Assembly: GCA_017631315.1 (NCBI GenBank)
Contig: JAGBTN010000012.1
Coordinates: 124,001 to 188,000, forward strand
Direction of reading: 5' to 3'
Source: Bacteroidaceae bacterium
Lineage (GTDB): Bacteria > Bacteroidota > Bacteroidia > Bacteroidales > Bacteroidaceae
Length of the DNA stretch: 64,000 bases
A program made the translations under genes and the position numbers. Shown one piece after another: positions 1-64,000 of this stretch. How positions within the stretch are numbered: position 1 is the first letter of the stretch; each line of letters starts with the position of its first letter. Below the pieces are notes generated by a model. It did not search any database and had not been told where the DNA came from. It saw nothing but the letters and a program-made list of their open reading frames with translations.

Positions 1-1478
1 GCCTGCATATCGACCGCCCATTGCTTTTTGCTCCAATGGTATTCTAAGCCCAAATTGAACTGTTTGGTGTACTCTGGCTTCAGGTTTCTATTGCCTACCT
101 GGGTATAATAGAGGTCGTTGAGTGTGGGCACACGAAAGATTTCCTTGTACCAGGCGCGTGCCGTAAGTCCTCGGAAGGTATATGCCAACGAAGCAGATGG
201 TGTCCATTTGTAGAGCGGTTCGGCAGCTCCTGCACGGGTAAAGGTCCAGTCTATGTAGCGTTGGTGCAGTGCTGATGCGGCTACTTGTATGCCCTTCCAG
301 TTCAGTTGCGTGGCAAGAACGACTTTCTGGTCCACTCGTTCTACGTCGTCGAAGCGTTTCAGGTCTGCTCGAAGCAAACTGTATCTGAAGTCGTAGCTTG
401 ATGATATGGAGAGCCAGGACCATGGCATGTAGGCTGCACAGATAGCACCATATGCATCCTGCTGCCTGTAATGATTGTCCACTCTGGCTGTGTTTTGGTT
501 CTCCGGGTACTTGGTGTTGTAGCGCAGATACTCGTTGGCGTATTTGGCATTGACTTTGAAGAGAAGTTTATCGAAGAAGCGGTCTTGATAACTTGCTTGT
601 GCAAAGAAGTCGCGATCCCATTCGCGTCCGATGTTTGTGTACTTGTCGCTCAGCCGTCTTACTATGCCTCCCGGGCAGCCTCGCTCGGAGTCGTAATAAT
701 ATATGTGTGAGGAGAACCCTCCCTTGAACAAGGCTGCTTCCACTCGTCCGTAACGTATGTCGCTGTTTGTTCTGCGTCCTACGGTATCTTCGTACTCCGA
801 GTGGTATCGGAAGGGGTAGTTTCCTTTTGATGTGTTGTACTCTCCGTCGATGAATCCTTGCCATCCCTTCCAGTTGAACTGTGCGTTCATCTTTGCCATC
901 CAGGTGGAGAAGGAGCCGTTTCGCAGTTGTATTGAGATGGAATCGTTTGTGGGTCGTTTGGTTTGCAGGTAGACTGTTGCGCCGGATGCATATTCGCTTG
1001 CCGACTGGCAATAGTCGAGTTTGTTGGCATTGAAGAGCGAGACGGATTCCATGGACGAGAGGGAGAACTTTCCGAGGTCAACGGTTCCGTTTTGGGCGTT
1101 GGAGATACGTATGCCATCGATGTAGACTCCTACGTGTTGTGCTCCGAGGGACCGTACGTTGATGGTCTTCAATCCTCCCATTCCGCCATAGTCTTTTATC
1201 TGGACGCCTGCAAAGTATTTGAGTGCATCTGCCACGGAGGTGGTGCTGAGGGCTTGCAGGTCGGCACCGCTCAGTGTTTGGGATGTGGCGATGGTACGCA
1301 CGGGTTGCTTCACTGTCACTGTCACTTCGTGCAGGCTGCGTATGCTGTCCGCCCCAGTAACCTCTATTTTGTTTATCTCCTTGGCTTTTTGATTCTGCGC
1401 ATTGGCACCTGCTGTCGCAGCAGATGCCAATGCGATAGCCAGAATCGCATGCAGATAGTGTCTTGTCCTTTTACTCAT
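1..1478 (-). CDS. TonB-dependent outer-membrane receptor, BtuB-like (3' part outside window)
   Basis: The ATG at 1478 opens a frame that stays open for 492 codons to the window edge, so the C-terminal barrel is missing. It starts with a signal peptide (MSKRTRHYLHAILAIALASA) and continues into a plug domain with TSVADALKYFAGVQIKDYGG and NVRSLGAQHVGVYIDGIRIS, typical of TonB-dependent receptors. Later strands include RNLKPEYTKQFNLGLEY, a usual receptor barrel motif. The protein would sit in the outer membrane and import a ligand using TonB energy. A cobalamin riboswitch in its 5' leader makes a corrinoid the probable ligand. The family call is secure; BtuB-type specificity is inferred from the riboswitch. 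Confidence 0.9.
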   Translation of the reverse strand, partial: MSKRTRHYLHAILAIALASAATAGANAQNQKAKEINKIEVTGADSIRSLHEVTVTVKQPVRTIATSQTLSGADLQALSTTSVADALKYFAGVQIKDYGGMGGLKTINVRSLGAQHVGVYIDGIRISNAQNGTVDLGKFSLSSMESVSLFNANKLDYCQSASEYASGATVYLQTKRPTNDSISIQLRNGSFSTWMAKMNAQFNWKGWQGFIDGEYNTSKGNYPFRYHSEYEDTVGRRTNSDIRYGRVEAALFKGGFSSHIYYYDSERGCPGGIVRRLSDKYTNIGREWDRDFFAQASYQDRFFDKLLFKVNAKYANEYLRYNTKYPENQNTARVDNHYRQQDAYGAICAAYMPWSWLSISSSYDFRYSLLRADLKRFDDVERVDQKVVLATQLNWKGIQVAASALHQRYIDWTFTRAGAAEPLYKWTPSASLAYTFRGLTARAWYKEIFRVPTLNDLYYTQVGNRNLKPEYTKQFNLGLEYHWSKKQWAVDMQ

Positions 1479-1665
1479 TATTATATTATATTTACGCTTC
1501 TTGGTTCCTTTCCTTTCGGGAAGGGATATAATAATTGTTTGAGTCTCCATCGGGGAGAGCAGACAAATAGAGACAGACTCCCTCTATTTGAGAGTGGAGC
1601 AGATATGTATGTCCATTGGTTTCCGCTCATCCTTGTCCCGAGGATGCTTGTGTTAGTTTTGCGAA

Positions 1666-1845
1666 ACGGCAGGTTTCCTGGCTCTTGCCCGGCAGCGTGT
1701 CTTCCCAGGAAGGTGTCCCAGTGACGTTGGTACGCTGCACGAAAAAGGCAAATACAGTAGCGGGCACTGCTCCGGCATTTCACCGGATTCCCTCTCTACC
1801 CTACACCTCGCGAACGAGGTTCGAGTATCACCATTTGCGCTGCAA
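1666..1845 (-). promoter_or_regulatory. Cobalamin (B12) riboswitch
   Basis: Reading the minus strand from about 1845 to 1666, the landmarks of the cobalamin aptamer appear in order: GGGAATCCGGTGAAATGCCG, GCAGTGCCCGCTACTGTA, a B12-box variant GTCACTGG, CTGGGAAGAC, and AGCCAGGAAACCTGCC. It lies about 190 bases upstream of the receptor ATG. Adenosylcobalamin binding normally lowers expression of such transport genes. The match to the consensus is good by eye; no covariance model was run. Confidence 0.93.
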
Positions 1846-1925
1846 AGTTACAACTTTTTTTATTCCCCACAAGAAATATGAAGAAGAAATTTGGTGACTT
1901 ATATCCTTTGGTATGGCCTTGCAAA

Positions 1926-2020
1926 AAACATCTACTGCCAAGTCGGGCAGAAAGGTTAACCATTCCGGACAACTTGGCGTGCCTAATTGGGAATAATGGT
2001 TAACCTTTCTGTAGGACGTT
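1926..2020. repeat. Intergenic palindromic repeat, copy A
   Basis: A perfect 17-bp inverted repeat (1948-1964 and 1995-2011, core GGTTAACC) encloses CTTGGCGTGCCTAATTGG. The GCGTGCCTAATTGG core recurs at about 5629 and 14980, and the GGTTAACCATTCCGG arm recurs near 10949. The element lies between the riboswitch 5' end and the 3' end of fcl. No gene was found in 1846-2103. Confidence 0.6.
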
Positions 2021-2103
2021 CCACGGGATATGGGAAAAACATGGCTGCCATCATTCGACACCCCGTATAACTGTCTGCTAAAAAAGAACATAAGTCTGCC
2101 GAA

Positions 2104-3246
2104 TTACTCAGCAGACTTATGATTGATGCAAATGCCCTGTTTGTACCATTCGAAAAGGCGATGGATGCCTTCGTCTATTTCAATCGTATGATGCCAGCCA
2201 AGCCTGTGGAGTTTGCTGACATTGGTGAGCTTCAGCATTGTGCCGTCGGGTTTCGTATCATCCCATAGCAACTGACCTCGGAAACCAATCTCCTCCACAA
2301 TCTTCTCCGCACATTCCTTAATGCTGAGCTGCTTGCCCGTGCCTACATTGATGTGGCAGTTGCGAATCTCCTTTATGCCATCATGATTGATGCGGAACTC
2401 GGTATTCTCCACCACATCCTTCCAATCAACATTGAGCAGGCAGTGAACACTGGCATCGGCCATCTCCTCGCTCCAAAGGAACTCACGCATCGGTGCGCCG
2501 GTTCCCCAAAGTGTCACCTTGCCGGGGGCAATGCCATAACTTGCCAAAACCGTAAGAATATCCTGCTCCGACGAGTCGCCATTGACGCGCAACTTCGTCC
2601 CCTTCATAGAAACAGGACGTAATGCGATGTCACGACGAACACCTTCCCAGTCGTTATCCTCAAGCAGATGTGCCAGATAGATCTTGCGAATCATGGCAGG
2701 CAGCACGTGACTGTTCTCCAGATGGAAGTTGTCATTGGGTCCATAAAGGTTGGTTGGCATCACGGCAATATAGTTAGTACCGTACTGAATATTAAAGCTT
2801 TCGCACATCTTCAGACCGGCAATCTTGGCGATGGCATACGGCTCATTAGTGTACTCCAAAGGACTTGTCAGCAGGCAATCCTCAGGCATCGGCTGCGGAG
2901 CCTCGCCCGGATAGATGCATGTACTGCCCAGGAAGAGGAGCTTCTTCACGCCGTGCCGCCAGCTCTCGCCAATAACATTCTGCTGTATCTGCAAGTTCTT
3001 ATAGATGAAGTCCGCTCTGTATTGCAGATTTGCCATAATGCCTCCCACATGAGCAGCAGCAAGAACCACAGCATCAGGCTGTTCCTCGTCGAAGAACTTC
3101 TTCACCTGAACAGGGTCAAGAAGGTCGAGCTCCTTATGACTTCTGCCAACCAAATTCTCATACCCCCTTGCCTTAAGGTTGTTCCAAATAGCAGAACCCA
3201 CCAAACCATGATGGCCTGCTATGTATATTTTGGCATTCTTGTCCAT
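2104..3246 (-). CDS. fcl: GDP-L-fucose synthase
   Basis: This 380-aa NADP-dependent 3,5-epimerase/4-reductase makes GDP-L-fucose from GDP-4-keto-6-deoxymannose, the last step of the pathway. It has an N-terminal Rossmann motif GHHGLVGSAIW, a GSTCIYPG segment with the catalytic Ser, and the short-chain dehydrogenase Tyr-Lys pair in EPYAIAKIAG. It is longer than the roughly 320-aa enterobacterial enzyme because of an insert around residues 195-240. It overlaps the gmd stop codon by one base (TAATG), so the two are probably translationally coupled. The product likely feeds surface glycans, as is common in gut Bacteroidales; that use is inference. Confidence 0.95.
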   Translation of the reverse strand: MDKNAKIYIAGHHGLVGSAIWNNLKARGYENLVGRSHKELDLLDPVQVKKFFDEEQPDAVVLAAAHVGGIMANLQYRADFIYKNLQIQQNVIGESWRHGVKKLLFLGSTCIYPGEAPQPMPEDCLLTSPLEYTNEPYAIAKIAGLKMCESFNIQYGTNYIAVMPTNLYGPNDNFHLENSHVLPAMIRKIYLAHLLEDNDWEGVRRDIALRPVSMKGTKLRVNGDSSEQDILTVLASYGIAPGKVTLWGTGAPMREFLWSEEMADASVHCLLNVDWKDVVENTEFRINHDGIKEIRNCHINVGTGKQLSIKECAEKIVEEIGFRGQLLWDDTKPDGTMLKLTNVSKLHRLGWHHTIEIDEGIHRLFEWYKQGICINHKSAE

Positions 3247-4355
3247 TACTTTACAATGCCCTTTTCAAGATACTCGGCAAGGTTTGTGCGTACCTTTTCT
3301 GCAGCCCCTTCGCCAGCAACCTTAGCCATATCATGGTCAACCATCAACTTGACGAGTTGTTCGAACGTCGTCTTTGCGGGGTTCCAACCAAGTTTTGCCT
3401 TCGCCTTCGTCGGGTCGCCCCAGAGATTTACTACGTCTGTGGGACGATAGAAGTCCTCGCTCACCTCAACAAGCGTCTTGCCAACCAACTCGGAGGGGCC
3501 TTTCACGCAGATACCTTTCTCGTTGACACCTTCCCCTTCAAACTTGAGTTCTATGCCAACATGGCGGAAGGCAAGATCTGTAAACTCACGTACCGAATGC
3601 TGAACACCTGTAGCGATAACGAAGTCCTCGGGTGTCTCGTGCTGCAAGATGAGCCACATACATTCCACATAATCCTTGGCATAACCCCAGTCGCGAAGTG
3701 AATCGAGGTTGCCCAAATAGAGCTTCTCTTGCTTACCTTGAGCGATGCGAGCTGCGGCAAGAGTAATCTTGCGAGTCACAAAGGTTTCCCCTCTGCGCTC
3801 ACTCTCATGATTGAAAAGGATGCCAGAGCAGCAGAACATGCCATACGCCTCACGGTATTCCTTCACAATCCAAAAGCCGTAGAGCTTCGCGACGGCATAG
3901 GGGCTGTAAGGATGGAAAGGTGTATTCTCGTTCTGCGGCACTTCTTCCACCTTGCCATAAAGCTCTGAAGTCGATGCCTGATAGACCTTACACGTCTTCT
4001 CCAGATGGTTGGTTCGTACTGCTTCGAGCACTCTGAGAACGCCCACAGCATCGACATCTGCCGTAAACTCTGGGGCATCGAAGCTGACTTGGACGTGGCT
4101 TTGAGCTGCAAGATTGTATATCTCTGTAGGTTGCACCAAGCCGACTAACTTGACGAGGGACATCGAGTCGCTCATGTCGGCATAGTGAAGATGGAAATGC
4201 GGCTTGCCTTCCAGGTGAGCAATGCGTTCGCGAAAGTCAACTGAGGAGCGGCGAATGATGCCATGCACCTCGTAACCTTTCTCCAATAGAAACTCGCTCA
4301 GATATGAGCCGTCCTGTCCTGTAATGCCCGTTATCAGGGCAACTTTTCTATCCAT
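3246..4355 (-). CDS. gmd: GDP-mannose 4,6-dehydratase
   Basis: Gmd converts GDP-D-mannose into GDP-4-keto-6-deoxy-D-mannose in the cytoplasm. The 369-aa protein starts with [19 protein letters not shown], the classic Gmd nucleotide-binding loop. It carries the catalytic TSELYGK segment and [11 protein letters not shown] (Tyr-x3-Lys). Length and motifs match the family throughout. It is the middle gene of manC-gmd-fcl, starting 11 bases after the manC stop and ending in a one-base overlap with fcl. Substrate comes from the neighbouring ManC and product passes to Fcl. Confidence 0.97.
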
Positions 4356-4366
4356 TGCTTTGTAGT

Positions 4367-5431
4367 TTATTTGTTTTCACTAAATTGTTTGATGCGTTGC
4401 TCATCGGAAAGACGGCAGATGAGCAGTGTGTCGTCGCACTCTGCCACGATGTAACCGTCCAGACCCTGCACCACGACGCGCTTTTCCTGCGTTGCATGAA
4501 CAATGCAATTCGTGGTTTCATAGACGTCTATATTGTCGCCGATGAGTGCGTTGCCATAGATGTCACGTTCGGAATTATCGCGAAGTGAGCCCCAAGTGCC
4601 AAGGTCGCTCCATCCGAAGCTTGCGGGGAAGACATAAATCTCCTCGGCTTTCTCCATAATGGCATAGTCTATAGAAATGTTTTCGCACTGCGGGAACACC
4701 TTATTAATTGCTTCTTGTTCTTTTTCTGTGCCATATATTGGCAGCAAATCTTCGAATATTTTCGAAAGAGTTGGCTGATAAACGCGCAAAGCATTTGCTA
4801 TGGTAGCAACATTCCATATGAAGATTCCGGCATTCCAAAAGAAATTATTCTTCTGAATATACCGTTTGGCTGTATCAATGTCGGGTTTCTCCTTGAACGA
4901 ATCCACGCGGAAGATCTCCTTGTTTCTTGCTGTAGAATAGGAAAGATCTGCTTGGATGTAGCCATACCCCGTTTCGGGGCGATTGGGTTTCATGCCGATA
5001 GTGACCATTGCATCTGACTCGGACACGAATTTCAAACATGATTTAATGACACGTTGATATTCTGCGGTGTCCATCACAATGGCATCGCTTGGTGTCACTA
5101 CGATATTGGCCTTCGGGTCGAGAGCCTTGATACGCCAGCTGGCGTATGCAATGCAAGGAGCTGTATTCCTGCGACAAGGCTCCAGCAAAATATGGTTTTC
5201 TGGAATTTCCGGCAGTTGTTCGCGCACAACTTCGGCGTAATTTGCAGAGGTAACCACCCATACATTCTGAGCAGAAACAACGTGTTTGAAACGGTCGTAT
5301 GTCAATTGAATAAGTGTCCGACCACAGCCCATCACATCGACAAACTGCTTAGGCTTCTGCGGAGTGCTCATCGGCCAAAAGCGACTACCCACGCCGCCTG
5401 CCATTATTACCAAATGATTATGTGCTTCCAT
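4367..5431 (-). CDS. manC: Mannose-1-phosphate guanylyltransferase (GDP-mannose pyrophosphorylase)
   Basis: It makes GDP-mannose from GTP and mannose-1-phosphate. The nucleotidyltransferase signature [20 protein letters not shown] lies at the N-terminus, and [24 protein letters not shown] and [11 protein letters not shown] follow in the expected order. At about 354 aa it is the single-domain form without the phosphomannose isomerase domain found in two-domain homologues. I place the start at the ATG at 5431; a TTG two codons upstream (5437) is also in frame. It is first in the manC-gmd-fcl operon and follows a good promoter at 5463-5494. Confidence 0.95.
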
Positions 5432-5462
5432 TGGCAAAGCATTTTTATGAAATATTTAGCTG

Positions 5463-5494
5463 CAAAGATAGCATTTTCCCCGTAAACAGACAAA
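5463..5494 (-). promoter_or_regulatory. Promoter of the manC-gmd-fcl operon
   Basis: On the minus strand a -33 TTTG (5494-5491) is separated by 20 bases from a -7 TATCTTTG (5470-5463). This fits the Bacteroidetes primary sigma consensus TTTG-N19/20-TAnnTTTG. The expected transcript starts about 25 bases before the ATG at 5431. Confidence 0.75.
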
Positions 5495-5574
5495 GAAAAA
5501 AGGGAAAATTGTGCGCAAAAACAAGGAAACAATGACATTCTCAACGACGCATGAGAAACATGGGCAGAAGGCAT

Positions 5575-5690
5575 TGAAAAACATGGCACACCTTTCTTGC
5601 CAACAAGGCACGTTAAGTCGGGCAACTAGGCACGCCTAATTGGCCAACAAGGCACACCTATTTTTTCAACAAGGCAGGCGATGTTTCATC
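5575..5690. repeat. Intergenic palindromic repeat, copy B
   Basis: Variants of GGCACGCCTAATTGGCCAAC and its complement alternate here (ACAAGGCACGTTAAGTCGGG, GGCACGCCTAATTGGC, ACAAGGCA). The order and bases match copy C near 14938-14998 closely. The element fills the gap between the manC promoter and the 3' end of the rsmF-like gene; no ORF is evident in it. Confidence 0.6.
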
Positions 5691-5709
5691 TGCCTGCATA
5701 TGAGAGGCT

Positions 5710-6903
5710 TCAATTCTCTATTCCGAGGATGGAAAAAGGCGTCGTGTAAGTAGAACGGATGCGCCAGGCCTCCGGGTAAAGATTATTGATGCGAGAGCCA
5801 ACGCACTTGCCCTGACCGAGTATAAGATTACGATAGCGCAGCGTCACCATCCCCCTTGGTGCCTCAACGCGAAGAGCCTCTCGACGCAAGTATTGCAACG
5901 CCTCGCCATAAGTTAGCTCCACAAAAGGAGCATCCGGCTGCAATGAAGAAACAGAATCGAAGAGCACTCTCAAGGTCCGTCGAACCTTCGTTGCCGTGTG
6001 TTGGATATCCTTTTCCGCAGATTCATCCGCATTTCCACCCTTCCTAATCGCTGCAACATAGAAGCCTTCGCCACGATCACGACCAGGGAGGAAATGTCGT
6101 TCCAGAAGACAAAAACCGCCCATTTCATCGCAAATAAAGCGTGTATTGTCCTCATCCTCAAAACGGTTGAACGTACAGGTGCTGTATATAAGTAGACCTC
6201 CCGGCTTCAACACATGCCAGATGTCCTGCAAAATATCCCGCTGACGTTGCTGACACATTCTCACGTTCTCAAGGCTCCACTCCCGAACAGCGTCTTCGTC
6301 CTTACGAAACATACCTTCGCCCGAACAAGGAACATCCGTCAAAAGGACATCCACCTGCCCCGTCAAAGCACCAAATTCTGCCGGGAAATTCTGCGTTACT
6401 ATGCAATGCGGAGCACCTGCAGAAAGCCCTCTCGTCCACTTCTGCATGTTTTCGGAAAGAATTTGGCTGCGCTTGGCAATCGGTTCATTACTGACAAGAA
6501 GCGAGCCATCCGGTATTATACTCTGCAAAAGTGTGCTCTTACCACCAGGAGCAGCACAAAGATCAAGTGCCACCAACGGCCGATCAAGAGGCACAAACTG
6601 CTTCAAAACCTCAGCCACATACATCGATGATGCCTCCTGCACATAATATGCCCCAGCATGAAACAATGGGTCGAAAGTAAAAGCAGGACGGTCCTTCAAA
6701 TAGAAAGCACCCGGGCACCAAGAAACCTGCTCAAGCTCTGGTCGGAAAGCAAGTACATCTTCAACAGACATCTTGCGTAAATTCAAACGTATAGACACCT
6801 CAGGGTCTGTCGAAGTCAAAGCAGAACAGAGCCCTTCAGCCGTTTTGGTATCGAAATGTTCGTGCATCAAACGCACGAAATCCTGTGGTAAATTCGTTTG
6901 CAT
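5710..6903 (-). CDS. rsmF: 16S rRNA (cytosine-C5) methyltransferase, RsmF/NOL1-NOP2-Sun family
   Basis: A SAM-dependent RNA m5C methyltransferase, probably acting on 16S rRNA like E. coli RsmF/YebU. The SAM-binding loop is DLCAAPGGKSTLLQS. The two family cysteines are in TDVPCSGEGMFRK and IYSTCTFNRFEDEDN. A C-terminal RsmF-type RNA-binding extension follows. An in-frame ATG exists at 6921, but the promoter's -7 box (6916-6909) lies between it and the ATG at 6903, so translation should start at MQTNLPQDFV, 397 aa. That would leave almost no 5' leader. The exact target nucleotide cannot be read from sequence. Confidence 0.88.
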   Translation of the reverse strand: MQTNLPQDFVRLMHEHFDTKTAEGLCSALTSTDPEVSIRLNLRKMSVEDVLAFRPELEQVSWCPGAFYLKDRPAFTFDPLFHAGAYYVQEASSMYVAEVLKQFVPLDRPLVALDLCAAPGGKSTLLQSIIPDGSLLVSNEPIAKRSQILSENMQKWTRGLSAGAPHCIVTQNFPAEFGALTGQVDVLLTDVPCSGEGMFRKDEDAVREWSLENVRMCQQRQRDILQDIWHVLKPGGLLIYSTCTFNRFEDEDNTRFICDEMGGFCLLERHFLPGRDRGEGFYVAAIRKGGNADESAEKDIQHTATKVRRTLRVLFDSVSSLQPDAPFVELTYGEALQYLRREALRVEAPRGMVTLRYRNLILGQGKCVGSRINNLYPEAWRIRSTYTTPFSILGIEN

Positions 6904-6908
6904 CACTG

Positions 6909-6939
6909 CAAAGGTACACATAATTTTCCACTAAACAAA
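6909..6939 (-). promoter_or_regulatory. Promoter of the rsmF-like gene, immediately at its start codon
   Basis: The -33 TTTG (6939-6936) and -7 TACCTTTG (6916-6909) are separated by exactly 19 bases on the minus strand. The expected transcription start falls at or within a few bases of the ATG at 6903, implying a leaderless or nearly leaderless mRNA. Confidence 0.7.
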
Positions 6940-6976
6940 ATCCATCACCCTCCTTGCCAGTTTTTATTACTTTAAC

Positions 6977-7007
6977 TTTGTTATATGAAAGAAAAAGCGT
7001 AACTTTG
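6977..7007 (+). promoter_or_regulatory. Promoter of the Gfo/Idh/MocA - DUF1080 operon
   Basis: The -33 TTTG (6977-6980), a 19-base spacer and the -7 TAACTTTG (7000-7007) match the Bacteroidetes consensus. It is divergent from the rsmF-like promoter and gives a leader of about 25 bases before the ATG at 7039. Confidence 0.75.
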
Positions 7008-7038
7008 CCCAAAATAACTGAAGTTAACAATATTAACC

Positions 7039-8343
7039 ATGAAATTAAACAGACGTTCCTTTATCACAAGAGGCGCAGCAAGTGCAGCCCTCTTCAGCAT
7101 CATGCCCCGCGAAGTACTGGGCAAAATGGGAGGTAACAACAATTACATCGCTCCCAGTGACCAGCTGACACGAGGTTTGATCGGTGTTGGCGGCATCGGC
7201 CGCTCCAGTTCACACTTCGTTAGTGACCAATCATGCCGTCTCGTTGCACTTTGCGACGTTGACCAAAAACATTTGGACTCAGCCTTCGATGCCGCCAAAC
7301 AGAAGTGGGGCGACGAATTGAAGACCTATCATGACTTCCGCGAACTCATTCACGATCCCAATGTAGACATCGTTCATATCGCCACACCGCCTCACTGGCA
7401 CGGCATTATGTCTGTCGAAGCAGCAAATGCCGGCAAAGACATCTTCTGCGAAAAGCCAATGACTCGAACTATCGGAGAAGGCAAACGTGTAGAAGAAGCC
7501 GTAAAGCGTAACGGTCGTATCTTTCGCCTGAACACATGGTTCCGCTTTAAAGATACATTCTACGGACTTGGCACAGAAGTCAAACCACTGAAGAAACTTG
7601 TGGATAGCGGCCTGCTCGGCTGGCCTCTCAAGGTCAGGATATCCGGTGCAACAGGCTTTGCCTGGAAATTTTTCTGGGTAGGTAAAGAGAACCTCGAGGT
7701 TCAGCAAGTCCCCAAAGAGCTTGACTACGACCTCTGGCTCGGCCCTGCTCCCTACAAGCCTTACAATGTTCATCGCACACACCAGACCTTCCGCGGTTAC
7801 TTCGATTATGATGGTGGCGGACTCGCAGACATGGGACAACACTATATCGACCCCGTACAATACATCCTTGGCAAAGATGATGAGTTCCCCATTAAGGTTG
7901 AGATTGACGCTCCCCAGCAGCACCCCGATGCGGTTGGCATTTGGAGAAGTGTCACATACACTTATGCTGATGGATGTCAGATTATTCTCGAAGGCGAAGG
8001 TTACGAAAGTGAAGGAAAAGTTCCATACATTGAAGGCCCGAAGGGAAAAGTATATAAAGGATTTGAATGTACTATTCCCAATGTACAACAAATCATCAAC
8101 GAACTGCCTGACCCAGAAGAGCGCAACACCGATTTCCTTGAATGTGTGCGCACTCGCCGCCAGTTCGCCCTCAACGAAAGCAATGGCCACCACAGCGCAA
8201 CCATCGTCAATATGGGTGTCTGTGCACTACGCTTGAACCGTACACTCCACTTCGATCCTAAGACGCAGACCTTCATCAATGACGATGCTGCCAACCGTCT
8301 TGTGAACCAACCTATGCGTGGAGAATGGGGCAAACTGATCTAA
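7039..8343 (+). CDS. Gfo/Idh/MocA family oxidoreductase with Tat signal
   Basis: A 434-aa NAD(P)-dependent sugar oxidoreductase of the GFO/IDH/MOCA family. The N-terminus has a twin-arginine motif (NRRSFITRGAA), so it is probably exported folded with its cofactor. Next come a Rossmann segment GLIGVGGIGRSSSHF and the family EKP motif (FCEKPMTRT). It shares an operon with a DUF1080 protein 61 bases downstream. DUF1080 proteins include 3-keto-glycoside hydrolases, so this enzyme may oxidise the C3 hydroxyl of a sugar before eliminative cleavage. That pathway assignment is inferred from family and context, and the substrate is unknown. Confidence 0.88.
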   Translation: MKLNRRSFITRGAASAALFSIMPREVLGKMGGNNNYIAPSDQLTRGLIGVGGIGRSSSHFVSDQSCRLVALCDVDQKHLDSAFDAAKQKWGDELKTYHDFRELIHDPNVDIVHIATPPHWHGIMSVEAANAGKDIFCEKPMTRTIGEGKRVEEAVKRNGRIFRLNTWFRFKDTFYGLGTEVKPLKKLVDSGLLGWPLKVRISGATGFAWKFFWVGKENLEVQQVPKELDYDLWLGPAPYKPYNVHRTHQTFRGYFDYDGGGLADMGQHYIDPVQYILGKDDEFPIKVEIDAPQQHPDAVGIWRSVTYTYADGCQIILEGEGYESEGKVPYIEGPKGKVYKGFECTIPNVQQIINELPDPEERNTDFLECVRTRRQFALNESNGHHSATIVNMGVCALRLNRTLHFDPKTQTFINDDAANRLVNQPMRGEWGKLI

Positions 8344-8404
8344 CTGTTTGTTTTGAAAAGGAAGATAAATGGTAAATGATAACTGATAACCAGCAACTAC
8401 TAAA

Positions 8405-10768
8405 ATGAAAAGAACAATATATATTATTTTGGCAGCGATTTTGCTGTGTCTGCCCTCTTATTCACAAGACACACGCAATCGTGCTACCGAGACCATTATT
8501 CAAGATGTGCTCGCACTTGTACCCATACAAACCCAGGCTGATTTCAACAACGAAATGCGTCCTCTTGTTCAAGCCGCACCTAAATCTATCACGATGCTTG
8601 CTGCAATGCTCAAACCTGCGGCAGAACATGTGAATGCGAAGGTTGAGTATGTCATTCATGGAGCCGTTGCATATGCTGGAACTAATGAATCATGGGCTGC
8701 AAATGTTCGCGAAGGTTTGAAACAAGCCATTGCTGCACAAACCGACAAGGATGCTAAGCAGTTCCTTGAAAGCGAGCTTCGTCTGCTCACTAAGGAAGAA
8801 GATGTTACATACACTGCGCAGGAAGGTACGAAACCATATGCCAAGAACTACGACAAACTCGTCAGCCTTGGTAGCAATGCGGGCAAGATGATTGCAAAAG
8901 CAGTAAAGAGCAAAGATCAAGTTTTGCGCATGCAGGCTCTCAAGTTCGCCACTGAAAACGGCTTTGCAAACGACCAGCTTGCTGCCAGCATCACTAAGAA
9001 ATATAAGTCTCTGAAGGAGGATGCCAAGTGTGACGTCCTCTATTGGATTGGCGACAACAAGATTGCCAGTCAGAAGTCTTTGCTTACCAATGCTGTTGCT
9101 CAAGGTGGCAAACCTGCCAAAGCAGCCATTGAAGCCTTAGGGAAAATTGGTGGGGAAGATGCAGAGAAGGTTCTTATCGACCAGTTGGGTGGCGAGAACA
9201 ATGCGGAAGCTTTCAGGGCTCTTTGTTCTTTCCCCGGCAAGCTTAATTTGACAGAAGCTCTTAACGCTGCCGAAGGCGACAAGAAGTTATCTCTCCTGAA
9301 GCTTGCGTCTGCCCGTCGTTGCACTGAGGCTGCCGATGGCATTCTGAAGCTTGCGAACGACAAGACATACGGCCAGGCTGCTATTGATGCATTGCCCGGT
9401 ATTGTTACAGCCAAGCAGAAGTATGCTGCCATCAGTGTATTGGTTACCACGAAGAATGAGCAGGATGTAGCAAAATGGCAAAAGATTTGTGCAAGCGCAC
9501 TGCAGACTCTTTCTGCAGAGGAGCAATATAAGGAACTTTCTCAATTCACCAGCCAGCCTCTTGTGCCCAACAGAGAGCGACTCTTCCCCCTGTTGGCAGC
9601 CACAGGCACCGATGCTTCGGTCAAGGAGTTGGAGAAGATAGGCAACAAAGCTGCTTTAGCTGCTCTGGCTAAAAGCCCCAACTATAAGGCTGCGGCTCCC
9701 TTGCTTGCAGCTGCAAAGAAGGGTGATGAGAATGCACTTTCTGCATATGTTCGCCTTGTAAGCGAGAAGGAACAGAACATGGATAGCAGGGCTAGCAAAC
9801 TCAGCGAAGCATTTGCATTGGCAAAGACTGCAGGCAACAAGAAGAACATTATTGAGAAGCTTGGCCAGACGCCTACTCGCAATGCTTTCTTGCTCGTAGG
9901 CAAACAACTCGACGACAAAGAGTTGAACTATGCAGCAGCCAATGCCGCCAGAAATATTATCGAGAAGACTTCTGAAGACATTGAGTATGATATCGTCAAA
10001 GCAAACTTAGAGAAGTGTATCAATATCTTCAAGGCTACAGGCGATGCCGATGACGGCTACGCAGTGGATGCGCTCCGCCAGAAGCTTTCGGAGATGACGC
10101 CTGTTGAGCCATACGTTCTCTCTGACGAGGAGAAGGCACAGGGCTTTGAACTTTTGTTCGACGGTACGAACCTCGACAACTTCGTGGGTAACAAGGTGGG
10201 CTACGTGCCCATCAACGGCTGCATCAATGTTACTGCCAACTATGGCAATGAGAGCAACCTTTATACCAAAAACGAATATCGCGACTTTGTGTTCCGCTTT
10301 GAGTTCTGTTTCCTGCGTCCTGGTGTCAACAATGGTGTAGGTATCCGTACTCCGATGGGCGTTGATGCTGCCTACCAAGGCATGTGCGAGGTACAGATTC
10401 TGGACCATGACGACCCCATCTATGCCGGTCTTCGAGAGTATCAGGTACACGGCTCTGTCTATGGCATCATTCCTGCCAAGCGCATCAAGCACAAGCCTCT
10501 GGGCGAATGGAGCGAGGAGGAGATTCGCGTAAAGGGCAACCACATCACAGTTACCGTAAATGGCGAGGTTATTCTGGACGGCGATGTCAAGGAAGCCTGC
10601 AAGGGTCACAATGTTGCCCCCGACGGCAGCAACAACAATCCCTACACTGTAGACCACCAAAACCACCCCGGCATGTTCAACAAGGCGGGCCACATCGGTT
10701 TCCTCGGTCATGGTGCCGGTTTGAAACTCCGTGCCGTGCGCATTCTCGACCTCTCAAAGAAGAAATAA
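8405..10768 (+). CDS. Exported HEAT-repeat protein with C-terminal DUF1080 (3-keto-disaccharide hydrolase) domain
   Basis: A 787-aa protein with a signal peptide (IYIILAAILLCLPSYSQ). Residues about 30-560 are Ala/Lys-rich helical repeats resembling HEAT or ARM repeats. The DUF1080 domain begins near residue 575 (GFELLFDGTNLDNFVG) and includes RPGVNNGVGIRTP, YQGMCEVQILDHD and AGHIGFLGHGAGLKLRAVRI. DUF1080 forms a concanavalin-like fold, and characterised members hydrolyse 3-keto-glycosides. It probably works in the periplasm with the oxidoreductase upstream, the helical part serving as scaffold. The domain calls are firm and the reaction is inference. Confidence 0.87.
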   Translation: MKRTIYIILAAILLCLPSYSQDTRNRATETIIQDVLALVPIQTQADFNNEMRPLVQAAPKSITMLAAMLKPAAEHVNAKVEYVIHGAVAYAGTNESWAANVREGLKQAIAAQTDKDAKQFLESELRLLTKEEDVTYTAQEGTKPYAKNYDKLVSLGSNAGKMIAKAVKSKDQVLRMQALKFATENGFANDQLAASITKKYKSLKEDAKCDVLYWIGDNKIASQKSLLTNAVAQGGKPAKAAIEALGKIGGEDAEKVLIDQLGGENNAEAFRALCSFPGKLNLTEALNAAEGDKKLSLLKLASARRCTEAADGILKLANDKTYGQAAIDALPGIVTAKQKYAAISVLVTTKNEQDVAKWQKICASALQTLSAEEQYKELSQFTSQPLVPNRERLFPLLAATGTDASVKELEKIGNKAALAALAKSPNYKAAAPLLAAAKKGDENALSAYVRLVSEKEQNMDSRASKLSEAFALAKTAGNKKNIIEKLGQTPTRNAFLLVGKQLDDKELNYAAANAARNIIEKTSEDIEYDIVKANLEKCINIFKATGDADDGYAVDALRQKLSEMTPVEPYVLSDEEKAQGFELLFDGTNLDNFVGNKVGYVPINGCINVTANYGNESNLYTKNEYRDFVFRFEFCFLRPGVNNGVGIRTPMGVDAAYQGMCEVQILDHDDPIYAGLREYQVHGSVYGIIPAKRIKHKPLGEWSEEEIRVKGNHITVTVNGEVILDGDVKEACKGHNVAPDGSNNNPYTVDHQNHPGMFNKAGHIGFLGHGAGLKLRAVRILDLSKKK

Positions 10769-10801
10769 ACAGCCAAGCAAGAATGGCTGAATAACGCCAC
10801 A

Positions 10802-10840
10802 GGCGGCAGGGGCTGAACGATGTCTCTGCCGCCTTTCTTA
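10802..10840 (+). terminator. Terminator after the DUF1080 gene
   Basis: The 8-bp GC-rich stem GGCGGCAG (10802-10809) / CTGCCGCC (10826-10833) is followed by TTTCTTATT. It lies 34 bases after the stop codon. Confidence 0.75.
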
Positions 10841-10904
10841 TTGCCCTGTCACTTCTCGCATACTGCAGACGGAAGGAGGGTCCCTGCCCTACTGCAAAAA
10901 AGAG

Positions 10905-10992
10905 GTTAACCATTATGACGATAATCGTTAACCATTCCGGGCATAATGGTTAAGCATTCTCCCAATAATGCTTAACCTTTCTGGAAAGGCAG
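10905..10992. repeat. Intergenic palindromic repeat, copy D
   Basis: Four alternating copies of a GGTTAACCATT-like unit occur here (GGTTAACCATTATG, CGTTAACCATTCCGGG, CATAATGGTTAAGCATT, AATGCTTAACC), forming nested hairpins. GGTTAACCATTCCGG is shared with copy A. It lies between the convergent 3' ends of the DUF1080 gene and miaA. Apart from this and the terminator, I see nothing in 10769-11072. Confidence 0.6.
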
Positions 10993-11072
10993 GTTAAGGC
11001 TGAGTGTTTCGTCCCTACGGAAGCTATATGTGCATGGCAGACACCGACGCCATAGAAGGAATGCCAAACCCA

Positions 11073-11975
11073 TCAATCTACAAAGGCAGGCAGTGGGTCG
11101 TCGGGGTGGAACCATTGAATACTCTCATCGTGACTGAACCAAGTCATCTGTTTCTTAGCATAGTCGCGCGTATTCTTTTTTATCTTCTCTATGGCAAAAG
11201 GCAAGGTCCATTCCCCATCAAAATATCGGAAAATCTCCTTATAGCCCACCGTATTAAGGGCATTCTCGTGCCTGAAAGGATAGAGACGGCGAGCCTCATC
11301 CAGCAGCCCATCCTCTATCATGGCATCCACCCTACGGCCTATACGCTCGAAAAGTTCCTGACGCTCTCGGCGCAATCCAATCTTCACGACTCGGAACGGA
11401 CGCGGCTTACGCTCGCCCTTCAGGAAAGAAGAATATGGGCAACCCGTCGTATAGCAAACCTCAAGAGCATGGACAACACGCTTGGGATTGCGCGTATCGG
11501 CAACCATGTAGTAATTAGGGTCGAGCAATTGCAACTCACTTCGCATCTTGTCAATCTCGCCATTGGCAAGCCGTTGGCGCAACGTCTCACGCACCTCCGC
11601 ATCAACCGACGGTATATCATCGATGCCATTGCATACCGCATCGATATACAACATGCTGCCACCCGAAAGCAACAGCGATTGATGCCCGCCCTCAAGTTCT
11701 GCCACAAGCGAAAGAACATCCTGCTCGTATTGGGCGGCACTATAATAAGAACCAACAGAATGAGTGCCTACAAAATAATGATTGACACGCTGCAACTGCT
11801 CTGCCGTAGGAGCAGCAGTACCAATCTCCATGCCACGATAAATCTGCCTGCTGTCGCAATTAAGAATAGGACACCCAAGCGATTCGGCCATACGTAAGGC
11901 AAATTCCGTTTTACCGACTGCCGTAGGGCCTAACAAAACATAGAGTGTAAGCATTGAGACCGTAGGTTTCTCCAC
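11073..11975 (-). CDS. miaA: tRNA dimethylallyltransferase
   Basis: MiaA adds a dimethylallyl group to N6 of A37 in tRNAs that read UNN codons. The 300-aa protein has a P-loop GPTAVGKTEFAL, the DSRQIYRGMEIGTAAP segment (catalytic Asp and substrate loop), and the family's LSGGSMLYIDAV and NALNTVGYKEIF motifs. Length is normal. It is the last gene of the lpxD-lpxC/fabZ-lpxA-ORF-miaA run, 22 bases after its neighbour. An internal ATG (LTLYVLLGP, seven codons in) is an alternative start. Confidence 0.96.
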   Translation of the reverse strand: MEKPTVSMLTLYVLLGPTAVGKTEFALRMAESLGCPILNCDSRQIYRGMEIGTAAPTAEQLQRVNHYFVGTHSVGSYYSAAQYEQDVLSLVAELEGGHQSLLLSGGSMLYIDAVCNGIDDIPSVDAEVRETLRQRLANGEIDKMRSELQLLDPNYYMVADTRNPKRVVHALEVCYTTGCPYSSFLKGERKPRPFRVVKIGLRRERQELFERIGRRVDAMIEDGLLDEARRLYPFRHENALNTVGYKEIFRYFDGEWTLPFAIEKIKKNTRDYAKKQMTWFSHDESIQWFHPDDPLPAFVD

Positions 11976-11997
11976 AAAAACAACAACGAAAAGGGCT

Positions 11998-12561
11998 CTA
12001 TTCGTCTATTTCGTAGCCTTCAAAATCCAACTCATCAGCCTCATAACCCTCATCGCCATAGAAGTCATCAGCATACTCCTCCGGTTCATCACCGGCAGGA
12101 GAAGACGGCTGTCCGGCAGGACCTTCCATCTCGAAAGAGGGTTCGTCAGCATAAAGCGTCTGCAATGGAGCCTGACCATGACGACGATTGACAACAGCCT
12201 TATCCACCGTTCTGCCAAACACATTCTCCGTAAGTTCCATCAAGAAGAAACGCTTGTCGTCGGGGTCAAACAAGTAAATCAAACGCTGACCCTCGTCCTC
12301 CAGGAAATCACACAGTCGAGTTTGCGACATAAGGTCAATGTCCTCATCATAATTCGTATCCTCCAATTCCTTAAGACTAATGCGATGCCTTACACGACAG
12401 TCCTCGTCGCAGATATAAAAGCACTGCCCCGGATGCTCCACATAACCACAATCGTCAAGGATTAGCTGATGCAACTCCGTGAACCTCGCATCGCTGTCAA
12501 CAAGGATTTCCAGTACAAAATCCTCCTGCTCCTGGCTGAATAATGTCAGTTTGAGTGTCAT
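11998..12561 (-). CDS. Conserved protein, pRiA4b ORF-3 / IS1096-passenger-like family
   Basis: A 187-aa acidic protein. Residues 1-150 resemble the plasmid pRiA4b ORF-3-like domain, an uncharacterised alpha/beta domain, with FTELHQLILDDCGYVEHPGQCFYI and RLIYLFDPDDKRFFLMELTE. The C-terminal 40 residues are a low-complexity Asp/Glu/Tyr tail. It lies 10 bases after lpxA and 22 bases before miaA, so it is cotranscribed with housekeeping genes rather than with a mobile element. The family name reflects where it was first seen. No function can be assigned. Confidence 0.72.
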   Translation of the reverse strand: MTLKLTLFSQEQEDFVLEILVDSDARFTELHQLILDDCGYVEHPGQCFYICDEDCRVRHRISLKELEDTNYDEDIDLMSQTRLCDFLEDEGQRLIYLFDPDDKRFFLMELTENVFGRTVDKAVVNRRHGQAPLQTLYADEPSFEMEGPAGQPSSPAGDEPEEYADDFYGDEGYEADELDFEGYEIDE

Positions 12562-12571
12562 AATCGATTAT

Positions 12572-13345
12572 TTACCTGATGAAGCCTCGATCGCTACTAC
12601 GAATGAAATCCAAGATATACTGAATCTCCGGACTCATAGGAATCTCCTGTTCCACACGGGCAAGCAAGTCATTCAACTTACCTGTGCCCTGCAAAATAAT
12701 CTGATAGGCCATGTGGATGTTATTGATCAAGTCACGATCAAAGCCGCGACGACGAAGGCCTACCGTGTTAAGCCCACAGAAGGCAGCCGGTTCACGCGCT
12801 ACAAGACTGAAAGGCAACACGTTCTGTGAGAAACGAGTGCCACCGCCAATCATGGTATAACTACCTACACGACAGAATTGATGCATCAGAACACCAGCAC
12901 TCAAGATGGCATTATCGTCAATAATGATCTCGCCTGCAAGTTTAGTACTATTGCCTAAGATACAACCATTGCCAACGATTGCATCGTGCGCAACATGAAC
13001 ACCTTCCATCAAAAGGTTGTTGCTACCGACAACAGTGCGGTTCTTGGCAGCAGTACCACGATTGATAGTTACGTTCTCGCGTATCTTATTATTGTCGCCA
13101 ATCTCTGCCGTAGTATCTTCACCCCTAAACTTAAGATCCTGTGGTACTGCACCAATAACAGCTCCGGGGAAGAAGACATTGCCGCTCCCGATACGTGAAC
13201 CGTAAAGCACCGTAACGCTATTCATCAAAGTATTGTCATTGCCTATGACAACTCCCTTGTCTATGTAACAGAAGGGACCTATTTCACAGTTCTCGCCAAT
13301 GACGGCTTCGGGATGTATATATGCCAAAGGACTAATCTTACTCAT
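12572..13345 (-). CDS. lpxA: Acyl-ACP--UDP-N-acetylglucosamine O-acyltransferase
   Basis: LpxA performs the first acylation of lipid A synthesis. I choose the ATG at 13345 (MSKISPLAYIHPEAVIGENC), giving 257 aa, the normal family length; the longer open frame would run into the upstream gene. Left-handed beta-helix hexapeptide repeats are visible throughout (IGENCEIGPFCYI, IVGNGCILGNSTKLAGEI). The catalytic His region is HVAHDAIVGNGC. It lies 28 bases downstream of lpxC/fabZ, and lpxD is further upstream, so three early lipid A steps are clustered. Confidence 0.95.
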   Translation of the reverse strand: MSKISPLAYIHPEAVIGENCEIGPFCYIDKGVVIGNDNTLMNSVTVLYGSRIGSGNVFFPGAVIGAVPQDLKFRGEDTTAEIGDNNKIRENVTINRGTAAKNRTVVGSNNLLMEGVHVAHDAIVGNGCILGNSTKLAGEIIIDDNAILSAGVLMHQFCRVGSYTMIGGGTRFSQNVLPFSLVAREPAAFCGLNTVGLRRRGFDRDLINNIHMAYQIILQGTGKLNDLLARVEQEIPMSPEIQYILDFIRSSDRGFIR

Positions 13346-13373
13346 AGTTTGTATGGAATTAAAAGGGTTAATC

Positions 13374-14759
13374 TTATTTGTTCTTGACCACCTGAGCTGT
13401 AAACATTGCTTCTGCCACACAGTTCTCTCCGATGAAGGCATAACCCTGCATTGTCCCAATACTGTGACGCAAAGGTGCAACCTGTTCTACTCGTAAGACC
13501 AGGGTGTCTCCGGGAACAACCTTTTGGCGGAACTTGACATTGTCTATGTTCAAGAAGTAAGTGCTATAGGTTTCCGGCTCTTCCTTATCGTGCAAGACGA
13601 GTAGTCCGCCTGCCTGTGCCATTGCTTCAACGAGCAGCACTCCAGGCATGACTGGTTCTTCGGGGAAATGTCCCTGGAAGAAAGGCTCATTAGTTGTTAC
13701 GTTTTTTACCGCAACAATGTAATGTTCTTTGATGTCGACTACTTTATCCACCAGAAGCATGGGATAGCGGTGGGGCAAGAGTGTTCTTATCTTGTTGACA
13801 TCCATCAGTGGAATCTGGTTGGGATCGTACTTTGGAGCCTGTACTTCATGCTTACGTATTTCCTTGCGCATCATGCGCGCGAACATATTATTTATGGTAT
13901 GTCCGGGTCTTGTTGCAATGATACGTCCCTTGATGGGCTTGCCGATGAGGGCCATATCGCCGATGATGTCGAGCAGTTTATGGCGTGCAGGCTCGTTGTC
14001 CCAGACGAGGGGTTTGTGCTGAATATATCCGAGATCGTCGGCATCATGGTGTTCGGCACCTGTCAGCATGCAAAGCTTGTCGAGATTCTCTTGTGAGGTT
14101 TTGTGTTCGTAGATGACGATGGCATTGTCCAGGTCGCCACCTTTGATGAGACCTGCCAGAAGCAGTTTTTCTATTTCGCGGACAAAGACGAAGGTTCTTG
14201 CGGCAGCGACTTCTGTAACAAACTTATCCATGCTGTCGAGCGTGGCGAACTGGCTGCTCAGGACTTTGCCATCGAAGGCTATCATGCTTGTAATGGAGAA
14301 GTCGTCGTCGGGCAACAGGGTGATGCAGGCTCCGGTATTGTCGTCGCGGAACTCCATCTTTTTGGTGATGTAGTAATAGTCCTTCGGGGCATCCTGTTCG
14401 GCGATGCCTACACGCTGTATTTCACGGACAAAAGGTTCTGCGCTGCCGTCCAGGATGGGGAATTCGGGCCCATCGACCTGGATGAGTACATTGTCGATGC
14501 CTAAAGCATAGAATGCAGCAAGTGCGTGTTCCACCGTGCTGCATCGCATATCACCCTTGCCGAGGACTGTGCCTCGCTGTGTGTCAACCACATTCTCTGC
14601 CACAGCATCCATGATGGGCTGCCCCGGCATATCGACTCGCTGTATCTTGTATCCGTGTCCTGCCGGTGCAGGAAGGAATGTGACTGTCAGATTGAGTCCT
14701 GTATGAAGACCTTTTCCACTGAGTGAAAATTGTTCTTTTAATGTATTCTGCTTTAACAT
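13374..14759 (-). CDS. lpxC-fabZ: Bifunctional UDP-3-O-acyl-GlcNAc deacetylase / 3-hydroxyacyl-ACP dehydratase
   Basis: A 461-aa fusion. Residues 1-300 are LpxC, the zinc deacetylase committing to lipid A synthesis: [32 protein letters not shown] and [16 protein letters not shown] carry the zinc and catalytic residues. Residues 315-461 are FabZ, the hot-dog dehydratase of fatty acid elongation: [14 protein letters not shown] and [20 protein letters not shown] contain the catalytic His and Glu. The fusion is normal for Bacteroidetes and not a sequencing artefact. Both enzymes use the 3-hydroxyacyl-ACP pool, so fusing them may balance lipid A against phospholipid synthesis. Confidence 0.96.
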
Positions 14760-14921
14760 AGTTCTAACCTTCTATCTTCTTATTGTTTGACTTAAGTTCA
14801 GTGAATTCGGAATGATTGGGAAGGTGAGAGGAAGTATGTCTTCTCTCATGCAAGACCCTCAAGGTTGCTTGATTTTATTTGTCTGTATTTCAAACTCTTG
14901 CGTTCCACTGTGGCATTCTCG

Positions 14922-15010
14922 GAAACATCTACTGTCGAATTGGTCGACAAGGCACGTTAAGTTGACCGACTTGGCACGCCTAATTGGCAAACTTGGCAGC
15001 AGATGTTTTT
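14922..15010. repeat. Intergenic palindromic repeat, copy C
   Basis: AACATCTACTG at the left and CAGCAGATGTTT at the right bracket GACAAGGCACGTTAAG and GGCACGCCTAATTGGC. The inner units match copy B, and the AAACATCTACTG edge matches copy A. It lies between the lpxC/fabZ start and the lpxD stop (14760-15057), where no gene is evident. Confidence 0.6.
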
Positions 15011-15057
15011 CGGCTCTGCACCGGATGTCTGTTCTCTCCTCCTATAATGTCACCTAT

Positions 15058-16104
15058 TCACTTTAAGTTAAGTTGCTCTTTGAGCATCTTTATCTCCTTG
15101 CGCATCTGGTTCATCTCCGCCCACATTTCGGGCAGATTCTTCACGATGGCACTGCTCTTCCAGAAGTTGCGGACTTCGATGGCAGGCGAACCCTGAAGGG
15201 CTGCGCCCTCTTTCTTCACGTCATTGGGGATACCTGCCTGTGCCCCAACCATCACACGGTTGGCGATATTTGCATGACCTGCAATACCTACCTGGCCGCC
15301 AAACATGCACCACTCGCCTACCTTCGTACTGCCAGCAATGCCTACCTGTGCAGACATCACAGTGTGGCTGCCTATCTCGTCATTGTGAGCAATCTGCACA
15401 AGATTGTCCAACTTCACACCACTATGCACGATGGTGGCACCCATTACAGCACGGTCGATACAGGTGTTGGCACCAATCTCCACATCGTCCTCGATGATGG
15501 CAATGCCTATCTGAGGAATCTTCTCGTAGCCCGTCTCGGTAGGTTGAAAGCCAAAACCGTCGGCACCTATGACACAACCGGCATGAAGGATGCAGCGATT
15601 GCCTACCCGACAGTCGTGATAGATAACTGCATTGCTGTATATCTCCGTATTCGAGCCGACCTTGGCATTTCTGCCTACCGTTACGTGCGGATGCAAGACA
15701 CAGCCATCGCCTATCTCAACCCCCTCGGCTATCGCCACGAAAGGACCAATGTAGCACTTCTCGCCTATCTTCGCAGTAGGGTCGATGAAAGCAAGTTCGC
15801 TGATGCCTTCCCTTTTGGGTTTCATGCTTTCATAGAGTTGAAGCAGTTTTGTCACCGCCTCGCGCGCATCGGCCACCTTGATAAGGGTAGCCTTTATGTC
15901 CTGCTTGGGCTCGAAGTTCTGGTTGACAAGCACCACACTGCTCTCTGTCGTGTAGATATAGTGCTCATACTTGTCGTTATACAGAAAACTGATGCAGCCG
16001 GGTTTACCTTCTTCTATCTTGGCGAAGTTGTTAACCTTGGCCTCGGGGTCGCCAACAACGGTGCCACCTATCAGCCCTGCTATCATTTGTGCTGTAAATT
16101 CCAC
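15058..16104 (-). CDS. lpxD: UDP-3-O-acylglucosamine N-acyltransferase
   Basis: LpxD catalyses the third step of lipid A synthesis, adding the N-linked acyl chain. The 348-aa protein has an N-terminal uridine-binding domain ([19 protein letters not shown]) and a left-handed beta-helix of hexapeptide repeats from about residue 100 ([38 protein letters not shown]). The catalytic His is probably in [12 protein letters not shown] short coiled C-terminus ends it. It is 26 bases downstream of pyrF and separated from lpxC/fabZ by a 298-base gap holding a repeat. Confidence 0.95.
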
Positions 16105-16130
16105 GATTCTATTTACTGTTTAATGATTTA

Positions 16131-16955
16131 CTATTTACCGTTTAATAGTTCGGCCATTTGGTCGGCAACCTCTTTGGCCTTCTCTGCGGCAACCTTTGCA
16201 AAGTTCTCTGTCTTGTCGGCATAGATAATGGCACGACTGCTGTTGACCAACAAGCCACAATCCTCAATCATACCATACTTGCATACCTCCTCGAGACTGC
16301 CACCCTGCGCACCAACACCGGGCACGAGCAGGAAAGCCTTCGGGGCAACCTTACGGATATCCAGGAACATCTCGCCACGTGTAGCACCTACAACGTACAT
16401 CATGTTCTCGTCGTTACCCCACTCCTGACTCCTGCGGATAACCTTTTCAAAGAGCCGTTCGCCATCCTTGGCCTCGGTAAGTTGGAAGTCGAGCGAGCCT
16501 TTGTTGCTGGTCAGAGCCAACAAGATGACCCACTTCCCGTCATATCCCTCGATGAAAGGTGTCACGCTGTCCTCGCCCATGTAAGGAGCTACGGTAAGCG
16601 CATCCACATCGTATTCGCCGAAAAACGTGCGGGCATACATCTGACTGGTGTTGCCTATATCGCCACGTTTAGCGTCGGCAATAATGAACTGGTCGGGATA
16701 ATTCTCCTTCAAATATTTCACTGTCTTCTCGAAAGCCATCAGACCCTTCACGCCGAATGCTTCATAAAAAGCGAGGTTCGGCTTGTATGCCACACAATAA
16801 GGTGCGGTTGCATCGATGATAGCCTTGTTGAAAGCGAATATCGGGTCTTCCTCTTTAAGGAGATGTTCAGGTACCTTCTTCAGGTCGGTATCAAGTCCAA
16901 CACAGAGGAAGGACTGCTTCCTGCGGATGTTTGCTACTAATTCTTGTCTGTTCAT
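16131..16955 (-). CDS. pyrF: Orotidine 5'-phosphate decarboxylase (type 2)
   Basis: PyrF converts OMP to UMP, the last step of de novo pyrimidine synthesis. The 274-aa length and [33 protein letters not shown] (the catalytic Asp-x-Lys-x2-Asp cluster) and [17 protein letters not shown] identify the longer type 2 subfamily. Its start codon overlaps the stop of the small membrane gene upstream by four bases (ATGA), suggesting coupled translation. Confidence 0.96.
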
Positions 16956-17194
16956 TTCTTTGATTTCTTGATGATTGTCAAGGTTATTCCTAAAACTACT
17001 CCAAGTATGACATCTATTATAAGGAATACACAGAAGTAATTCACCATGTTAGCCGTCCAGCCAAACCACAGAATGATGGCAGGAGTGAGCAACGAGGCAA
17101 CAATGACGGCAACAATATCCATCCAGTTCTTCCTGAGCGAAGTCTTCATGCCTTCCACTGTCCACTGCTGTCTTACGTCATTGAAAAATCCCAT
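16952..17194 (-). CDS. Small membrane protein, unknown function
   Basis: An 80-aa protein with a charged N-terminus ([20 protein letters not shown]) and two hydrophobic helices, about residues 27-45 ([19 protein letters not shown]) and 50-72, ending in a basic tail. It is probably an inner-membrane protein. The gene lies between prfA (21 bases after its stop) and pyrF (4-base overlap), so it is cotranscribed with them. I do not recognise a family. Confidence 0.72.
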
Positions 17195-17215
17195 AGTTGT
17201 AGTAGTCTAAGGTTA

Positions 17216-18328
17216 TTATAATTCTGATTCTTTCAGTCTCTCTGCGTTCTCTGCCACGATAAGATGGTCGATGCAGTCTTGTATTTGCCCGTCCATGAAG
17301 GCTGGCAGGTTGTATATGGTGTAACCGATTCTGTGGTCGGTGATGCGCCCTTGCGGATAGTTGTAGGTACGGATCTTTGCAGAGCGGTCGCCTGTCGACA
17401 CCATTGTCTTACGCTTTGAAGCGATGTCGTCGAGATACTTCTGGTGCTCCTTGTCATATATAAAGGTACGGAGTCGGGCCAAAGCGCGTTCCTTGTTCTT
17501 CGGCTGGTCGCGTGTCTCGGTACATTCCACCAGTATCTCTTCGTCCTGATTGGTAAAGGGATTGCGCCAGATGTAGCGTGCACGAACACCGGACTCCACT
17601 TTGTTCACATTCTGACCGCCTGCGCCGCTCGAGCGGAACGTATCCCATTTGATGGCACCTTCGTTGATTTCCACATCGAACTCTTGTGCTTCGGGTAAGA
17701 CGGCAACCGTTGCTGCCGAGGTATGGACGCGTCCTTGTGTCTCTGTTGCAGGCACTCGCTGTACGCGATGCACGCCGCTTTCGTACTTCATGATGCCATA
17801 GACGCCGTCGCCCGTCACCGAACAAACGACTTCCTTAAAGCCTCCCACTGCGCCTTCGCTGTAACTGCTGACAGCCATCTTCCAGCCTTTTGTCTCGAAA
17901 TACTTCGAGTACATGCGGAAAAGGTCGCCTGCAAAGAGTGCAGCCTCGTCGCCTCCGGTACCGCCGCGTATCTCGAGGACGATGTTCTTGTCGTCTTCCG
18001 GGTCGGCCGGCACAAGCAGGAGTTTTATTTCTTCTTCCAGTTCGGGTATGCGCTTCTCGCTCTCCGAGAGTTCTTCACGAAGCATTTCCTTCGTCTCGGC
18101 ATCGTCTTCGATGGCGAGCATTTCCTTGGCATCGGCCACATTCTGCAGGCAGCCGATGTATTCCTTGCGAGCATCGACAATCTTACCCAAGTCCTTGTAT
18201 TCCTTGGTTAACTTGACGTAACGCTTCTGGTCGGCAATCACCGAAGGGTCGGTAATGAGTGTGCTGACCTCTTCGAAACGGCTTACCAGTCCGTCGAGTT
18301 TATCTAATAGGCTATTACTTTCTGCCAT
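17216..18328 (-). CDS. prfA: Peptide chain release factor 1
   Basis: RF1 recognises UAA and UAG and triggers peptide release. The 370-aa protein starting at the ATG at 18328 (MAESNSLLDKLDG) has the RF1 codon-recognition tripeptide PAT in RVQRVPATETQGRVHTSAA and the catalytic GGQ in SSGAGGQNVNKVESGVRA. A longer in-frame extension upstream is rejected because it would run through the small ORF ahead. The start lies inside the last codons of that 33-aa ORF, so translation may be coupled. Confidence 0.96.
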   Translation of the reverse strand: MAESNSLLDKLDGLVSRFEEVSTLITDPSVIADQKRYVKLTKEYKDLGKIVDARKEYIGCLQNVADAKEMLAIEDDAETKEMLREELSESEKRIPELEEEIKLLLVPADPEDDKNIVLEIRGGTGGDEAALFAGDLFRMYSKYFETKGWKMAVSSYSEGAVGGFKEVVCSVTGDGVYGIMKYESGVHRVQRVPATETQGRVHTSAATVAVLPEAQEFDVEINEGAIKWDTFRSSGAGGQNVNKVESGVRARYIWRNPFTNQDEEILVECTETRDQPKNKERALARLRTFIYDKEHQKYLDDIASKRKTMVSTGDRSAKIRTYNYPQGRITDHRIGYTIYNLPAFMDGQIQDCIDHLIVAENAERLKESEL

Positions 18329-18416
18329 GTTTGTTCTTTTTCTTGTGTGTGAGATAGAATTGCCGCCAAGCGAAGAACATGACAACGACAAGGGCAATTA
18401 TGAATATCCATTCCAT
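18315..18416 (-). CDS. 33-aa single-pass membrane peptide overlapping the prfA start
   Basis: The ATG at 18416 opens MEWIFIIALVVVMFFAWRQF and ends in a basic tail (YLTHKKKNKHGRK). This is the pattern of a single transmembrane helix with a cytoplasmic positive end. It lies 11 bases after purM, and its last 14 bases overlap the start of prfA in another frame. The compact placement and clean hydrophobic-then-basic layout suggest a real small protein. It could also act mainly as a leader for prfA. No family is recognised. Confidence 0.5.
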   Translation of the reverse strand: MEWIFIIALVVVMFFAWRQFYLTHKKKNKHGRK

Positions 18417-18427
18417 TGTTCCGTCTT

Positions 18428-19594
18428 TTAGTACTCAAACTCGCCGAACTCGCTCTTGATGAGGAGGCTCTTCTTGCCTTCCTCCACTCGGCCCACCACT
18501 TGTGCGTCGATGTTGAAACTCTTAGAGATGGCGATAACCTTCTCGGCATCTTCGGGAGCGACATAGACCTCGAGACGATGACCCATGTTGAAGACCTTAT
18601 ACATCTCTGCCCAGTCGGTGCCGCTGCAGTCATGGATAGCCTTGAAGAGTGGCGGTACAGGGAACATATTGTCCTTGATGACACGGCAGTTTTCGCCCAC
18701 GAAGTGCAGAACCTTTGTCTGTGCTCCACCCGTGCAATGCACCATGCCATGAATCTTGGGACGCATCTCGTCGAGCATCTTTCTTACGACGGGGGCATAG
18801 GTTCGTGTGGGAGAAAGGACGAGTTTGCCTGCCGGGATGGGACTTCCCTCAACCTCGTCGGTCAGCATATACTTGCCGCTGTACACAAGCTCTTCGGGAA
18901 CACTGTGGTCATAACTCTCGGGATATTTCTCGGCAAGATACTTGCAGAAGACATCGTGGCGGGCACTTGTCAGACCGTTGCTGCCCATTCCGCCATTGTA
19001 TTCCTTTTCGTAAGTAGCCTGACCGCAAGAAGAAAGGCCGACAATAACGTCGCCCGGACGGATATTGGCATTGTCTATGACGTCGCTACGCTTCATGCGA
19101 CAAGTCACAGTGCTGTCCACAATGATTGTCCTCACGAGGTCGCCCACATCGGCTGTCTCGCCACCGGTGCCATAGATGCCTACGCCCATCTCACGAAGTT
19201 CCTGCATCAGCTCGTCCGTGCCGTTGATGATAGCCGAAATGACTTCGCCAGGGATGAGCATCTTGTTGCGACCGATTGTGGAAGACACCAGGATGTTGTC
19301 CACCGCCCCCACACAAAGCAGGTCGTCGGTATTCATGATGAGCGCATCCTGAGCAATGCCTTTCCAGACATTCAGGTCGCCCGTCTCCTTCCAATACATG
19401 TAGGCAAGGCTCGACTTCGTGCCTGCACCGTCGGCATGCATAATGTTACAATACTCCGGGTCACCACCCAGGATGTCGGGAATTATCTTGCAAAAAGCTT
19501 GCGGAAAAACACCCTTGTCGATGTTCTTAATGGCGTTGTGGACGTCCTCCTTGGCGGCACTCACGCCGCGCATCATATAACGTTGGTTGCTCAT
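18428..19594 (-). CDS. purM: Phosphoribosylformylglycinamidine cyclo-ligase (AIR synthetase)
   Basis: PurM closes the imidazole ring in purine synthesis, making AIR from FGAM with ATP. The 388-aa protein shows the PurM-family features: DILGGDPEYCNIMHADGAGT, the metal and nucleotide segment IMNTDDLLCVGAVDNILVS, GTGGETADVGDLVRTI, and the C-terminal MGHRLEVYVAPEDAEKVI. It is somewhat longer than E. coli PurM (345 aa), as is usual in Bacteroidales. It appears to be first in the long minus-strand run and follows a clear promoter. Confidence 0.92.
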   Translation of the reverse strand: MSNQRYMMRGVSAAKEDVHNAIKNIDKGVFPQAFCKIIPDILGGDPEYCNIMHADGAGTKSSLAYMYWKETGDLNVWKGIAQDALIMNTDDLLCVGAVDNILVSSTIGRNKMLIPGEVISAIINGTDELMQELREMGVGIYGTGGETADVGDLVRTIIVDSTVTCRMKRSDVIDNANIRPGDVIVGLSSCGQATYEKEYNGGMGSNGLTSARHDVFCKYLAEKYPESYDHSVPEELVYSGKYMLTDEVEGSPIPAGKLVLSPTRTYAPVVRKMLDEMRPKIHGMVHCTGGAQTKVLHFVGENCRVIKDNMFPVPPLFKAIHDCSGTDWAEMYKVFNMGHRLEVYVAPEDAEKVIAISKSFNIDAQVVGRVEEGKKSLLIKSEFGEFEY

Positions 19595-19623
19595 GTCTGT
19601 AATTTGTCTTATAATTCTGATTG

Positions 19624-19655
19624 CAAAGATAAAAGAAATATCTCACATTTACAAA
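19624..19655 (-). promoter_or_regulatory. Promoter of purM and downstream genes
   Basis: The -33 TTTG (19655-19652), a 20-base spacer and the -7 TATCTTTG (19631-19624) are on the minus strand. It lies 30 bases before the purM ATG. Confidence 0.72.
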
Positions 19656-19984
19656 TTCTCGGAGTGTTATTTAACACTCTGCCCAATTTTACAAACCGGG
19701 CATAACCTGCCTCCCCGGCAGACACCTGGCAACGCCATGCCACTGACAAAGCATCGTCTGTGTAAAGTTTTTTCGCATCTTCCAACCACCAGTAACGCTA
19801 ATTTTGCCACAAACAGCAGAAAGGGGCAGAAACACCCCATTTGAAGCAAAATTCGCAGCGTATTGTCTGTCAAAGAGTTACACAAAGAAAGCAACCCGCC
19901 AAGACAGAGAAAAGGAGCTGAAAGGCATAGCCTTCCAGCAAAAATCGCCCATTTTATCGGCAAAAAACACCCGTCTCCCAGACA

Positions 19985-20090
19985 AACTACTCCAGTGAAG
20001 TTTGCAAACTATACGTGTGTAGTTGGCCGACTTAACGTGTATAGTCGAGCAACTACACTGGAGACATCGGCAGAACATACATGCCAAGAA
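19985..20090. repeat. Intergenic palindromic repeat, copy E
   Basis: ACTCCAGTGAAGTTTGC and CTACACTGGAGAC form the outer arms, with AACTATACGTGTGTAGTTGG and CTTAACGTGTATAGT as inverted inner units. The alternation resembles copies A-D although the bases have diverged. The rest of 19656-20213 shows no gene. Confidence 0.45.
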
Positions 20091-20213
20091 ATGCCAACCA
20101 ACTAAAATGTTGTAAAGTATTTTCCTTTCAAGACAACACACCTATTCAAACAAATCGGGGATCATCCTTACGGACAACCCCCGAAGATTATAATGCATTA
20201 AATCGTCTTCTTT

Positions 20214-20747
20214 TTAGAAGAGGAAAGACAGTTTGAACCAGTGGCTCTTTGCTGCCTCGTCGAAACCACCGGCAAGAACATTCAGGTTGTAGCCCACAGC
20301 AACGTTCTTGTGCACCTGCACACCGAGACCGAAGTCGAGACCGAAGTTATGAACGCCCTCAACTTCATCACTCCAATAATTACGGAAATAATAAACAGAG
20401 TAACCCATATTCAGGTCAACATAGCCTCTGATTGACTTCCATGCGGGTGTATAACCACGAGCACCGAGCAGTTTGAAGTTGAACTGACCTACATCGGCAG
20501 GGCTTTCGAATGCAGACATGTAAGACACGCCGATAATGTTCCAGCCAACATACTGGTTGAACTCTCTTCTGAGTTGATAGCCAATACCCCAACCGTCCTG
20601 GATATAAAGGCCAAGTTCGTTAGTAAACTTCGCAGGTGCCTTCACGGCCTTACTTACAATTTTCTTACTCTTTGATTCGCCAATCTGAGCCTGCATTGCT
20701 GTGCTTGTAAACAATGCAATAATTGCCAATAAAAGAATCTTCTTCAT
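20214..20747 (-). CDS. Small outer-membrane beta-barrel protein, unknown function
   Basis: A 177-aa protein with a signal peptide (MKKILLLAIIALFTSTAMQA). The body consists of alternating amphipathic strands rich in Gly, Tyr and Trp (GLYIQDGWGIGYQLR, YVDLNMGYSVYYF, LDFGLGVQVHKNVAVGYNLN), and the final residue is Phe (SHWFKLSFLF). This is the standard signature for outer-membrane barrel insertion, and the length suggests about eight strands. It is followed upstream by another exported protein gene 40 bases away. The ligand or role is unknown. Confidence 0.7.
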   Translation of the reverse strand: MKKILLLAIIALFTSTAMQAQIGESKSKKIVSKAVKAPAKFTNELGLYIQDGWGIGYQLRREFNQYVGWNIIGVSYMSAFESPADVGQFNFKLLGARGYTPAWKSIRGYVDLNMGYSVYYFRNYWSDEVEGVHNFGLDFGLGVQVHKNVAVGYNLNVLAGGFDEAAKSHWFKLSFLF

Positions 20748-20787
20748 TTTGATAAATAATTTGATTTGTATTTAAAGAATTTATAGA

Positions 20788-21261
20788 TTACTGCTTTGTA
20801 TATACTGGGTTGTTTGCTCCAGCATGACGAATCTTCATCCACTCATAGTCTTCGGGAGTTGCCGTATGCCACGATGTAAACTTGGCAGGGAAACCCTTTA
20901 TCTCAAGGATGTACCAATCGTCATCACTGGTGTGAGCAGGGTTTGTGTAGAAGTTATAAGTGGCAGCAACAATCATGTCCGACTTAGTGTCTTCGGTATA
21001 AAGGAAAATACCATAATTATAAATATTCTCCAACTTACCCTCCAATTCGGTTTCAACTTTTGTACGATTCAACATCTTCTTCCAGAAAGTAGGAGCTCCG
21101 GGAATCACTTCAACCTCTACAACCAATGGCTTTACCAATGGTTCTACCAAGACCTGTGGCATACGAGCCTGGGTGAACTGATAGGTCGTCTCTGAATTCT
21201 TCTGTGCAAAGGCAGCCATGCCAACTATACTGCAAATTGCCAATAGTAAGAACTTCTTCAT
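20788..21261 (-). CDS. Exported protein of unknown function
   Basis: A 157-aa protein with a signal peptide (MKKFLLLAICSIVGMAAFAQ). The mature part has a Pro/Val-rich stretch (VLVEPLVKPLVVEVEVIP) and a globular C-terminal region with ENIYNYGIFLYTEDTKSDMI and DWYILEIKGFPAKFTSWH. I recognise no family. It follows a good promoter and is upstream of the barrel gene at 20747 on the same strand, so the two may be cotranscribed. Confidence 0.65.
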   Translation of the reverse strand: MKKFLLLAICSIVGMAAFAQKNSETTYQFTQARMPQVLVEPLVKPLVVEVEVIPGAPTFWKKMLNRTKVETELEGKLENIYNYGIFLYTEDTKSDMIVAATYNFYTNPAHTSDDDWYILEIKGFPAKFTSWHTATPEDYEWMKIRHAGANNPVYTKQ

Positions 21262-21326
21262 AATATTTGTATTTTTAGTTAATAAAACTTCTGTCTGAAA
21301 AAAAGTATGACACTCTATTCCAAATG

Positions 21327-21357
21327 CAAAGATATGTAATACAAACTAATCCTGCAA
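21327..21357 (-). promoter_or_regulatory. Promoter of the 157-aa exported protein gene
   Basis: The -7 TATCTTTG (21334-21327) is preceded after 19 bases by TTGC (21357-21354), a near match to the -33 TTTG. It lies 66 bases before the ATG at 21261. Confidence 0.55.
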
Positions 21358-21477
21358 CATTTATTAACAAATTTTTCTGACTCTAACGGAAAAACGTTAA
21401 AATAACATCCTTTCCAAAAACTTTCTTGCCCTATTCGATTATTATTAATATCTTTGCTTGCAAAACAACAAAAGATT

Positions 21478-21606
21478 ATGGGACTTGGAAGTTATTGGGT
21501 CAGAAAAGACGACCAGACTGGCGAGGCAAAAACTGTCAAACCCTGGGAAGAGAGCGTCAGCAACGGAGACAAACATTACCCCGACCCCAAAGAAACGCAA
21601 GAATAA
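21478..21606 (+). CDS. Small hydrophilic protein, 42 aa
   Basis: The ATG at 21478 encodes MGLGSYWVRKDDQTGEAKTV followed by KPWEESVSNGDKHYPDPKETQE and a stop. A TATCTTTG -7 box lies about 20 bases upstream (21449-21456), with TTGC 19 bases before it. A hairpin follows 33 bases after the stop. Charged, Pro- and Trp-containing sequence with its own promoter and terminator suggests a genuine small gene. It is the only plus-strand gene in this stretch. Function unknown. Confidence 0.5.
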   Translation: MGLGSYWVRKDDQTGEAKTVKPWEESVSNGDKHYPDPKETQE

Positions 21607-21638
21607 GGAAACATCCATCGGCAGAAGATTACGGATAC

Positions 21639-21667
21639 AAAAAAGGCTGTCTCAAATAGAAACAGCC
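21639..21667 (-). terminator. Terminator of the DUF2147 gene, possibly bidirectional
   Basis: On the minus strand the stem GGCTGT / ACAGCC (21667-21662 and 21650-21645) is followed by a run of six T. It lies just after the DUF2147 stop at 21692 and could also end the small plus-strand gene. Confidence 0.7.
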
Positions 21668-21691
21668 CTTTCGCAGATATATTATGAACAA

Positions 21692-22147
21692 TTATTTTAT
21701 GCGTGTCCAATACAGTGTCGTGCCGATGCCCAGAATAGTACCACGCAGTTTCAGTTTGTTAGGCTCAACAAATTCGGCAGTAACATTCACTCGAATGCCC
21801 TTTGATGGGTCGTAGATTTTTGTTCCACCCCATACCTTTTCTTCTGCATCGTACTTCCAGCCCCTCACAACAACCACCTTGTCGATGTCCACATTACGCA
21901 ATTTGCTATCAGGATTCTTCACATCCTTACGCTTCTTGCCATTGGCATCTAATGGTTTCTCCACCCAGAAAACCTGAGCATCGTAAGTGCCATTGGCATT
22001 CTTTGTTACCCTAACCTTGCTCTTGCTACCACCACGATCGGTTAAATACTCGCCCACGATGTTGTCGGCCTTGTCATTGATACCTTGCGCAAACGCAGGC
22101 ATCACGAATGCCAACGCACACAAGAGAGTCATCATCATTTGTTTCAT
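21692..22147 (-). CDS. DUF2147 exported protein
   Basis: The ATG at 22147 starts a signal peptide (MMMTLLCALAFVMPAFAQ); a longer open frame upstream crosses the promoter and is rejected. The mature part of about 130 aa fits DUF2147: DNIVGEYLTDRGGSKSKVRV, WVEKPLDANGKKRKDVKNP, KVWGGTKIYDPSKGIRVNV and KLRGTILGIGTTLYWTRI. DUF2147 is a lipocalin-like periplasmic domain of unknown function, widespread in Proteobacteria and Bacteroidetes. It has its own promoter and terminator. Confidence 0.85.
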   Translation of the reverse strand: MKQMMMTLLCALAFVMPAFAQGINDKADNIVGEYLTDRGGSKSKVRVTKNANGTYDAQVFWVEKPLDANGKKRKDVKNPDSKLRNVDIDKVVVVRGWKYDAEEKVWGGTKIYDPSKGIRVNVTAEFVEPNKLKLRGTILGIGTTLYWTRIK

Positions 22148-22175
22148 AATTCTTTTATTATTTCTAATTCGGCTG

Positions 22176-22206
22176 CAAAAGTACATATTTTTGCTCAATT
22201 CACAAA
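22176..22206 (-). promoter_or_regulatory. Promoter of the DUF2147 gene
   Basis: The -33 TTTG (22206-22203), a 19-base spacer and the -7 TACTTTTG (22183-22176) lie 29 bases before the ATG. Confidence 0.7.
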
Positions 22207-22290
22207 GATATGTGCAAGAAATCATTCCAAATGATACACTTTAAGGTATTTTTGTTACATTTATGAATAATAAACAACCTGCCAAGCACT

Positions 22291-22329
22291 AAAAAAGAGG
22301 CTGACAGAAATGCATTTCTCGTCAGCCTC
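22291..22329 (-). terminator. Terminator of the FNT transporter gene
   Basis: On the minus strand GAGGCTGAC (22329-22321) pairs with GTCAGCCTC (22305-22297), followed by TTTTTT. The loop contains a further palindrome (GAAATGCATTTC). It lies 45 bases after the stop at 22374. Confidence 0.85.
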
Positions 22330-22373
22330 ATATCTTCCATTCTACCCTTACTGATACACCCTTATATGGGAAT

Positions 22374-22976
22374 TCATTGCTGGGGCATGATAATCCTATA
22401 TATATTACAACCCAGGAAGTTTCCGATTACAATGCTCACATAGAACAACAAGATTTCAATTATATGAGAGCACAAGAAGTCAAAGGGAACAGTGAGATAA
22501 TAAAAAGCATCTGCCACACAATGCGGGAAACCACATGTAATGAACAATGGCACTCCAAAAAACAAAGGTAGGTTCTTGCCCTGACGCGAGAAGGTAACCA
22601 CAGTCGTCATGATAAAGCCACAACCCATAGCAAGGATGCCACCACGCAACGGCCCCATTGCCAAACGGCTTTGAAGAATGTCGAGGGCTGCCTCTTGTAA
22701 AGGCAATGCACTGCAACGGGCCAGCAACGAAACGGCAAAACAGCCCAAGATGTTACCAGCCAGAATAAGGAAAAGTCCTCCGAGATTTCCTTTCCTGATA
22801 AATCCTGCCGTTCCGGTGTAAAGTTTTAAACCATAATGAACAACTGTCAACAGCCCGAAACAGAAGAGAACTGCACCGACAATACTACGCTCGGCAAGAT
22901 AGCCAAACCCGGCGATACCCACACATACACCCGACATAAAAGACGAGCGCATAACCATATTGAATGTATATTTCAT
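22374..22976 (-). CDS. Short formate/nitrite transporter (FNT) family protein
   Basis: A 200-aa integral membrane protein with about six hydrophobic segments. The family's central motif is recognisable in ITCGFPHCVADAFYYL, where the His corresponds to the pore histidine of FocA/NirC in CGFEHSVANMF. The N-terminal half has GNILGCFAVSLLARC. Canonical FNT channels are about 260-290 aa, so this is a shortened type, missing N- and C-terminal cytoplasmic parts. The substrate (formate, nitrite, hydrosulfide or another small anion) cannot be told. Confidence 0.75.
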   Translation of the reverse strand: MKYTFNMVMRSSFMSGVCVGIAGFGYLAERSIVGAVLFCFGLLTVVHYGLKLYTGTAGFIRKGNLGGLFLILAGNILGCFAVSLLARCSALPLQEAALDILQSRLAMGPLRGGILAMGCGFIMTTVVTFSRQGKNLPLFFGVPLFITCGFPHCVADAFYYLTVPFDFLCSHIIEILLFYVSIVIGNFLGCNIYRIIMPQQ

Positions 22977-23222
22977 TTTCTACGCAAAAGATGCAATCCT
23001 TCCTGCCTATTTTAGGCTAACTAAAAGCAGGAAAAGGTTGAGAAATCTTGATGTAATAAAGTTCTTTTTATTCTTGTTTTGCAAATTTAGCAAAAAACAG
23101 TGTATACAATAATATATAGCATACTAAAATTCTGTTCTCTTACTGTTTTTGCCATACTTCCTCTCTTAAACAGGAAAACACGTCATAAAGATTGCCATCC
23201 TAAAGTCCTTGCATAGGGCACA

Positions 23223-23267
23223 AAAAAACCTCAGAAGTCTAACATCTTTTGACTTATGAGGTTTTTT
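23223..23267. terminator. Bidirectional terminator-like hairpin at the left edge of accessory DNA
   Basis: AAAAAACCTCAGAAGTC (23223-23239) pairs with GACTTATGAGGTTTTTT (23251-23267) with one mismatch. It is A-run/T-run flanked, so it could work in both directions. GAGCGGAGAGAGAGG follows immediately and resembles the complement of a tRNA-Ser 3' end. Confidence 0.65.
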
Positions 23268-23329
23268 GAGCGGAGAGAGAGGTTTGTGAACCTTCTCCCT
23301 AAAACGTTGATTTTCTGTCTTATTCTTCT

Positions 23330-23463
23330 TTACAATTCTGTCAATGTAACACTTTTGTCATCAAAAGTCTTTTCGGAGATTTGCAGCCAACTGTTATTCA
23401 ACGGCTTATATGTTAATTTGAGAGAACGGTCTTGAACTATCTCTTTGAATCCCTCTCTTTTTC
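23330..23463 (-). pseudogene. Short coding remnant (C-terminal-like), tentative
   Basis: A minus-strand frame reads KREGFKEIVQDRSLKLTYKP followed by LNNSWLQISEKTFDDKSVTLTEL and a stop at 23332-23330. It has protein-like composition but no start, with an in-frame stop just upstream. It may be the tail of a gene lost when accessory DNA was inserted. The rest of 22977-23775 shows no gene. Confidence 0.25.
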
Positions 23464-23739
23464 AGTTAGTTAGCAATCTATTGGACTCTTATATAACACA
23501 AAATGTAACAATATTCTGTTAGTCGCTTTGACCACGACTTGACTATCACCACAGTCTTCTTACGCGAGTGCAAAATTACAAAAAAATATGTAAAACAAAA
23601 GAAACTGGAGAAAAAAATATCGACAATCGTCTTGATAAGGGAATTACGGCAGAATCAACCAACAAGTGCAAGACAGGTGCAAATTTACGAATAGTGTTTG
23701 AAAAACTTTTCCTTTGGAGAGTTAAAATTCAATTATTTT

Positions 23740-23765
23740 GGGTCAGCGGAAATATCCGCTGACCC
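23740..23765. terminator. Perfect 10-bp hairpin
   Basis: GGGTCAGCGG (23740-23749) pairs perfectly with CCGCTGACCC (23756-23765). It lies 10 bases beyond the stop of the minus-strand ORF at 23776. No strong T-run follows on either strand, so its terminator role is uncertain. Confidence 0.4.
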
Positions 23766-23775
23766 GTTACTTTGA

Positions 23776-24006
23776 CTATTCACCTAAGCACGGATGGTCA
23801 GTAGTGGCTGTATATCGTAAAGCGTTTGAATAGATAAAATCATAGCCTTCTTGTTTTAATAACTCTGGCAGACTTCCTGACACGAAAAACGATGATTTAT
23901 ACCCATATTTAAATATTTTGGCAGACGGAGGAATTTGGCAAGGATATTGTAAGATATATAGTAGTGCATTGGCTATGCGAGCCAATAATGTCAATCGACA
24001 ACGCAT
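23776..24006 (-). CDS. Hypothetical ORF, 76 aa, doubtful
   Basis: The frame encodes a 76-residue basic protein with a hydrophobic N-terminal part (TLLARIANALLYILQYPCQI), then YGYKSSFFVSGSLPELLKQ and a tail ATTDHPCLGE. It ends close to a perfect hairpin. I see no clear ribosome-binding site and recognise no family. It may be a fragment of a larger lost gene, or not coding. Confidence 0.25.
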   Translation of the reverse strand: MRCRLTLLARIANALLYILQYPCQIPPSAKIFKYGYKSSFFVSGSLPELLKQEGYDFIYSNALRYTATTDHPCLGE

Positions 24007-24088
24007 CAGGCTTTTTTAGATGCTTCCCCTGTAATACTGAAGATACGAGAGAATCCACATTGTTTAATCTTATAATATTGCAAAAGTA

Positions 24089-24346
24089 ATGGCTAATTAT
24101 TCCGATGAAAGGCTTGACCAAATTTGGGATAAGGGTCAGACCATAAGAGGCAAAAATCCTGATTTGTACAGAAAAGACAAGTTTGGGAATACGATGTATA
24201 AGCCTTCTTATGGTAAAACAAGTGCAATGGGATGGAATGTTGACCACTCCAAACCCCAAGCACTCGGTGGTACTGACCATTTGAACAATTTGCAGCCAAT
24301 GAATAGTAGGGAGAACTCTTCAAGAGGCAAGCAGTACCCGAAGTAA
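24089..24346 (+). CDS. Mini HNH-nuclease-like protein
   Basis: An 85-aa protein that consists almost only of an HNH-type motif: NTMYKPSYGKTSAMGWNVDH, then SKPQALGGTDHLNNLQPMNSREN. The D-H, the downstream GG-x-D-x2-N-L-Q-P and the N in the third position follow the beta-beta-alpha metal layout. Zinc-knuckle cysteines are absent. Stand-alone small HNH proteins occur in phages and mobile elements and also as toxin domains, so this may be a free nuclease or a separated toxin tip. A terminator follows. No immunity gene is recognised next to it. Confidence 0.6.
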   Translation: MANYSDERLDQIWDKGQTIRGKNPDLYRKDKFGNTMYKPSYGKTSAMGWNVDHSKPQALGGTDHLNNLQPMNSRENSSRGKQYPK

Positions 24347-24404
24347 TTGCTAAATGAACCAACTCCAACCTTGCTGCAACAAGGTCATGAGTCTTATCAA
24401 AGTT

Positions 24405-24440
24405 ACCGTCAGTTTGGCACTATGACGGTGGCTTTTTCTT
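24405..24440 (+). terminator. Terminator after the HNH gene
   Basis: ACCGTCA (24405-24411) pairs with TGACGGT (24423-24429), followed by GGCTTTTTCTT. Confidence 0.7.
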
Positions 24441-24704
24441 TATAACTTTGATAATATAACGACAAAAGTACGCTTTTATTGTTACAAGTCCCAAAGTTTC
24501 TACAAATATAAACGCATAACCAAGCCTAATGGTTGCGGAATTAACAATTTATGTGCGCCACTCTTTTTAGGGTAAAGTCATATAAACTCACCAAATATAA
24601 ATGGGAAAATGAATGAGAAGATGTTCACATTCATAATTCCACAATAATTCTATATCACATAAATATCAGTGTGGTATAGTGTGTTTAATTATAACTTTAG
24701 AGGG

Positions 24705-24738
24705 ACTTCCATGGCAAACGCGCTTTGGAAGTTTTTTG
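24705..24738 (+). terminator. Terminator-like hairpin upstream of the XRE regulator
   Basis: ACTTCCA (24705-24711) pairs with TGGAAGT (24726-24732), followed by TTTTTT. Between the HNH gene and the XRE gene (24347-24856) I see only the two terminators and the XRE promoter. Confidence 0.6.
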
Positions 24739-24840
24739 TATAACCATTCACCCTATTCTGAAATCCGCACAAAAAAAACGAAAGTCGAGAATATCGACAA
24801 ATGTTGATTTTGTGTGCACATTTCATCCGTCAAACAAGTG

Positions 24841-24848
24841 TAACTTTG
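24841..24848 (+). promoter_or_regulatory. -7 promoter element of the XRE regulator gene
   Basis: TAACTTTG matches the Bacteroidetes -7 box. The ATG at 24857 is only 8 bases further on, so the transcript would be nearly leaderless. No strong -33 TTTG is placed at 19-20 bases. Confidence 0.5.
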
Positions 24849-24856
24849 CAAAACAA

Positions 24857-25273
24857 ATGAAAATAAGAATAGGTTATATCATCAAAAAATATCGTGAAGC
24901 CCACAATTATGACCAGGCTTCACTCGCAAGACTCGCGCGACTTACGCGGGGAAAGGTCGTATATATCGAGAATGACAAATCAACTCAGAAAGAGGAACAG
25001 TTGGAAAAACTGGCAAATGCCATGGGAAGCACATGGCTTGATATGGTAATAGCAACAGCACTTCCCAAATGGATGGATGCTGGCAAAGAACCGCATCTTG
25101 TAGACGAGCATGGCAAAATCATGCCCAAAGTCTTATTGGAAATCCTGAAGGATTCCATCAAGTCTCAATCAAGGGAAGCCATCCTGCTAACTGAGTTGTG
25201 TGAAATAAAGGATAACAAAAAGTTTTTCATAAATATAAATACAGAAAATAATGGAAGTAATAACTGTAGATAG
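24857..25273 (+). CDS. XRE-family helix-turn-helix regulator
   Basis: Starting at the ATG at 24857 (MKIRIGYIIKKYREAHNYDQ), the 138-aa protein has an N-terminal Cro/C1-type HTH: YDQASLARLARLTRGKVVYI then ENDKSTQKEEQLEKLANAMG. The C-terminal half is of unknown fold and ends in an Asn-rich tail. An upstream extension is rejected because the -7 promoter box lies within it. It is first in the left-hand module of the element and overlaps the next gene by 23 bases. It likely controls the replication/excision genes that follow. Confidence 0.78.
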   Translation: MKIRIGYIIKKYREAHNYDQASLARLARLTRGKVVYIENDKSTQKEEQLEKLANAMGSTWLDMVIATALPKWMDAGKEPHLVDEHGKIMPKVLLEILKDSIKSQSREAILLTELCEIKDNKKFFININTENNGSNNCR

Positions 25274-25625
25274 TGAGGTCTATCAGCAATTCAGCGAACG
25301 TCTGGACAGAATTGAAAACTATATTGAGCGAGCGGCCAATATGGAACACAGCATAGGCAAAGCACTATTGATGACAACACGTGATGTAATGGAAACGCTC
25401 CAGGTCTCACAGTCCACCTTATTCCGGTGGCGACGAGACGGGAAGATACAGACCATTGTCATGCCCTCTGGTGAGCTTCGTTTCAAGTTTGAAGAAATCT
25501 ACACGGCTTTAAGGTGTTGTCAGATTCGTGTCCAAGGATGTTCAAAAGAAACGACCATCAAGCGAATGGACGAATTTAAGAACACAACTATTACAAAAAA
25601 CATCAGAGAATTAACAAAAGAATAA
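25251..25625 (+). CDS. Helix-turn-helix (MerR/excisionase-type) DNA-binding protein
   Basis: A 124-aa protein. The first 40 residues are probably coiled (SERLDRIENYIERAANMEH). An HTH_17-like domain follows: LMTTRDVMETLQVSQSTLFR and WRRDGKIQTIVMPSGELRFK, the wing of excisionase-type proteins. Pairs of such proteins precede replication and mobilisation genes in many Bacteroides mobile elements, often acting in excision control. It overlaps the XRE gene and lies 5 bases before the next gene. Confidence 0.72.
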   Translation: MEVITVDSEVYQQFSERLDRIENYIERAANMEHSIGKALLMTTRDVMETLQVSQSTLFRWRRDGKIQTIVMPSGELRFKFEEIYTALRCCQIRVQGCSKETTIKRMDEFKNTTITKNIRELTKE

Positions 25626-25630
25626 TTGAA

Positions 25631-25951
25631 ATGGGCGAAAGAGAAAGAACAATCCTAGAATTACAAAAGAAGGTAGATTACATCCAAAAAGTAGCAGACA
25701 GAGTTAGTCCTTTGGAGGAGAGACTCTACAATCTGGAAAAACAGACCATATCCTCCAAGGATATTCTCACATTACAAGAGGCAGCAATTTATATGGGCAT
25801 ATCACTGAGTCAAATATACAAGTTGACCAGCACGCAGAGTATTCCACATTACAAGCCCAGAGGTAAAATGTGCTACTTCGAGAGAAAGGAACTTGATGCA
25901 TGGCTATTACGGAACCACAACGGGCCTGATATAATTATTAATAATGAATAG
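25631..25951 (+). CDS. Excisionase-family helix-turn-helix protein
   Basis: A 106-aa protein with an N-terminal coiled segment (ILELQKKVDYIQKVADRV) and a clear HTH_17 domain: DILTLQEAAIYMGISLSQIY, KLTSTQSIPHYKPRGKMCYF and ERKELDAWLL. This is the Xis/MerR wing pattern used for att-site binding or for gene control. With its neighbour at 25251 it forms a tandem HTH pair. Its stop overlaps a small ORF start (ATGAATAG). Confidence 0.75.
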   Translation: MGERERTILELQKKVDYIQKVADRVSPLEERLYNLEKQTISSKDILTLQEAAIYMGISLSQIYKLTSTQSIPHYKPRGKMCYFERKELDAWLLRNHNGPDIIINNE

Positions 25952-26111
25952 AAGTAAAGGACATATAGAGATAGATAGTCCCAACGAGGAAGAACTTGAA
26001 ACCCTCATCAGGTTCTCAACCATCAGTGTGACTGAATATCTACCAAACCATATTATTCATGGAAGAAGAAATTATAGAACAGAAGATGGCGGGACAAAGC
26101 CAGTGGTCTGA
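25944..26111 (+). CDS. Small overlapping ORF, 55 aa
   Basis: The ATG at 25944 overlaps the previous stop and encodes MNRSKGHIEIDSPNEEELET followed by LIRFSTISVTEYLPNHII, ending 53 bases inside the next gene. The stop-start overlap fits a translated gene, and the composition is protein-like. The long overlap with the AAA ATPase start argues for caution, though that gene could instead use an internal start. Confidence 0.4.
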   Translation: MNRSKGHIEIDSPNEEELETLIRFSTISVTEYLPNHIIHGRRNYRTEDGGTKPVV

Positions 26112-27150
26112 TAGAGAACTTGCCGCCCTCCTTCAAAATGCCACTATCAAGGCAACGGACAAGTTTGACGTTCCGCCGGAGATTCTTTGGGTTGGAGATT
26201 CGACCATCGCAACCTTCGGGAACTTCAGTGCATCGACAGGAAAAGCAAAAAGCCGTAAGACATTCAATGTCTCTGCCATTGTCGCCGCCTCGTTAGTTAA
26301 TGGAACCATCTTAAAGTACAGGGCTTGCCTCCCTGCCAAACAACGGAAGATATTATATTTTGATACCGAACAAAGCCGATACCATTGCCATAACGTTTTG
26401 ACAAGGATACTGAAGCTAGCCAATCTTCCGACAGACAAAGACCCTCAGAACATGAAATTCATTGGACTCAGGGAATACTCGCCTACCCTTCGCCTTCAAC
26501 TTATTGATTATGCTATGAAGACGAGCAAGGGATATGGTCTTGTCGTCATTGATGGCATTCGTGACTTGATGTATGACATCAACAGCGCAAGAGAAAGCAT
26601 TGACTTGATAACAAAGATGATGGCATGGTCCAGTCGTTATAACCTTCACATTCATTGCGTCCTGCACTTGAATAAGGGAGATGACAATACAAGAGGTCAC
26701 ATTGGAACTGAATTGAACAATAAAGCCGAGTCTGTTCTTGTCATAAGCAACAGCAAGACCAATAAGTCAGTAAGTGAACTGAAACCAATGCATATGAGGT
26801 CAAAGGAGTTTGATCCCTTCGCCATCACCATTAATCCAGACGGGCTACCTGTTCTGGTTGAGCATTATGACTGGGAGCAGCCTAAGGCAGGCTACACCAT
26901 ACAAGACTTGCCAGAAGCGAAGCATCGGGAGGCATTAGCCGTGACATTTGCAGATGGTGATATTTCAAGGTATGTTGAACTAATTAATGCGCTCATCAAG
27001 GGTTATGCAGAGATTGGTTTCCAGCGAAGTCGGAGTTGTATGACAGAGGTATACAAATTCCTTGTGTCACAGGGAGCCATTGTAAAAGACCAAAACGGAT
27101 ATCATTATAACTCCGACTTTGAAATGGGTGAATTAGATGATGAGAAATAA
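26059..27150 (+). CDS. RepA-like AAA ATPase (plasmid/mobile-element replication helicase type)
   Basis: A 363-aa RecA-fold ATPase. The P-loop is unusual: FSASTGKAKSRKTFNVSAIV gives S-x-x-x-x-R-K-T where G-x4-G-K-T is expected. A Walker B-like GLVVIDGIRDLMYDI and HIHCVLHLNKGD (sensor region) follow, then a C-terminal winged-helix-like part. Such proteins with a Toprim primase directly downstream form the replication module of many Bacteroidetes mobile elements. The Arg in place of the second P-loop Gly is a feature of this family as I recall it, so activity need not be lost. Confidence 0.72.
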   Translation: MEEEIIEQKMAGQSQWSDRELAALLQNATIKATDKFDVPPEILWVGDSTIATFGNFSASTGKAKSRKTFNVSAIVAASLVNGTILKYRACLPAKQRKILYFDTEQSRYHCHNVLTRILKLANLPTDKDPQNMKFIGLREYSPTLRLQLIDYAMKTSKGYGLVVIDGIRDLMYDINSARESIDLITKMMAWSSRYNLHIHCVLHLNKGDDNTRGHIGTELNNKAESVLVISNSKTNKSVSELKPMHMRSKEFDPFAITINPDGLPVLVEHYDWEQPKAGYTIQDLPEAKHREALAVTFADGDISRYVELINALIKGYAEIGFQRSRSCMTEVYKFLVSQGAIVKDQNGYHYNSDFEMGELDDEK

Positions 27151-27216
27151 ATTCTGAATTCAGTTTAGTTTGGTACAGTGTATATATAATGTAATGGACT
27201 AACACAAGTAAAAAGT

Positions 27217-28101
27217 ATGACTATAGAAGAAGCGAAATCTATCGACCTTAGAGAATTTCTTTCAGCTATAGACTGTAAGGAAGTCAAAACTCGCGGTTGC
27301 AATCATTGGTATCGTTCCCCTTTCAGAGATGAACATGATGCCTCGTTCAAGGTAAATGCCGAGCGCAACGAATGGTTCGATTTCGGAATTGACAAAGGGG
27401 GCAATATCATTGAACTGGGGAAAATGCTGTATAACACTTCCTATATTCCAGAGATTCTGCGCCACATTGCAACCCACGCTACCCAAATACCACATAAAAA
27501 GAAATATCCTTCTAATCAGACTCCTGTTGAGGATACACGCAAGAGTAGTATTCAGCTATTACCTTTATCACATCCCGCACTGTTGTATTATGTAAAAGGC
27601 AGAGGCGTTAATATTGAAGTAGCAAAGATGTACTGCAAGGAAGTACACTATCAGGTGCGAGGACGGTCTTATTATGGAATCGCTTTTCTAAACCGTTCTG
27701 GTGGCATGGAAATACGTAATCCGTTTTTCAAGGGGTGTGAAGGAGGCAAGGATATTTCCATTGTTCATTCCATTCAGGACAACGCGGCAAATCAATGCAG
27801 CATCTTTGAAGGATTCTTCAATTTCCTATCTTATATGACATTTAAGAGACAAGGGACAGACGGCATTTGCATATCAGATGAATGTGACTACATCATACTG
27901 AACTCCGTCAACAACATCGGTAAGTCATTCTCGTTTGCTGAGCAATATGAGTGCATACACTGCTATCTTGACAACGACAATGCCGGACATAAAGCTACCG
28001 AGACACTGATTGGCCTTTACCCTGACAAGGCTATTGATGAAAGTTACCGCTATCAGCCACATAATGATTTGAACGACATGCTCATATTTAACAAGATATG
28101 A
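27217..28101 (+). CDS. Toprim-domain primase (CHC2-like N-terminus)
   Basis: A 294-aa protein. The N-terminal part resembles a DnaG-type zinc finger that has lost most metal ligands (GCNHWYRSPFRDEHDASFKV, then WFDFGIDKGGNIIELGKML). The Toprim domain has the conserved Glu in CSIFEGFFNFLSYM and the D-x-D in IHCYLDNDNAGHKATE. It should synthesise primers for element replication, working with the ATPase 66 bases upstream. It is the last gene of this plus-strand module. Confidence 0.8.
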   Translation: MTIEEAKSIDLREFLSAIDCKEVKTRGCNHWYRSPFRDEHDASFKVNAERNEWFDFGIDKGGNIIELGKMLYNTSYIPEILRHIATHATQIPHKKKYPSNQTPVEDTRKSSIQLLPLSHPALLYYVKGRGVNIEVAKMYCKEVHYQVRGRSYYGIAFLNRSGGMEIRNPFFKGCEGGKDISIVHSIQDNAANQCSIFEGFFNFLSYMTFKRQGTDGICISDECDYIILNSVNNIGKSFSFAEQYECIHCYLDNDNAGHKATETLIGLYPDKAIDESYRYQPHNDLNDMLIFNKI

Positions 28102-28246
28102 CATCCAAGATATCAATTACACTTAATCATGGAAAGAGGTTTGATTGTAAGGAAGCTTGATGCACCATAATTTTTTGCATAATTCGGGCACGAAATAGTT
28201 ATTTGACCGATAAATAGCCTCCAAAAGTCATAAAATCGCCGAAAAG

Positions 28247-28273
28247 GTTGCATGTGTCATAAATTTGTTGCAT
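28247..28273 (+). promoter_or_regulatory. Direct repeats upstream of the AbiE pair (candidate operator)
   Basis: GTTGCAT occurs at 28247-28253 and 28267-28273, exactly 20 bases apart (two helix turns), ending 29 bases before the ATG at 28303. AbiE antitoxins are known to autoregulate by binding repeats in their own promoter, so this is a reasonable operator candidate. Confidence 0.35.
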
Positions 28274-28302
28274 TTTTGCGACGGATTTAACATTTGTAAG
28301 TT

Positions 28303-28917
28303 ATGATGACGAACAAAATATCTACGGAAATCGCAGGAATGACGCCTGGCATGGTGTTCTTTCCTTCAGACCTGGCAAAGGTGGGAACCAAGTCGTCCCA
28401 TGTGCTGAAGGTGTTGGAGAGGGAAACCAAGGCTGGTACGATACTCAGGCTGGCCCAGGGAGTGTATTATTACCCCAAGACGGATGATAAATACGGTTTG
28501 GGCGTGATATACCCATCCTACGAAGAGGTGGCTGAAAGGATTGCCGAAAGGGATAAGATTACCATTGTTCCGACGGGTGCCTATGCCTTGAACAAACTTG
28601 GGTTCTCCACACAAGTCCCCATGAATCTTGTCTATATGACCGACGGTACCTCGAAGACCATCAAGATGAGCAACGGCTATTCCATCAAGTTCGTCCACAC
28701 GACACAGAAGAACCTGGCTTATAAGAACAGGCTGTTGCAGATGCTGGTCTTTGCCCTGAAGGATATTGGAAAGGACAATATCACCGAGGAACAGACTGCA
28801 AGGGTCAGGACACTCCTACAGAACACTCCGCTGGAACAGATCCGTGATGACTTGGGACTGATGCCAGCATGGATTAAAGATTTTATATTAAAACAGTATG
28901 AGCAACAAGTATTTTGA
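28303..28917 (+). CDS. AbiEi-like antitoxin (DUF6088 type)
   Basis: A 204-aa protein with an N-terminal winged-helix part (GMVFFPSDLAKVGTKSSHVL, ERETKAGTILRLAQGVYYYP), then an AbiEi-like core (GAYALNKLGFSTQVPMNLVY). It overlaps the toxin gene by 20 bases. In the type IV AbiE system the antitoxin represses the operon and counters the nucleotidyltransferase toxin without direct binding. Both features fit here by family and gene order. Confidence 0.8.
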   Translation: MMTNKISTEIAGMTPGMVFFPSDLAKVGTKSSHVLKVLERETKAGTILRLAQGVYYYPKTDDKYGLGVIYPSYEEVAERIAERDKITIVPTGAYALNKLGFSTQVPMNLVYMTDGTSKTIKMSNGYSIKFVHTTQKNLAYKNRLLQMLVFALKDIGKDNITEEQTARVRTLLQNTPLEQIRDDLGLMPAWIKDFILKQYEQQVF

Positions 28918-29932
28918 GATAGACGATGAAGGAAAGAAACTCTTCATCACACAAACAGCACTGAAGACAGGGCTACCAGCCGCTGTGATTGAGAAAGACC
29001 TGTGGGTGACGGTTGTGCTGCAACTGGTGTTCCAACTGTCTTTTGCTGACAGGATTATCTTCAAGGGTGGTTCCAGTCTTTCCAAGACATGGGACTTGAT
29101 AGGTCGCATGTCAGAGGACGTTGACCTTGCCTACGACAGCAACTTTGGCATCTTTGAGGGCGATGAGCCGACTGTCAAGCAGATTAAGAAACTGAGGAAG
29201 CAATCTTCTCTGTTCGTACAGAACGAGTTTTGCGAGGCACTGAAGTCAGCCATCACCAAGGCTGGACTAGATGACTGGTGTTCTGTGGAAGCGCAGCCTA
29301 ACGGCACAGGAAACGACACCTACCCAGAACCACGCCAATTGTACATCAGCTACAAGTCATTGTTCGAGGATAAATTGGCAGACACAAGTTACGCATACGT
29401 CAAGCCCATTGTCATGCTGGAAGTCAGTTCCAGGTCTCTTATTGAGCCAACGGGCAAGGCAAAAGTGAAGAGCATGATTGCACGTGAGTTCGCCAACATT
29501 GACACCGACGTTGCCGACACCGACATCCGTACCGCCTTGCCCGAGAAGACCTTCCTCGAAAAAGTTTTCCTATTGCATGAAATGTTCGTCACGGACAGAT
29601 GCCAGAGGGCAGAGCGGAAATCTCGCCACCTGTACGATATTGAGCGGATGATGGACAAGGATTTTGCCTTGCAGGCTGTCAAGGATGATGCCCTTTGGAA
29701 TAGCATCAATCGCCATCGCGCCCACTTCTCTTCCATCCACGGCGTTGACTACACCAAAGATTTGAGAAAGGAAATCAGGCTTACTCCACCAGATGAAGTC
29801 ATGTCTCTATGGGAAGAGGACTACAAATACATGCATGAGCACATGATTTACGACGGTACGGCATTATCTTTTTCCGACCTCATGGCTCGTATGCATGAAC
29901 TGGAAGAACGGTTTCACAACTGTCTGTCTTGA
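28898..29932 (+). CDS. AbiEii/AbiGii-family nucleotidyltransferase toxin
   Basis: A 344-aa nucleotidyltransferase. The catalytic motif is IIFKGGSSLSKTWDLIGRMS followed by EDVDLAYD, that is G-S-x..D-x-D of the DNA polymerase beta fold. The Lys of VIEKDLWVTVVLQ and the C-terminal KTFLEKVFLLHEMFV helix also match. AbiEii toxins transfer nucleotides to tRNA or other acceptors and arrest growth, aborting phage infection. It is coupled to the antitoxin gene by a 20-base overlap and ends at a strong terminator. Confidence 0.85.
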   Translation: MSNKYFEIDDEGKKLFITQTALKTGLPAAVIEKDLWVTVVLQLVFQLSFADRIIFKGGSSLSKTWDLIGRMSEDVDLAYDSNFGIFEGDEPTVKQIKKLRKQSSLFVQNEFCEALKSAITKAGLDDWCSVEAQPNGTGNDTYPEPRQLYISYKSLFEDKLADTSYAYVKPIVMLEVSSRSLIEPTGKAKVKSMIAREFANIDTDVADTDIRTALPEKTFLEKVFLLHEMFVTDRCQRAERKSRHLYDIERMMDKDFALQAVKDDALWNSINRHRAHFSSIHGVDYTKDLRKEIRLTPPDEVMSLWEEDYKYMHEHMIYDGTALSFSDLMARMHELEERFHNCLS

Positions 29933-29966
29933 TAGATGAAGTAGTGTAGCCATCATCTTATTTATT

Positions 29967-30015
29967 ACGCCAAAAGGAAGTTCCCATTGCGGGGCTTCCT
30001 TTTGGCGTTTATTAT
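29967..30015 (+). terminator. Strong terminator after the AbiE pair
   Basis: A perfect 14-bp stem, ACGCCAAAAGGAAG (29967-29980) with CTTCCTTTTGGCGT (29995-30008), is followed by TTATTAT. It isolates the AbiE pair from the tra operon. Confidence 0.85.
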
Positions 30016-30031
30016 GCATTACAGGACAGGT

Positions 30032-30067
30032 TTATAGTATGATAATTCGTCGATAATCATACTATAA
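30032..30067. promoter_or_regulatory. 12-bp inverted repeat upstream of the tra operon
   Basis: TTATAGTATGAT (30032-30043) and ATCATACTATAA (30056-30067) are perfect inverted repeats around a 12-base spacer, about 160 bases before the first tra gene. The surrounding segment also repeats AGGACAGGTTTA-like and CCTGTCCTGAATAAAACCTG motifs. It may be an operator for the tra operon or part of a transfer origin. Confidence 0.4.
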
Positions 30068-30224
30068 GAATAATTCGTGTTAAGATTTGGACTGGCGAAG
30101 GTCAAAGATTCATCCTGTCCTGAATAAAACCTGTTTCTTTGCACTCGCATTTCGAGAATGCAGTCTGAAAAGTCTGCTTTCGGAGTGGCAAAGAAACTGA
30201 AATCATATTCAAACAAACAACAGT

Positions 30225-30710
30225 ATGAGTCCATTTATGATATTCGCGGTTGTGCTGACTTTCGCCTACTTCGTCTATTTCGCCGTTACCATCATGCGTG
30301 ACCTCTACGGAAAGAAGGATGACGGGCAGAAGCAGGAGTCTGAAACCATTGATGTCAGCAGCATGGCCGATGAGGAAACTCCCGTCAGCGTCAGTGAGGA
30401 CGAAGGCGGTTTCCACATTGACGGCGAGGACGATGACGTGCAGTACACGGAACAGCTTTACGGTGACGGCGTTCGCGTCATAGAACCTAAAGACTATGCA
30501 CCTTCTGTGGAGGAAGATGCACAGCAAGGCGGTAAGGCACCCGTTACAAGTGCCCAATTGAATGAAGAGTTTGCCGAAGAAGCCGATGAACTGCAGCCCG
30601 ACCATGAGTTTGTAGCTACTCCCGAAGAGTACAGCATCTTCCTTCAGGAAAGACATAGTGCAAGAAGCAGACGAACCATTAGACGTGAGAACAGCATCGA
30701 TGAACTGTAA
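30225..30710 (+). CDS. Tra operon first gene, TraD-position membrane protein
   Basis: A 161-aa protein with one N-terminal transmembrane helix (MIFAVVLTFAYFVYFAVTIM) and a long, very acidic, probably disordered tail. Similar small proteins with one helix and an acidic tail precede traE in Bacteroides conjugative elements. Its exact role is unknown. Its last 11 bases overlap the start of the next gene. GC content rises here compared with the genes upstream. Confidence 0.6.
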   Translation: MSPFMIFAVVLTFAYFVYFAVTIMRDLYGKKDDGQKQESETIDVSSMADEETPVSVSEDEGGFHIDGEDDDVQYTEQLYGDGVRVIEPKDYAPSVEEDAQQGGKAPVTSAQLNEEFAEEADELQPDHEFVATPEEYSIFLQERHSARSRRTIRRENSIDEL

Positions 30711-31044
30711 GACAATCCATTTGCTGAAACCAGTCCTGGCAGGCATCCTGCTCCTTCCATCCCTGTCCGCCGCTGCCAAGTGCGGTGGCGTTGACTACAG
30801 TTGGGGAGCGGATGCCCTCGCCACGGCACACGACTATGTGGTGACGATGATGCTATACGTGCTCTACCTCGTCTATGCCGTCTCGTCCATCGTAGCCATC
30901 ATTGGTGCCCTCCAGATTTATTTCAAGATGACCACGGGCGAGGGCGATGTCAGCAAGTCCATCATGATGCTCATAGGTGCCATCCTCTTCATCATCGGTG
31001 CCAGCATCGTGTTCCCGGCCTTCTACGGCTACAACATAGCCTGA
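30700..31044 (+). CDS. traE: TraE-like conjugation protein (DUF4134), first paralogue
   Basis: I choose the ATG at 30700 (MNCKTIHLLKPVLAGILLLP), inside the previous gene's last codons, giving about 114 aa with a signal peptide. The mature part has two transmembrane helices (TMMLYVLYLVYAVSSIVAII, IMMLIGAILFIIGASIVFP) and the DUF4134 layout with GEGDVSKSIMMLIGAI. These VirB2/VirB3-sized proteins are thought to form part of the transfer channel or pilus. A second paralogue follows. Confidence 0.8.
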   Translation: MNCKTIHLLKPVLAGILLLPSLSAAAKCGGVDYSWGADALATAHDYVVTMMLYVLYLVYAVSSIVAIIGALQIYFKMTTGEGDVSKSIMMLIGAILFIIGASIVFPAFYGYNIA

Positions 31045-31122
31045 ATATGAAAAAAGAATCTCCAATGCGCAAAAGAGATATAATGTGTGTAGTAATCCAT
31101 TAAAAAATTAAGAAACAAGAAA

Positions 31123-31479
31123 ATGAACAAAATCAAGAGAATTGCAAAGTCGCTCTTCACCTCCCAGAGAATGAAGATGCTCGCGCTCATGCTGGTCTGC
31201 GGCACCGCCGTGACCTTCGCCCAGAATGCGGCTGGCGACTATACAGCAGGTACGAATGCCCTCTCCACCGTGACGGATGAGATTGCCATGTATGTGCCCT
31301 ACGTCGTCAAGCTCTGCTACGCCATTGCTGGTGTGGTGGCCGTTGTGGGTGCCATCAGCGTGTACATCGCCATGAACAACGAGGAGCAGGACGTGAAGAA
31401 GAAGATCATGATGGTCGTCGGAGCCTGCATCTTCCTCGTGGCAGCAGCCCAGGCACTGCCTCTGTTCTTCGGCATCTAA
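31123..31479 (+). CDS. traE: TraE conjugation protein (DUF4134), second paralogue
   Basis: A 118-aa protein with a signal-like N-terminus (MLALMLVCGTAVTFAQ) and two helices (YVVKLCYAIAGVVAVVGAIS, KIMMVVGACIFLVAAAQAL). EEQDVKKKIMMVVGA matches GEGDVSKSIMMLIGA of the paralogue just upstream, showing a duplication. Size and topology suggest a pilin-like VirB2 role. Carrying two copies is common in this element group. It lies 27 bases before traF. Confidence 0.85.
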   Translation: MNKIKRIAKSLFTSQRMKMLALMLVCGTAVTFAQNAAGDYTAGTNALSTVTDEIAMYVPYVVKLCYAIAGVVAVVGAISVYIAMNNEEQDVKKKIMMVVGACIFLVAAAQALPLFFGI

Positions 31480-31506
31480 TGGTTAAGGGCAATAGAGAGA
31501 CACGTC

Positions 31507-31812
31507 ATGGCAAAAGTACAATCAGAGACCGATCGCTATCCCGGCTTTCCCCTTTTCAAAGGGTTGCAGAAGCCGCTGGAGTTCATGGGCATCCAAGGCC
31601 GCTACATCTATTGGGCGGCGGGTGCCGTGGGCGGAGCCATCATCGGCTTCATCCTCGCCTACTGCTTCATCGGGTTCGTGACAGGTCTGATTGTACTTGT
31701 CACCTCCCTCTGCACGGGTGCAGCCCTCATCTTCTTCAAGCAGAAGAAAGGGCTTCACACCAAGAAGGAGCACCGTGGCGTGTTCATCTATGCCTACACC
31801 TGCAAGATGTGA
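31507..31812 (+). CDS. traF: TraF conjugation protein (DUF4133)
   Basis: A 101-aa protein with the DUF4133 pattern: YPGFPLFKGLQKPLEFMGIQ, GRYIYWAAGAVGGAIIGFIL, two closely spaced helices, then a basic end (FFKQKKGLHTKKEHRGVFIY). It resembles VirB3 in size and position directly before the TraG ATPase, and probably helps assemble the channel in the inner membrane. Confidence 0.88.
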   Translation: MAKVQSETDRYPGFPLFKGLQKPLEFMGIQGRYIYWAAGAVGGAIIGFILAYCFIGFVTGLIVLVTSLCTGAALIFFKQKKGLHTKKEHRGVFIYAYTCKM

Positions 31813-31865
31813 ACCGACAAACGAGAACTACAATGAGTAAGTGTGTTAAATCGTAAACCAAGAGG

Positions 31866-31902
31866 ACGGCAGTCTCATCCGCATCACGGCTGGGTCTGCC
31901 GT
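31866..31902 (+). promoter_or_regulatory. Stem-loop between traF and traG
   Basis: ACGGCAG (31866-31872) pairs with CTGCCGT (31896-31902), followed by TTCGC. It could adjust expression of traG relative to the upstream genes, or it may be incidental. Confidence 0.35.
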
Positions 31903-31921
31903 TTCGCAAAATCAGGAACGC

Positions 31922-34474
31922 ATGATTCTATATGTCATCCTCACGTTCACCGCCATCCTCGTCGGCATGGCTGTTTCCGTCTATGCCTTCGGTACGGGCG
32001 GGAAGCGCAAGCGCATCATCCAGGACATCTATTTCTCCGTGGAGAACTGCGACGGCGTGGGTGTGCTCTACACCAAGACGGGCGAGTATTCAGCCGTGCT
32101 CCGCATGGAGAACCCCGTGCAGAAGTTCTCGGCAAACACCGACAGCTACTACGAGTTCACCCGACTGATGACCGCTTTGGCACAGACCCTTGGTGAAGGC
32201 TATGCCATTCACAAGCAGGACGTGTTCGTGCACCGGCAGTTCCGCGACGAGTCAGGCGACAAGCACGAGTTTCTCAGTGAATCCTACTTCCGCTACTTCA
32301 CGGGACGCGCCTACACAGACTGCGAGACCTACCTCATCATTACACAAGAGGCTAAAAAGAGCAAACTGTTCTCCTTCGACGGCAAGAAATGGCGTGACTT
32401 CCTCGTGAAGATACGCAAGGTACAGGACCAGTTGAAGGATGCCGGACTCCCCACGTCGTTCCTCGGCAAGGAAGCAGCCCGACGCTACGTTGACCGCTAT
32501 TTCTCCATGAACTTCACCGCGAAGACCGTCTCAATGACCAACTTCAAGGTTGATGACGAGACCGTCAGCATGGGCGACCGACGCTGCAAGGTCTATAGTC
32601 TGGTCGATGTCGATTGCATCAACCTCCCCTCCGTCATCCATCCCTTCACGAACATCGAGGTCAACAACACCTCCATGCCTGTCGATCTGGTCGGCCTCGT
32701 GGATGCCATCCCCGGTGCCGAGACCGTCATCTACAATCAGATGCTCTTCATGCCCAACCAGAAGCGCGAGCTGTCGATGCTCGACAAGAAGAAAAACCGC
32801 CATGCCTCCATGCCCAACCCCAGCAACCAGATTGCCGTGGAGGACATCAGGCAGGTGCAGGACATCATCGCTCGCGAGAACAAGCAGCTGGTCTATGCCC
32901 ATTTCAACCTGATTGTCTGCACACCGATGGATGCCGACATGCAGAAATGCACCAACCACATCGAAAACGCCTTTGGTCGTCTGGGCATCCACATCAGCAA
33001 GCGGGCCTACAACCAACTGGAGTTGTTCGTCAACTCCTTCCCCGGCAACTGCTATGGCATGAGTGCCGACTACGACCGATTCCTCACCCTCGGCGATGCC
33101 GCTGCCTGTCTCATGTACAAGGAGCACATCCAGCACAGCGAGGACACCCCTCTGAAAATTTACTATACCGACCGCCAGGGTGTTCCCGTGGCTATCGACA
33201 TCAGCGGCAAGGAGGGCAGGAACAAGATTACCGACAACTCCAACTTTTTCGTGCTCGGCCCAAGCGGAAGCGGCAAGTCGTTCCACATGAACAGCGTCGT
33301 GCGCCAACTGTGGGAGCAGGACACCGACATAGTGATGGTCGATACGGGTAACTCCTACGAGGGCCTTTGTGAATACGTCGGCGGCAAGTACATCAGTTAC
33401 ACAGAGGAGCATCCCATCACCATGAATCCCTTCCGCATCAAGCGCGAGGAACTGAACATCGAGAAGATTGGTTTCCTGAAGAACCTCATCATGCTCATCT
33501 GGAAGGGGACGCAGGGCGAGATTTCCAAGACCGAGGACAGGCTCATCGAGCAGGTCATCACGGAATACTACGACGGCTATTTTCAGAAGCGTAGCATTCA
33601 GGAACTGAGCTTCAACACCTTCTACGAGTTCAGCACCAGGCGCATCCCTGAGATTTGCGACGAGAACGGGCTGCACGGCATCGACCTGTCGGCCTACAAC
33701 TACCTGATGAAGGACTTCTACAAGGGCGGCAATCATGAGCGTACATTGAACGAGTCGCTGGACTCCACGCTCTTCGACGAGACTTTCATCGTCTTCGAGA
33801 TAGACAGTATCAAGGACGACCCGCTGCTGTTCCCGTTGGTGACGCTCATCATTATGGACACCTTCATCCAGAAGATGCGCATCAAGAAGAACCGCAAGTG
33901 CCTGGTCATCGAGGAGGCATGGAAGGCCATAGCCTCGCCCATGATGGCAGAGTACATCAAGTATCTCTACAAGACTGCCCGTAAGTTCTGGGCCAGCGTC
34001 GGCGTGGTGACGCAGGAGATCCAGGACATCATCGGCAGCCCCATTGTCAAGGAGGCCATCATCAACAATTCCGACGTGGTGATGTTGCTCGACCAGAGCA
34101 AGTTCCGCGAACGGTTTGACGACATCAAGGCCATCCTCGGACTGACCGATGTCGATTGCAAGAAAATCTTTACCATCAACCGACTGGAGAACAAGGAGGG
34201 TCGCAGCTTCTTCCGCGAAATCTTCATCCGCCGTGGCAGCGTCAGTGCCGTCTATGGCGTGGAGGAACCGCACGAGTGCTACATGACCTACACCACGGAA
34301 CGCGCCGAGAAGGAGGCCCTGAAACTCTACAAGCGCGAATTAAGTTGCAACCACCAGCAGGCCATCGAAGCCTACTGCCGCGACTGGGAACGCTCCGGCA
34401 TCGGCAAGTCCCTTCCTTTCGCGCAGAAGGTGAACCAGACAGGACATGTGCTGAACATCAGGGGAAAGACTTGA
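31922..34474 (+). CDS. traG: TraG-type conjugation ATPase (VirB4-like)
   Basis: An 850-aa ATPase that powers channel assembly. After an N-terminal membrane helix (ILYVILTFTAILVGMAVSVY), the protein has a VirB4-like N-terminal domain. The Walker A is FVLGPSGSGKSFHMN near residue 445 and the Walker B KCLVIEEAWKAI near residue 660. VVTQEIQDIIGSPIVKEAII is the usual downstream motif. Length is normal. It is the best preserved marker that this is a Bacteroidetes-type conjugation system. Confidence 0.93.
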   Translation: MILYVILTFTAILVGMAVSVYAFGTGGKRKRIIQDIYFSVENCDGVGVLYTKTGEYSAVLRMENPVQKFSANTDSYYEFTRLMTALAQTLGEGYAIHKQDVFVHRQFRDESGDKHEFLSESYFRYFTGRAYTDCETYLIITQEAKKSKLFSFDGKKWRDFLVKIRKVQDQLKDAGLPTSFLGKEAARRYVDRYFSMNFTAKTVSMTNFKVDDETVSMGDRRCKVYSLVDVDCINLPSVIHPFTNIEVNNTSMPVDLVGLVDAIPGAETVIYNQMLFMPNQKRELSMLDKKKNRHASMPNPSNQIAVEDIRQVQDIIARENKQLVYAHFNLIVCTPMDADMQKCTNHIENAFGRLGIHISKRAYNQLELFVNSFPGNCYGMSADYDRFLTLGDAAACLMYKEHIQHSEDTPLKIYYTDRQGVPVAIDISGKEGRNKITDNSNFFVLGPSGSGKSFHMNSVVRQLWEQDTDIVMVDTGNSYEGLCEYVGGKYISYTEEHPITMNPFRIKREELNIEKIGFLKNLIMLIWKGTQGEISKTEDRLIEQVITEYYDGYFQKRSIQELSFNTFYEFSTRRIPEICDENGLHGIDLSAYNYLMKDFYKGGNHERTLNESLDSTLFDETFIVFEIDSIKDDPLLFPLVTLIIMDTFIQKMRIKKNRKCLVIEEAWKAIASPMMAEYIKYLYKTARKFWASVGVVTQEIQDIIGSPIVKEAIINNSDVVMLLDQSKFRERFDDIKAILGLTDVDCKKIFTINRLENKEGRSFFREIFIRRGSVSAVYGVEEPHECYMTYTTERAEKEALKLYKRELSCNHQQAIEAYCRDWERSGIGKSLPFAQKVNQTGHVLNIRGKT

Positions 34475-34495
34475 AGAAGACTGTGCCGTAAGTTC

Positions 34496-34595
34496 CGATT
34501 TCAGAAATCCGAACCGTCCGACAGCCTCGTTGAGGTCGGATTTCAGGAATCCGAGACCGCCGACCGACATTCCTGCCCCGATTTCAGGAATCCGA
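34496..34595. repeat. Three quasi-palindromes spaced 41-42 bp, after traG
   Basis: CGATTTCAGAAATCCGA (34496), CGGATTTCAGGAATCCGA (34537) and CGATTTCAGGAATCCGA (34579) recur at 41-42 bases, about four helix turns, in the 188-base gap between traG and the next gene. Flanking CCGTCCGAC and CCGCCGAC are also shared, so the unit is about 42 bp. Confidence 0.65.
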
Positions 34596-34662
34596 GGTTC
34601 CCGTCCTAAAATGCGCCTTCGGATAAGGCTCAGATAAAGAAACAAAACCATCAGATAGACAG

Positions 34663-37233
34663 ATGCGAAAGAAAGTACAAATCATGCTGCTGCAACTCTC
34701 CCTGCTTCTCCCCGTGAGTGTCAGGGCGCAGTATTACAGCGTCAACTACGATGCCAAGACCGTGGCCGCTATGACCGCCGCCTTCGGTACGGAAGCCGCC
34801 ACTGAGGCATACTATGCCCAGCAGGTGGCTAAAATCCGTGAGCACTACCAGGCAGCGGAAGTGGCAGCCGCCGGCATCTTCGCATCCAAGTATCTCGACC
34901 GCAAGGCGCTGACCCACCTCGGACTCTGGAGCAGCAGCACAGAGAATTACTACTACCGCCGTATCTACCATCTGGTGTCTGCCAAGATCATGCCTAAGAT
35001 ATGGACGGTGGCGGGCATGATGCTGAAGTCACCGCAGAACGCCCTCTATTGGGGCAGTTACCTCTACAAGGTTTGCGACGAGACCAAGACGCTGTGCTAC
35101 CAGTTCGAGTCCATCGTCACCAACAGCACACTGTCCTTCCGCGACATCGCTTTTCTCGAAGTCAATCAGGAACTGGTTTCCCTGCTGAAGCTCTCGGAAC
35201 TTGGCGGCACGGACTGGAAAGCCGTGCTCGACAACTTCGGGAACATCGGCGAGAACTTCACAAAGGAAAACCTGCAGGCCGACCTCGATAACCTCTATCG
35301 CATGGGCGTAAGCCTCGCCTCTGCCGGTGCGGAGAACCTTGTCGGTGCCATCCTCCAGGGCAGCAACTTCAGCAGTACCATCTACGAGCAGGTCGGCTCG
35401 GTCATCACCGTGGCAGACAATGTGGCGACGCTGTATAATGACCTTAACCAGAATTTGGGCGGGACGCTCCTGAACTTCATCGGTGGAGAGCAGGGCATCG
35501 CCAACCTCTTCAACCTCTCCAACTACAATGCCACGGCATGGCTCACCGACTATGCCCGTGAGGGGATGGGACAGTACTACACCCAGCGTTGGTACATCTA
35601 CCGCGTGGATCAGGGGAGTGTGTCACTCTGCGACTACTATCCCCCGACGGACGATAATAGCATTCTCTACGGCGACCATTGGTATCGCATAGACACCCGC
35701 GACCCCAACTTTTACCCGAGCAGCAGCCAATGGGAAGCCATCCTTCAGAACTCCGAGAACCATGCAGGATGGAGCCGAAGCCGTGTGCAGCAGCTGAACA
35801 ACAGCCACGATGGATTCACCTACAGCATCCGCTACTATAGCAGTGCCTACATCCTCAGCAAGTCAAGGAGCGGACAGTACGGCAAGGCCTACGCCTACGA
35901 AATCCACGTCACCAAGAGCTGGTACAACCGTGAAGTCAAGTATGAGGATGTCTTTGACTCCTACACGATGGATCTTTCCACCTTCAAGGCAGGACTGAAC
36001 GCCCGCCTTGCCGACTACAACGACAACGAGGACGGCTACACCTACTACCTCGGCAGCGACAGCAAACACTACTACCAGACCACCGACGCACAGAAGCTGA
36101 AAGGCTGCGAAACCGCCACCATCAGCGTCACTTGCCACGACGGCACGAAACTCGGCGAGGGCAGCACCCAGTACAAATGCTCCTCCTGCGGCGGCTCCGT
36201 CAACGAACACACCAAGCAGTGCGCCATGTCCACCTCCGTCTCGGAGGGCAGTCTGGACACCTCGGAACTCGACGGTCAGATAGCTGACGCACAGAGTCAG
36301 ATTGCCTCCTTGCAGTCGCAAATCAACACACTAGAGAACGAGAACGCCGAACTCATCCGCAAAATATCTTCTGCCAGCGTGGAGGATGCTGCCACCTACC
36401 GCCAGCAGTACAATGCTAACAAGGACAGGATTACACAACTGAAAGCGCAACTCAGTGACTGGCAGGGCAAATTGTCAGACCTCCAGCAAGCCAAGGCAGA
36501 GGCAGCAGAGGGCGAGGCGGCACAGACTGATGACTACTACCGCATCCCTGCCATCATGCAGGACTGCAAGACCGCATACAACCTGACATGGAACGGCAGC
36601 GGCGCATGGGGCGGCAACACTTTCACACGTACCGCCACCATGCCCAACATCAACGGCACCATCACCTTCAAGGCTACCGTCTCAATCGCCCGCCGTCCCA
36701 AATACTTCCTTGGCATCAAGATACACCGTGCCATCGTGCAGATCAGTTGGGAACTGACTACGGAGTACAGCGATACGCAGGTGGTGGCTGTCATGGAACT
36801 CGACCCCGACAAGTCCGATGCGGAAAAAGCCGCAGAGGTCAATGCCAAGATTACCGAGACGGCACGGGAGTTTCCGGGATGTGAGGTGTCCGTGGAATAT
36901 GCCAGGAGCGAACCGGCTCAGACGGATGACACCGAAGACACCTATCATCTGCTGTGGTCAAGTGACCGTCTGGAGATTGCCCGGCAGATAGACACACGGC
37001 TCACCAACATCTACGCCGACCTTGTGTCCCTGGAGAAGATGATGACCTACAAGCATGACATCATCGACATACTGAAAGCCGTCCTGCCTTACATCAACGA
37101 GGATGACGGACGCAGGCTGACACTGGTGGAGCAGTGCCGCAAGCGTTGGCTCCGCAATGCCGCCAACAGCAAACATTCGGACAGCTATAGTGGAAAATAC
37201 GAAGAAGACAGGGAGGACGAAGAAGATGAATAG
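34663..37233 (+). CDS. Large exported Tra-region protein (856 aa), unknown function
   Basis: It has a signal peptide (IMLLQLSLLLPVSVRAQ). Residues 20-250 are mostly helical (AYYAQQVAKIREHYQAAEVA, ALTHLGLWSSSTENYYYRR). A middle part is rich in Tyr and Asp, a Cys motif occurs near 495-515 (KCSSCGGSVNEHTKQC), and a coiled coil near 535-610 (IADAQSQIASLQSQINTLEN). The C-terminus is acidic. It occupies the traH/traI position. It probably belongs to the periplasmic transfer apparatus, but I do not recognise a family. It overlaps the next gene by 8 bases. Confidence 0.7.
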   Translation: MRKKVQIMLLQLSLLLPVSVRAQYYSVNYDAKTVAAMTAAFGTEAATEAYYAQQVAKIREHYQAAEVAAAGIFASKYLDRKALTHLGLWSSSTENYYYRRIYHLVSAKIMPKIWTVAGMMLKSPQNALYWGSYLYKVCDETKTLCYQFESIVTNSTLSFRDIAFLEVNQELVSLLKLSELGGTDWKAVLDNFGNIGENFTKENLQADLDNLYRMGVSLASAGAENLVGAILQGSNFSSTIYEQVGSVITVADNVATLYNDLNQNLGGTLLNFIGGEQGIANLFNLSNYNATAWLTDYAREGMGQYYTQRWYIYRVDQGSVSLCDYYPPTDDNSILYGDHWYRIDTRDPNFYPSSSQWEAILQNSENHAGWSRSRVQQLNNSHDGFTYSIRYYSSAYILSKSRSGQYGKAYAYEIHVTKSWYNREVKYEDVFDSYTMDLSTFKAGLNARLADYNDNEDGYTYYLGSDSKHYYQTTDAQKLKGCETATISVTCHDGTKLGEGSTQYKCSSCGGSVNEHTKQCAMSTSVSEGSLDTSELDGQIADAQSQIASLQSQINTLENENAELIRKISSASVEDAATYRQQYNANKDRITQLKAQLSDWQGKLSDLQQAKAEAAEGEAAQTDDYYRIPAIMQDCKTAYNLTWNGSGAWGGNTFTRTATMPNINGTITFKATVSIARRPKYFLGIKIHRAIVQISWELTTEYSDTQVVAVMELDPDKSDAEKAAEVNAKITETAREFPGCEVSVEYARSEPAQTDDTEDTYHLLWSSDRLEIARQIDTRLTNIYADLVSLEKMMTYKHDIIDILKAVLPYINEDDGRRLTLVEQCRKRWLRNAANSKHSDSYSGKYEEDREDEEDE

Positions 37234-37957
37234 ACACAATGCCTTATATATCATCATCGGGCTGTTGCTGATGTGCCCGACCGTGGCACATGCCCAGCTC
37301 GGTTTCGACATCGTTTCCGTGGAAGCCTACATCAACGACCACAAGCAGCAGCGCAGCCTCCTGTTGGTGCGTTCCACTTTGGAGGCCGGCAATAAACTCC
37401 TACACGACTACAGCAAGGATGCCAATGTCGATTACAAAGACCTCAATGCCCAACTCGACAAATACACCCGTGCCTTCGACGTGATAGATATCCTCTACCA
37501 GACGCTGCGCACATCGCTCAACGTCTATTCCACCTACGAGACAGTCAGCGAACGCATCGGCGACTACAAGGACATGCTCACCGCCTACAACGAGAAATGT
37601 CTGAGCCGTGGCAACATCGTCAGCACCGATACGCTCATCATCACCATCAACCTGCGGATGCTTCAGAAAGTGGCAGACGAAGGGGACAACCTCTACAAAT
37701 CCGTCAGTGACCTCGTGCTCTATGCCACGGGTGCCGCAGCCTGCAGCACCTCCGACCTGCTGCTGGTGCTGAACAGCATCAACACCTCGCTTGACAACAT
37801 CCGCATCCACCTGAACAAAGCCTACTTCGAGACCTGGCGTTACATACAGGTGCGCATCGGCTACTGGAAGCGGCAGGTCTATCGGGCCAAGACCAAGCGC
37901 GAAATCATCGACGAAGCCTTCGGGCGTTGGCGCGGAGCAGGAATGCTGGACTACTAA
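37226..37957 (+). CDS. Exported Tra-region protein, helical (TraI position)
   Basis: I choose the ATG at 37226 (MNRHNALYIIIGLLLMCPTV), overlapping the upstream stop in ATGAATAG, giving 243 aa with a signal peptide. The mature protein is helical (RSTLEAGNKLLHDYSKDANV, LDKYTRAFDVIDILYQTLRT, TLIITINLRMLQKVADEGDN). Size, export and position resemble the VirB5-like TraI proteins of CTnDOT-type elements, but sequence identity is not obvious to me. Confidence 0.65.
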   Translation: MNRHNALYIIIGLLLMCPTVAHAQLGFDIVSVEAYINDHKQQRSLLLVRSTLEAGNKLLHDYSKDANVDYKDLNAQLDKYTRAFDVIDILYQTLRTSLNVYSTYETVSERIGDYKDMLTAYNEKCLSRGNIVSTDTLIITINLRMLQKVADEGDNLYKSVSDLVLYATGAAACSTSDLLLVLNSINTSLDNIRIHLNKAYFETWRYIQVRIGYWKRQVYRAKTKREIIDEAFGRWRGAGMLDY

Positions 37958-37995
37958 TGAGAATCCGATTATCAACAAATACAGACAAGGAAGAT

Positions 37996-38739
37996 ATGAT
38001 AAAGCATTTCAAAAAGAAACAAGGACTTTTGGCCGTCCTGCTGGTTTCATCAATGACTGCCATGGCACAGTCATACGTAACCTACAACCACGACGATGCC
38101 AAGATGAACCAGATTACCGTTCAGGAAATCGGTTATGGCGGTCTCACCCCCGCCTTTTACTATGACGTGTTCCATCGCAGTTATCAGCGGTCGGCAGCCT
38201 CTAAGAACAAACTTAGCTTCCGTAGTCTGGCGGGTGTCGCCGCCTACCAGCAGATAACTGATGCCGAACAGGTGGACTCCGCACTCACCAAGCGTGCGGA
38301 GATCGAGGCGCTGAACGTCGCCGACCGCACGGGCGGTACCCTCGATGTGGCATGGCTGGCCGAGGGCAGCAAGCTCACAGCCAAGATGCAGGATTTCCAG
38401 AACAACATCAACCGCATTGTCGGAGCCGGTGGCACATTCCAGGAAAAGGAACGCTGGACGGAATACTACAACGTCTATCACTGTGCCATCCAGGCCACAC
38501 AGGATGCCTATATGCCCAATGCCCAGCGCAAGAAGCAGTACCTGCGCATCTATAAGGATGTCAGCAGACAGAACGAGACACTGATAGCTTACCTGATACA
38601 GCGGAACAGCCGTCAGAAGACAGCGGAACTGCTGTCAGCGACCAATGAGCGAACCACCCACAAGGCCGCCTTTGCCACCCAAGCCCATAACCGTTGGCGC
38701 GAAGCCGCATGGAAGGCCGTATCACATAACGACGAATAG
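37996..38739 (+). CDS. Exported Tra-region protein, DUF5045-like
   Basis: I choose the ATG at 37996 (MIKHFKKKQGLLAVLLVSSM) with AAGGAAGAT before it, giving 247 aa with a signal peptide. It is helical with many charged residues (VDSALTKRAEIEALNVADRT, EKERWTEYYNVYHCAIQATQ). I believe it belongs to DUF5045, a family found next to TraJ in Bacteroidetes elements, but this is from memory. It starts 38 bases after its neighbour and is followed by TraJ after 3 bases. Confidence 0.6.
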   Translation: MIKHFKKKQGLLAVLLVSSMTAMAQSYVTYNHDDAKMNQITVQEIGYGGLTPAFYYDVFHRSYQRSAASKNKLSFRSLAGVAAYQQITDAEQVDSALTKRAEIEALNVADRTGGTLDVAWLAEGSKLTAKMQDFQNNINRIVGAGGTFQEKERWTEYYNVYHCAIQATQDAYMPNAQRKKQYLRIYKDVSRQNETLIAYLIQRNSRQKTAELLSATNERTTHKAAFATQAHNRWREAAWKAVSHNDE

Positions 38740-38742
38740 ACG

Positions 38743-39873
38743 ATGGCAGACAGCAATATCCTTTCAGACTTCGGCATCAACATCCTCGAAGAGGAGATTG
38801 ATGATGTCATCTTCCAGACCAACGAGTTCCTGACCGATGCCACCTTCACTGGCTCACAGGGGCCATTCTGGTGGATTCTCCAGATGTGCATGGCATTGGC
38901 AGCCCTCTTCTCCATCGTCGTGGCGGCAAGCATGGCCTACAAGATGATGGTCAAGCATGAGCCATTGGACGTGATGAAGCTCTTCAAGCCCTTGGTCATC
39001 AGCATCATCCTTTGCTGGTGGTATCCTCCGGCAGACACGGGCATGACCAACAGCGGCAGTTCCTGGTGCTTCCTCGATTTCCTTTCCTACATCCCCAACA
39101 GCATCGGTTCCTACACCCATGACCTCTATGAGGCAGAAGCCACGCAGATAGAGGATAAGTTCGAGGAAGTGCAGCAGCTCATCTATGTCCGCGACACCAT
39201 GTACACGGCATTGCAGGCACAGGCTGATGTCGCCCACAGCGGCACGTCAGATCCGAACCTTGTGGAAGCCACCATGGAGCAGACGGGAGTGGATGAAGTC
39301 ACCAACATGGAAAAGGATGCTTCGCGCCTGTGGTTCACCTCACTGACGGCAGGAGCCGTGGTAGGCATCGACAAGATTGTCATGCTCATCGCCCTCATCG
39401 TGTTCCGCATCGGCTGGTGGGCAACCATCTACTGCCAGCAGATTTTGTTGGGTATGCTCACCATCTTCGGGCCTATCCAGTGGGCGTTCTCCTTATTGCC
39501 CAAATGGGAAAGTTCGTGGGCGAAATGGCTCACACGCTACCTGACCGTCCATTTCTACGGTGCCATGCTCTACTTCGTGGGCTTCTACGTCCTGTTGCTT
39601 TTCGACATCGTGCTCTGCATACAGGTGGAAAACCTTGAAGCCATCACGCAGAGTGAACAGACGATGGCGGCCTACCTCCAGAACTCGTTCTTCTCGGCGG
39701 GCTATCTCATGGCAGCCAGCATTGTGGCACTTAAATGTCTGAACCTCGTTCCCGACTTGGCTGCATGGATGATACCTGAAGGTGATACCGCCTTCTCCAC
39801 TCGTAACTTTGGCGAAGGTGTGGCACAACAGGCCAAGATGTCCACACAGGGAATGCTCGCAAGGGTCATGTAA
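38743..39873 (+). CDS. traJ: TraJ conjugation membrane protein (VirB6-like)
   Basis: A 376-aa inner-membrane protein with several helices (ILQMCMALAALFSIVVAASM, KIVMLIALIVFRIGWWATIY, FYGAMLYFVGFYVLLLFDIV, SFFSAGYLMAASIVALKCL). Features of TraJ/VirB6 include MLTIFGPIQWAFSLLPKWES and a long cytoplasmic or periplasmic loop. It likely forms the inner-membrane pore of the apparatus. Confidence 0.85.
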   Translation: MADSNILSDFGINILEEEIDDVIFQTNEFLTDATFTGSQGPFWWILQMCMALAALFSIVVAASMAYKMMVKHEPLDVMKLFKPLVISIILCWWYPPADTGMTNSGSSWCFLDFLSYIPNSIGSYTHDLYEAEATQIEDKFEEVQQLIYVRDTMYTALQAQADVAHSGTSDPNLVEATMEQTGVDEVTNMEKDASRLWFTSLTAGAVVGIDKIVMLIALIVFRIGWWATIYCQQILLGMLTIFGPIQWAFSLLPKWESSWAKWLTRYLTVHFYGAMLYFVGFYVLLLFDIVLCIQVENLEAITQSEQTMAAYLQNSFFSAGYLMAASIVALKCLNLVPDLAAWMIPEGDTAFSTRNFGEGVAQQAKMSTQGMLARVM

Positions 39874-39900
39874 ACAGTTGAATCACTAAACAGATATACA

Positions 39901-40515
39901 ATGGTAATCAAGAATCTCGAAAACAAAATCAAGTTGGTGTTGATTGTGTGCAGCCTTTTTCTCACGAGCTGCGTCATCATCAGCATAGCCAGCATCTGGA
40001 CGGCACGTGTCATGGTCACGGATGCCCAGCAGAAGGTTTATGTCCTGGATGGCAACGTGCCGATTCTCGTCAATCGAAGCACGATGGAAGAAACATTGGA
40101 TGTGGAAGCAAAGAGTCACATTGAGATGTTCCACCACTACTTCTTCACACTCGCCCCCGATGACAAGTACATCAAGTACACGATGGAGAAAGCCATGTAC
40201 TTGGTCGATGAGACAGGCTTGGCTCAGTACAACACCCTGAAGGAAAAAGGCTTCTACTCCAACATCATGGGCACGAGTGCCGTCTTCAGCATCTTCTGTG
40301 ACAGCATTAAGTTCGAAAAGGACAAGATGGAGTTCACCTACTACGGTCGCCAACGCATCGAGCGACGCACAAGCATCCTGACACGTGAACTGGTGACGGC
40401 AGGACAGCTGAAGCGTGTCCCCCGGACGGAGAACAACCCGCACGGGCTGTTGGTTGTAAATTGGCGCACTCTGCTCAACAAGGACATAGAGCAGAAGACG
40501 AAACTTAGCTATTAG
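39901..40515 (+). CDS. traK: TraK conjugation protein (VirB8-like)
   Basis: A 204-aa protein with a short cytoplasmic N-terminus, one helix (LVLIVCSLFLTSCVIISIAS) and a periplasmic domain. It matches the TraK pattern: KVYVLDGNVPILVNRSTMEE, SHIEMFHHYFFTLAPDDKYI and RQRIERRTSILTRELVTAGQ. VirB8-like proteins scaffold the channel. It is between traJ and the small traL-like gene. Confidence 0.9.
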   Translation: MVIKNLENKIKLVLIVCSLFLTSCVIISIASIWTARVMVTDAQQKVYVLDGNVPILVNRSTMEETLDVEAKSHIEMFHHYFFTLAPDDKYIKYTMEKAMYLVDETGLAQYNTLKEKGFYSNIMGTSAVFSIFCDSIKFEKDKMEFTYYGRQRIERRTSILTRELVTAGQLKRVPRTENNPHGLLVVNWRTLLNKDIEQKTKLSY

Positions 40516-40527
40516 GAGGGCTTGGCA

Positions 40528-40920
40528 ATGGGAAACTTCAAGAAAATGCTTTTCGGGGAGAAGATGCCCGACAAGAACGACCCGCAGTACAGGGAACGCT
40601 ACGAAAAGGAAGTGGGGGCAGGCCGCAAGTTTGCCAAGACCATGCGGATTGACCGTCTGGCTGTCTGCATCCAGTCTTTCGCCAACAGCCACCGCAGGAG
40701 GTTTCTCTGCCTGGTGTTCGGCTTTGTCATCCTGAGTTTCGGCTTCAATATGTACCGCATCGTCCATGCTGGCAGCGCATCCCACGACAAGTCCACTGCC
40801 ACACAGCGGCAGGAGCAGATGCTGGAACGACGGCACCAGAAACTCAGAAAGACGCTCGATGCTGCCCACTGCGCACCTCCGGGCATATTGTCAAAAAAGA
40901 ATGATAATCAAACAAAATAG
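40528..40920 (+). CDS. TraL-position small membrane protein
   Basis: I choose the ATG at 40528 (MGNFKKMLFGEKMPDKNDPQ), well placed after AGGAGGG; a TTG two codons upstream is also in frame. The 130-aa protein has basic cytoplasmic ends and one helix (FLCLVFGFVILSFGFNMYRI). Its place between TraK and TraM equals TraL of CTnDOT. Sequence similarity to TraL is weak, so the symbol is left empty. Confidence 0.7.
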   Translation: MGNFKKMLFGEKMPDKNDPQYRERYEKEVGAGRKFAKTMRIDRLAVCIQSFANSHRRRFLCLVFGFVILSFGFNMYRIVHAGSASHDKSTATQRQEQMLERRHQKLRKTLDAAHCAPPGILSKKNDNQTK

Positions 40921-40929
40921 CATACGAAC

Positions 40930-42138
40930 ATGGAAATATTCAAGAAGATCAACATCAGGCAGCCCAAGTACATGCTGCCACTTATCCTCTACTTTCCGTT
41001 GCTGATTGCCGGTTATCTCATCTTCGACATCTTCGATACGGAGGTGGCAGAAGTTCCCGATGCCAACATGCAGACCACGGAGTACCTGAATCCCGAACTG
41101 CCCGATGCGCAGATGAAAGGTGACGGCATCGGCGGCAAGTACGAGAGTATGCTGAAGTCCTACGGCAGGATTGACGACCTTTCAGCCGTTGACAACATCG
41201 ACCGCTATCAGGAAGACGAGAAGGAGGAATACGAGTCAAAGTATTCCGATGAGGAACGCGCCCAACTGCAGAGCGAGGAGGAGCGCAAACTGGCAGAGAT
41301 GCAGGAGCGTCTTGCACAGAGTGCCCGTCAGGGACAGGAACTGAACGCGACAGGCATGACCGACGAGGAGCGTCTTGCCCGTGCCTCGCAGCAGGAGCAG
41401 GAGGCGATGAACGAACTGAACCGTGCCCTTGCCTTGGCAAGGATGCAGGGAGCAGCAGAGGCAACGCCGCCGGCAAAGCCAGACAGCCATGAAAGCCATA
41501 CAGACAAGGGAAATACTGAAGGACAAATCAGCGTCAACGAGAACAGCCGCCATGCCATCGACGAGAACGAAGAACCGCAGGAGGTGGTGAAGAAACTGAA
41601 GGTCACATCCGACTACTTCAACACCCTTACGCAGAACGAGCCGGAAGCAAGTCTCATCAAGGCCATCATCGATGAGGACATCAAGGCCGTCGATGGTTCC
41701 CGTGTCCGTCTGCGCCTTTTGGATGACATCGAGATGGGCGGGCGTGTCCTGCCCAAGGGCAGTTACCTCTATGCCATCATGAGCGGCTTCGGCAGTCAGC
41801 GTGTCAAGGGAACTATCAAGAGCATCCTCGTCGGTGACGAACTGGTGAAGGTCAGTCTTTCCCTCTATGACACCGATGGTCTTGAAGGTCTCTATGTCCC
41901 CTCCAGCAACTTCCGCGAGACATCAAAGGACGTGGCTTCCGGGGCAATGAACGGTAACATGAACATGGGCAATACCGCCACAGGCAACAGCCTCTCCCAA
42001 TGGGGTATGCAGGCCATGACCAATACCTATCAGAAGACTGCCAACGCCATCAGCAAGGCCATCAAAAAGAACAGTGCCAAGCTGAAGTACGGCACGTTTG
42101 TCTATCTGGTTAATGGAAAAGAGAAGAAGAACGATTAA
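40930..42138 (+). CDS. traM: TraM conjugation protein (VirB10-like)
   Basis: A 402-aa protein with one N-terminal helix (YMLPLILYFPLLIAGYLIF), a long charged coiled region (EERAQLQSEEERKLAEMQER) and a C-terminal VirB10-like beta domain: SLIKAIIDEDIKAVDGSRVR, GGRVLPKGSYLYAIMSGFGS and LVKVSLSLYDTDGLEGLYVP. VirB10 proteins bridge the two membranes and sense ATP energy. Length and domain order are normal for TraM. Confidence 0.92.
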   Translation: MEIFKKINIRQPKYMLPLILYFPLLIAGYLIFDIFDTEVAEVPDANMQTTEYLNPELPDAQMKGDGIGGKYESMLKSYGRIDDLSAVDNIDRYQEDEKEEYESKYSDEERAQLQSEEERKLAEMQERLAQSARQGQELNATGMTDEERLARASQQEQEAMNELNRALALARMQGAAEATPPAKPDSHESHTDKGNTEGQISVNENSRHAIDENEEPQEVVKKLKVTSDYFNTLTQNEPEASLIKAIIDEDIKAVDGSRVRLRLLDDIEMGGRVLPKGSYLYAIMSGFGSQRVKGTIKSILVGDELVKVSLSLYDTDGLEGLYVPSSNFRETSKDVASGAMNGNMNMGNTATGNSLSQWGMQAMTNTYQKTANAISKAIKKNSAKLKYGTFVYLVNGKEKKND

Positions 42139-42150
42139 ATCCTGAACAAT

Positions 42151-43002
42151 ATGAAGACAACCCAGAAAATCGGGGCACTCTTGATGTGTGCCCTCTCTGC
42201 CCTGCCCATGAAGGCACAGCAGACCTATGAGGACATGGAACTCCTCACCGTGAACGAGCAGGTCACGACCGTCATCACCGCCAGCGAACCCATCCGTTTC
42301 GTGGACATCTCCACGGACAAGGTGGTGGGCGACCAGCCCATCAGCAACACCATCCGTCTGAAGCCCAAGGAAGGTGCCGATGTGCATGAGGATGGTGACG
42401 TGCTGGCCATTGTCACCATCGTGACGGAACGCTACCGCAGCCAGTATGCGCTCATCTACACCACACGCCTGCAGGAAGCCGTGGCCGACAAGGTGATACA
42501 ACCGACGGAGAAGATTGCCTACAATAATCCTGCCGTCAGCCTCTCCACCGAGGATATGACGCGCTTTGCCCGCCAGATATGGTCATCCCCGGCCCGTGTC
42601 CGCAATGTCAGCACGAAGATGCACAGGATGGTCATGCGCCTGAACAACATCTACGCCATCGGTGAATACTTCTTCATTGATTTCTCCATTGAGAACCGCA
42701 CGAACATCCGCTTTGACATTGACGAGATGCGTTTCAAGCTGACCGACAAGAAACAGTCGAAGGCCACCAATGCGCAGATGATAGAGCTGACACCTGCCTT
42801 GCTGCTCGACCCCTCGCAGTCATTCCGCCACGGCTACCGCAATGTCGTGGTGCTGAAGAAGATGACCTTCCCCAATGACAAGGTGCTGACCATCGAGGTG
42901 GCCGAGAAGCAGATCAGTGGCCGACTGATACACCTTGACATCGACTATGAAGACGTATTGAACGCCGATTCGTTCAACAAGGTTTTATTGAAGGAGGAAT
43001 GA
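42151..43002 (+). CDS. traN: TraN conjugation protein (DUF4138, VirB9-like)
   Basis: A 283-aa exported protein (signal IGALLMCALSALPMKAQ). It fits DUF4138: LTVNEQVTTVITASEPIRFV, DISTDKVVGDQPISNTIRLK, MVMRLNNIYAIGEYFFIDFS and IENRTNIRFDIDEMRFKLTD. VirB9-like TraN forms the outer-membrane part of the core complex with TraM. Its stop overlaps the traO start by four bases. Confidence 0.92.
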   Translation: MKTTQKIGALLMCALSALPMKAQQTYEDMELLTVNEQVTTVITASEPIRFVDISTDKVVGDQPISNTIRLKPKEGADVHEDGDVLAIVTIVTERYRSQYALIYTTRLQEAVADKVIQPTEKIAYNNPAVSLSTEDMTRFARQIWSSPARVRNVSTKMHRMVMRLNNIYAIGEYFFIDFSIENRTNIRFDIDEMRFKLTDKKQSKATNAQMIELTPALLLDPSQSFRHGYRNVVVLKKMTFPNDKVLTIEVAEKQISGRLIHLDIDYEDVLNADSFNKVLLKEE

Positions 43003-43514
43003 CCATGAAGAGACTGCTTTTGACCTTACTCGTGGCTGCGACCTCCGCCACCGTGTCTTTTGCCCAGAGCCATTCCGACCGTATATCCTTCGGCATGGGC
43101 GCACTCTATGAGCGCGGACTGGATGCCACGCTTTCATGGGAACATGAGACCAAATATCACAATGCCTGGGAGTATTTCGTGAACGGCTACCTGAAATGGG
43201 AGGATTGTGCGTCGTGCGGCCATGTCTGCCCGGAGTCCTTCTGGCACAGCTACAACACCTGGGGGCTGGGCATCGCCTATAAACCCTGTGTGGTACGTGG
43301 GCGTAACCATTACGGCAATCTGCGTATCGGTGCTTCGGGCGGCAGCAACACCCACGACTTCCTTGCCGGCATCCATGTGGGCTATGAACACAACTATGCC
43401 CTGCGTCACGGCTGGCAGCTGTACTGGCAGGCCAAGTGTGACCTGATGGTGCCTAATCACAAGGACTTGTTTCGGACGGGCATCGTCATCGGCTTCAAGA
43501 TTCCTACCAAATAA
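42999..43514 (+). CDS. traO: TraO conjugation protein
   Basis: A 171-aa protein with a signal peptide (RLLLTLLVAATSATVSFAQ) and a beta-rich body (ISFGMGALYERGLDATLSWE, TWGLGIAYKPCVVRGRNHYG) ending RTGIVIGFKIPTK. This is the TraO family, small outer-membrane barrel-like proteins of the Bacteroides transfer apparatus. The start overlaps traN in ATGA; an ATG two codons on is equally possible. Two Cys in the CASCGHVCPE loop are noteworthy. Confidence 0.88.
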   Translation: MTMKRLLLTLLVAATSATVSFAQSHSDRISFGMGALYERGLDATLSWEHETKYHNAWEYFVNGYLKWEDCASCGHVCPESFWHSYNTWGLGIAYKPCVVRGRNHYGNLRIGASGGSNTHDFLAGIHVGYEHNYALRHGWQLYWQAKCDLMVPNHKDLFRTGIVIGFKIPTK

Positions 43515-43535
43515 CCATACTAAAGTGTACAAGCA

Positions 43536-44210
43536 ATGAACAAGACAAAGAAATACATTCACGGATTGCTGAAGGCATTAGCCATCGGCATCCTGCTAAC
43601 CTCCTGTGATGCCCACATTGAGTTTCCCGACACCAACATGCAGCCTTGCCACATCCTCTGCACGGACGGCAAGGTCGTGACTATCGACCAGTGCGAAGCG
43701 CAGGGGAGGTCGCCCATCGGCGTGGTGTTCTACGTCAATCAGGGTGGCAGCGAGGAGCATGAAGGAACGGGCTATGCCGTCTATCTGTGGGACATCGCTC
43801 CGGAAATGTTCGCCGACTCCCTCGGTGTGAAGCAGAACACTTCGGCCAGTCTGACGAAGTATGACGGTAATAGCAACACCTTTGCCATCTACAATACGAG
43901 GGACATGGGTTCGCCTCTGGCCGATGCAGTCTTTGCCATCTGGCGATATGGGCAGAGCGCCTATATTCCATCCGTCGCACAGATGCAATTGCTCTATCGG
44001 GCAAAGGCAAGCGTCAATGCGTACATCAAGCGGTGCGGCGGCGACCCTATTCCCGATGAACCGGATAAGTGCTGGTACTGGACTTCCACCGAGGTCAGCG
44101 GACAGGAGAGTGCCAAGGCGTGGCTCTACTCCTTGTCTTCGGGTGCCATGCAGGAAACGCCCAAGGACCAGGCACACAAGGCGCGTCCCATCATCACCCT
44201 GTATCAATAA
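43536..44210 (+). CDS. Lipoprotein with DUF1566-like C-terminal domain
   Basis: A 224-aa protein with a lipobox (ALAIGILLTSC) and a C-terminal part like DUF1566/FISUMP domains: YIPSVAQMQLLYRAKASVNA, PDKCWYWTSTEVSGQESAKA and ARPIITLYQ. It is in the tra operon between traO and the coupling protein. CTnDOT carries other genes (traP, traQ) here, so this may be a lineage-specific surface component. Function unknown. Confidence 0.68.
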   Translation: MNKTKKYIHGLLKALAIGILLTSCDAHIEFPDTNMQPCHILCTDGKVVTIDQCEAQGRSPIGVVFYVNQGGSEEHEGTGYAVYLWDIAPEMFADSLGVKQNTSASLTKYDGNSNTFAIYNTRDMGSPLADAVFAIWRYGQSAYIPSVAQMQLLYRAKASVNAYIKRCGGDPIPDEPDKCWYWTSTEVSGQESAKAWLYSLSSGAMQETPKDQAHKARPIITLYQ

Positions 44211-44240
44211 GGATTCACCCGTTTGTCATAGCAAAGCAAG

Positions 44241-46424
44241 ATGGAAGAGACCAAGGAACTGCAGACCGCCTATAAGATATTCAGGGCTGTCATCTATATC
44301 TCCCTCCTCATGGAGTTCTTCGAGTATGCCGTGGATCCGCAGCTGCTCGACTTCTGGGGCGGCATCGTCTGTGACGTGCATGACCGCGTGAAGCGGTGGT
44401 TCATCTACCATGACGGCAACCTCGGATGGAGCAAGGTGGCCACGATCCTGGTCATCTGCATCACCTGTGTGGGCACCCGCAACAAGAAGCACCTAGAGTT
44501 TGACGCACGTCGGCAGGTGTTCTATCCCATCGTGGGCGGCTTCCTGCTACTCATCCTGAGTGTATGGCTCTTCGGCCATCGGATGCAGGCCGTCCTCTAC
44601 GCGCTACCTCTAAACATCTGGCTCTATATGCTTGTCAGCATCGTCGGCACGGTGCTCATCCATATTGCTCTCGACAACATATCCAAGTATCTGAAGGATG
44701 GATTGCTGAAAGACCGCTTCAACTTCGAGAACGAGAGTTTCGAGCAGTGCCAGGAACTGCAGGAGAACAAATACAGCGTGAATATCCCCATGCGCTACTA
44801 CTATAAGGGGCGTTTCCGCAAGGGCTGGGTGAACGTGGTCAATCCCTTCCGTGGCACATGGGTTGTCGGCACGCCTGGCTCTGGTAAGACGTTCAGCATT
44901 ATCGAGCCGTTCATCCGGCAACACAGCGCCAAAGGCTTTGCAATGGTGGTCTATGACTACAAGTTCCCGACGCTGGCCACCAAGCTCTACTACCACTACC
45001 AGAAGAACAAGCGGGAAGGCAACCTGCCCAAGGGCTGCAAGTTCAACATCATCAACTTCGTCGATGTGGAGTACAGCCGCCGCGTGAACCCCATTCAGCA
45101 GAAGTACATCGGCAACCTCGCTGCCGCCAGTGAGACGGCCGAGACCTTGCTGGAGTCCCTTCAAAAGGGCAAGAAGGAGGGCGGCGGTGGCAGCGACCAG
45201 TTCTTTCAGACCTCTGCCGTGAACTTCCTCGCCGCCTGCATCTACTTCTTCGTGAACTACAAGAAGATGCCGTATGACAAGGACGGGAAACCGCTCATTG
45301 CCGAGATGATGGAGGAACCGAAAACCCACCGCTCGAAACCGACCGGGCGCGTGTTCAACAGCAAAGGCGAGGAGATGGAGCCTGCCTACTGGCTTGGCAA
45401 GTACAGCGATATGCCGCACATTCTTTCGTTCCTCAATCAGGACTACCAGACCATCTTCGAGGTCTTGGAGACCGACAATGAGGTGGCTCCACTCCTTGGC
45501 CCGTTCCAGACGGCTATGAAGAACAAGGCGATGGAGCAGTTGGAAGGTATGATAGGCACCCTGCGTGTCTATACCTCCCGACTGGCGACGAAGGAATCCT
45601 ACTGGATTTTCCACAAGGACGGCGACGACTTCGACCTGAAGGTCAGCGACCCAAAGAGTCCGAGTTATCTGCTCATTGCCAACGACCCAGAGATGGAGAG
45701 CATCATCGGCGCGTTGAACGCCCTTATCCTAAACCGTCTGGTCACCCGTATCAATACGGGTCAGGGCAGGAACATCCCCGTGAGCATCATCGTCGATGAG
45801 TTGCCTACGCTCTATTTCCACAAGATTGACCGTCTGATAGGCACGGCGCGAAGCAATAAGGTCAGCGTGGCACTCGGCTTTCAGGAATTACCGCAACTGG
45901 AGGCCGACTACGGCAAGGTGGGGATGCAGAAAATCATCACCACCGTAGGCAATGTGGTCAGCGGTTCTGCCCGTAGCAAGGAAACGCTGGAGTGGCTGTC
46001 GAACGACATCTTTGGCAAGGTCGTACAACTGAAGAAGGGCGTGACCATCGACCGTGACAAGACTTCCATCAACCTTAACGAGAACATGGACAGCCTTGTC
46101 CCAGCCTCTAAAATCAGCGACATGCCGACTGGTTGGATTTGCGGTCAGGTGGCACGTGACTTCGTGGCGACCAAAACGGGACACGGCGGCAGCATGAACA
46201 TACAGGAGAGTGAGGAGTTTAAGACCTCCAAGTTCTACTGCAAGACCGACTTCAACATGGCGGACATCAAAAAGGAGGAGTCGGAGTACATGCCGCTGCC
46301 CAAGTTCTACACCTTCCCCTCCAAGGATGCCAAGGAACGCATCCTCTACAACAACTTTACCCGCGTTGATCAGGAGGTGCGCGACATGATACGTGAGATA
46401 CAGGCTTTCAAGGTCAAGAATTAA
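44241..46424 (+). CDS. Type IV coupling ATPase (MobC/VirD4-like)
   Basis: A 727-aa protein with several N-terminal membrane helices (VATILVICITCVG, VGGFLLLILSVWLFG, IWLYMLVSIVGTVLIHIAL). The Walker A is VVGTPGSGKTFSIIEPFI near residue 210 and the Walker B SIIVDELPTLYF near residue 515. The C-terminal TraG/VirD4 cytoplasmic domain includes NVVSGSARSKETLEWLSNDI. It recruits the relaxase-DNA complex to the channel. In Bacteroides elements this gene is usually called mobC and sits beside mobA and mobB; neither is visible here. Confidence 0.88.
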   Translation: MEETKELQTAYKIFRAVIYISLLMEFFEYAVDPQLLDFWGGIVCDVHDRVKRWFIYHDGNLGWSKVATILVICITCVGTRNKKHLEFDARRQVFYPIVGGFLLLILSVWLFGHRMQAVLYALPLNIWLYMLVSIVGTVLIHIALDNISKYLKDGLLKDRFNFENESFEQCQELQENKYSVNIPMRYYYKGRFRKGWVNVVNPFRGTWVVGTPGSGKTFSIIEPFIRQHSAKGFAMVVYDYKFPTLATKLYYHYQKNKREGNLPKGCKFNIINFVDVEYSRRVNPIQQKYIGNLAAASETAETLLESLQKGKKEGGGGSDQFFQTSAVNFLAACIYFFVNYKKMPYDKDGKPLIAEMMEEPKTHRSKPTGRVFNSKGEEMEPAYWLGKYSDMPHILSFLNQDYQTIFEVLETDNEVAPLLGPFQTAMKNKAMEQLEGMIGTLRVYTSRLATKESYWIFHKDGDDFDLKVSDPKSPSYLLIANDPEMESIIGALNALILNRLVTRINTGQGRNIPVSIIVDELPTLYFHKIDRLIGTARSNKVSVALGFQELPQLEADYGKVGMQKIITTVGNVVSGSARSKETLEWLSNDIFGKVVQLKKGVTIDRDKTSINLNENMDSLVPASKISDMPTGWICGQVARDFVATKTGHGGSMNIQESEEFKTSKFYCKTDFNMADIKKEESEYMPLPKFYTFPSKDAKERILYNNFTRVDQEVRDMIREIQAFKVKN

Positions 46425-46439
46425 ACGAAATCAGCCTTC

Positions 46440-46549
46440 GTATTTGCAAGTAATTTTATATCAACAACTTGCACTTTAAACGACAGAAAAGTCCCGACGT
46501 GGATTCTGTGAAGGACAAAAAGAACAAAGATTTAACATTTTTAACTTTC
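46440..46549 (+). repeat. Diverged direct repeat, left copy (flanks the cargo operon)
   Basis: GTATTTGCAA...TTTATATCAACAACTTG...TTAAACGACAGAA...ATTTTTAACTTT aligns without gaps to 52984-53093. Both copies read (F/L)YINNL(H/Y)(F/V)KRQ at one end and DLTFLTF at the other in the same frame. The copy here has a stop codon directly before the frame, so it is probably a remnant. Confidence 0.6.
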
Positions 46550-46556
46550 TGCAACG

Positions 46557-47870
46557 CTAAAAACTTGTAAATCCCATCCTAGTACTATGTGCTGCATATC
46601 TACTTCCAACAGCATTTACAAATTCATCCTTAAAGGCAAAAAGAGGTTCATGCAAAGTTTTAAACAAATCGCATTCTTCCTCAGAAATTAACATGTTCAA
46701 ATCAAAGATTATAGACATAATAGTTTTATCAAGAACAAAATATAAGTCAGGAAAGTATACATTCTCTCCGAGTTTTGTTTTTCTGTCTTTATTTAAGTCC
46801 TTTATACTATTATATTCATTTTCTGTACAAATTAAGCCGATTACATATCGATGAGTTCTTTTCTTCTCATGCGCATAGTCACAAGCAGCACTTATCTCCA
46901 TAGCCACAACTTGGTATTGGTATTGTTCTTTAATCTTGTAGTGATTTCCTAGGAGATGGTCATTCAACCAAGTTACTGTTCCATACCCAAACCTATTTTT
47001 GAAATAATCTTCATCATTTTTGAAGGTTCTTACGCAACCACGTTGGTTTGGCTCGTATACATTGGGATTAATATGCAAAATCGCATTTAGATATGGCGCT
47101 ATACCATCTATACTAATACTGTTAAAAAAACTTTTGTTCTTTTCTGAAATTTGAAGATATTCTTCCCATGTTTTTTTACCATTATTGCATAGTTCATAAC
47201 CGAAAATAGGAGCCAGTACATCTTTTATAGCACGATCAGGATCAGTATGACCATTTTGGTAGCCATGAGAGGCCCAAGCAATCTTGGCAAACACCTCTTT
47301 GAACCTCTTCTCAAAGTTTTCATGCTTACCCCACTCCTCTTCAACTTCAATGAGACTTGTAATGTTTGACAAACTCACATCAGCAGCCTCAGCTAATTCA
47401 TCATTGACAGAAAATAGACACTTAACTAAAGGATTATCAACAATTGTATCTACAAACGGAGACAAAGAATCATCATTTTCTCCAAAGCTATTCTTATCCA
47501 TTGGAATAATTTTGATAGGATTGGCGATCTGACCTTTATTTCCTTCACGATTTGCAAATATTTTAAACTTTTCTATATCGTTAACATTCGTAGTCCAGAA
47601 AGCAAGAATAAATGTCCTATTCTTAATTGGTATAAAATGCTTAATTGCATCAAACAGTGTTGCAAACATTGCATTTTCGTCTCCAGAATTTTGTAGGTTG
47701 ATATCAAAGAACGCTATTTTAACACCATCTAATGGTTTTTCTGGCAGTGACATCACGTCATATAGAATAGTCTTACATCCAATTCCATGAGTGTTGAATA
47801 CACGTGCAATTCTTTCTAAATCTGTCTTGCTGTCATCTACAACAATGATACTATTATTTTCGCGTAACAT
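46557..47870 (-). CDS. Receiver-like protein of the cargo operon
   Basis: A 437-aa protein. The first 130 residues look like a response-regulator receiver: the acidic pair in IIVVDDSKTD (D12, D13), a possible phospho-acceptor Asp56 in VKIAFFDINLQ, Thr93/94 in FILAFWTTN and a Lys near 126 in IIPMDKNSFG. The remaining 300 residues are of unknown fold with no visible DNA-binding motif (WASHGYQNGHTDPDRAIKDV, EYLQISEKNKSFFNSISIDG), so it is not a usual transcription regulator. It is the last gene of the operon, 5 bases after the kinase-like gene, which suggests it receives a signal from it. Confidence 0.65.
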   Translation of the reverse strand: MLRENNSIIVVDDSKTDLERIARVFNTHGIGCKTILYDVMSLPEKPLDGVKIAFFDINLQNSGDENAMFATLFDAIKHFIPIKNRTFILAFWTTNVNDIEKFKIFANREGNKGQIANPIKIIPMDKNSFGENDDSLSPFVDTIVDNPLVKCLFSVNDELAEAADVSLSNITSLIEVEEEWGKHENFEKRFKEVFAKIAWASHGYQNGHTDPDRAIKDVLAPIFGYELCNNGKKTWEEYLQISEKNKSFFNSISIDGIAPYLNAILHINPNVYEPNQRGCVRTFKNDEDYFKNRFGYGTVTWLNDHLLGNHYKIKEQYQYQVVAMEISAACDYAHEKKRTHRYVIGLICTENEYNSIKDLNKDRKTKLGENVYFPDLYFVLDKTIMSIIFDLNMLISEEECDLFKTLHEPLFAFKDEFVNAVGSRYAAHSTRMGFTSF

Positions 47871-47875
47871 ATTTT

Positions 47876-50029
47876 TTATTTTGAATTAGGGAAAACAAGA
47901 ACAACACAGGCACCATTATACTCAGCGCCAAACCCTGCGTCTTTTGGCTCTACAAATAGCAATTTGCCTTTAGACATCTCCATGACAAGGTTTACATAAT
48001 ATAGTCCGACCCCCATTCCATTTGGTTTCATAGTTCTAAATGGCAATATAACATCTTCAGGATTCATTAAGAATCCCACACCATTATCTGCAATAGCAAT
48101 TGCTGGGCCATCAAAATGTTCTGTATCCATTTTTATGCAGATTGAACAATTATATATACCTTGCAACATTTCCCTTTTCCTACATACCCAATAAATTGCG
48201 TTATCAATGATGTTAGAAAGAGCACTCATTACTAAACCTCCTGCAACATACACAGAAAAATCTTTGGAACGATCATATTCCAGATTCACCTTATGGTAGG
48301 CCATTCTGTTCTTATGAATACCTAATGCTTTTTCAATAATAGTTGATGCTTGCAATTGAGAAGCCTTATTTTTCCTCATCAGGGGTGAGAATTTTTCGAG
48401 GATGTCCATCAGGCTTTTTACGCGCATTCTGATATCTTCTATATCACAACCACGTTTGTTTATGTCTGAATTGATATATCCCAATTCACGAACTAACTCA
48501 TGAAATACTATAGACAAATTCAATCCACTCATGCCTGCACCTAACATAACATCACGCATATTGTTATATTCGTGCTTAATACGGTTGATTATTGGAGCGA
48601 ACTCTTTGTCAAGATTTCTTTTCTGTAGTTTTGTAGACAACTCTTCTATTGCATCAGAGAATACTGGCCGCTTATTAACATTTATATTCTCGATATAAGC
48701 TCTCACTTTATCCCTGTCATTAACAGCTAAACGTTCAAAATGATTGAAAACGGATTTAACAATGAAGACCAATAGTGAAAACGTCTCATTTTCTATAAAC
48801 CCTTCACGATTTGTTTTTTCAATAAGTGTATCTTTGGTCTCTTTGAGATTCAGATTGATAGCACCAACTGTCTGTCCCTTTGCAAAGTGGTTGCCCGCTC
48901 TTCTCATTTTTTGCTGATCCAAGCCAAGCCAATCATCTGTAGGTTCTCCATAATTATATACTCGTATATTATCCCGAAAAACCTTTATTCCACATTGCGA
49001 AGCCACATAATCTTTCACTTTACCTACAGAACCACTACCAAACGTAGGTGTAATAATCTTAGTATCCATTGAGAATGCATAGAATTCACCTTCTATCGTA
49101 CCAATATTTGAAAGATGTTTATTCTTTAATAGTTGAATGTCCATACTTTCTTCAATGGGGAAATCTTTACTACTTATTGAAAGTACATCAGACTCTGTCG
49201 AAGAGTTATTTTCTTCTAAAACAGATATATTTATCGGTTTAAATTGATAGCACCACGAATATTTTGCATTATCATCGTCGTTACTTGATGGAATTAGTCT
49301 GAATTTAAAGTGAAAAAGTGCGCTATCAAGAAAGTCTGCTTGTGTTCTTACACTTTCTATCCATTCCGTTACTTTGGCTTCATTTGAACTCACAATAATC
49401 TCAAAATCATCATTTTTGCTGAAGGGATTTTGGATAAGCATCAACTTGCTTACTACGTCAACAACTTTTGCACGAGTCCAATGCGCATCACGCAGCCCAT
49501 GTAATATTATTTTAGTACCATGGCTACAACCCAAAGTAGATTGTATGCCATGTTCAATATTGACTTTCATTCCCTCAATATAATCTGAAGAACCAATCAA
49601 GTCATTCCAATTAATTGATAGTCTAGAAGCAGTCAAGTTAGTTGCAGTCTTTGTTTCTAGGATTACATTGTTTGCTAGTCGATGTACAGCCAATCTACCG
49701 ACCCCCTTGTTCCCAAGCGAGGTTCTGTGCTTGGTTTTACTTTGTTTAACTTCCTGACGTTTGTAGTCCGTTCCAATTGTCAACCATGCATTACTTAATG
49801 TCTCTACACTCATACCTACACCATCGTCTTCGATAGTAATCATAGATTTCCCTTCGAGTAAATTCTCAAAATGTATTCTAACGAAAGAAGCATCCGCATC
49901 GTAAGAATTCTTTACCAACTCGAATAACGCAAGGCTATTACTACCGATAAGTTCATCGCCCAAAAGTGTAATAATATGAGAACTAGCCTTAACAGAGTAT
50001 GCTCTTATTTCTTTATTGTAAATATCCAT
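47876..50029 (-). CDS. Dual-GHKL protein: Hsp90/MutL-like N-terminal and histidine-kinase-like C-terminal ATPase
   Basis: A 717-aa protein. Residues 15-200 form a first GHKL ATPase: FELVKNSYDADA (N box, Glu37 and Asn41), IEDDGVGM (Asp69) and SLGNKGVGRLAVHRLA. This type occurs in Hsp90, MutL and MORC. Residues about 490-717 look like a histidine kinase: a His near 510 in IVFHELVRELGYI, NIIDNAIYW, IADNGVGF and NGMGVGLYYVNL. No transmembrane segment is seen. The residues needed for ATP binding are present in both halves. It follows the AlbA_2 gene by 11 bases and precedes the receiver-like gene by 5. A role in sensing and signalling, perhaps in defence, is inference. Confidence 0.8.
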   Translation of the reverse strand: MDIYNKEIRAYSVKASSHIITLLGDELIGSNSLALFELVKNSYDADASFVRIHFENLLEGKSMITIEDDGVGMSVETLSNAWLTIGTDYKRQEVKQSKTKHRTSLGNKGVGRLAVHRLANNVILETKTATNLTASRLSINWNDLIGSSDYIEGMKVNIEHGIQSTLGCSHGTKIILHGLRDAHWTRAKVVDVVSKLMLIQNPFSKNDDFEIIVSSNEAKVTEWIESVRTQADFLDSALFHFKFRLIPSSNDDDNAKYSWCYQFKPINISVLEENNSSTESDVLSISSKDFPIEESMDIQLLKNKHLSNIGTIEGEFYAFSMDTKIITPTFGSGSVGKVKDYVASQCGIKVFRDNIRVYNYGEPTDDWLGLDQQKMRRAGNHFAKGQTVGAINLNLKETKDTLIEKTNREGFIENETFSLLVFIVKSVFNHFERLAVNDRDKVRAYIENINVNKRPVFSDAIEELSTKLQKRNLDKEFAPIINRIKHEYNNMRDVMLGAGMSGLNLSIVFHELVRELGYINSDINKRGCDIEDIRMRVKSLMDILEKFSPLMRKNKASQLQASTIIEKALGIHKNRMAYHKVNLEYDRSKDFSVYVAGGLVMSALSNIIDNAIYWVCRKREMLQGIYNCSICIKMDTEHFDGPAIAIADNGVGFLMNPEDVILPFRTMKPNGMGVGLYYVNLVMEMSKGKLLFVEPKDAGFGAEYNGACVVLVFPNSK

Positions 50030-50040
50030 ATTGAATCATT

Positions 50041-51423
50041 CTAAGAGTAAATATTAACCACGGTCCACTTCCCGTCATTGTCCTTGCCTTCACGCTTCAA
50101 AACACCACGCTTCTGCAAAGCTGAGAGGTCACGTTCGATGGTACGTTGGCTCACCGACAAAGTCTCCGACATTTGTTTGCCGGTGATTGTCGGAGACTCT
50201 TTGATGAGATTGAGGATTTTCTGCTGACGCTCAGTGAGTTTCGTCTCCGACATGTCTCCGTCATGGTCTCCGACATTAGAGGTGTCGGAAGAGGCGAAGA
50301 TGACGGTCTGGAATTGGGTTGGAGTAGATTTGAACACAGGCTTCAGCTCGTCTTTATAACCTGCCAAGGCTTTGGTCTCATTACAAATGCGTGTGAGTCC
50401 GCTACCTCGTTTCTCCATATAGTCAAGTTGAGCCATCACATTTGCAAGTATGGGATTACGCCTTTCAGAAGACACATCTTTGATGTCCAAATTCTGTATC
50501 AGCACACCATTGTACATCCCTCCTGGGGATGTTACAGTGAGGCGGTCATCGTAAATGTCAAGATGAACTTCACTACCCATTACGGTGTAGTCACGATGGA
50601 TGAAATGGTTTACCATTGCTTCAAGAACTGCTCGCTCAGCATACTCCGGCTTGTTCTTTCGTCCATCAGGCAGTTTCTCCCAGCCTCTCTTGGTGTTAGA
50701 CTTGACGAAGTTCATGGCTTCACGGAGCAGCATGAGGACATTGCCTGTAAACTCTGCATCATTGATAGCATCGCCCTTTTCCGTTCCATCCCATCGGGTA
50801 CAATAAAGGCGAGATTGCCATAAAGGACAATCATCGGCGAACATTGCACCTGCATTCGTTAGGTGTCCTGCACCTGTCACAAGACCAAATGATAATAAAT
50901 ACTTCTTGTCCCATTCTTGTTTGGTGCGGTCTTTGAACGAGTTCGCCAATATCGTAAAGGAATAGTCTTCTGCTTTATAGTCTGTGTGAAGGGAATCAAA
51001 AGTTTTGTTGGAACCTTTCAGTACCAAGCGAACCATCTGTTCTGCCGTGGCAGGAAGACTTTCATCACCAATTCGAACAAATGCAATACGCTGACCATCT
51101 CCAACATAGTAATATGGGGTATAATGCCCTGCGTTGACTTTGAGTTGCATGACATGTAAACCATCTATATCATGGGGAATCATCTCCACTTCTGGCAGGG
51201 GATCCATATAGTCACGAATCCTGCTACTGATGGCCTCGCATACATGCTGCACGTCATTAAGACCTTTGACGATGCCGTCATTATCAATGCCAAAGAAAAG
51301 GGAACCACCCAGGCCATTGGCAAAGGCACTTACACTCTTCAACCAACTCTTAGGTTTCTTCTCTTCAAGCATCACCTTGAAGTCGTATGCTGTACATTCG
51401 CTTATAAGATTATTTAATTTCAT
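50041..51423 (-). CDS. AlbA_2 / GHKL-like / winged-helix protein
   Basis: A 460-aa protein with three parts. Residues about 12-125 form an AlbA_2 (Schlafen-like) domain: SVSAFANGLGGSLFFGIDND. Residues about 260-345 resemble HATPase_c_4: ERAVLEAMVNHFIHRDY, LTVTSPGGMYNG and KRGSGLTRICNE. The last 70 residues are a winged helix: LTERQQKILNLIKESPTITG and LSVSQRTIERDLSALQKRGV. Such proteins are widespread and often called putative transcriptional regulators or ATP-dependent DNA-binding proteins; some occur in defence islands. It overlaps the upstream gene by 14 bases and probably controls or serves the operon. Confidence 0.82.
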   Translation of the reverse strand: MKLNNLISECTAYDFKVMLEEKKPKSWLKSVSAFANGLGGSLFFGIDNDGIVKGLNDVQHVCEAISSRIRDYMDPLPEVEMIPHDIDGLHVMQLKVNAGHYTPYYYVGDGQRIAFVRIGDESLPATAEQMVRLVLKGSNKTFDSLHTDYKAEDYSFTILANSFKDRTKQEWDKKYLLSFGLVTGAGHLTNAGAMFADDCPLWQSRLYCTRWDGTEKGDAINDAEFTGNVLMLLREAMNFVKSNTKRGWEKLPDGRKNKPEYAERAVLEAMVNHFIHRDYTVMGSEVHLDIYDDRLTVTSPGGMYNGVLIQNLDIKDVSSERRNPILANVMAQLDYMEKRGSGLTRICNETKALAGYKDELKPVFKSTPTQFQTVIFASSDTSNVGDHDGDMSETKLTERQQKILNLIKESPTITGKQMSETLSVSQRTIERDLSALQKRGVLKREGKDNDGKWTVVNIYS

Positions 51424-52210
51424 CTGTTTTCGTGTCCTGATGATTGGTGTTTTGTTGTGGGACCGCCATCTGCAGGAATCTATTTGTAAGATTTGAACCT
51501 TGCATCAGATTATCATATGTTTCTTGAGCCCAAAACAAGTAATTATCCCACAAACCTGTAGAGACTTCAGCTTTTAATTCATCAAGTTTATCTTTATTAG
51601 GAGTGCCATCCTTGTGAAAGTACATGTTTGATGTTACCTGAGACTTAAATACCCAAATAGCTTTCTTCTCTCCCCATGAGTAAGATGTCAACCAAGATTC
51701 TGGATAGTATATCATCTCCTCATCCTTCTTGTATGTACTATGTGCTAATGTGTTTTCAATAAATCTCCTCGCTAAACTTCGTAAAGTTTCTATTCGTAAG
51801 TTTTCTGAAAAATATTTATCAGGATCTTCATAAAACAAATGATCACAATACCCGTGGTCTATCTGATTTTTAGCATCATCCAGAAAATCTTTGTCAATTA
51901 CATCATTGTTTAGTTGAATGTTCTTGATGTCGAATGGTGTATTCACAGGTGTTTGTATAGGTAACCCTACTTTATGCAAAGCAACTATCACTGCGCGTTT
52001 TTCTGCAATATTCAGCTTAGTATTCAATTCTTGACAAGCTTTATTATAAGTGCCATTATACTTGGCGTACACTTTGATTATCTCCAATGCACGAATTGCA
52101 ATGGCACGAACTTTCTTAACCTTGTTTTCTTCACGCTTAGCAAGAAAAAAAGTTCCAAAATAAGTTCCAATTAATGCACATGCAAGTGCTGTTGTAATAT
52201 CAACCCACAT
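51410..52210 (-). CDS. Membrane-anchored protein of unknown function, first gene of the cargo operon
   Basis: A 266-aa protein with one N-terminal helix (ITTALACALIGTYFGTFFLA) followed by basic residues, so the bulk is probably cytoplasmic. The soluble part is helical and charged (RALEIIKVYAKYNGTYNKAC, ENLRIETLRSLARRFIENTL). I recognise no family. It starts directly downstream of the promoter and palindrome at 52254-52290. Membrane anchoring next to signalling ATPases would fit a sensor or effector. Confidence 0.65.
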   Translation of the reverse strand: MWVDITTALACALIGTYFGTFFLAKREENKVKKVRAIAIRALEIIKVYAKYNGTYNKACQELNTKLNIAEKRAVIVALHKVGLPIQTPVNTPFDIKNIQLNNDVIDKDFLDDAKNQIDHGYCDHLFYEDPDKYFSENLRIETLRSLARRFIENTLAHSTYKKDEEMIYYPESWLTSYSWGEKKAIWVFKSQVTSNMYFHKDGTPNKDKLDELKAEVSTGLWDNYLFWAQETYDNLMQGSNLTNRFLQMAVPQQNTNHQDTKTDEIK

Positions 52211-52253
52211 AGGAAAATTCGAATCTGTTTAACTATAATGAATTATGTATACA

Positions 52254-52271
52254 GGCGTATATATATACGCC
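52254..52271. promoter_or_regulatory. 18-bp perfect palindrome, candidate operator of the cargo operon
   Basis: GGCGTATATATATACGCC is a perfect palindrome. It lies 12-29 bases after the -7 box in the minus-strand direction, covering the start of the transcript. A dimeric regulator is the usual ligand of such a site. Confidence 0.5.
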
Positions 52272-52282
52272 CAATATAGCCA

Positions 52283-52290
52283 CAAAGTTA
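52283..52290 (-). promoter_or_regulatory. -7 element of the cargo operon promoter
   Basis: On the minus strand TAACTTTG matches the TAnnTTTG consensus, about 73 bases before the ATG at 52210. The -33 region is T-rich without a clean TTTG. Confidence 0.5.
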
Positions 52291-52454
52291 ATGAATTAAC
52301 TTCAGAAATGGGAAAAAACATTGTTACAATCTCTTTATTTTATGCATTTTTTATTGGTAAAGATGGCAAAACAAGGAACTTTTGAGCCGTTTTTTGTTTA
52401 TTTAATGAGGTTACATGACGAATTATCAATAAAAAATGTGTACCTTTGCCACCT

Positions 52455-52985
52455 CTAAATCCTTATAGCCTTCTTAGTTGCATATACGCTGATGTTGTAG
52501 GTTGCTGTGAGTTTTATCTTATTATTATAGTGTTTCTTGATGTCTGTATCCGTTATTTCAGAGACAAAATCCACACCTTCTGTCTCACTATCATACACGA
52601 GTTCACCGTTTATGTATGATATTGTAGGTATGGCACATTTTTTTCAGGTACTACTGGTTCGTCTCCATCGCTCAACGCAACAATTATCCCGAAGCTACTC
52701 CAAGGAGCTGTTGACTTATATTTAATTATCGCCACCGCTGGAACGTGAAGGGTTGCATATTCTGGATATGATTTATCAAAGGCAGAGGTTTCTGTTTTGG
52801 CAATTTTTCGGCAAAGCAAAACACATCTTCTATGTTTTCACATTGAGCGAAAGCATTGTTTCCAATGTCTTTGACACTCTCAGGTATTGTTACTGTTGTT
52901 AGTTTCTTGCAGCCAATAAACGCCTCGCCAATAATAGTTACGCTGTTTGGTAATGCTATTGAAGTTAGGCTGCTAAATGTTTTGT
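52455..52985 (-). pseudogene. Broken BspA-like leucine-rich-repeat surface protein
   Basis: The minus strand reads BspA-type repeats (SLTSIALPNSVTIIGEAFIG, KLTTVTIPESVKDIGNNAFA), then shifts frame near 52800 into TSAFDKSYPEYATLHVPAVA. It shifts again near 52645 into ISYINGELVYDSETEGVDFV and ITDTDIKKHYNNKIKL, ending at TAG 52457-52455. Two frameshifts and a missing start make it a remnant of a Prevotella-type BspA surface protein. Intact relatives use VPxxxxxxYKSTxPWSxF as their closing unit, which is visible here. Confidence 0.75.
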
Positions 52986-53093
52986 ATTTGCAACTATCTT
53001 TATATCAATAACTTGTATGTTAAACGGCAGAATGGTGATGACGCAGGTTCTGCTGATGTAGTAGAAGATGAAGATTTGACGTTTTTAACTTTT
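52984..53093 (+). repeat. Diverged direct repeat, right copy
   Basis: An ungapped match to 46440-46549, about 78 of 109 bases identical in my hand alignment. The frame reads LYINNLYVKRQNGDDAGSAD and EDEDLTFLTFVN then stop. It abuts the BspA-like remnant. Confidence 0.6.
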
Positions 53094-53102
53094 GTAAACT
53101 AA

Positions 53103-53455
53103 AGCGAATTCAACAAGCAAGTACAAATTTACAACAAGTAATTAAAAACTCCTCAATTGGTGTTGAGAAATAGAGTTTTTTTCTTGGTCTAATATTGATT
53201 TTCGTTGCGATTACATTGATATTGTTGTCTTTTAGATGTTTTATTGGTGTTGACTTGGGTATATATTGTCTGATGAGTCCGTTTACATTCTCTATGGATC
53301 CTTTCTGCCATGATGAATACGGGCCTGTGAAGTAGACGGTGGTGTTCAACCCCATTGCTATTGCCTTGCGGTTGCAGAATTCCGTTCCGTTGTCTGTTGT
53401 TACAGTCATTAAGTCCTTACTATCCGAAACAGAATAATAATACCTTCTTAACCAG
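53103..53455 (-). pseudogene. IS30-family transposase remnant (C-terminal part)
   Basis: The frame 53409-53110 gives TVTTDNGTEFCNRKAIAMGL, VYFTGPYSSWQKGSIENVNG and LIRQYIPKSTPIKHL, which are the second Asp and the Glu regions of the IS30 DDE domain. The N-terminal half is missing; upstream only a short, unrelated-looking stretch remains. Inactive. The gap 53456-53621 holds a short frame MNDFWDSFGKKRDKNRKYHY but nothing certain. Confidence 0.8.
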
Positions 53456-53621
53456 CAGTACGTTTTATCTTCGAAGGCTGATTCTACAAAGGGAGATGTT
53501 GCTGTGCAAGATGTGAATCACAGACCTTCTTTGAACAATCTAAGACAAACATGTATAATGATACTTCCGATTCTTATCTCGTTTTTTACCAAATGAATCC
53601 CAAAAATCGTTCATCTTGAGT

Positions 53622-54074
53622 CTATCTACCTGTCTGTTTATGCAACAGTTCCATACATTTGAGACCGTGGTCTGTCTCTATGCCATAGTTTTGTGAACCG
53701 TCAAACCGAAACTCGCCTTGATGCTCTCCGTTTTCATCATGGAACTCGAACATTCCATGACCAAAATCAATGGAAATGAACTGCATTTTCCCGTCTTTGT
53801 TCACAATACTATAGATTTCTCTGAGCGACTTCGCATACTGTCGCTCAAAATCCGAAAGCTCCGCTTCATATGTGTAGTAATTACAACGGCATATCTCGCC
53901 TCCTATCTGCGACGCGTAGCCTTCTAGGGTATCACCTTTATGCCCCATCACCTTGTCGTGAAACTCATGGACGATTCTATTATCTGGAATAGCCGCAACT
54001 TTCTGCTTCGCAACATCCTGCGTTAAGCCATCCTCCATGAACTTTGCCTGCAACTCTCGTTTAAGTATATTCAA
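53622..54074 (-). CDS. Hypothetical protein, 150 aa, possibly truncated
   Basis: A charged protein (MNILKRELQAKFMEDGLTQD, HEFHDKVMGHKGDTLEGYAS, FISIDFGHGMFEFHDENGEH) ending GLKCMELLHKQTGR. No signal peptide or membrane helix is seen. I recognise no family. A MITE-like element lies directly upstream (54078-54212), so its 5' end may have been cut or its promoter replaced. It lies among mobile-element debris. Confidence 0.5.
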   Translation of the reverse strand: MNILKRELQAKFMEDGLTQDVAKQKVAAIPDNRIVHEFHDKVMGHKGDTLEGYASQIGGEICRCNYYTYEAELSDFERQYAKSLREIYSIVNKDGKMQFISIDFGHGMFEFHDENGEHQGEFRFDGSQNYGIETDHGLKCMELLHKQTGR

Positions 54075-54077
54075 TAT

Positions 54078-54212
54078 TATTGGTGTCCGCTAAAAGTTGA
54101 GAGTACCCGAATTATGTGTCTGAATTGCCGATAAACAGGCATTACGGATTCTTTTTTCAAAAAGTAAGCCCCATTCATTCTTCATCTCCATCATTTTTAG
54201 CGGACACCAATA
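54078..54212. mobile_element. 135-bp MITE-like element with perfect 18-bp terminal inverted repeats
   Basis: TATTGGTGTCCGCTAAAA (54078-54095) and its exact complement TTTTAGCGGACACCAATA (54195-54212) bound 99 bases of sequence without a transposase. Both ends finish in TA, which could be a TA target duplication. The rest of 54213-54423 shows no gene. Confidence 0.7.
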
Positions 54213-54423
54213 GTTTTTTTCAATGCACTTCATGCCTAGCTGCCTAGCATTTCCTATGCTGTAGTCATAAAAGGAGAAGGACTGCACAAATCCCTGATGA
54301 AATAATCATGGATTGGTGCAGTCAACAGAATGTAGGATTTATTCGGACAAAGTTAACAAAAGCAACAAAAGTAAATTTGCAACAATATTACTCGAAGACC
54401 AATGGAATACTGTCAAGATATGT

Positions 54424-57400
54424 TCAAACTTCTGCTTTATATCCTACATTATTGTTGCATCGCATCAGTCGCATGTTTTTTTGAGTTGAGAGATTAAGGA
54501 AAATCGGCATTACGAGCACGAGGGCTACGATGGAAAAGAGCAGCCCACCTGTAGAGCCTACGGCAAAGGAATACCAGAAGGGGGAGTCTTTTCCATCAAT
54601 GAAAAATGGAACAAGACCAAGGATGGTAGAGAGGACGGTCAGGAATACCGCCGTTATTTTGTGGCTATATGCTCTTATATATGTTCTCAGTGGCGTTACA
54701 GAAGGATAGGTTGCCTTCAGATTCCTGTATTCACAGACAATATAGATGCCTGCATTCACCGTCAGGCCACTCAGCAATACCATAGAGGCAAAGCCGCCTG
54801 TCCCGAATTCCACTCCTGATAGCCAGTATGTGAGGAATGTGCCAATGAAGGAAACTGGGATGAGAGATATGATGGCAAGCGGCAGTCTGAGCGATTCAAA
54901 CAGGATGCTGCATACAAAGAATATGATGATGATAATGAGTCCTAATAACCAATACTGTGTCCCTTTATCCTGATAATAGCCGTATGAGGTGTTTCTGCAT
55001 TTGTAGCCGACAGGCATCTTCTGATTGAACTCCTCTGTTATGCGCTTAATGTAACGGCTGGTGTAAGTGTAGCTTCCCAAGATATTGAAGGCCACACGCA
55101 GTACATACTCCTGATTCTCCCGGGGAATACAGTTCTTCGCCTCCCGTCTCTCTATCGTCATGAAGTCTGATACACGGTTCTCCTTGTCACCAACCTTCAA
55201 GAAAGAGTTATTCAAACGCCATAGGTCAAACTTGTCCTGCCATGCAGACTTCAGATACATGTCCGAGGAGAAGTGCGTGTCTCTGTAGCGGTCAATGTCT
55301 CTTCCTGTAAGAACCTCGCGCAACTTACCATGAGCGGCAGGGAGGTCAAAGTCATAGAGTGCCATCCTCTCCTTGTCATAGCGCATATATAGCTCGTCCT
55401 CCTGATTCTCATGTCCTGGCGTTTCTATTATCAAGTCAACCACACGGTTGTTCTTTCGCATCTCATCACACATGTCCTCAGCGATGCGATACAGACGGTC
55501 ATAATTATAACCTGCTATCTCTATCCTGTTGGAACGATACTGAAGGTTCAATGAGTTACTGAAACCTCTCTCGCTGACTCCGCTCGTGCTCCAGTCGGCA
55601 CCGCCTATGGAGATAACCTTGCCGATAACTTTATTTTCCAACAGATAGGGGAAAGAGGTGTGTTTGTACTCCTCCTTGAATTCGACTGTCACCGTTGCCC
55701 CCCATCCCTCTACACGCGTTTCAAAGCGCTCTATCTCAGAGAAGCCGGCAAGGAAGTTCTCCAGTATCACGACTTTCTCATTGAGCTGTGCTGCCGTACC
55801 GCCCAATGGCATCTGGGCACGGATGTTCAGGCGTATCTCTTTCTCATCGTTACGACTATAAGTATTCTCAGAAAGCGACTCAGAGAATAACCGCATGGTA
55901 CCACCGAACACTTTTGACAACGGCTCCTTGCAGTCCCTCTGGAAAAAGTCACTTCCAAATGTCGCATTGTAGGCACGTTCGTACCAAGGCTTTGAAACAG
56001 TATCTTCCTGTGGCATTCCGTAGTATCGGTCACCACTCTCCCCCCATTTTGTCGGCAGTGCATGGAAAGGGATTCCGAATGCCAAGATTATCAGTATAAA
56101 GTATATCCACTTGCGTTTCTGGGTGAAGCGGATATAACGGAGATAGAATCGGTTCCACCATCTTGCAAAACGCAGATGTCTTACCCTACCCTGCTGACGA
56201 CTGTGATAGCCCAACTGGTCTATCAGCGCCGGAGCAAATAACCAGCTGACCACGAGAGCAACAGAAAGGTTGATAATGATGATCCAGGCAAAATCATACA
56301 GGTCCTTTTGCAGGAAATCGGGCAGCCACAGGACGACTATCAATGAGCCGATGGTTGTAAGCAGTGCTGCCAATATCGCCAAGAAGGCTTTTCTGTTGTG
56401 GTAATAGCTGTAGTGGTCCACCATCACGACGGCTGCATCAATGACCATACCTAACGATACGGTGATGCCTGCCAGTGAATAGATGTGCAGACGTATGTCA
56501 AAGACATAATAACAGATGACAGCCAAGGCAAGGTTGGCTGCGAGTGTAAGCATCATGATGAGCAGGTAACGCCAATCACGACGTACCAGCCAGACGAAAA
56601 TCAGCAAGATGAACAGCGACAGCGTAGAGCGCCAGATGAGTTTGTTCAACTCACTCTCTTTCTCTTCTGCCCCATCGTGCGTCAGCGTCAGATACACGCC
56701 ACCGCGCAGCCCTTTCTCTATCTCTGCTATTTTCTTCCTAAGTGTCCTTGACAAGGTGATTTTGTTCACATCAGCATCTACATGTATATTCAGGTAGATG
56801 GTGTTCAGCCCGTTCACCCTATAGTAACTGCCTGGCAGACGGTCTTTATATTCGTAGGTGGCGAGGTCACCCAAATAAACCGTCTTGCCATCCACTGCTC
56901 CTATTGGCATCTCCTCTAACGGCTTACCGAATTTCTCGGTGGTAAGATAGAGCGTGCGCTTCTCTTTCTGTCCGCTTGGATGCAGTTCGCCTACCACATC
57001 ACTTTTGCCAAGGAATGACCTTATGCCATTCTCTATGTCGCCTGCAGAGAGCCCATAACTGGATAGGATGAACGGATCGTAGGTTATGACAATGTACTTG
57101 CTGCGTCCTCCTGTCACTTCAACACGCTTCACCTCATCAATCTGGCGAAGAGTCGGCTCCACTTGACGCTCAATGTACTCTTTCAACTGTTCATCACTGA
57201 GGTTCGAGTTAACACGGTAGCTTAGTAATACTTGTGTCGTTTCCTTCCGCTGGTTCTCGTTTACTACCTCGCCGCCTGACAACTCAGGATAGCTCACGCC
57301 TTCCGGTAATTGTTTCCTTATTTGTCTGAGCAGGGAGGCAATCTCAAATTTCGTGGCTGACACGTCGGCATTCTTCTTCAACTCTATGGTCACCCTGCCA

Positions 57401-57750
57401 CTGCCGAAGTACGATTCCGATTTCACGCGTTCCACACCACGCACAGCCGAGACAAGGCCTTCTATTCTGGACGTGACATTCTGCTCTATCACCTTGGCCG
57501 ATGCCCCACGCCACGAATACCACACACTGAGCGTCTTCCCCTGGCGCGGTCGCGGCTGGTCGGCCACGTCTATCCTGGGAATGAGCGCACAGCCTATCAC
57601 CATCAGCACGGCCAGCAGGAGTAGCAGCGTGAAACGCGGCACCTCGAAACGCGGCACGCGGCGATCGGCATCGCCGCACGCGGAATTGTCCGTCGCCGCA
57701 CGCGGAGTTTCCCATCGCCGCACGCGGAGTTTTTTTATCTCGTTCATCAT
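54424..57750 (-). CDS. RND-family efflux pump (AcrB/CusA type), second pump gene
   Basis: A 1108-aa inner-membrane proton antiporter. The usual twelve helices are seen, including FILLIFVWLVRRDWRYLLIM, GITVSLGMVIDAAVVMVDHY (the region of proton-relay Asp residues) and FASMVLLSGLTVNAGIYIVC. Two large periplasmic loops follow helices 1 and 7. The first 38 residues (KKLRVRRWETPRAATDNSAC, GDADRRVPRFEVPRF) are an unusual extension encoded by tandem 22-bp repeats. It lies 16 bases after the other RND gene, so the two may form a mixed trimer like MdtB/MdtC. Confidence 0.9.
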   Translation of the reverse strand: MMNEIKKLRVRRWETPRAATDNSACGDADRRVPRFEVPRFTLLLLLAVLMVIGCALIPRIDVADQPRPRQGKTLSVWYSWRGASAKVIEQNVTSRIEGLVSAVRGVERVKSESYFGSGRVTIELKKNADVSATKFEIASLLRQIRKQLPEGVSYPELSGGEVVNENQRKETTQVLLSYRVNSNLSDEQLKEYIERQVEPTLRQIDEVKRVEVTGGRSKYIVITYDPFILSSYGLSAGDIENGIRSFLGKSDVVGELHPSGQKEKRTLYLTTEKFGKPLEEMPIGAVDGKTVYLGDLATYEYKDRLPGSYYRVNGLNTIYLNIHVDADVNKITLSRTLRKKIAEIEKGLRGGVYLTLTHDGAEEKESELNKLIWRSTLSLFILLIFVWLVRRDWRYLLIMMLTLAANLALAVICYYVFDIRLHIYSLAGITVSLGMVIDAAVVMVDHYSYYHNRKAFLAILAALLTTIGSLIVVLWLPDFLQKDLYDFAWIIIINLSVALVVSWLFAPALIDQLGYHSRQQGRVRHLRFARWWNRFYLRYIRFTQKRKWIYFILIILAFGIPFHALPTKWGESGDRYYGMPQEDTVSKPWYERAYNATFGSDFFQRDCKEPLSKVFGGTMRLFSESLSENTYSRNDEKEIRLNIRAQMPLGGTAAQLNEKVVILENFLAGFSEIERFETRVEGWGATVTVEFKEEYKHTSFPYLLENKVIGKVISIGGADWSTSGVSERGFSNSLNLQYRSNRIEIAGYNYDRLYRIAEDMCDEMRKNNRVVDLIIETPGHENQEDELYMRYDKERMALYDFDLPAAHGKLREVLTGRDIDRYRDTHFSSDMYLKSAWQDKFDLWRLNNSFLKVGDKENRVSDFMTIERREAKNCIPRENQEYVLRVAFNILGSYTYTSRYIKRITEEFNQKMPVGYKCRNTSYGYYQDKGTQYWLLGLIIIIIFFVCSILFESLRLPLAIISLIPVSFIGTFLTYWLSGVEFGTGGFASMVLLSGLTVNAGIYIVCEYRNLKATYPSVTPLRTYIRAYSHKITAVFLTVLSTILGLVPFFIDGKDSPFWYSFAVGSTGGLLFSIVALVLVMPIFLNLSTQKNMRLMRCNNNVGYKAEV

Positions 57751-57766
57751 TCTTAATCCTTAACGC

Positions 57767-60700
57767 TTAACTCTTCATTCTTAACTTCGCAATAAGGTAG
57801 TACAGCATAGGAATGAAGAACAGACTGACTGCCGTTCCTATGGTCATGCCTATGATCAAGGTCAGCGACAGCGGGTATTGTATGGCAGCACCCATGCTGC
57901 CATGACTGAGGAAAGGAAGCAGGGCGAGAATGGTGGTCAGCGAGGTCATGACGATGGGGCGCAAGCGTCTTTGGCCGGCTTCCATAATGGCACGTATCAA
58001 TCCTTTATGTGTGCCTGATTTCAGATGTGGGCTGTGATTGATGGTGTCTATCTTCAGGATAGAGTCGTTGATGATGATACCGCTCATTACAACCAAGCCT
58101 GTCATAGACATCAGGTTAAGCGACTCACCCAATATCCACAGTCCAACCAATACGAAGAATACATCCACTACCATCTCCAGAAGTATGACAAGGGGTTGTA
58201 CCAGGCTCTCAAACTGTGCTGCAAGGATAAAGTAAAGCAGCGCTAGAGCTACGGCAAGCACGACGGATAGCTCACTAATGAGCATACGACTGGAGAAATA
58301 GCCTCCAGCGAAGCTTGCGCTGTACTGACTCTGCGGCCTGTGGATGTATTCGTTTACAAAAGTCATTACCTCCTCTACTTCCCTGTCCTTGGCATTCAGG
58401 CTGAGGGTATAGAACTCTCCTCCGTTTCCTGCCTGAAGACGCTTGTAGTCCTCACCCTTGGCTTCACGTACCAAATAGGAGATAGGAATGTCGGTCCCGT
58501 CAGCATTTTTTACGCACTCTGCCAAGATATGTCTCTCCACACCCGTAAATGACATGGCACCGGAAAGCATTTTGACTGGTACCGACTGCGCTCCTTCGTT
58601 GATACTGAATACGGTGCCTCTGCTGACCAGTTCCCGAAGTCTGCGGTACAGAGCATCATAACTTACCTTATATATTGCCATCTGCTCCATGTCAGCTACA
58701 TAGCGGATGTTCGTCTCTGTCATGACGGGGGAAATCTCGAGATTCGGGAAGTGTCGGAGCAGGGTGTCCCTGAAGGCTCGCGAGGCATCTGTTGTTGGAC
58801 GCCTGCCTTCTCTGTTCTGCAGGTGTATCTCCAAATCCGCTTCATCGGTCGAGAATATCAGATTATACAGATTGCCAGGCTCGCCGTATTCTGCCGATGC
58901 CTGCGGATAATGTTGCTGTAAATAGGCTGTGCATTGTCGCTTTATTTTATCAAGGTGCTCCGAATCTGCTGCCTTCAGATAGACAACGGCTTCCGACGAT
59001 GTGATGTCCTTTGTATGTGCCAGCATGAACTCCTGTGCGCCTATCATACTTGTAGATGTCTGTACGTCTTCCTTGATGGCACCCATCATACCGGCTATCC
59101 TTCTGTCGTTCTCTTGTGCTGAGATGTTGCTGTTCCAGTCGATGGTGAGCAATGTGTCATACTGTGCCACCTTCGGCATACGCTCTTTCTCAATATGCAG
59201 GAGGAGGATGCCCATAAGAGGGATGCTTATGACAAACAGGGCTAAGACCAGTCGCGTGTGACGTAGCATCCACTTCAGGACTGCTTCATAACACTTCACG
59301 CCACCCGGAAGCTTTAGCCCAACGAAGTTTACCTTTTCGCCTTTTATCTCCTTAACCTTTTCGCCATTTTTATGCAACACCATATAATAAACTGGTATCA
59401 CAACTGTTGCCACCAGTAAGGAAGCAAAGAGGGCTGTCGTAATACCCATTGCCTGATCATAGAACAAGGCTCCTGCCGTTCCGCTTAGGAAGATAAGCGG
59501 CAGGAAGACTGAACAGGTGGTCAACACGGAGGACAGCATGGGAGTAAACACCTCCCGTGTACTGCGTACGACAACTCCTTCTAACTCTTCTTTTGTTGGT
59601 ATCCTTGGTGTCTGTGCCGTGATATTATCCACCACTATAATAGCGTTGTCCACCATCATGCCTACACCTAATATCAGTCCTGAGAGTGAAATAACATTCA
59701 TACTGATGCCTAACAGGTAGAAGCACAGGATGGTTATTATCAGTGAGAGGGGGATGGAGAGCACGACAAGCAGAGAGAGTCGCCACTTCTTCATGAAGAG
59801 CATAAGCACTAAGCAAGCCATTAGGGCACCCATGTAAAGATTGCCTTTCAGGTTCTCTATGGTAAACTGAAGCAGACGAGTCTGGTCACGTGTCAGCTGG
59901 AAGTTGATGTCAGGATATTCCTTCCGCATATCGTCTAACAGTTCGTCCATGCTCTGCTTCAGTTCCTCCATCCTGGCATCGTTCTGCTTGATGATTGCCA
60001 TGGTAACACACTCCTTGCCATCATGTCTTACCAGTCCGTTGCGGGTAGCAATATGCTCCTCTATGCTGCATACGTCCTTTAGTTGGAAAAGCCGCCCTTG
60101 ATGATTGATGTAGATATCCTCTATGTCCTTCCTCGTGAGGAGCTGGGAATCAAAGTGGATGTTGTACCTGTAGATGCCATCCACGATGCTCAGGGCTTCA
60201 AGCGTGATATTGTTACGCTTGATGGCACTCTCGATGTCCGAAACGCTCATGCCCATTGCCTGCAGCTTTTCATTGTCAGGAATGCAGTCTATCTCCGTAC
60301 CGACTGTGCCGCTGACATCCACCATCGCTGTCTGCGGCAGTTGCTCGATGCGTTTTACTACGACATTCCTGGCGAACTTGGATAGTTGGGCGAACTTGGA
60401 CGTTCCGCCTGCGCCTGAGGCTTTAGCCGAAGAATCTGCAAGCGTGAGGTCAAGGAAGAAGGCTGGAATATCCATTGCACTTGCCTTCATCACCTTGGGA
60501 CGCTCCATATCCTTTGGCATCTGGTTCATGGCACGGTCCACCTTCTCGTTGACCTCTATGAAGAGAAGGTTTACATTGCTGCCTGGCTCAAAAGTCATCC
60601 TGACACTGCCGGCATCCATTCGCGACTCGGAACGGATGTCGGTTATGCCTGTCACTTGCATCAGACGACCTCTGAGCGGAGATACAACATTCCGCTCCAC

Positions 60701-60868
60701 TTCCTGGGCAGAATACCCGGGCATACTCACTTGCACGGTTATCTGTGGGATGTCAATGTCCGGCATCAAAGAGACGGGGATGTGCCTGAGCGACAGTATG
60801 CCTATCACCGTCAGGGCGATGATGCACATGGTGACGGCTATAGGACGACGGAGAATTATTTTCAACAT
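57767..60868 (-). CDS. RND-family efflux pump (AcrB type), first pump gene
   Basis: A 1033-aa pump starting LKIILRRPIAVTMCIIALTV, typical for the family. It has RHIPVSLMPDIDIPQITVQV, GLILGVGMMVDNAIIVVDNI (proton-relay Asp pair) and FFVLVGLWILGESLNLMSMT near the C-terminus. The periplasmic loops hold the substrate-binding and funnel domains. It is encoded between the beta-propeller lipoprotein (17 bases upstream) and the second RND gene. The pump acts with the membrane-fusion and TolC-like proteins of the same operon. Substrate unknown. Confidence 0.93.
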   Translation of the reverse strand: MLKIILRRPIAVTMCIIALTVIGILSLRHIPVSLMPDIDIPQITVQVSMPGYSAQEVERNVVSPLRGRLMQVTGITDIRSESRMDAGSVRMTFEPGSNVNLLFIEVNEKVDRAMNQMPKDMERPKVMKASAMDIPAFFLDLTLADSSAKASGAGGTSKFAQLSKFARNVVVKRIEQLPQTAMVDVSGTVGTEIDCIPDNEKLQAMGMSVSDIESAIKRNNITLEALSIVDGIYRYNIHFDSQLLTRKDIEDIYINHQGRLFQLKDVCSIEEHIATRNGLVRHDGKECVTMAIIKQNDARMEELKQSMDELLDDMRKEYPDINFQLTRDQTRLLQFTIENLKGNLYMGALMACLVLMLFMKKWRLSLLVVLSIPLSLIITILCFYLLGISMNVISLSGLILGVGMMVDNAIIVVDNITAQTPRIPTKEELEGVVVRSTREVFTPMLSSVLTTCSVFLPLIFLSGTAGALFYDQAMGITTALFASLLVATVVIPVYYMVLHKNGEKVKEIKGEKVNFVGLKLPGGVKCYEAVLKWMLRHTRLVLALFVISIPLMGILLLHIEKERMPKVAQYDTLLTIDWNSNISAQENDRRIAGMMGAIKEDVQTSTSMIGAQEFMLAHTKDITSSEAVVYLKAADSEHLDKIKRQCTAYLQQHYPQASAEYGEPGNLYNLIFSTDEADLEIHLQNREGRRPTTDASRAFRDTLLRHFPNLEISPVMTETNIRYVADMEQMAIYKVSYDALYRRLRELVSRGTVFSINEGAQSVPVKMLSGAMSFTGVERHILAECVKNADGTDIPISYLVREAKGEDYKRLQAGNGGEFYTLSLNAKDREVEEVMTFVNEYIHRPQSQYSASFAGGYFSSRMLISELSVVLAVALALLYFILAAQFESLVQPLVILLEMVVDVFFVLVGLWILGESLNLMSMTGLVVMSGIIINDSILKIDTINHSPHLKSGTHKGLIRAIMEAGQRRLRPIVMTSLTTILALLPFLSHGSMGAAIQYPLSLTLIIGMTIGTAVSLFFIPMLYYLIAKLRMKS

Positions 60869-60885
60869 AAAAGAAATAAACAGCT

Positions 60886-61971
60886 TTAAATGATATGTAT
60901 TTTAATTTTTAGCATTTTATTGTCAGAATCCAATATATATAACACTTCATTTAATTCATCGTAATCAAAATGATTAAATTTTATTTCAGAATTAATTGCA
61001 CCAATAGGATTGCCAGACCAATCAAAAAATAGAATTGCAGGGGCATATTCCTCTTCTGATTGGAAAGTGCGCTCTGTAATATCATATTTTAACACAGCAA
61101 AGCCAAAATTGTAGGTTCTCAAATCAGCAAACACATATTTTCGATTATATCTTGAAGTTGATAGTATATCACTTAATTTATCTAGCTCTTTGCCAATACA
61201 TAGAGTATATTCTATATTATTATTTAATGAATAGATATTTATATAATTCATACCAATCATTGCTTCTATAATATATTCTCTAGAGGGTGAAATAGAAATC
61301 AAGGAGGACATTATGTTAAAATCTTCATTTATTGGTATTTCAAAGTTATTCAACTTTTGGACAGCATGATTTGTTTGAATCCCTTCACGCGTGATTATTG
61401 AACGATTCTGGTGCGTTTCCATTTCATCAATATTACGCACAAGCAATAGGGTATCACTAATGGTTTTTGCCCAAAAAGCAGAATGTGGAATCTCAGAATA
61501 GAAATTTAATCCTTTCAAACTCGCATGTTTTTCTATAATTGTTTTAGTAATATTTAGTTTAAATAAACCTCCTGTTCCTGAATCATATATGTTTGCATAT
61601 AAAGAATCATTTTTACACTCAAATGTAGTCTGCAATGTCAAATTTATGCCATACAAAAATTCACCTTTGGCTTTTCCTTTATCTAAATATCGCCCATATG
61701 ATTTCATCGATTTTAAAGAAATAATATCTAACAAGCCATTTTCTTGATTTGTATCTACAAACAAAAGAGAATCTACAATAATAAAATTTTTTAAATAATA
61801 ATCTGGCATTTTTACAGATTGCATATTGCTCCTTTTCAATGTTTGTATTTCCGGGAATAAATAAGCCTTTTTCACATCATGCAATGTCATATACTCTTGA
61901 TTGACATCAACCTTATTCTGGCAACCGGCAAATACTATAAATATAACTATAACATATACTATTCGTTTCAT
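60886..61971 (-). CDS. 6-bladed beta-propeller lipoprotein (BF3164 type)
   Basis: I choose the ATG at 61971 (MKRIVYVIVIFIVFAGCQNK), which gives a lipobox (IVFAGC) and 361 aa. The rest has propeller-like repeats of beta strands (FIIVDSLLFVDTNQENGLLD, NDSLYANIYDSGTGGLFKLN, EYIIEAMIGMNYINIYSLNN, YDELNEVLYILDSDNKMLKI). Such lipoproteins regularly neighbour NVEALA genes in Bacteroidales, as they do here. It may bind or display the NVEALA product at the cell surface. That role is inference. Confidence 0.8.
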   Translation of the reverse strand: MKRIVYVIVIFIVFAGCQNKVDVNQEYMTLHDVKKAYLFPEIQTLKRSNMQSVKMPDYYLKNFIIVDSLLFVDTNQENGLLDIISLKSMKSYGRYLDKGKAKGEFLYGINLTLQTTFECKNDSLYANIYDSGTGGLFKLNITKTIIEKHASLKGLNFYSEIPHSAFWAKTISDTLLLVRNIDEMETHQNRSIITREGIQTNHAVQKLNNFEIPINEDFNIMSSLISISPSREYIIEAMIGMNYINIYSLNNNIEYTLCIGKELDKLSDILSTSRYNRKYVFADLRTYNFGFAVLKYDITERTFQSEEEYAPAILFFDWSGNPIGAINSEIKFNHFDYDELNEVLYILDSDNKMLKIKIHII

Positions 61972-61985
61972 TGTATATCTTTTTT

Positions 61986-62018
61986 TGGGGGTTGTTTCAT
62001 TAAATGAAACAACCCCCA
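61986..62018. promoter_or_regulatory. Long perfect hairpin between the NVEALA and propeller genes
   Basis: GGGGGTTGTTTCAT (about 61988-62001) pairs with ATGAAACAACCCCC (about 62005-62018). On the minus strand it lies just after the NVEALA stop and is followed by A7 rather than a T-run. It more likely stabilises the NVEALA transcript or attenuates downstream expression than ends transcription completely. Confidence 0.6.
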
Positions 62019-62022
62019 TTTA

Positions 62023-62301
62023 TTACTTTTTACATTTGTTAGATAGAGCATACCAAGTGTCCGTTCCTGGAACATATGTGCATGTTTGACAATACCTAAC
62101 TTGACAGCCGTCTTTTTCTGTAATAGTACTATAGCAAGTATACTCTTTTGTTGTACTTTCTTGTGTAGAAAGTGCTTCCACATTCTGGATTAGCAAGCTT
62201 TTGTACTTACAAGCATTTGTCTCAAATGTCTTTTTGGCAACAGAAGTTGCGATGGCAACAGCTGCAATGCATGGCAGCATAAAAAGATTTCTCTTTTTCA
62301 T
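62023..62301 (-). CDS. NVEALA-family small Cys-rich exported peptide
   Basis: The ATG at 62301 gives 92 aa: a signal-like N-terminus (KKRNLFMLPCIAAVAIATSV), the family motif LLIQNVEALS at about residues 38-47, and a C-terminal Cys-rich tail (TTKEYTCYSTITEKDGCQVR, YCQTCTYVPGTDTWYALSNK). NVEALA proteins are short exported peptides of unknown function in Bacteroidales, often followed by a beta-propeller lipoprotein as seen here. The five closely spaced Cys after the motif could form disulfides. Its position inside an RND efflux operon is unusual. Confidence 0.88.
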   Translation of the reverse strand: MKKRNLFMLPCIAAVAIATSVAKKTFETNACKYKSLLIQNVEALSTQESTTKEYTCYSTITEKDGCQVRYCQTCTYVPGTDTWYALSNKCKK

Positions 62302-62359
62302 AAAAATAATAATTAAAATGTTAAACATATCGGGCTACGCCCTTTTTATTTTCTATTTA

Positions 62360-63454
62360 TTAATTAACATTCACTATCACCTCTGTACCATCGGCAAGGT
62401 TTAGATTGCCGGAGGTTATGACAATATCACCTTCCTTAATAGTTGTCTCTTTACGCTGACAGCCCGTGATGGCAAAGGAACTGATGTTGGAATGTACCAC
62501 ATCGACGTAGGTCCAAACTGCCCTCCCCTCTTCCAAAAGGAAGATGACTTGATAGCCGTCCCGCTCTACAACAGCGTCCTTGGGGACGACAAACATGTGC
62601 TGCATCTTTTCTTCTACGATAACACGCACATTCATACCATCCAATAAAGTGTTTCCCCTGTTACTGAGTTGTGCCTTGATTTTCACTAAGCCTTTGTCAT
62701 CTACCAATGGATTTATCTCTGTCACTCTACCCTCGTATTGGATGCTGTCCTGCACAAAGGGCGTCACCTTGACTTTTTGACCAATGCGTACGCCTAAGAG
62801 TTCTGCCTCCAGTATTCTGAATTCTACCTCAAAGTCCGAGTCATCTACCAACGTACAGACTTTGTCATTCTTCTGGAAACGCTTTGCTTCTAAGTCTGCT
62901 ATTCTTCCGCTGAATGGGGCATACAGGTTGCATTCCTCCAGCGCCTTCTTGGCTGATTGCAGTTGAAACTTGGCTGAATAATAGCCAGACATCACTTCGG
63001 CACGTTCAATGACATCGGCAGGGACAGCATTCATGTCATTATACCCTAAGCTTATAAGCTTGTCTGTCAGTTCCACCTTCGCACGTTGCAGTTCATGCTC
63101 GGCCTTCTCCAGTTCACGCTGCCTGTCCTGCTTGTCCAATGTGGCAATCAATTTGCCTTTGCTTATGTGTTGCCCTTCCCTGACAAAGACTTCCGCAATG
63201 ATGCCTTGCCCATTGAAATTCAACTCACTCTTTGCCTTGGCACGAAGACGGCCATTGCATACGATTTGCTTGTTAAACTCTTTCTGATGCAGTACCATCG
63301 TATCTACATACGTTTCGCTCATTTGCTGTTGGTGCATCTCCATCCCGGAACCATCCTTGTTCTCTTCTTTGTTGGAGGTACATGCTGCCACCAGGATAAA
63401 CGCAGCTAACAAGTGTAAGGCTTTATTGCCCTTTTCTCTTATCATATTTTCCAT
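62360..63454 (-). CDS. RND efflux membrane-fusion lipoprotein (HlyD/AcrA type)
   Basis: A 364-aa periplasmic adaptor with a lipobox (LLAAFILVAAC). The lipoyl-like domain is in two halves (NGQGIIAEVFVREGQHISKG and LYAPFSGRIADLEAKRF), separated by a coiled hairpin (QRELEKAEHELQRAKVELTD). A beta-barrel domain (FEVEFRILEAELLGVRIGQK) and a membrane-proximal domain follow. It links the RND pumps to the TolC-like protein, whose gene ends 2 bases upstream. Confidence 0.92.
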   Translation of the reverse strand: MENMIREKGNKALHLLAAFILVAACTSNKEENKDGSGMEMHQQQMSETYVDTMVLHQKEFNKQIVCNGRLRAKAKSELNFNGQGIIAEVFVREGQHISKGKLIATLDKQDRQRELEKAEHELQRAKVELTDKLISLGYNDMNAVPADVIERAEVMSGYYSAKFQLQSAKKALEECNLYAPFSGRIADLEAKRFQKNDKVCTLVDDSDFEVEFRILEAELLGVRIGQKVKVTPFVQDSIQYEGRVTEINPLVDDKGLVKIKAQLSNRGNTLLDGMNVRVIVEEKMQHMFVVPKDAVVERDGYQVIFLLEEGRAVWTYVDVVHSNISSFAITGCQRKETTIKEGDIVITSGNLNLADGTEVIVNVN

Positions 63455-63456
63455 TT

Positions 63457-64000
63457 TTATTTATTGTCTATTGCTTTGTCTATGTCAACCAAGATGTCCC
63501 TGTCTGCCGTCCAGTCATATAGTGTGGACTTTTGCAGACTGTAGTAGTCAGACCAAAAAGTATTGAGCTGACTGATATATTGTGTCTTGGCAGAAGTCAT
63601 TTCCTGCAGAGCAGTATTGAGGTCTGTCACGGAAACTGTGCCTGCTTCGTACCTGCGTCTCATGATGTCATAACGTTCCTCTGCGATCTCCTGTGCACGA
63701 AGGGCATTGCGACATTGTGCAGGCTGGGCATTGAACTGCATCACTTTCTTACGCAGCTCCTGAATATAATCCTGGTGCGTTTTTTCTTGTTGCGTCCTTA
63801 CAACTTCTAACTGAGCCTGCGCCATGCGGACACGACCTTTGCTTACGCCCCAGTCAAAGATAGGAAGGCGAAGCGTCAGACCTACAATCTCGTTGTCAAG
63901 TAGCTTCCTATATGCACCAGCAAAGTTGTCGGCTGTCTGCATGAAGCCTAATTCTCCGCTTAATGTCACTTGAAGACCCTTGTTTGCTTTGGCTTGAGCC
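63457..64000 (-). CDS. TolC-family outer-membrane efflux protein (5' part outside window)
   Basis: The frame is open from the window edge to the stop at 63457, giving the C-terminal 180 residues. It shows the TolC helical pattern: LTLRLPIFDWGVSKGRVRMA, QEKTHQDYIQELRKKVMQFN and AEERYDIMRRRYEAGTVSVT followed by DLNTALQEMTSAKTQYISQL. LPIFDWG-x2-KGRV is the usual strand-to-helix turn. It forms the outer-membrane exit duct for the efflux system encoded downstream. Confidence 0.9.
   Translation of the reverse strand, partial: AQAKANKGLQVTLSGELGFMQTADNFAGAYRKLLDNEIVGLTLRLPIFDWGVSKGRVRMAQAQLEVVRTQQEKTHQDYIQELRKKVMQFNAQPAQCRNALRAQEIAEERYDIMRRRYEAGTVSVTDLNTALQEMTSAKTQYISQLNTFWSDYYSLQKSTLYDWTADRDILVDIDKAIDNK

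Follow-up and report, generated by a model that had tools for sequence, protein, structure and literature searches.

A histidine kinase–receiver pair with a predicted MazF-type output fold is an exchangeable cassette in a conjugative element

Do four closely packed genes on a mobile element of a Bacteroidaceae bacterium form one new system, or is a smaller unit conserved within them? The genes lie in a 64,000-nucleotide stretch of contig JAGBTN010000012.1 (the window), all on the minus strand, in the order TM266–SLFN460–HK717–RR437 with spacings of –14, 11 and 5 bases. TM266 (51410–52210) is a short protein with a single N-terminal hydrophobic segment, and SLFN460 (50041–51423) is a Schlafen AlbA_2, HATPase_c_4 and HTH protein. 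HK717 (47876–50029) has an N-terminal paraMORC-type GHKL ATPase, a putative S5-like middle region, a helix containing His510 and a C-terminal histidine-kinase ATPase. RR437 (46557–47870) is a response-regulator-like protein with a receiver, a helical stalk and a MazF/PemK-fold output, the folds being predicted. The four ORFs, their spacings, the motifs IEDDGVGM, NIIDNAIYW, IADNGVGF and D12/D13-D56-T-K, and the low GC content are all as described in an earlier note on this DNA, which proposed a new four-gene defence or signalling system. The spacing of RR437, HK717 and SLFN460 is tight, which suggests co-transcription. A promoter scan of the locus gave hits at chance level, terminators were slightly above chance, and tandem repeats were limited to a single short array.

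The “four-gene operon” is composite. The element is also present in a genome of the same genus (L221), where TM266 and SLFN460 are 97.5% identical in DNA and TM266 is 99.6% shared, and other DNA stands exactly where the window has RR437 and HK717. Homology to L221 ends at 46548 and restarts at 50072, which identifies RR437 and HK717 as a replaced cassette (46548–50072); comparison of the 3′ ends of SLFN460 shows that the exchanged segment also takes in the last codons of that gene. One copy of a direct repeat of about 112 bp borders the cassette on the left (46437–46548, plus strand), and the other, 75% identical, lies to the right of TM266 (52981–53092, plus strand), adjoining BspA-like and transposase fragments. 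Because of this exchange, we conclude that the pair moves by itself.

SLFN460 is a mobile gene in its own right, and in other genomes it is followed by different cargo. Among 139 same-genus genomes, 22 have homologues of it and just one has the RR family, the window's genome being counted in both cases. Elsewhere, the gene lies upstream of further cargo of a defence-like kind, for example a TIR gene in L230, and PADLOC models for pAgo systems match it with a best E of 6e-13. Together with gene order and spacing, these features would suit a defence system in which TM266 and SLFN460 act with HK717–RR437, but the sister element has TM266 and SLFN460 without the pair. In a tblastn search (E ≤ 1e-4) of 198 loci, many being short sequences or remote relatives, TM266 was found at no HK-like locus other than the window itself (L001). 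L110 and L032 have distant SLFN460-like genes (25–26%), separated from the HK-like gene by 7.8 and about 3 kb, respectively, and adjacent to it in neither case; the match at L037 is a 20-residue fragment. L221 and the near absence of both genes at other HK-like loci rule out a conserved four-gene unit, and we regard joint action of all four proteins as highly improbable. In the best reading, a conjugative element took up HK717–RR437 as a cassette downstream of SLFN460, a regulator-like gene unrelated to the pair.

What is conserved is the HK–RR pair. RR lies directly downstream of HK in 77 of 80 HK loci, which are the best 80 of at least 545 confirmed relatives, and HK lies directly upstream of RR in 10/10 RR loci. 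The 717- and 437-residue proteins thus co-occur as a two-gene core, although the four genes are not conserved together. The signalling role proposed earlier is borne out as a phosphorelay-type pair on a mobile element, belonging to a family linked to restriction-modification (R-M). The pair is not new in kind, since the architecture, the pairing and the link to C5-methyltransferases and Vsr were published in 2021 (PMC8011034). It is almost certainly a conserved pair of the HEF_HK/Response_reg_2 kind.

HK717 contains the elements expected of such a kinase: a HATPase_c_3 (MutL/BbrUII-like) domain at residues 33–142 (49604–49933, minus strand; Pfam E 9.7e-24), a conserved His-Glu helix and a HATPase_c domain. 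We aligned 84 HK sequences: that of the window, those from the 78 genome loci (out of 80) that passed a length filter, and five others. The predicted phosphorylated histidine, His510 (48500–48502, minus strand), is kept in 84/84, as are the GHKL motif residues E37, N41, D68, G70 and G72; E511 is kept in 78/84, and the positions of K405-T-N-R-E-G410 in 76 to 84 of 84. The model that the N-terminal part resembles most is that of the BbrUII/HgiDII restriction enzymes (E 2.4e-26; 92.5 bits, where the whole-protein cut-off is 550), and PADLOC REase_II models are also close. An N-terminal GHKL domain with intact motifs, followed by what appears to be an S5-like region, fits the paraMORC pattern. HK717 has no PF19191 (HEF_HK) match at E ≤ 1, nor do the relatives at L039, L018 and L021; the distant relative at L027 has one at E 0.0037, under cut-off. 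Sequence searches returned no solved structure for HK717 at E ≤ 0.001. HK717 matches were found in 106 plasmid records, and RR437 matches in three, each adjoining HK in the same record. Phage records contained three HK717 protein matches, the best 36% identical over 98%, and no DNA match to the locus.

RR437 is predicted to have a receiver fold at residues 5–153 (47412–47858, minus strand), with the D-D, D, T/S and K residues present and the phospho-acceptor D56 at 47703–47705. These residues are intact, as is the conserved histidine of the kinase, and a working phosphorelay is probable. Fold searches with full-length RR437 returned mostly receiver domains. For the output domain alone (about residues 272–437; 46560–47057, minus strand), structure prediction and fold comparison indicate an SH3-like barrel of the MazF fold, and its membership in the MazF superfamily is, on these models, probable. 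No restriction-nuclease fold is among the matches listed for this domain, which are the best 50 of 998 chains compared with VIA-align, the 998 being Foldseek's best. By sequence, the domain finds no solved structure at E ≤ 1, and neither RR437 nor its family has a Pfam match to PemK_toxin (PF02452). Comparisons with hhalign against 26 proteins from PF02452 loci were not significant and give no support for a sequence link to MazF. The catalytic residues of MazF and PemK are Arg and Thr. In the RR family, the signature is an invariant Cys-Asp, C330-D331 (46878–46883, minus strand), and a near-invariant C-terminal Arg-x-Gly starting at R431 (46578–46580, minus strand). The structure alignment covers 64 of 71 RR proteins, two plasmid rows and L065, L071, L078, L111 and L113 (non-ATG called start) being omitted; R/K414 is kept in 58/64, H/Y428 in 61, R431 in 63 and G433 in 62. 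RR437 has no match to Response_reg_2 (PF19192) at E ≤ 1, and 0/64 family members, the window included, match at E ≤ 0.01. When profiles are compared one to one, three PF19192 proteins nevertheless align with it over 95 receiver columns (E 3.5e-7, probability 93), so the RR family is related to Response_reg_2 but lies outside its model. By eye, the same C-terminal CD and RVG signature is present in these three proteins (L233, L234 and L236).

What might such a pair do? In 67 of the 80 relatives (raw count), including 7/7 of the window's clade, a C5-methyltransferase is encoded no more than 5 kb away, and R-M genes, Vsr among them, are near the pair in most loci. Four plasmid genes went into the local C5-methyltransferase profile and three into that for Vsr, so that divergent genes are missed. 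Ten of the 13 loci lacking a methyltransferase match were viewed by eye (all except L049, L070 and L095): L055, L068 and L100 have C5-methyltransferase-like ORFs, and L069 has one about 8 kb off. HK and RR divergence is matched (r = 0.90), and that of the methyltransferase tracks HK or RR weakly; the permutation test covered 44 of 80 loci, those that had the three genes and passed the length filters. Since 31 of 73 neighbouring methyltransferases (L040's counted) are at least 43% identical to that of L040, and given the weak tracking, one partner methyltransferase family for all is ruled out.

The R-M genes nearby, the further genes of at least 100 aa within the methyltransferase–HK–RR operon at 19 of 61 well-flanked loci, and a published proposal (Discussion of PMC8011034) all suit a two-component system that controls the expression or activity of neighbouring R-M genes through a non-toxic, nucleic-acid-binding MazF-fold output. 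This is possible but rather unlikely. At 12 of the 61 loci the operon consists of methyltransferase, HK and RR only (three with Vsr), which leaves no nuclease within it to regulate; Pfam finds no known-type DNA-binding output domain in the RR family; the invariant Cys-Asp and near-invariant Arg resemble an active or strict binding site; and no C5-methyltransferase or R-M gene is seen beside the window pair. The same minimal operons, the BbrUII/HgiDII and REase_II similarity of HK717, and Vsr neighbours consistent with a 5mC system could also mean that the pair is itself the restriction part, with a clamp ATPase finding unmethylated sites and the RR output cutting DNA. However, the predicted output fold is MazF-like, and the window's host should not survive a cutting enzyme that lacks its methyltransferase, which makes this reading distinctly improbable. 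Alternatively, the window copy could be a silent or decaying passenger that contributes nothing in the absence of its methyltransferase, which all seven nearest relatives have. The assembled genome encodes two unlinked C5-methyltransferases, whose identity to the neighbour methyltransferases does not exceed 39% and 32%, and the surroundings of the pair are mosaic and rich in gene fragments. Both ORFs are nevertheless full length, the phosphorelay and C-D/R residues are intact, and the spacing to SLFN460 suggests co-transcription; we therefore consider a passenger unlikely.

We propose that HK717–RR437 works as a mobile, R-M-linked phosphorelay of two genes, arresting growth through its MazF-fold output to block phages or plasmids, a scheme to which, as a whole, we give an even chance. 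The N-terminal GHKL/S5 module would act as an ATP-driven clamp sampling DNA, or a complex on DNA; on detecting a foreign or mis-marked DNA state it would switch on the C-terminal kinase, which would autophosphorylate His510 and pass the phosphate to Asp56 of RR437. Phosphorylation would free the C-terminal MazF/PemK-fold domain, perhaps a nuclease or a topoisomerase or translation poison, and the resulting growth arrest would stop phage or plasmid spread. In relatives, the self mark would come from the C5-methyltransferase, frequently accompanied by Vsr for the repair of 5mC, and the window copy would be a methyltransferase-free variant now behind SLFN460. Among the parts of this scheme, defence against phages or plasmids is slightly favoured as the role, and for a growth-inhibiting output the balance is even. 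More tentatively, such pairs could represent a widespread undescribed branch of defence that combines C5-methylation as self mark with a phosphorelay-gated, MazF-like suicide effector; the place of the endonuclease would be taken by a DNA-clamp histidine kinase with a receiver-toxin as its phosphorylation target.

The predicted MazF/CcdB-type fold and the conserved Cys-Asp and Arg-x-Gly are new for the regulator's previously uncharacterised C-terminal domain and provide a concrete, testable idea of how the receiver protein acts: a regulator with a toxin-shaped end may halt the cell on sensing foreign DNA. If this is true, R-M self-marking would be tied to toxin-type growth arrest through a bacterial phosphorelay, and the published Response_reg_2 family would use this output domain as well. 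The window also shows that the kinase–receiver pair can travel alone, without a methyltransferase, as an exchangeable cassette.

The closest known systems are the pairs of HEF_HK (PF19191) and Response_reg_2 (PF19192), on record since 2021 (Bellieny-Rabelo et al., PMC8011034) and associated with C5-methyltransferases, Vsr and paraMORC ATPases; the sections of that paper considered here describe no output fold or known output domain for the receiver protein. They share with our pair a HATPase_c_3, His-Glu helix and HATPase_c kinase adjoining a receiver-like protein without other known domain and, for its relatives, the C5-methyltransferase and Vsr neighbourhood, whereas the window proteins match neither Pfam model and have no methyltransferase gene beside them. 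The paraMORC/BbrUII-HgiDII restriction ATPases (Iyer 2008, PMC2292703) have a similar N-terminal GHKL and S5-like region, intact ATPase motifs and R-M context, but end in a nuclease or TIR domain where HK717 has a histidine-kinase module. In VcSduA, a Shedu protein with a paraMORC3-type GHKL domain (PMC12137116), the GHKL domain has been suggested to regulate a phage-defence effector; that effector is a fused nuclease, without kinase or receiver. The MazF/PemK/Kid, CcdB and CptN toxins resemble the RR437 output domain in predicted fold. Unlike them, this domain has no sequence match, carries an insertion between strands 1 and 2, has apparently different invariant residues (C-D, R-x-G) and is fused to a receiver, and no gene resembling an antitoxin separates or flanks HK and RR. 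Detocs is a phosphorelay defence system of DtcA, DtcB and DtcC proteins, in which the kinase senses infection and the receiver protein bears an effector domain. A PADLOC 2.0.0 scan, in a release that may not hold Detocs, listed none. HK717–RR437 resembles Detocs in combining a kinase with a receiver protein that carries a putative effector domain, but differs in consisting of two genes with a paraMORC-type sensor and a MazF-like output.

Four minus-strand genes occupy window positions 46557–52210 with spacings of –14, +11 and +5 bases, as the earlier note had claimed; its account of three GHKL domains and a receiver pattern also holds. HK717 (47876–50029) has a HATPase_c_3 domain at its N-terminus and a HATPase_c domain at its C-terminus. 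The model nearest to its first part is the BbrUII/HgiDII restriction enzyme, a likeness on which the HK–RR pair could be a true restriction enzyme; the models nearest to its last part are sensor kinases. SLFN460 (50041–51423) combines SLFN_AlbA_2, HATPase_c_4 and HTH domains, and PADLOC pAgo-system models also match it (best E 6e-13). A Pfam search at E ≤ 1 returned zero matches for the receiver-like RR437 (46557–47870) and for TM266 (51410–52210). GC content separates the parts of this gene group (RR437 33.7%, HK717 35.9%, SLFN460 45.6%).

The four genes do not form the single system proposed earlier. L221, a locus from a different genome within the genus, carries the same element and keeps SLFN460 and TM266, with RR437 and HK717 replaced. 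It matches the window at 97.5% over 50072–54500 (SLFN460, TM266 and the right flank) and at 84% at the tra-region end, reaching 46548; the 3.8 kb between them gave no match to the window. SLFN460 has relatives in 22 of 139 genomes from the genus, counting the window's own. In nine of the 12 loci fetched, homology stops inside window 50048–50072, the end of the SLFN460 gene; in L226 and L227 it stops about 240–280 bases before that, and L232 is distant. Downstream of this end the DNA differs between genomes: by eye, one 590-aa gene starts in L221, L229 and L230, a DUF1848 gene follows in L222, and apparently host genes come next in several others. SLFN460 may be a mobile regulator heading exchangeable cassettes. 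The two-gene unit behind it at L230:3719–6971, encoding the 590-aa protein without Pfam match and a 489-aa protein with a TIR_2/SEFIR domain, is a possible defence system. Across 198 loci, TM266 was not found outside the window's own copy, and SLFN460-like genes were limited to distant ones in L110 and L032, to which the HK-like gene is not adjacent, and a short fragment in L037.

Two 75% identical copies of a 112-bp repeat lie at 46437–46548 and 52981–53092, and a search of the genome assembly turned up no others. Relatives of the repeat occur near SLFN460 cargo in L222, L223, L230 and L231, and it may mark recombination edges. Adjoining the second copy, window 52560–53409 holds fragments resembling, by eye, BspA-like leucine-rich-repeat genes and a piece with a weak match to integrase-core domains. 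The AbiEi/AbiEii pair noted earlier, confirmed by PADLOC models at 28303–29932, is about 16.6 kb away from the operon.

The conserved unit is the HK–RR pair. Among the best 80 of at least 545 confirmed relatives in the HK-alignment search, the RR gene lies immediately downstream in 77, as scored with an RR profile built in part from the same loci; two others end without sequence there and one has no RR in the 456 bases available. When 395 genomes of the phylum were searched with the RR family alone, it appeared in 10, the window's included, each time with HK directly upstream. Within the genus, RR occurs in 1 of 139 genomes, and HK717 matches at E ≤ 1e-20 in four of 101: its own and three partial matches of at most 36% identity. 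Pairwise identities of HK and RR correlate at r = 0.90 over 44 loci, but those of the methyltransferase only weakly with HK (0.21) and RR (0.31), all three exceeding 500 of 500 permutations; the pair thus stays together and the methyltransferase is largely exchanged.

Within 5 kb of HK at the best 80 loci, a C5-methyltransferase is found at 67, Vsr at 39 and either at 70; for the methyltransferase link, a published chance control is given in PMC8011034. The methyltransferase is present in all seven members of the window's clade (L039–L045, 40–47% identical, support 1.0), directly before HK in six and downstream on the other strand in one. C5-methyltransferase genes also lie near HK relatives on annotated Agrobacterium, Rhizobium and Burkholderia plasmids and, more distantly related, in Campylobacter plasmid records. 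Where flanks suffice, 31 of 61 loci have the methyltransferase in one operon with HK–RR; 12 of these operons contain only those three genes (three with Vsr in addition), and the other 19 have further genes of at least 100 aa. With such neighbours, the pair could instead be a regulatory system for R-M genes. By eye, the ORFs at L055:13438–14409, L068:13403–14260 and L100:13792–14397, next to HK–RR, look like divergent C5-methyltransferases and have an unusual SPEC motif; the local methyltransferase profile missed them. In L081 (from 13341) and L083 (from 3876), a gene of about 220 aa right after RR resembles, by eye, MutY/HhH-GPD DNA glycosylases, perhaps replacing Vsr in repairing deaminated 5mC. 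L097, L104, L110, L116 and L117 join the methyltransferase–HK–RR operon to a conserved set of proteins of about 490–510 (with GHKL-like motifs by eye), 930–990, 300–340 and 420–800 aa; this set may correspond to a MORC-type R-M cluster described in PMC2292703.

We consider that HK717 would act as a clamp-sensor, passing phosphate to RR437, which would be a MazF-like effector. This is the best reading, and as a whole the model has about an even chance of being right. Its main difficulty is that the window pair is without a methyltransferase. None was found in the window, and the two C5-methyltransferases elsewhere in the assembly have at most 39% and 32% identity to any neighbour methyltransferase; since the assembly is 87% complete, the absence of a partner is not certain. 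Either the trigger is something other than a plain lack of methylation, or the window copy is silent, or under different control in its place behind SLFN460. Alternatively, the window pair could be a passenger.

Bellieny-Rabelo et al. 2021 described the HEF_HK/Response_reg_2 pair with 91.6% linkage, reported its association with C5-methyltransferase and Vsr genes, and proposed that it descends from paraMORC ATPases (PMC8011034). Iyer et al. 2008 placed paraMORCs in R-M operons (PMC2292703), and VcSduA is a paraMORC3-type protein acting in phage defence (PMC12137116). In DefensePredictor, the domain names spelled out for systems that are predicted but not validated include HATPase and REC, which may or may not stand for the present family (PMC13092281). 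The window proteins are not captured by the PF19191 and PF19192 models and are therefore not filed as HEF_HK/Response_reg_2 members; HK717 and RR437 are a branch related to that pair, putatively working alike.
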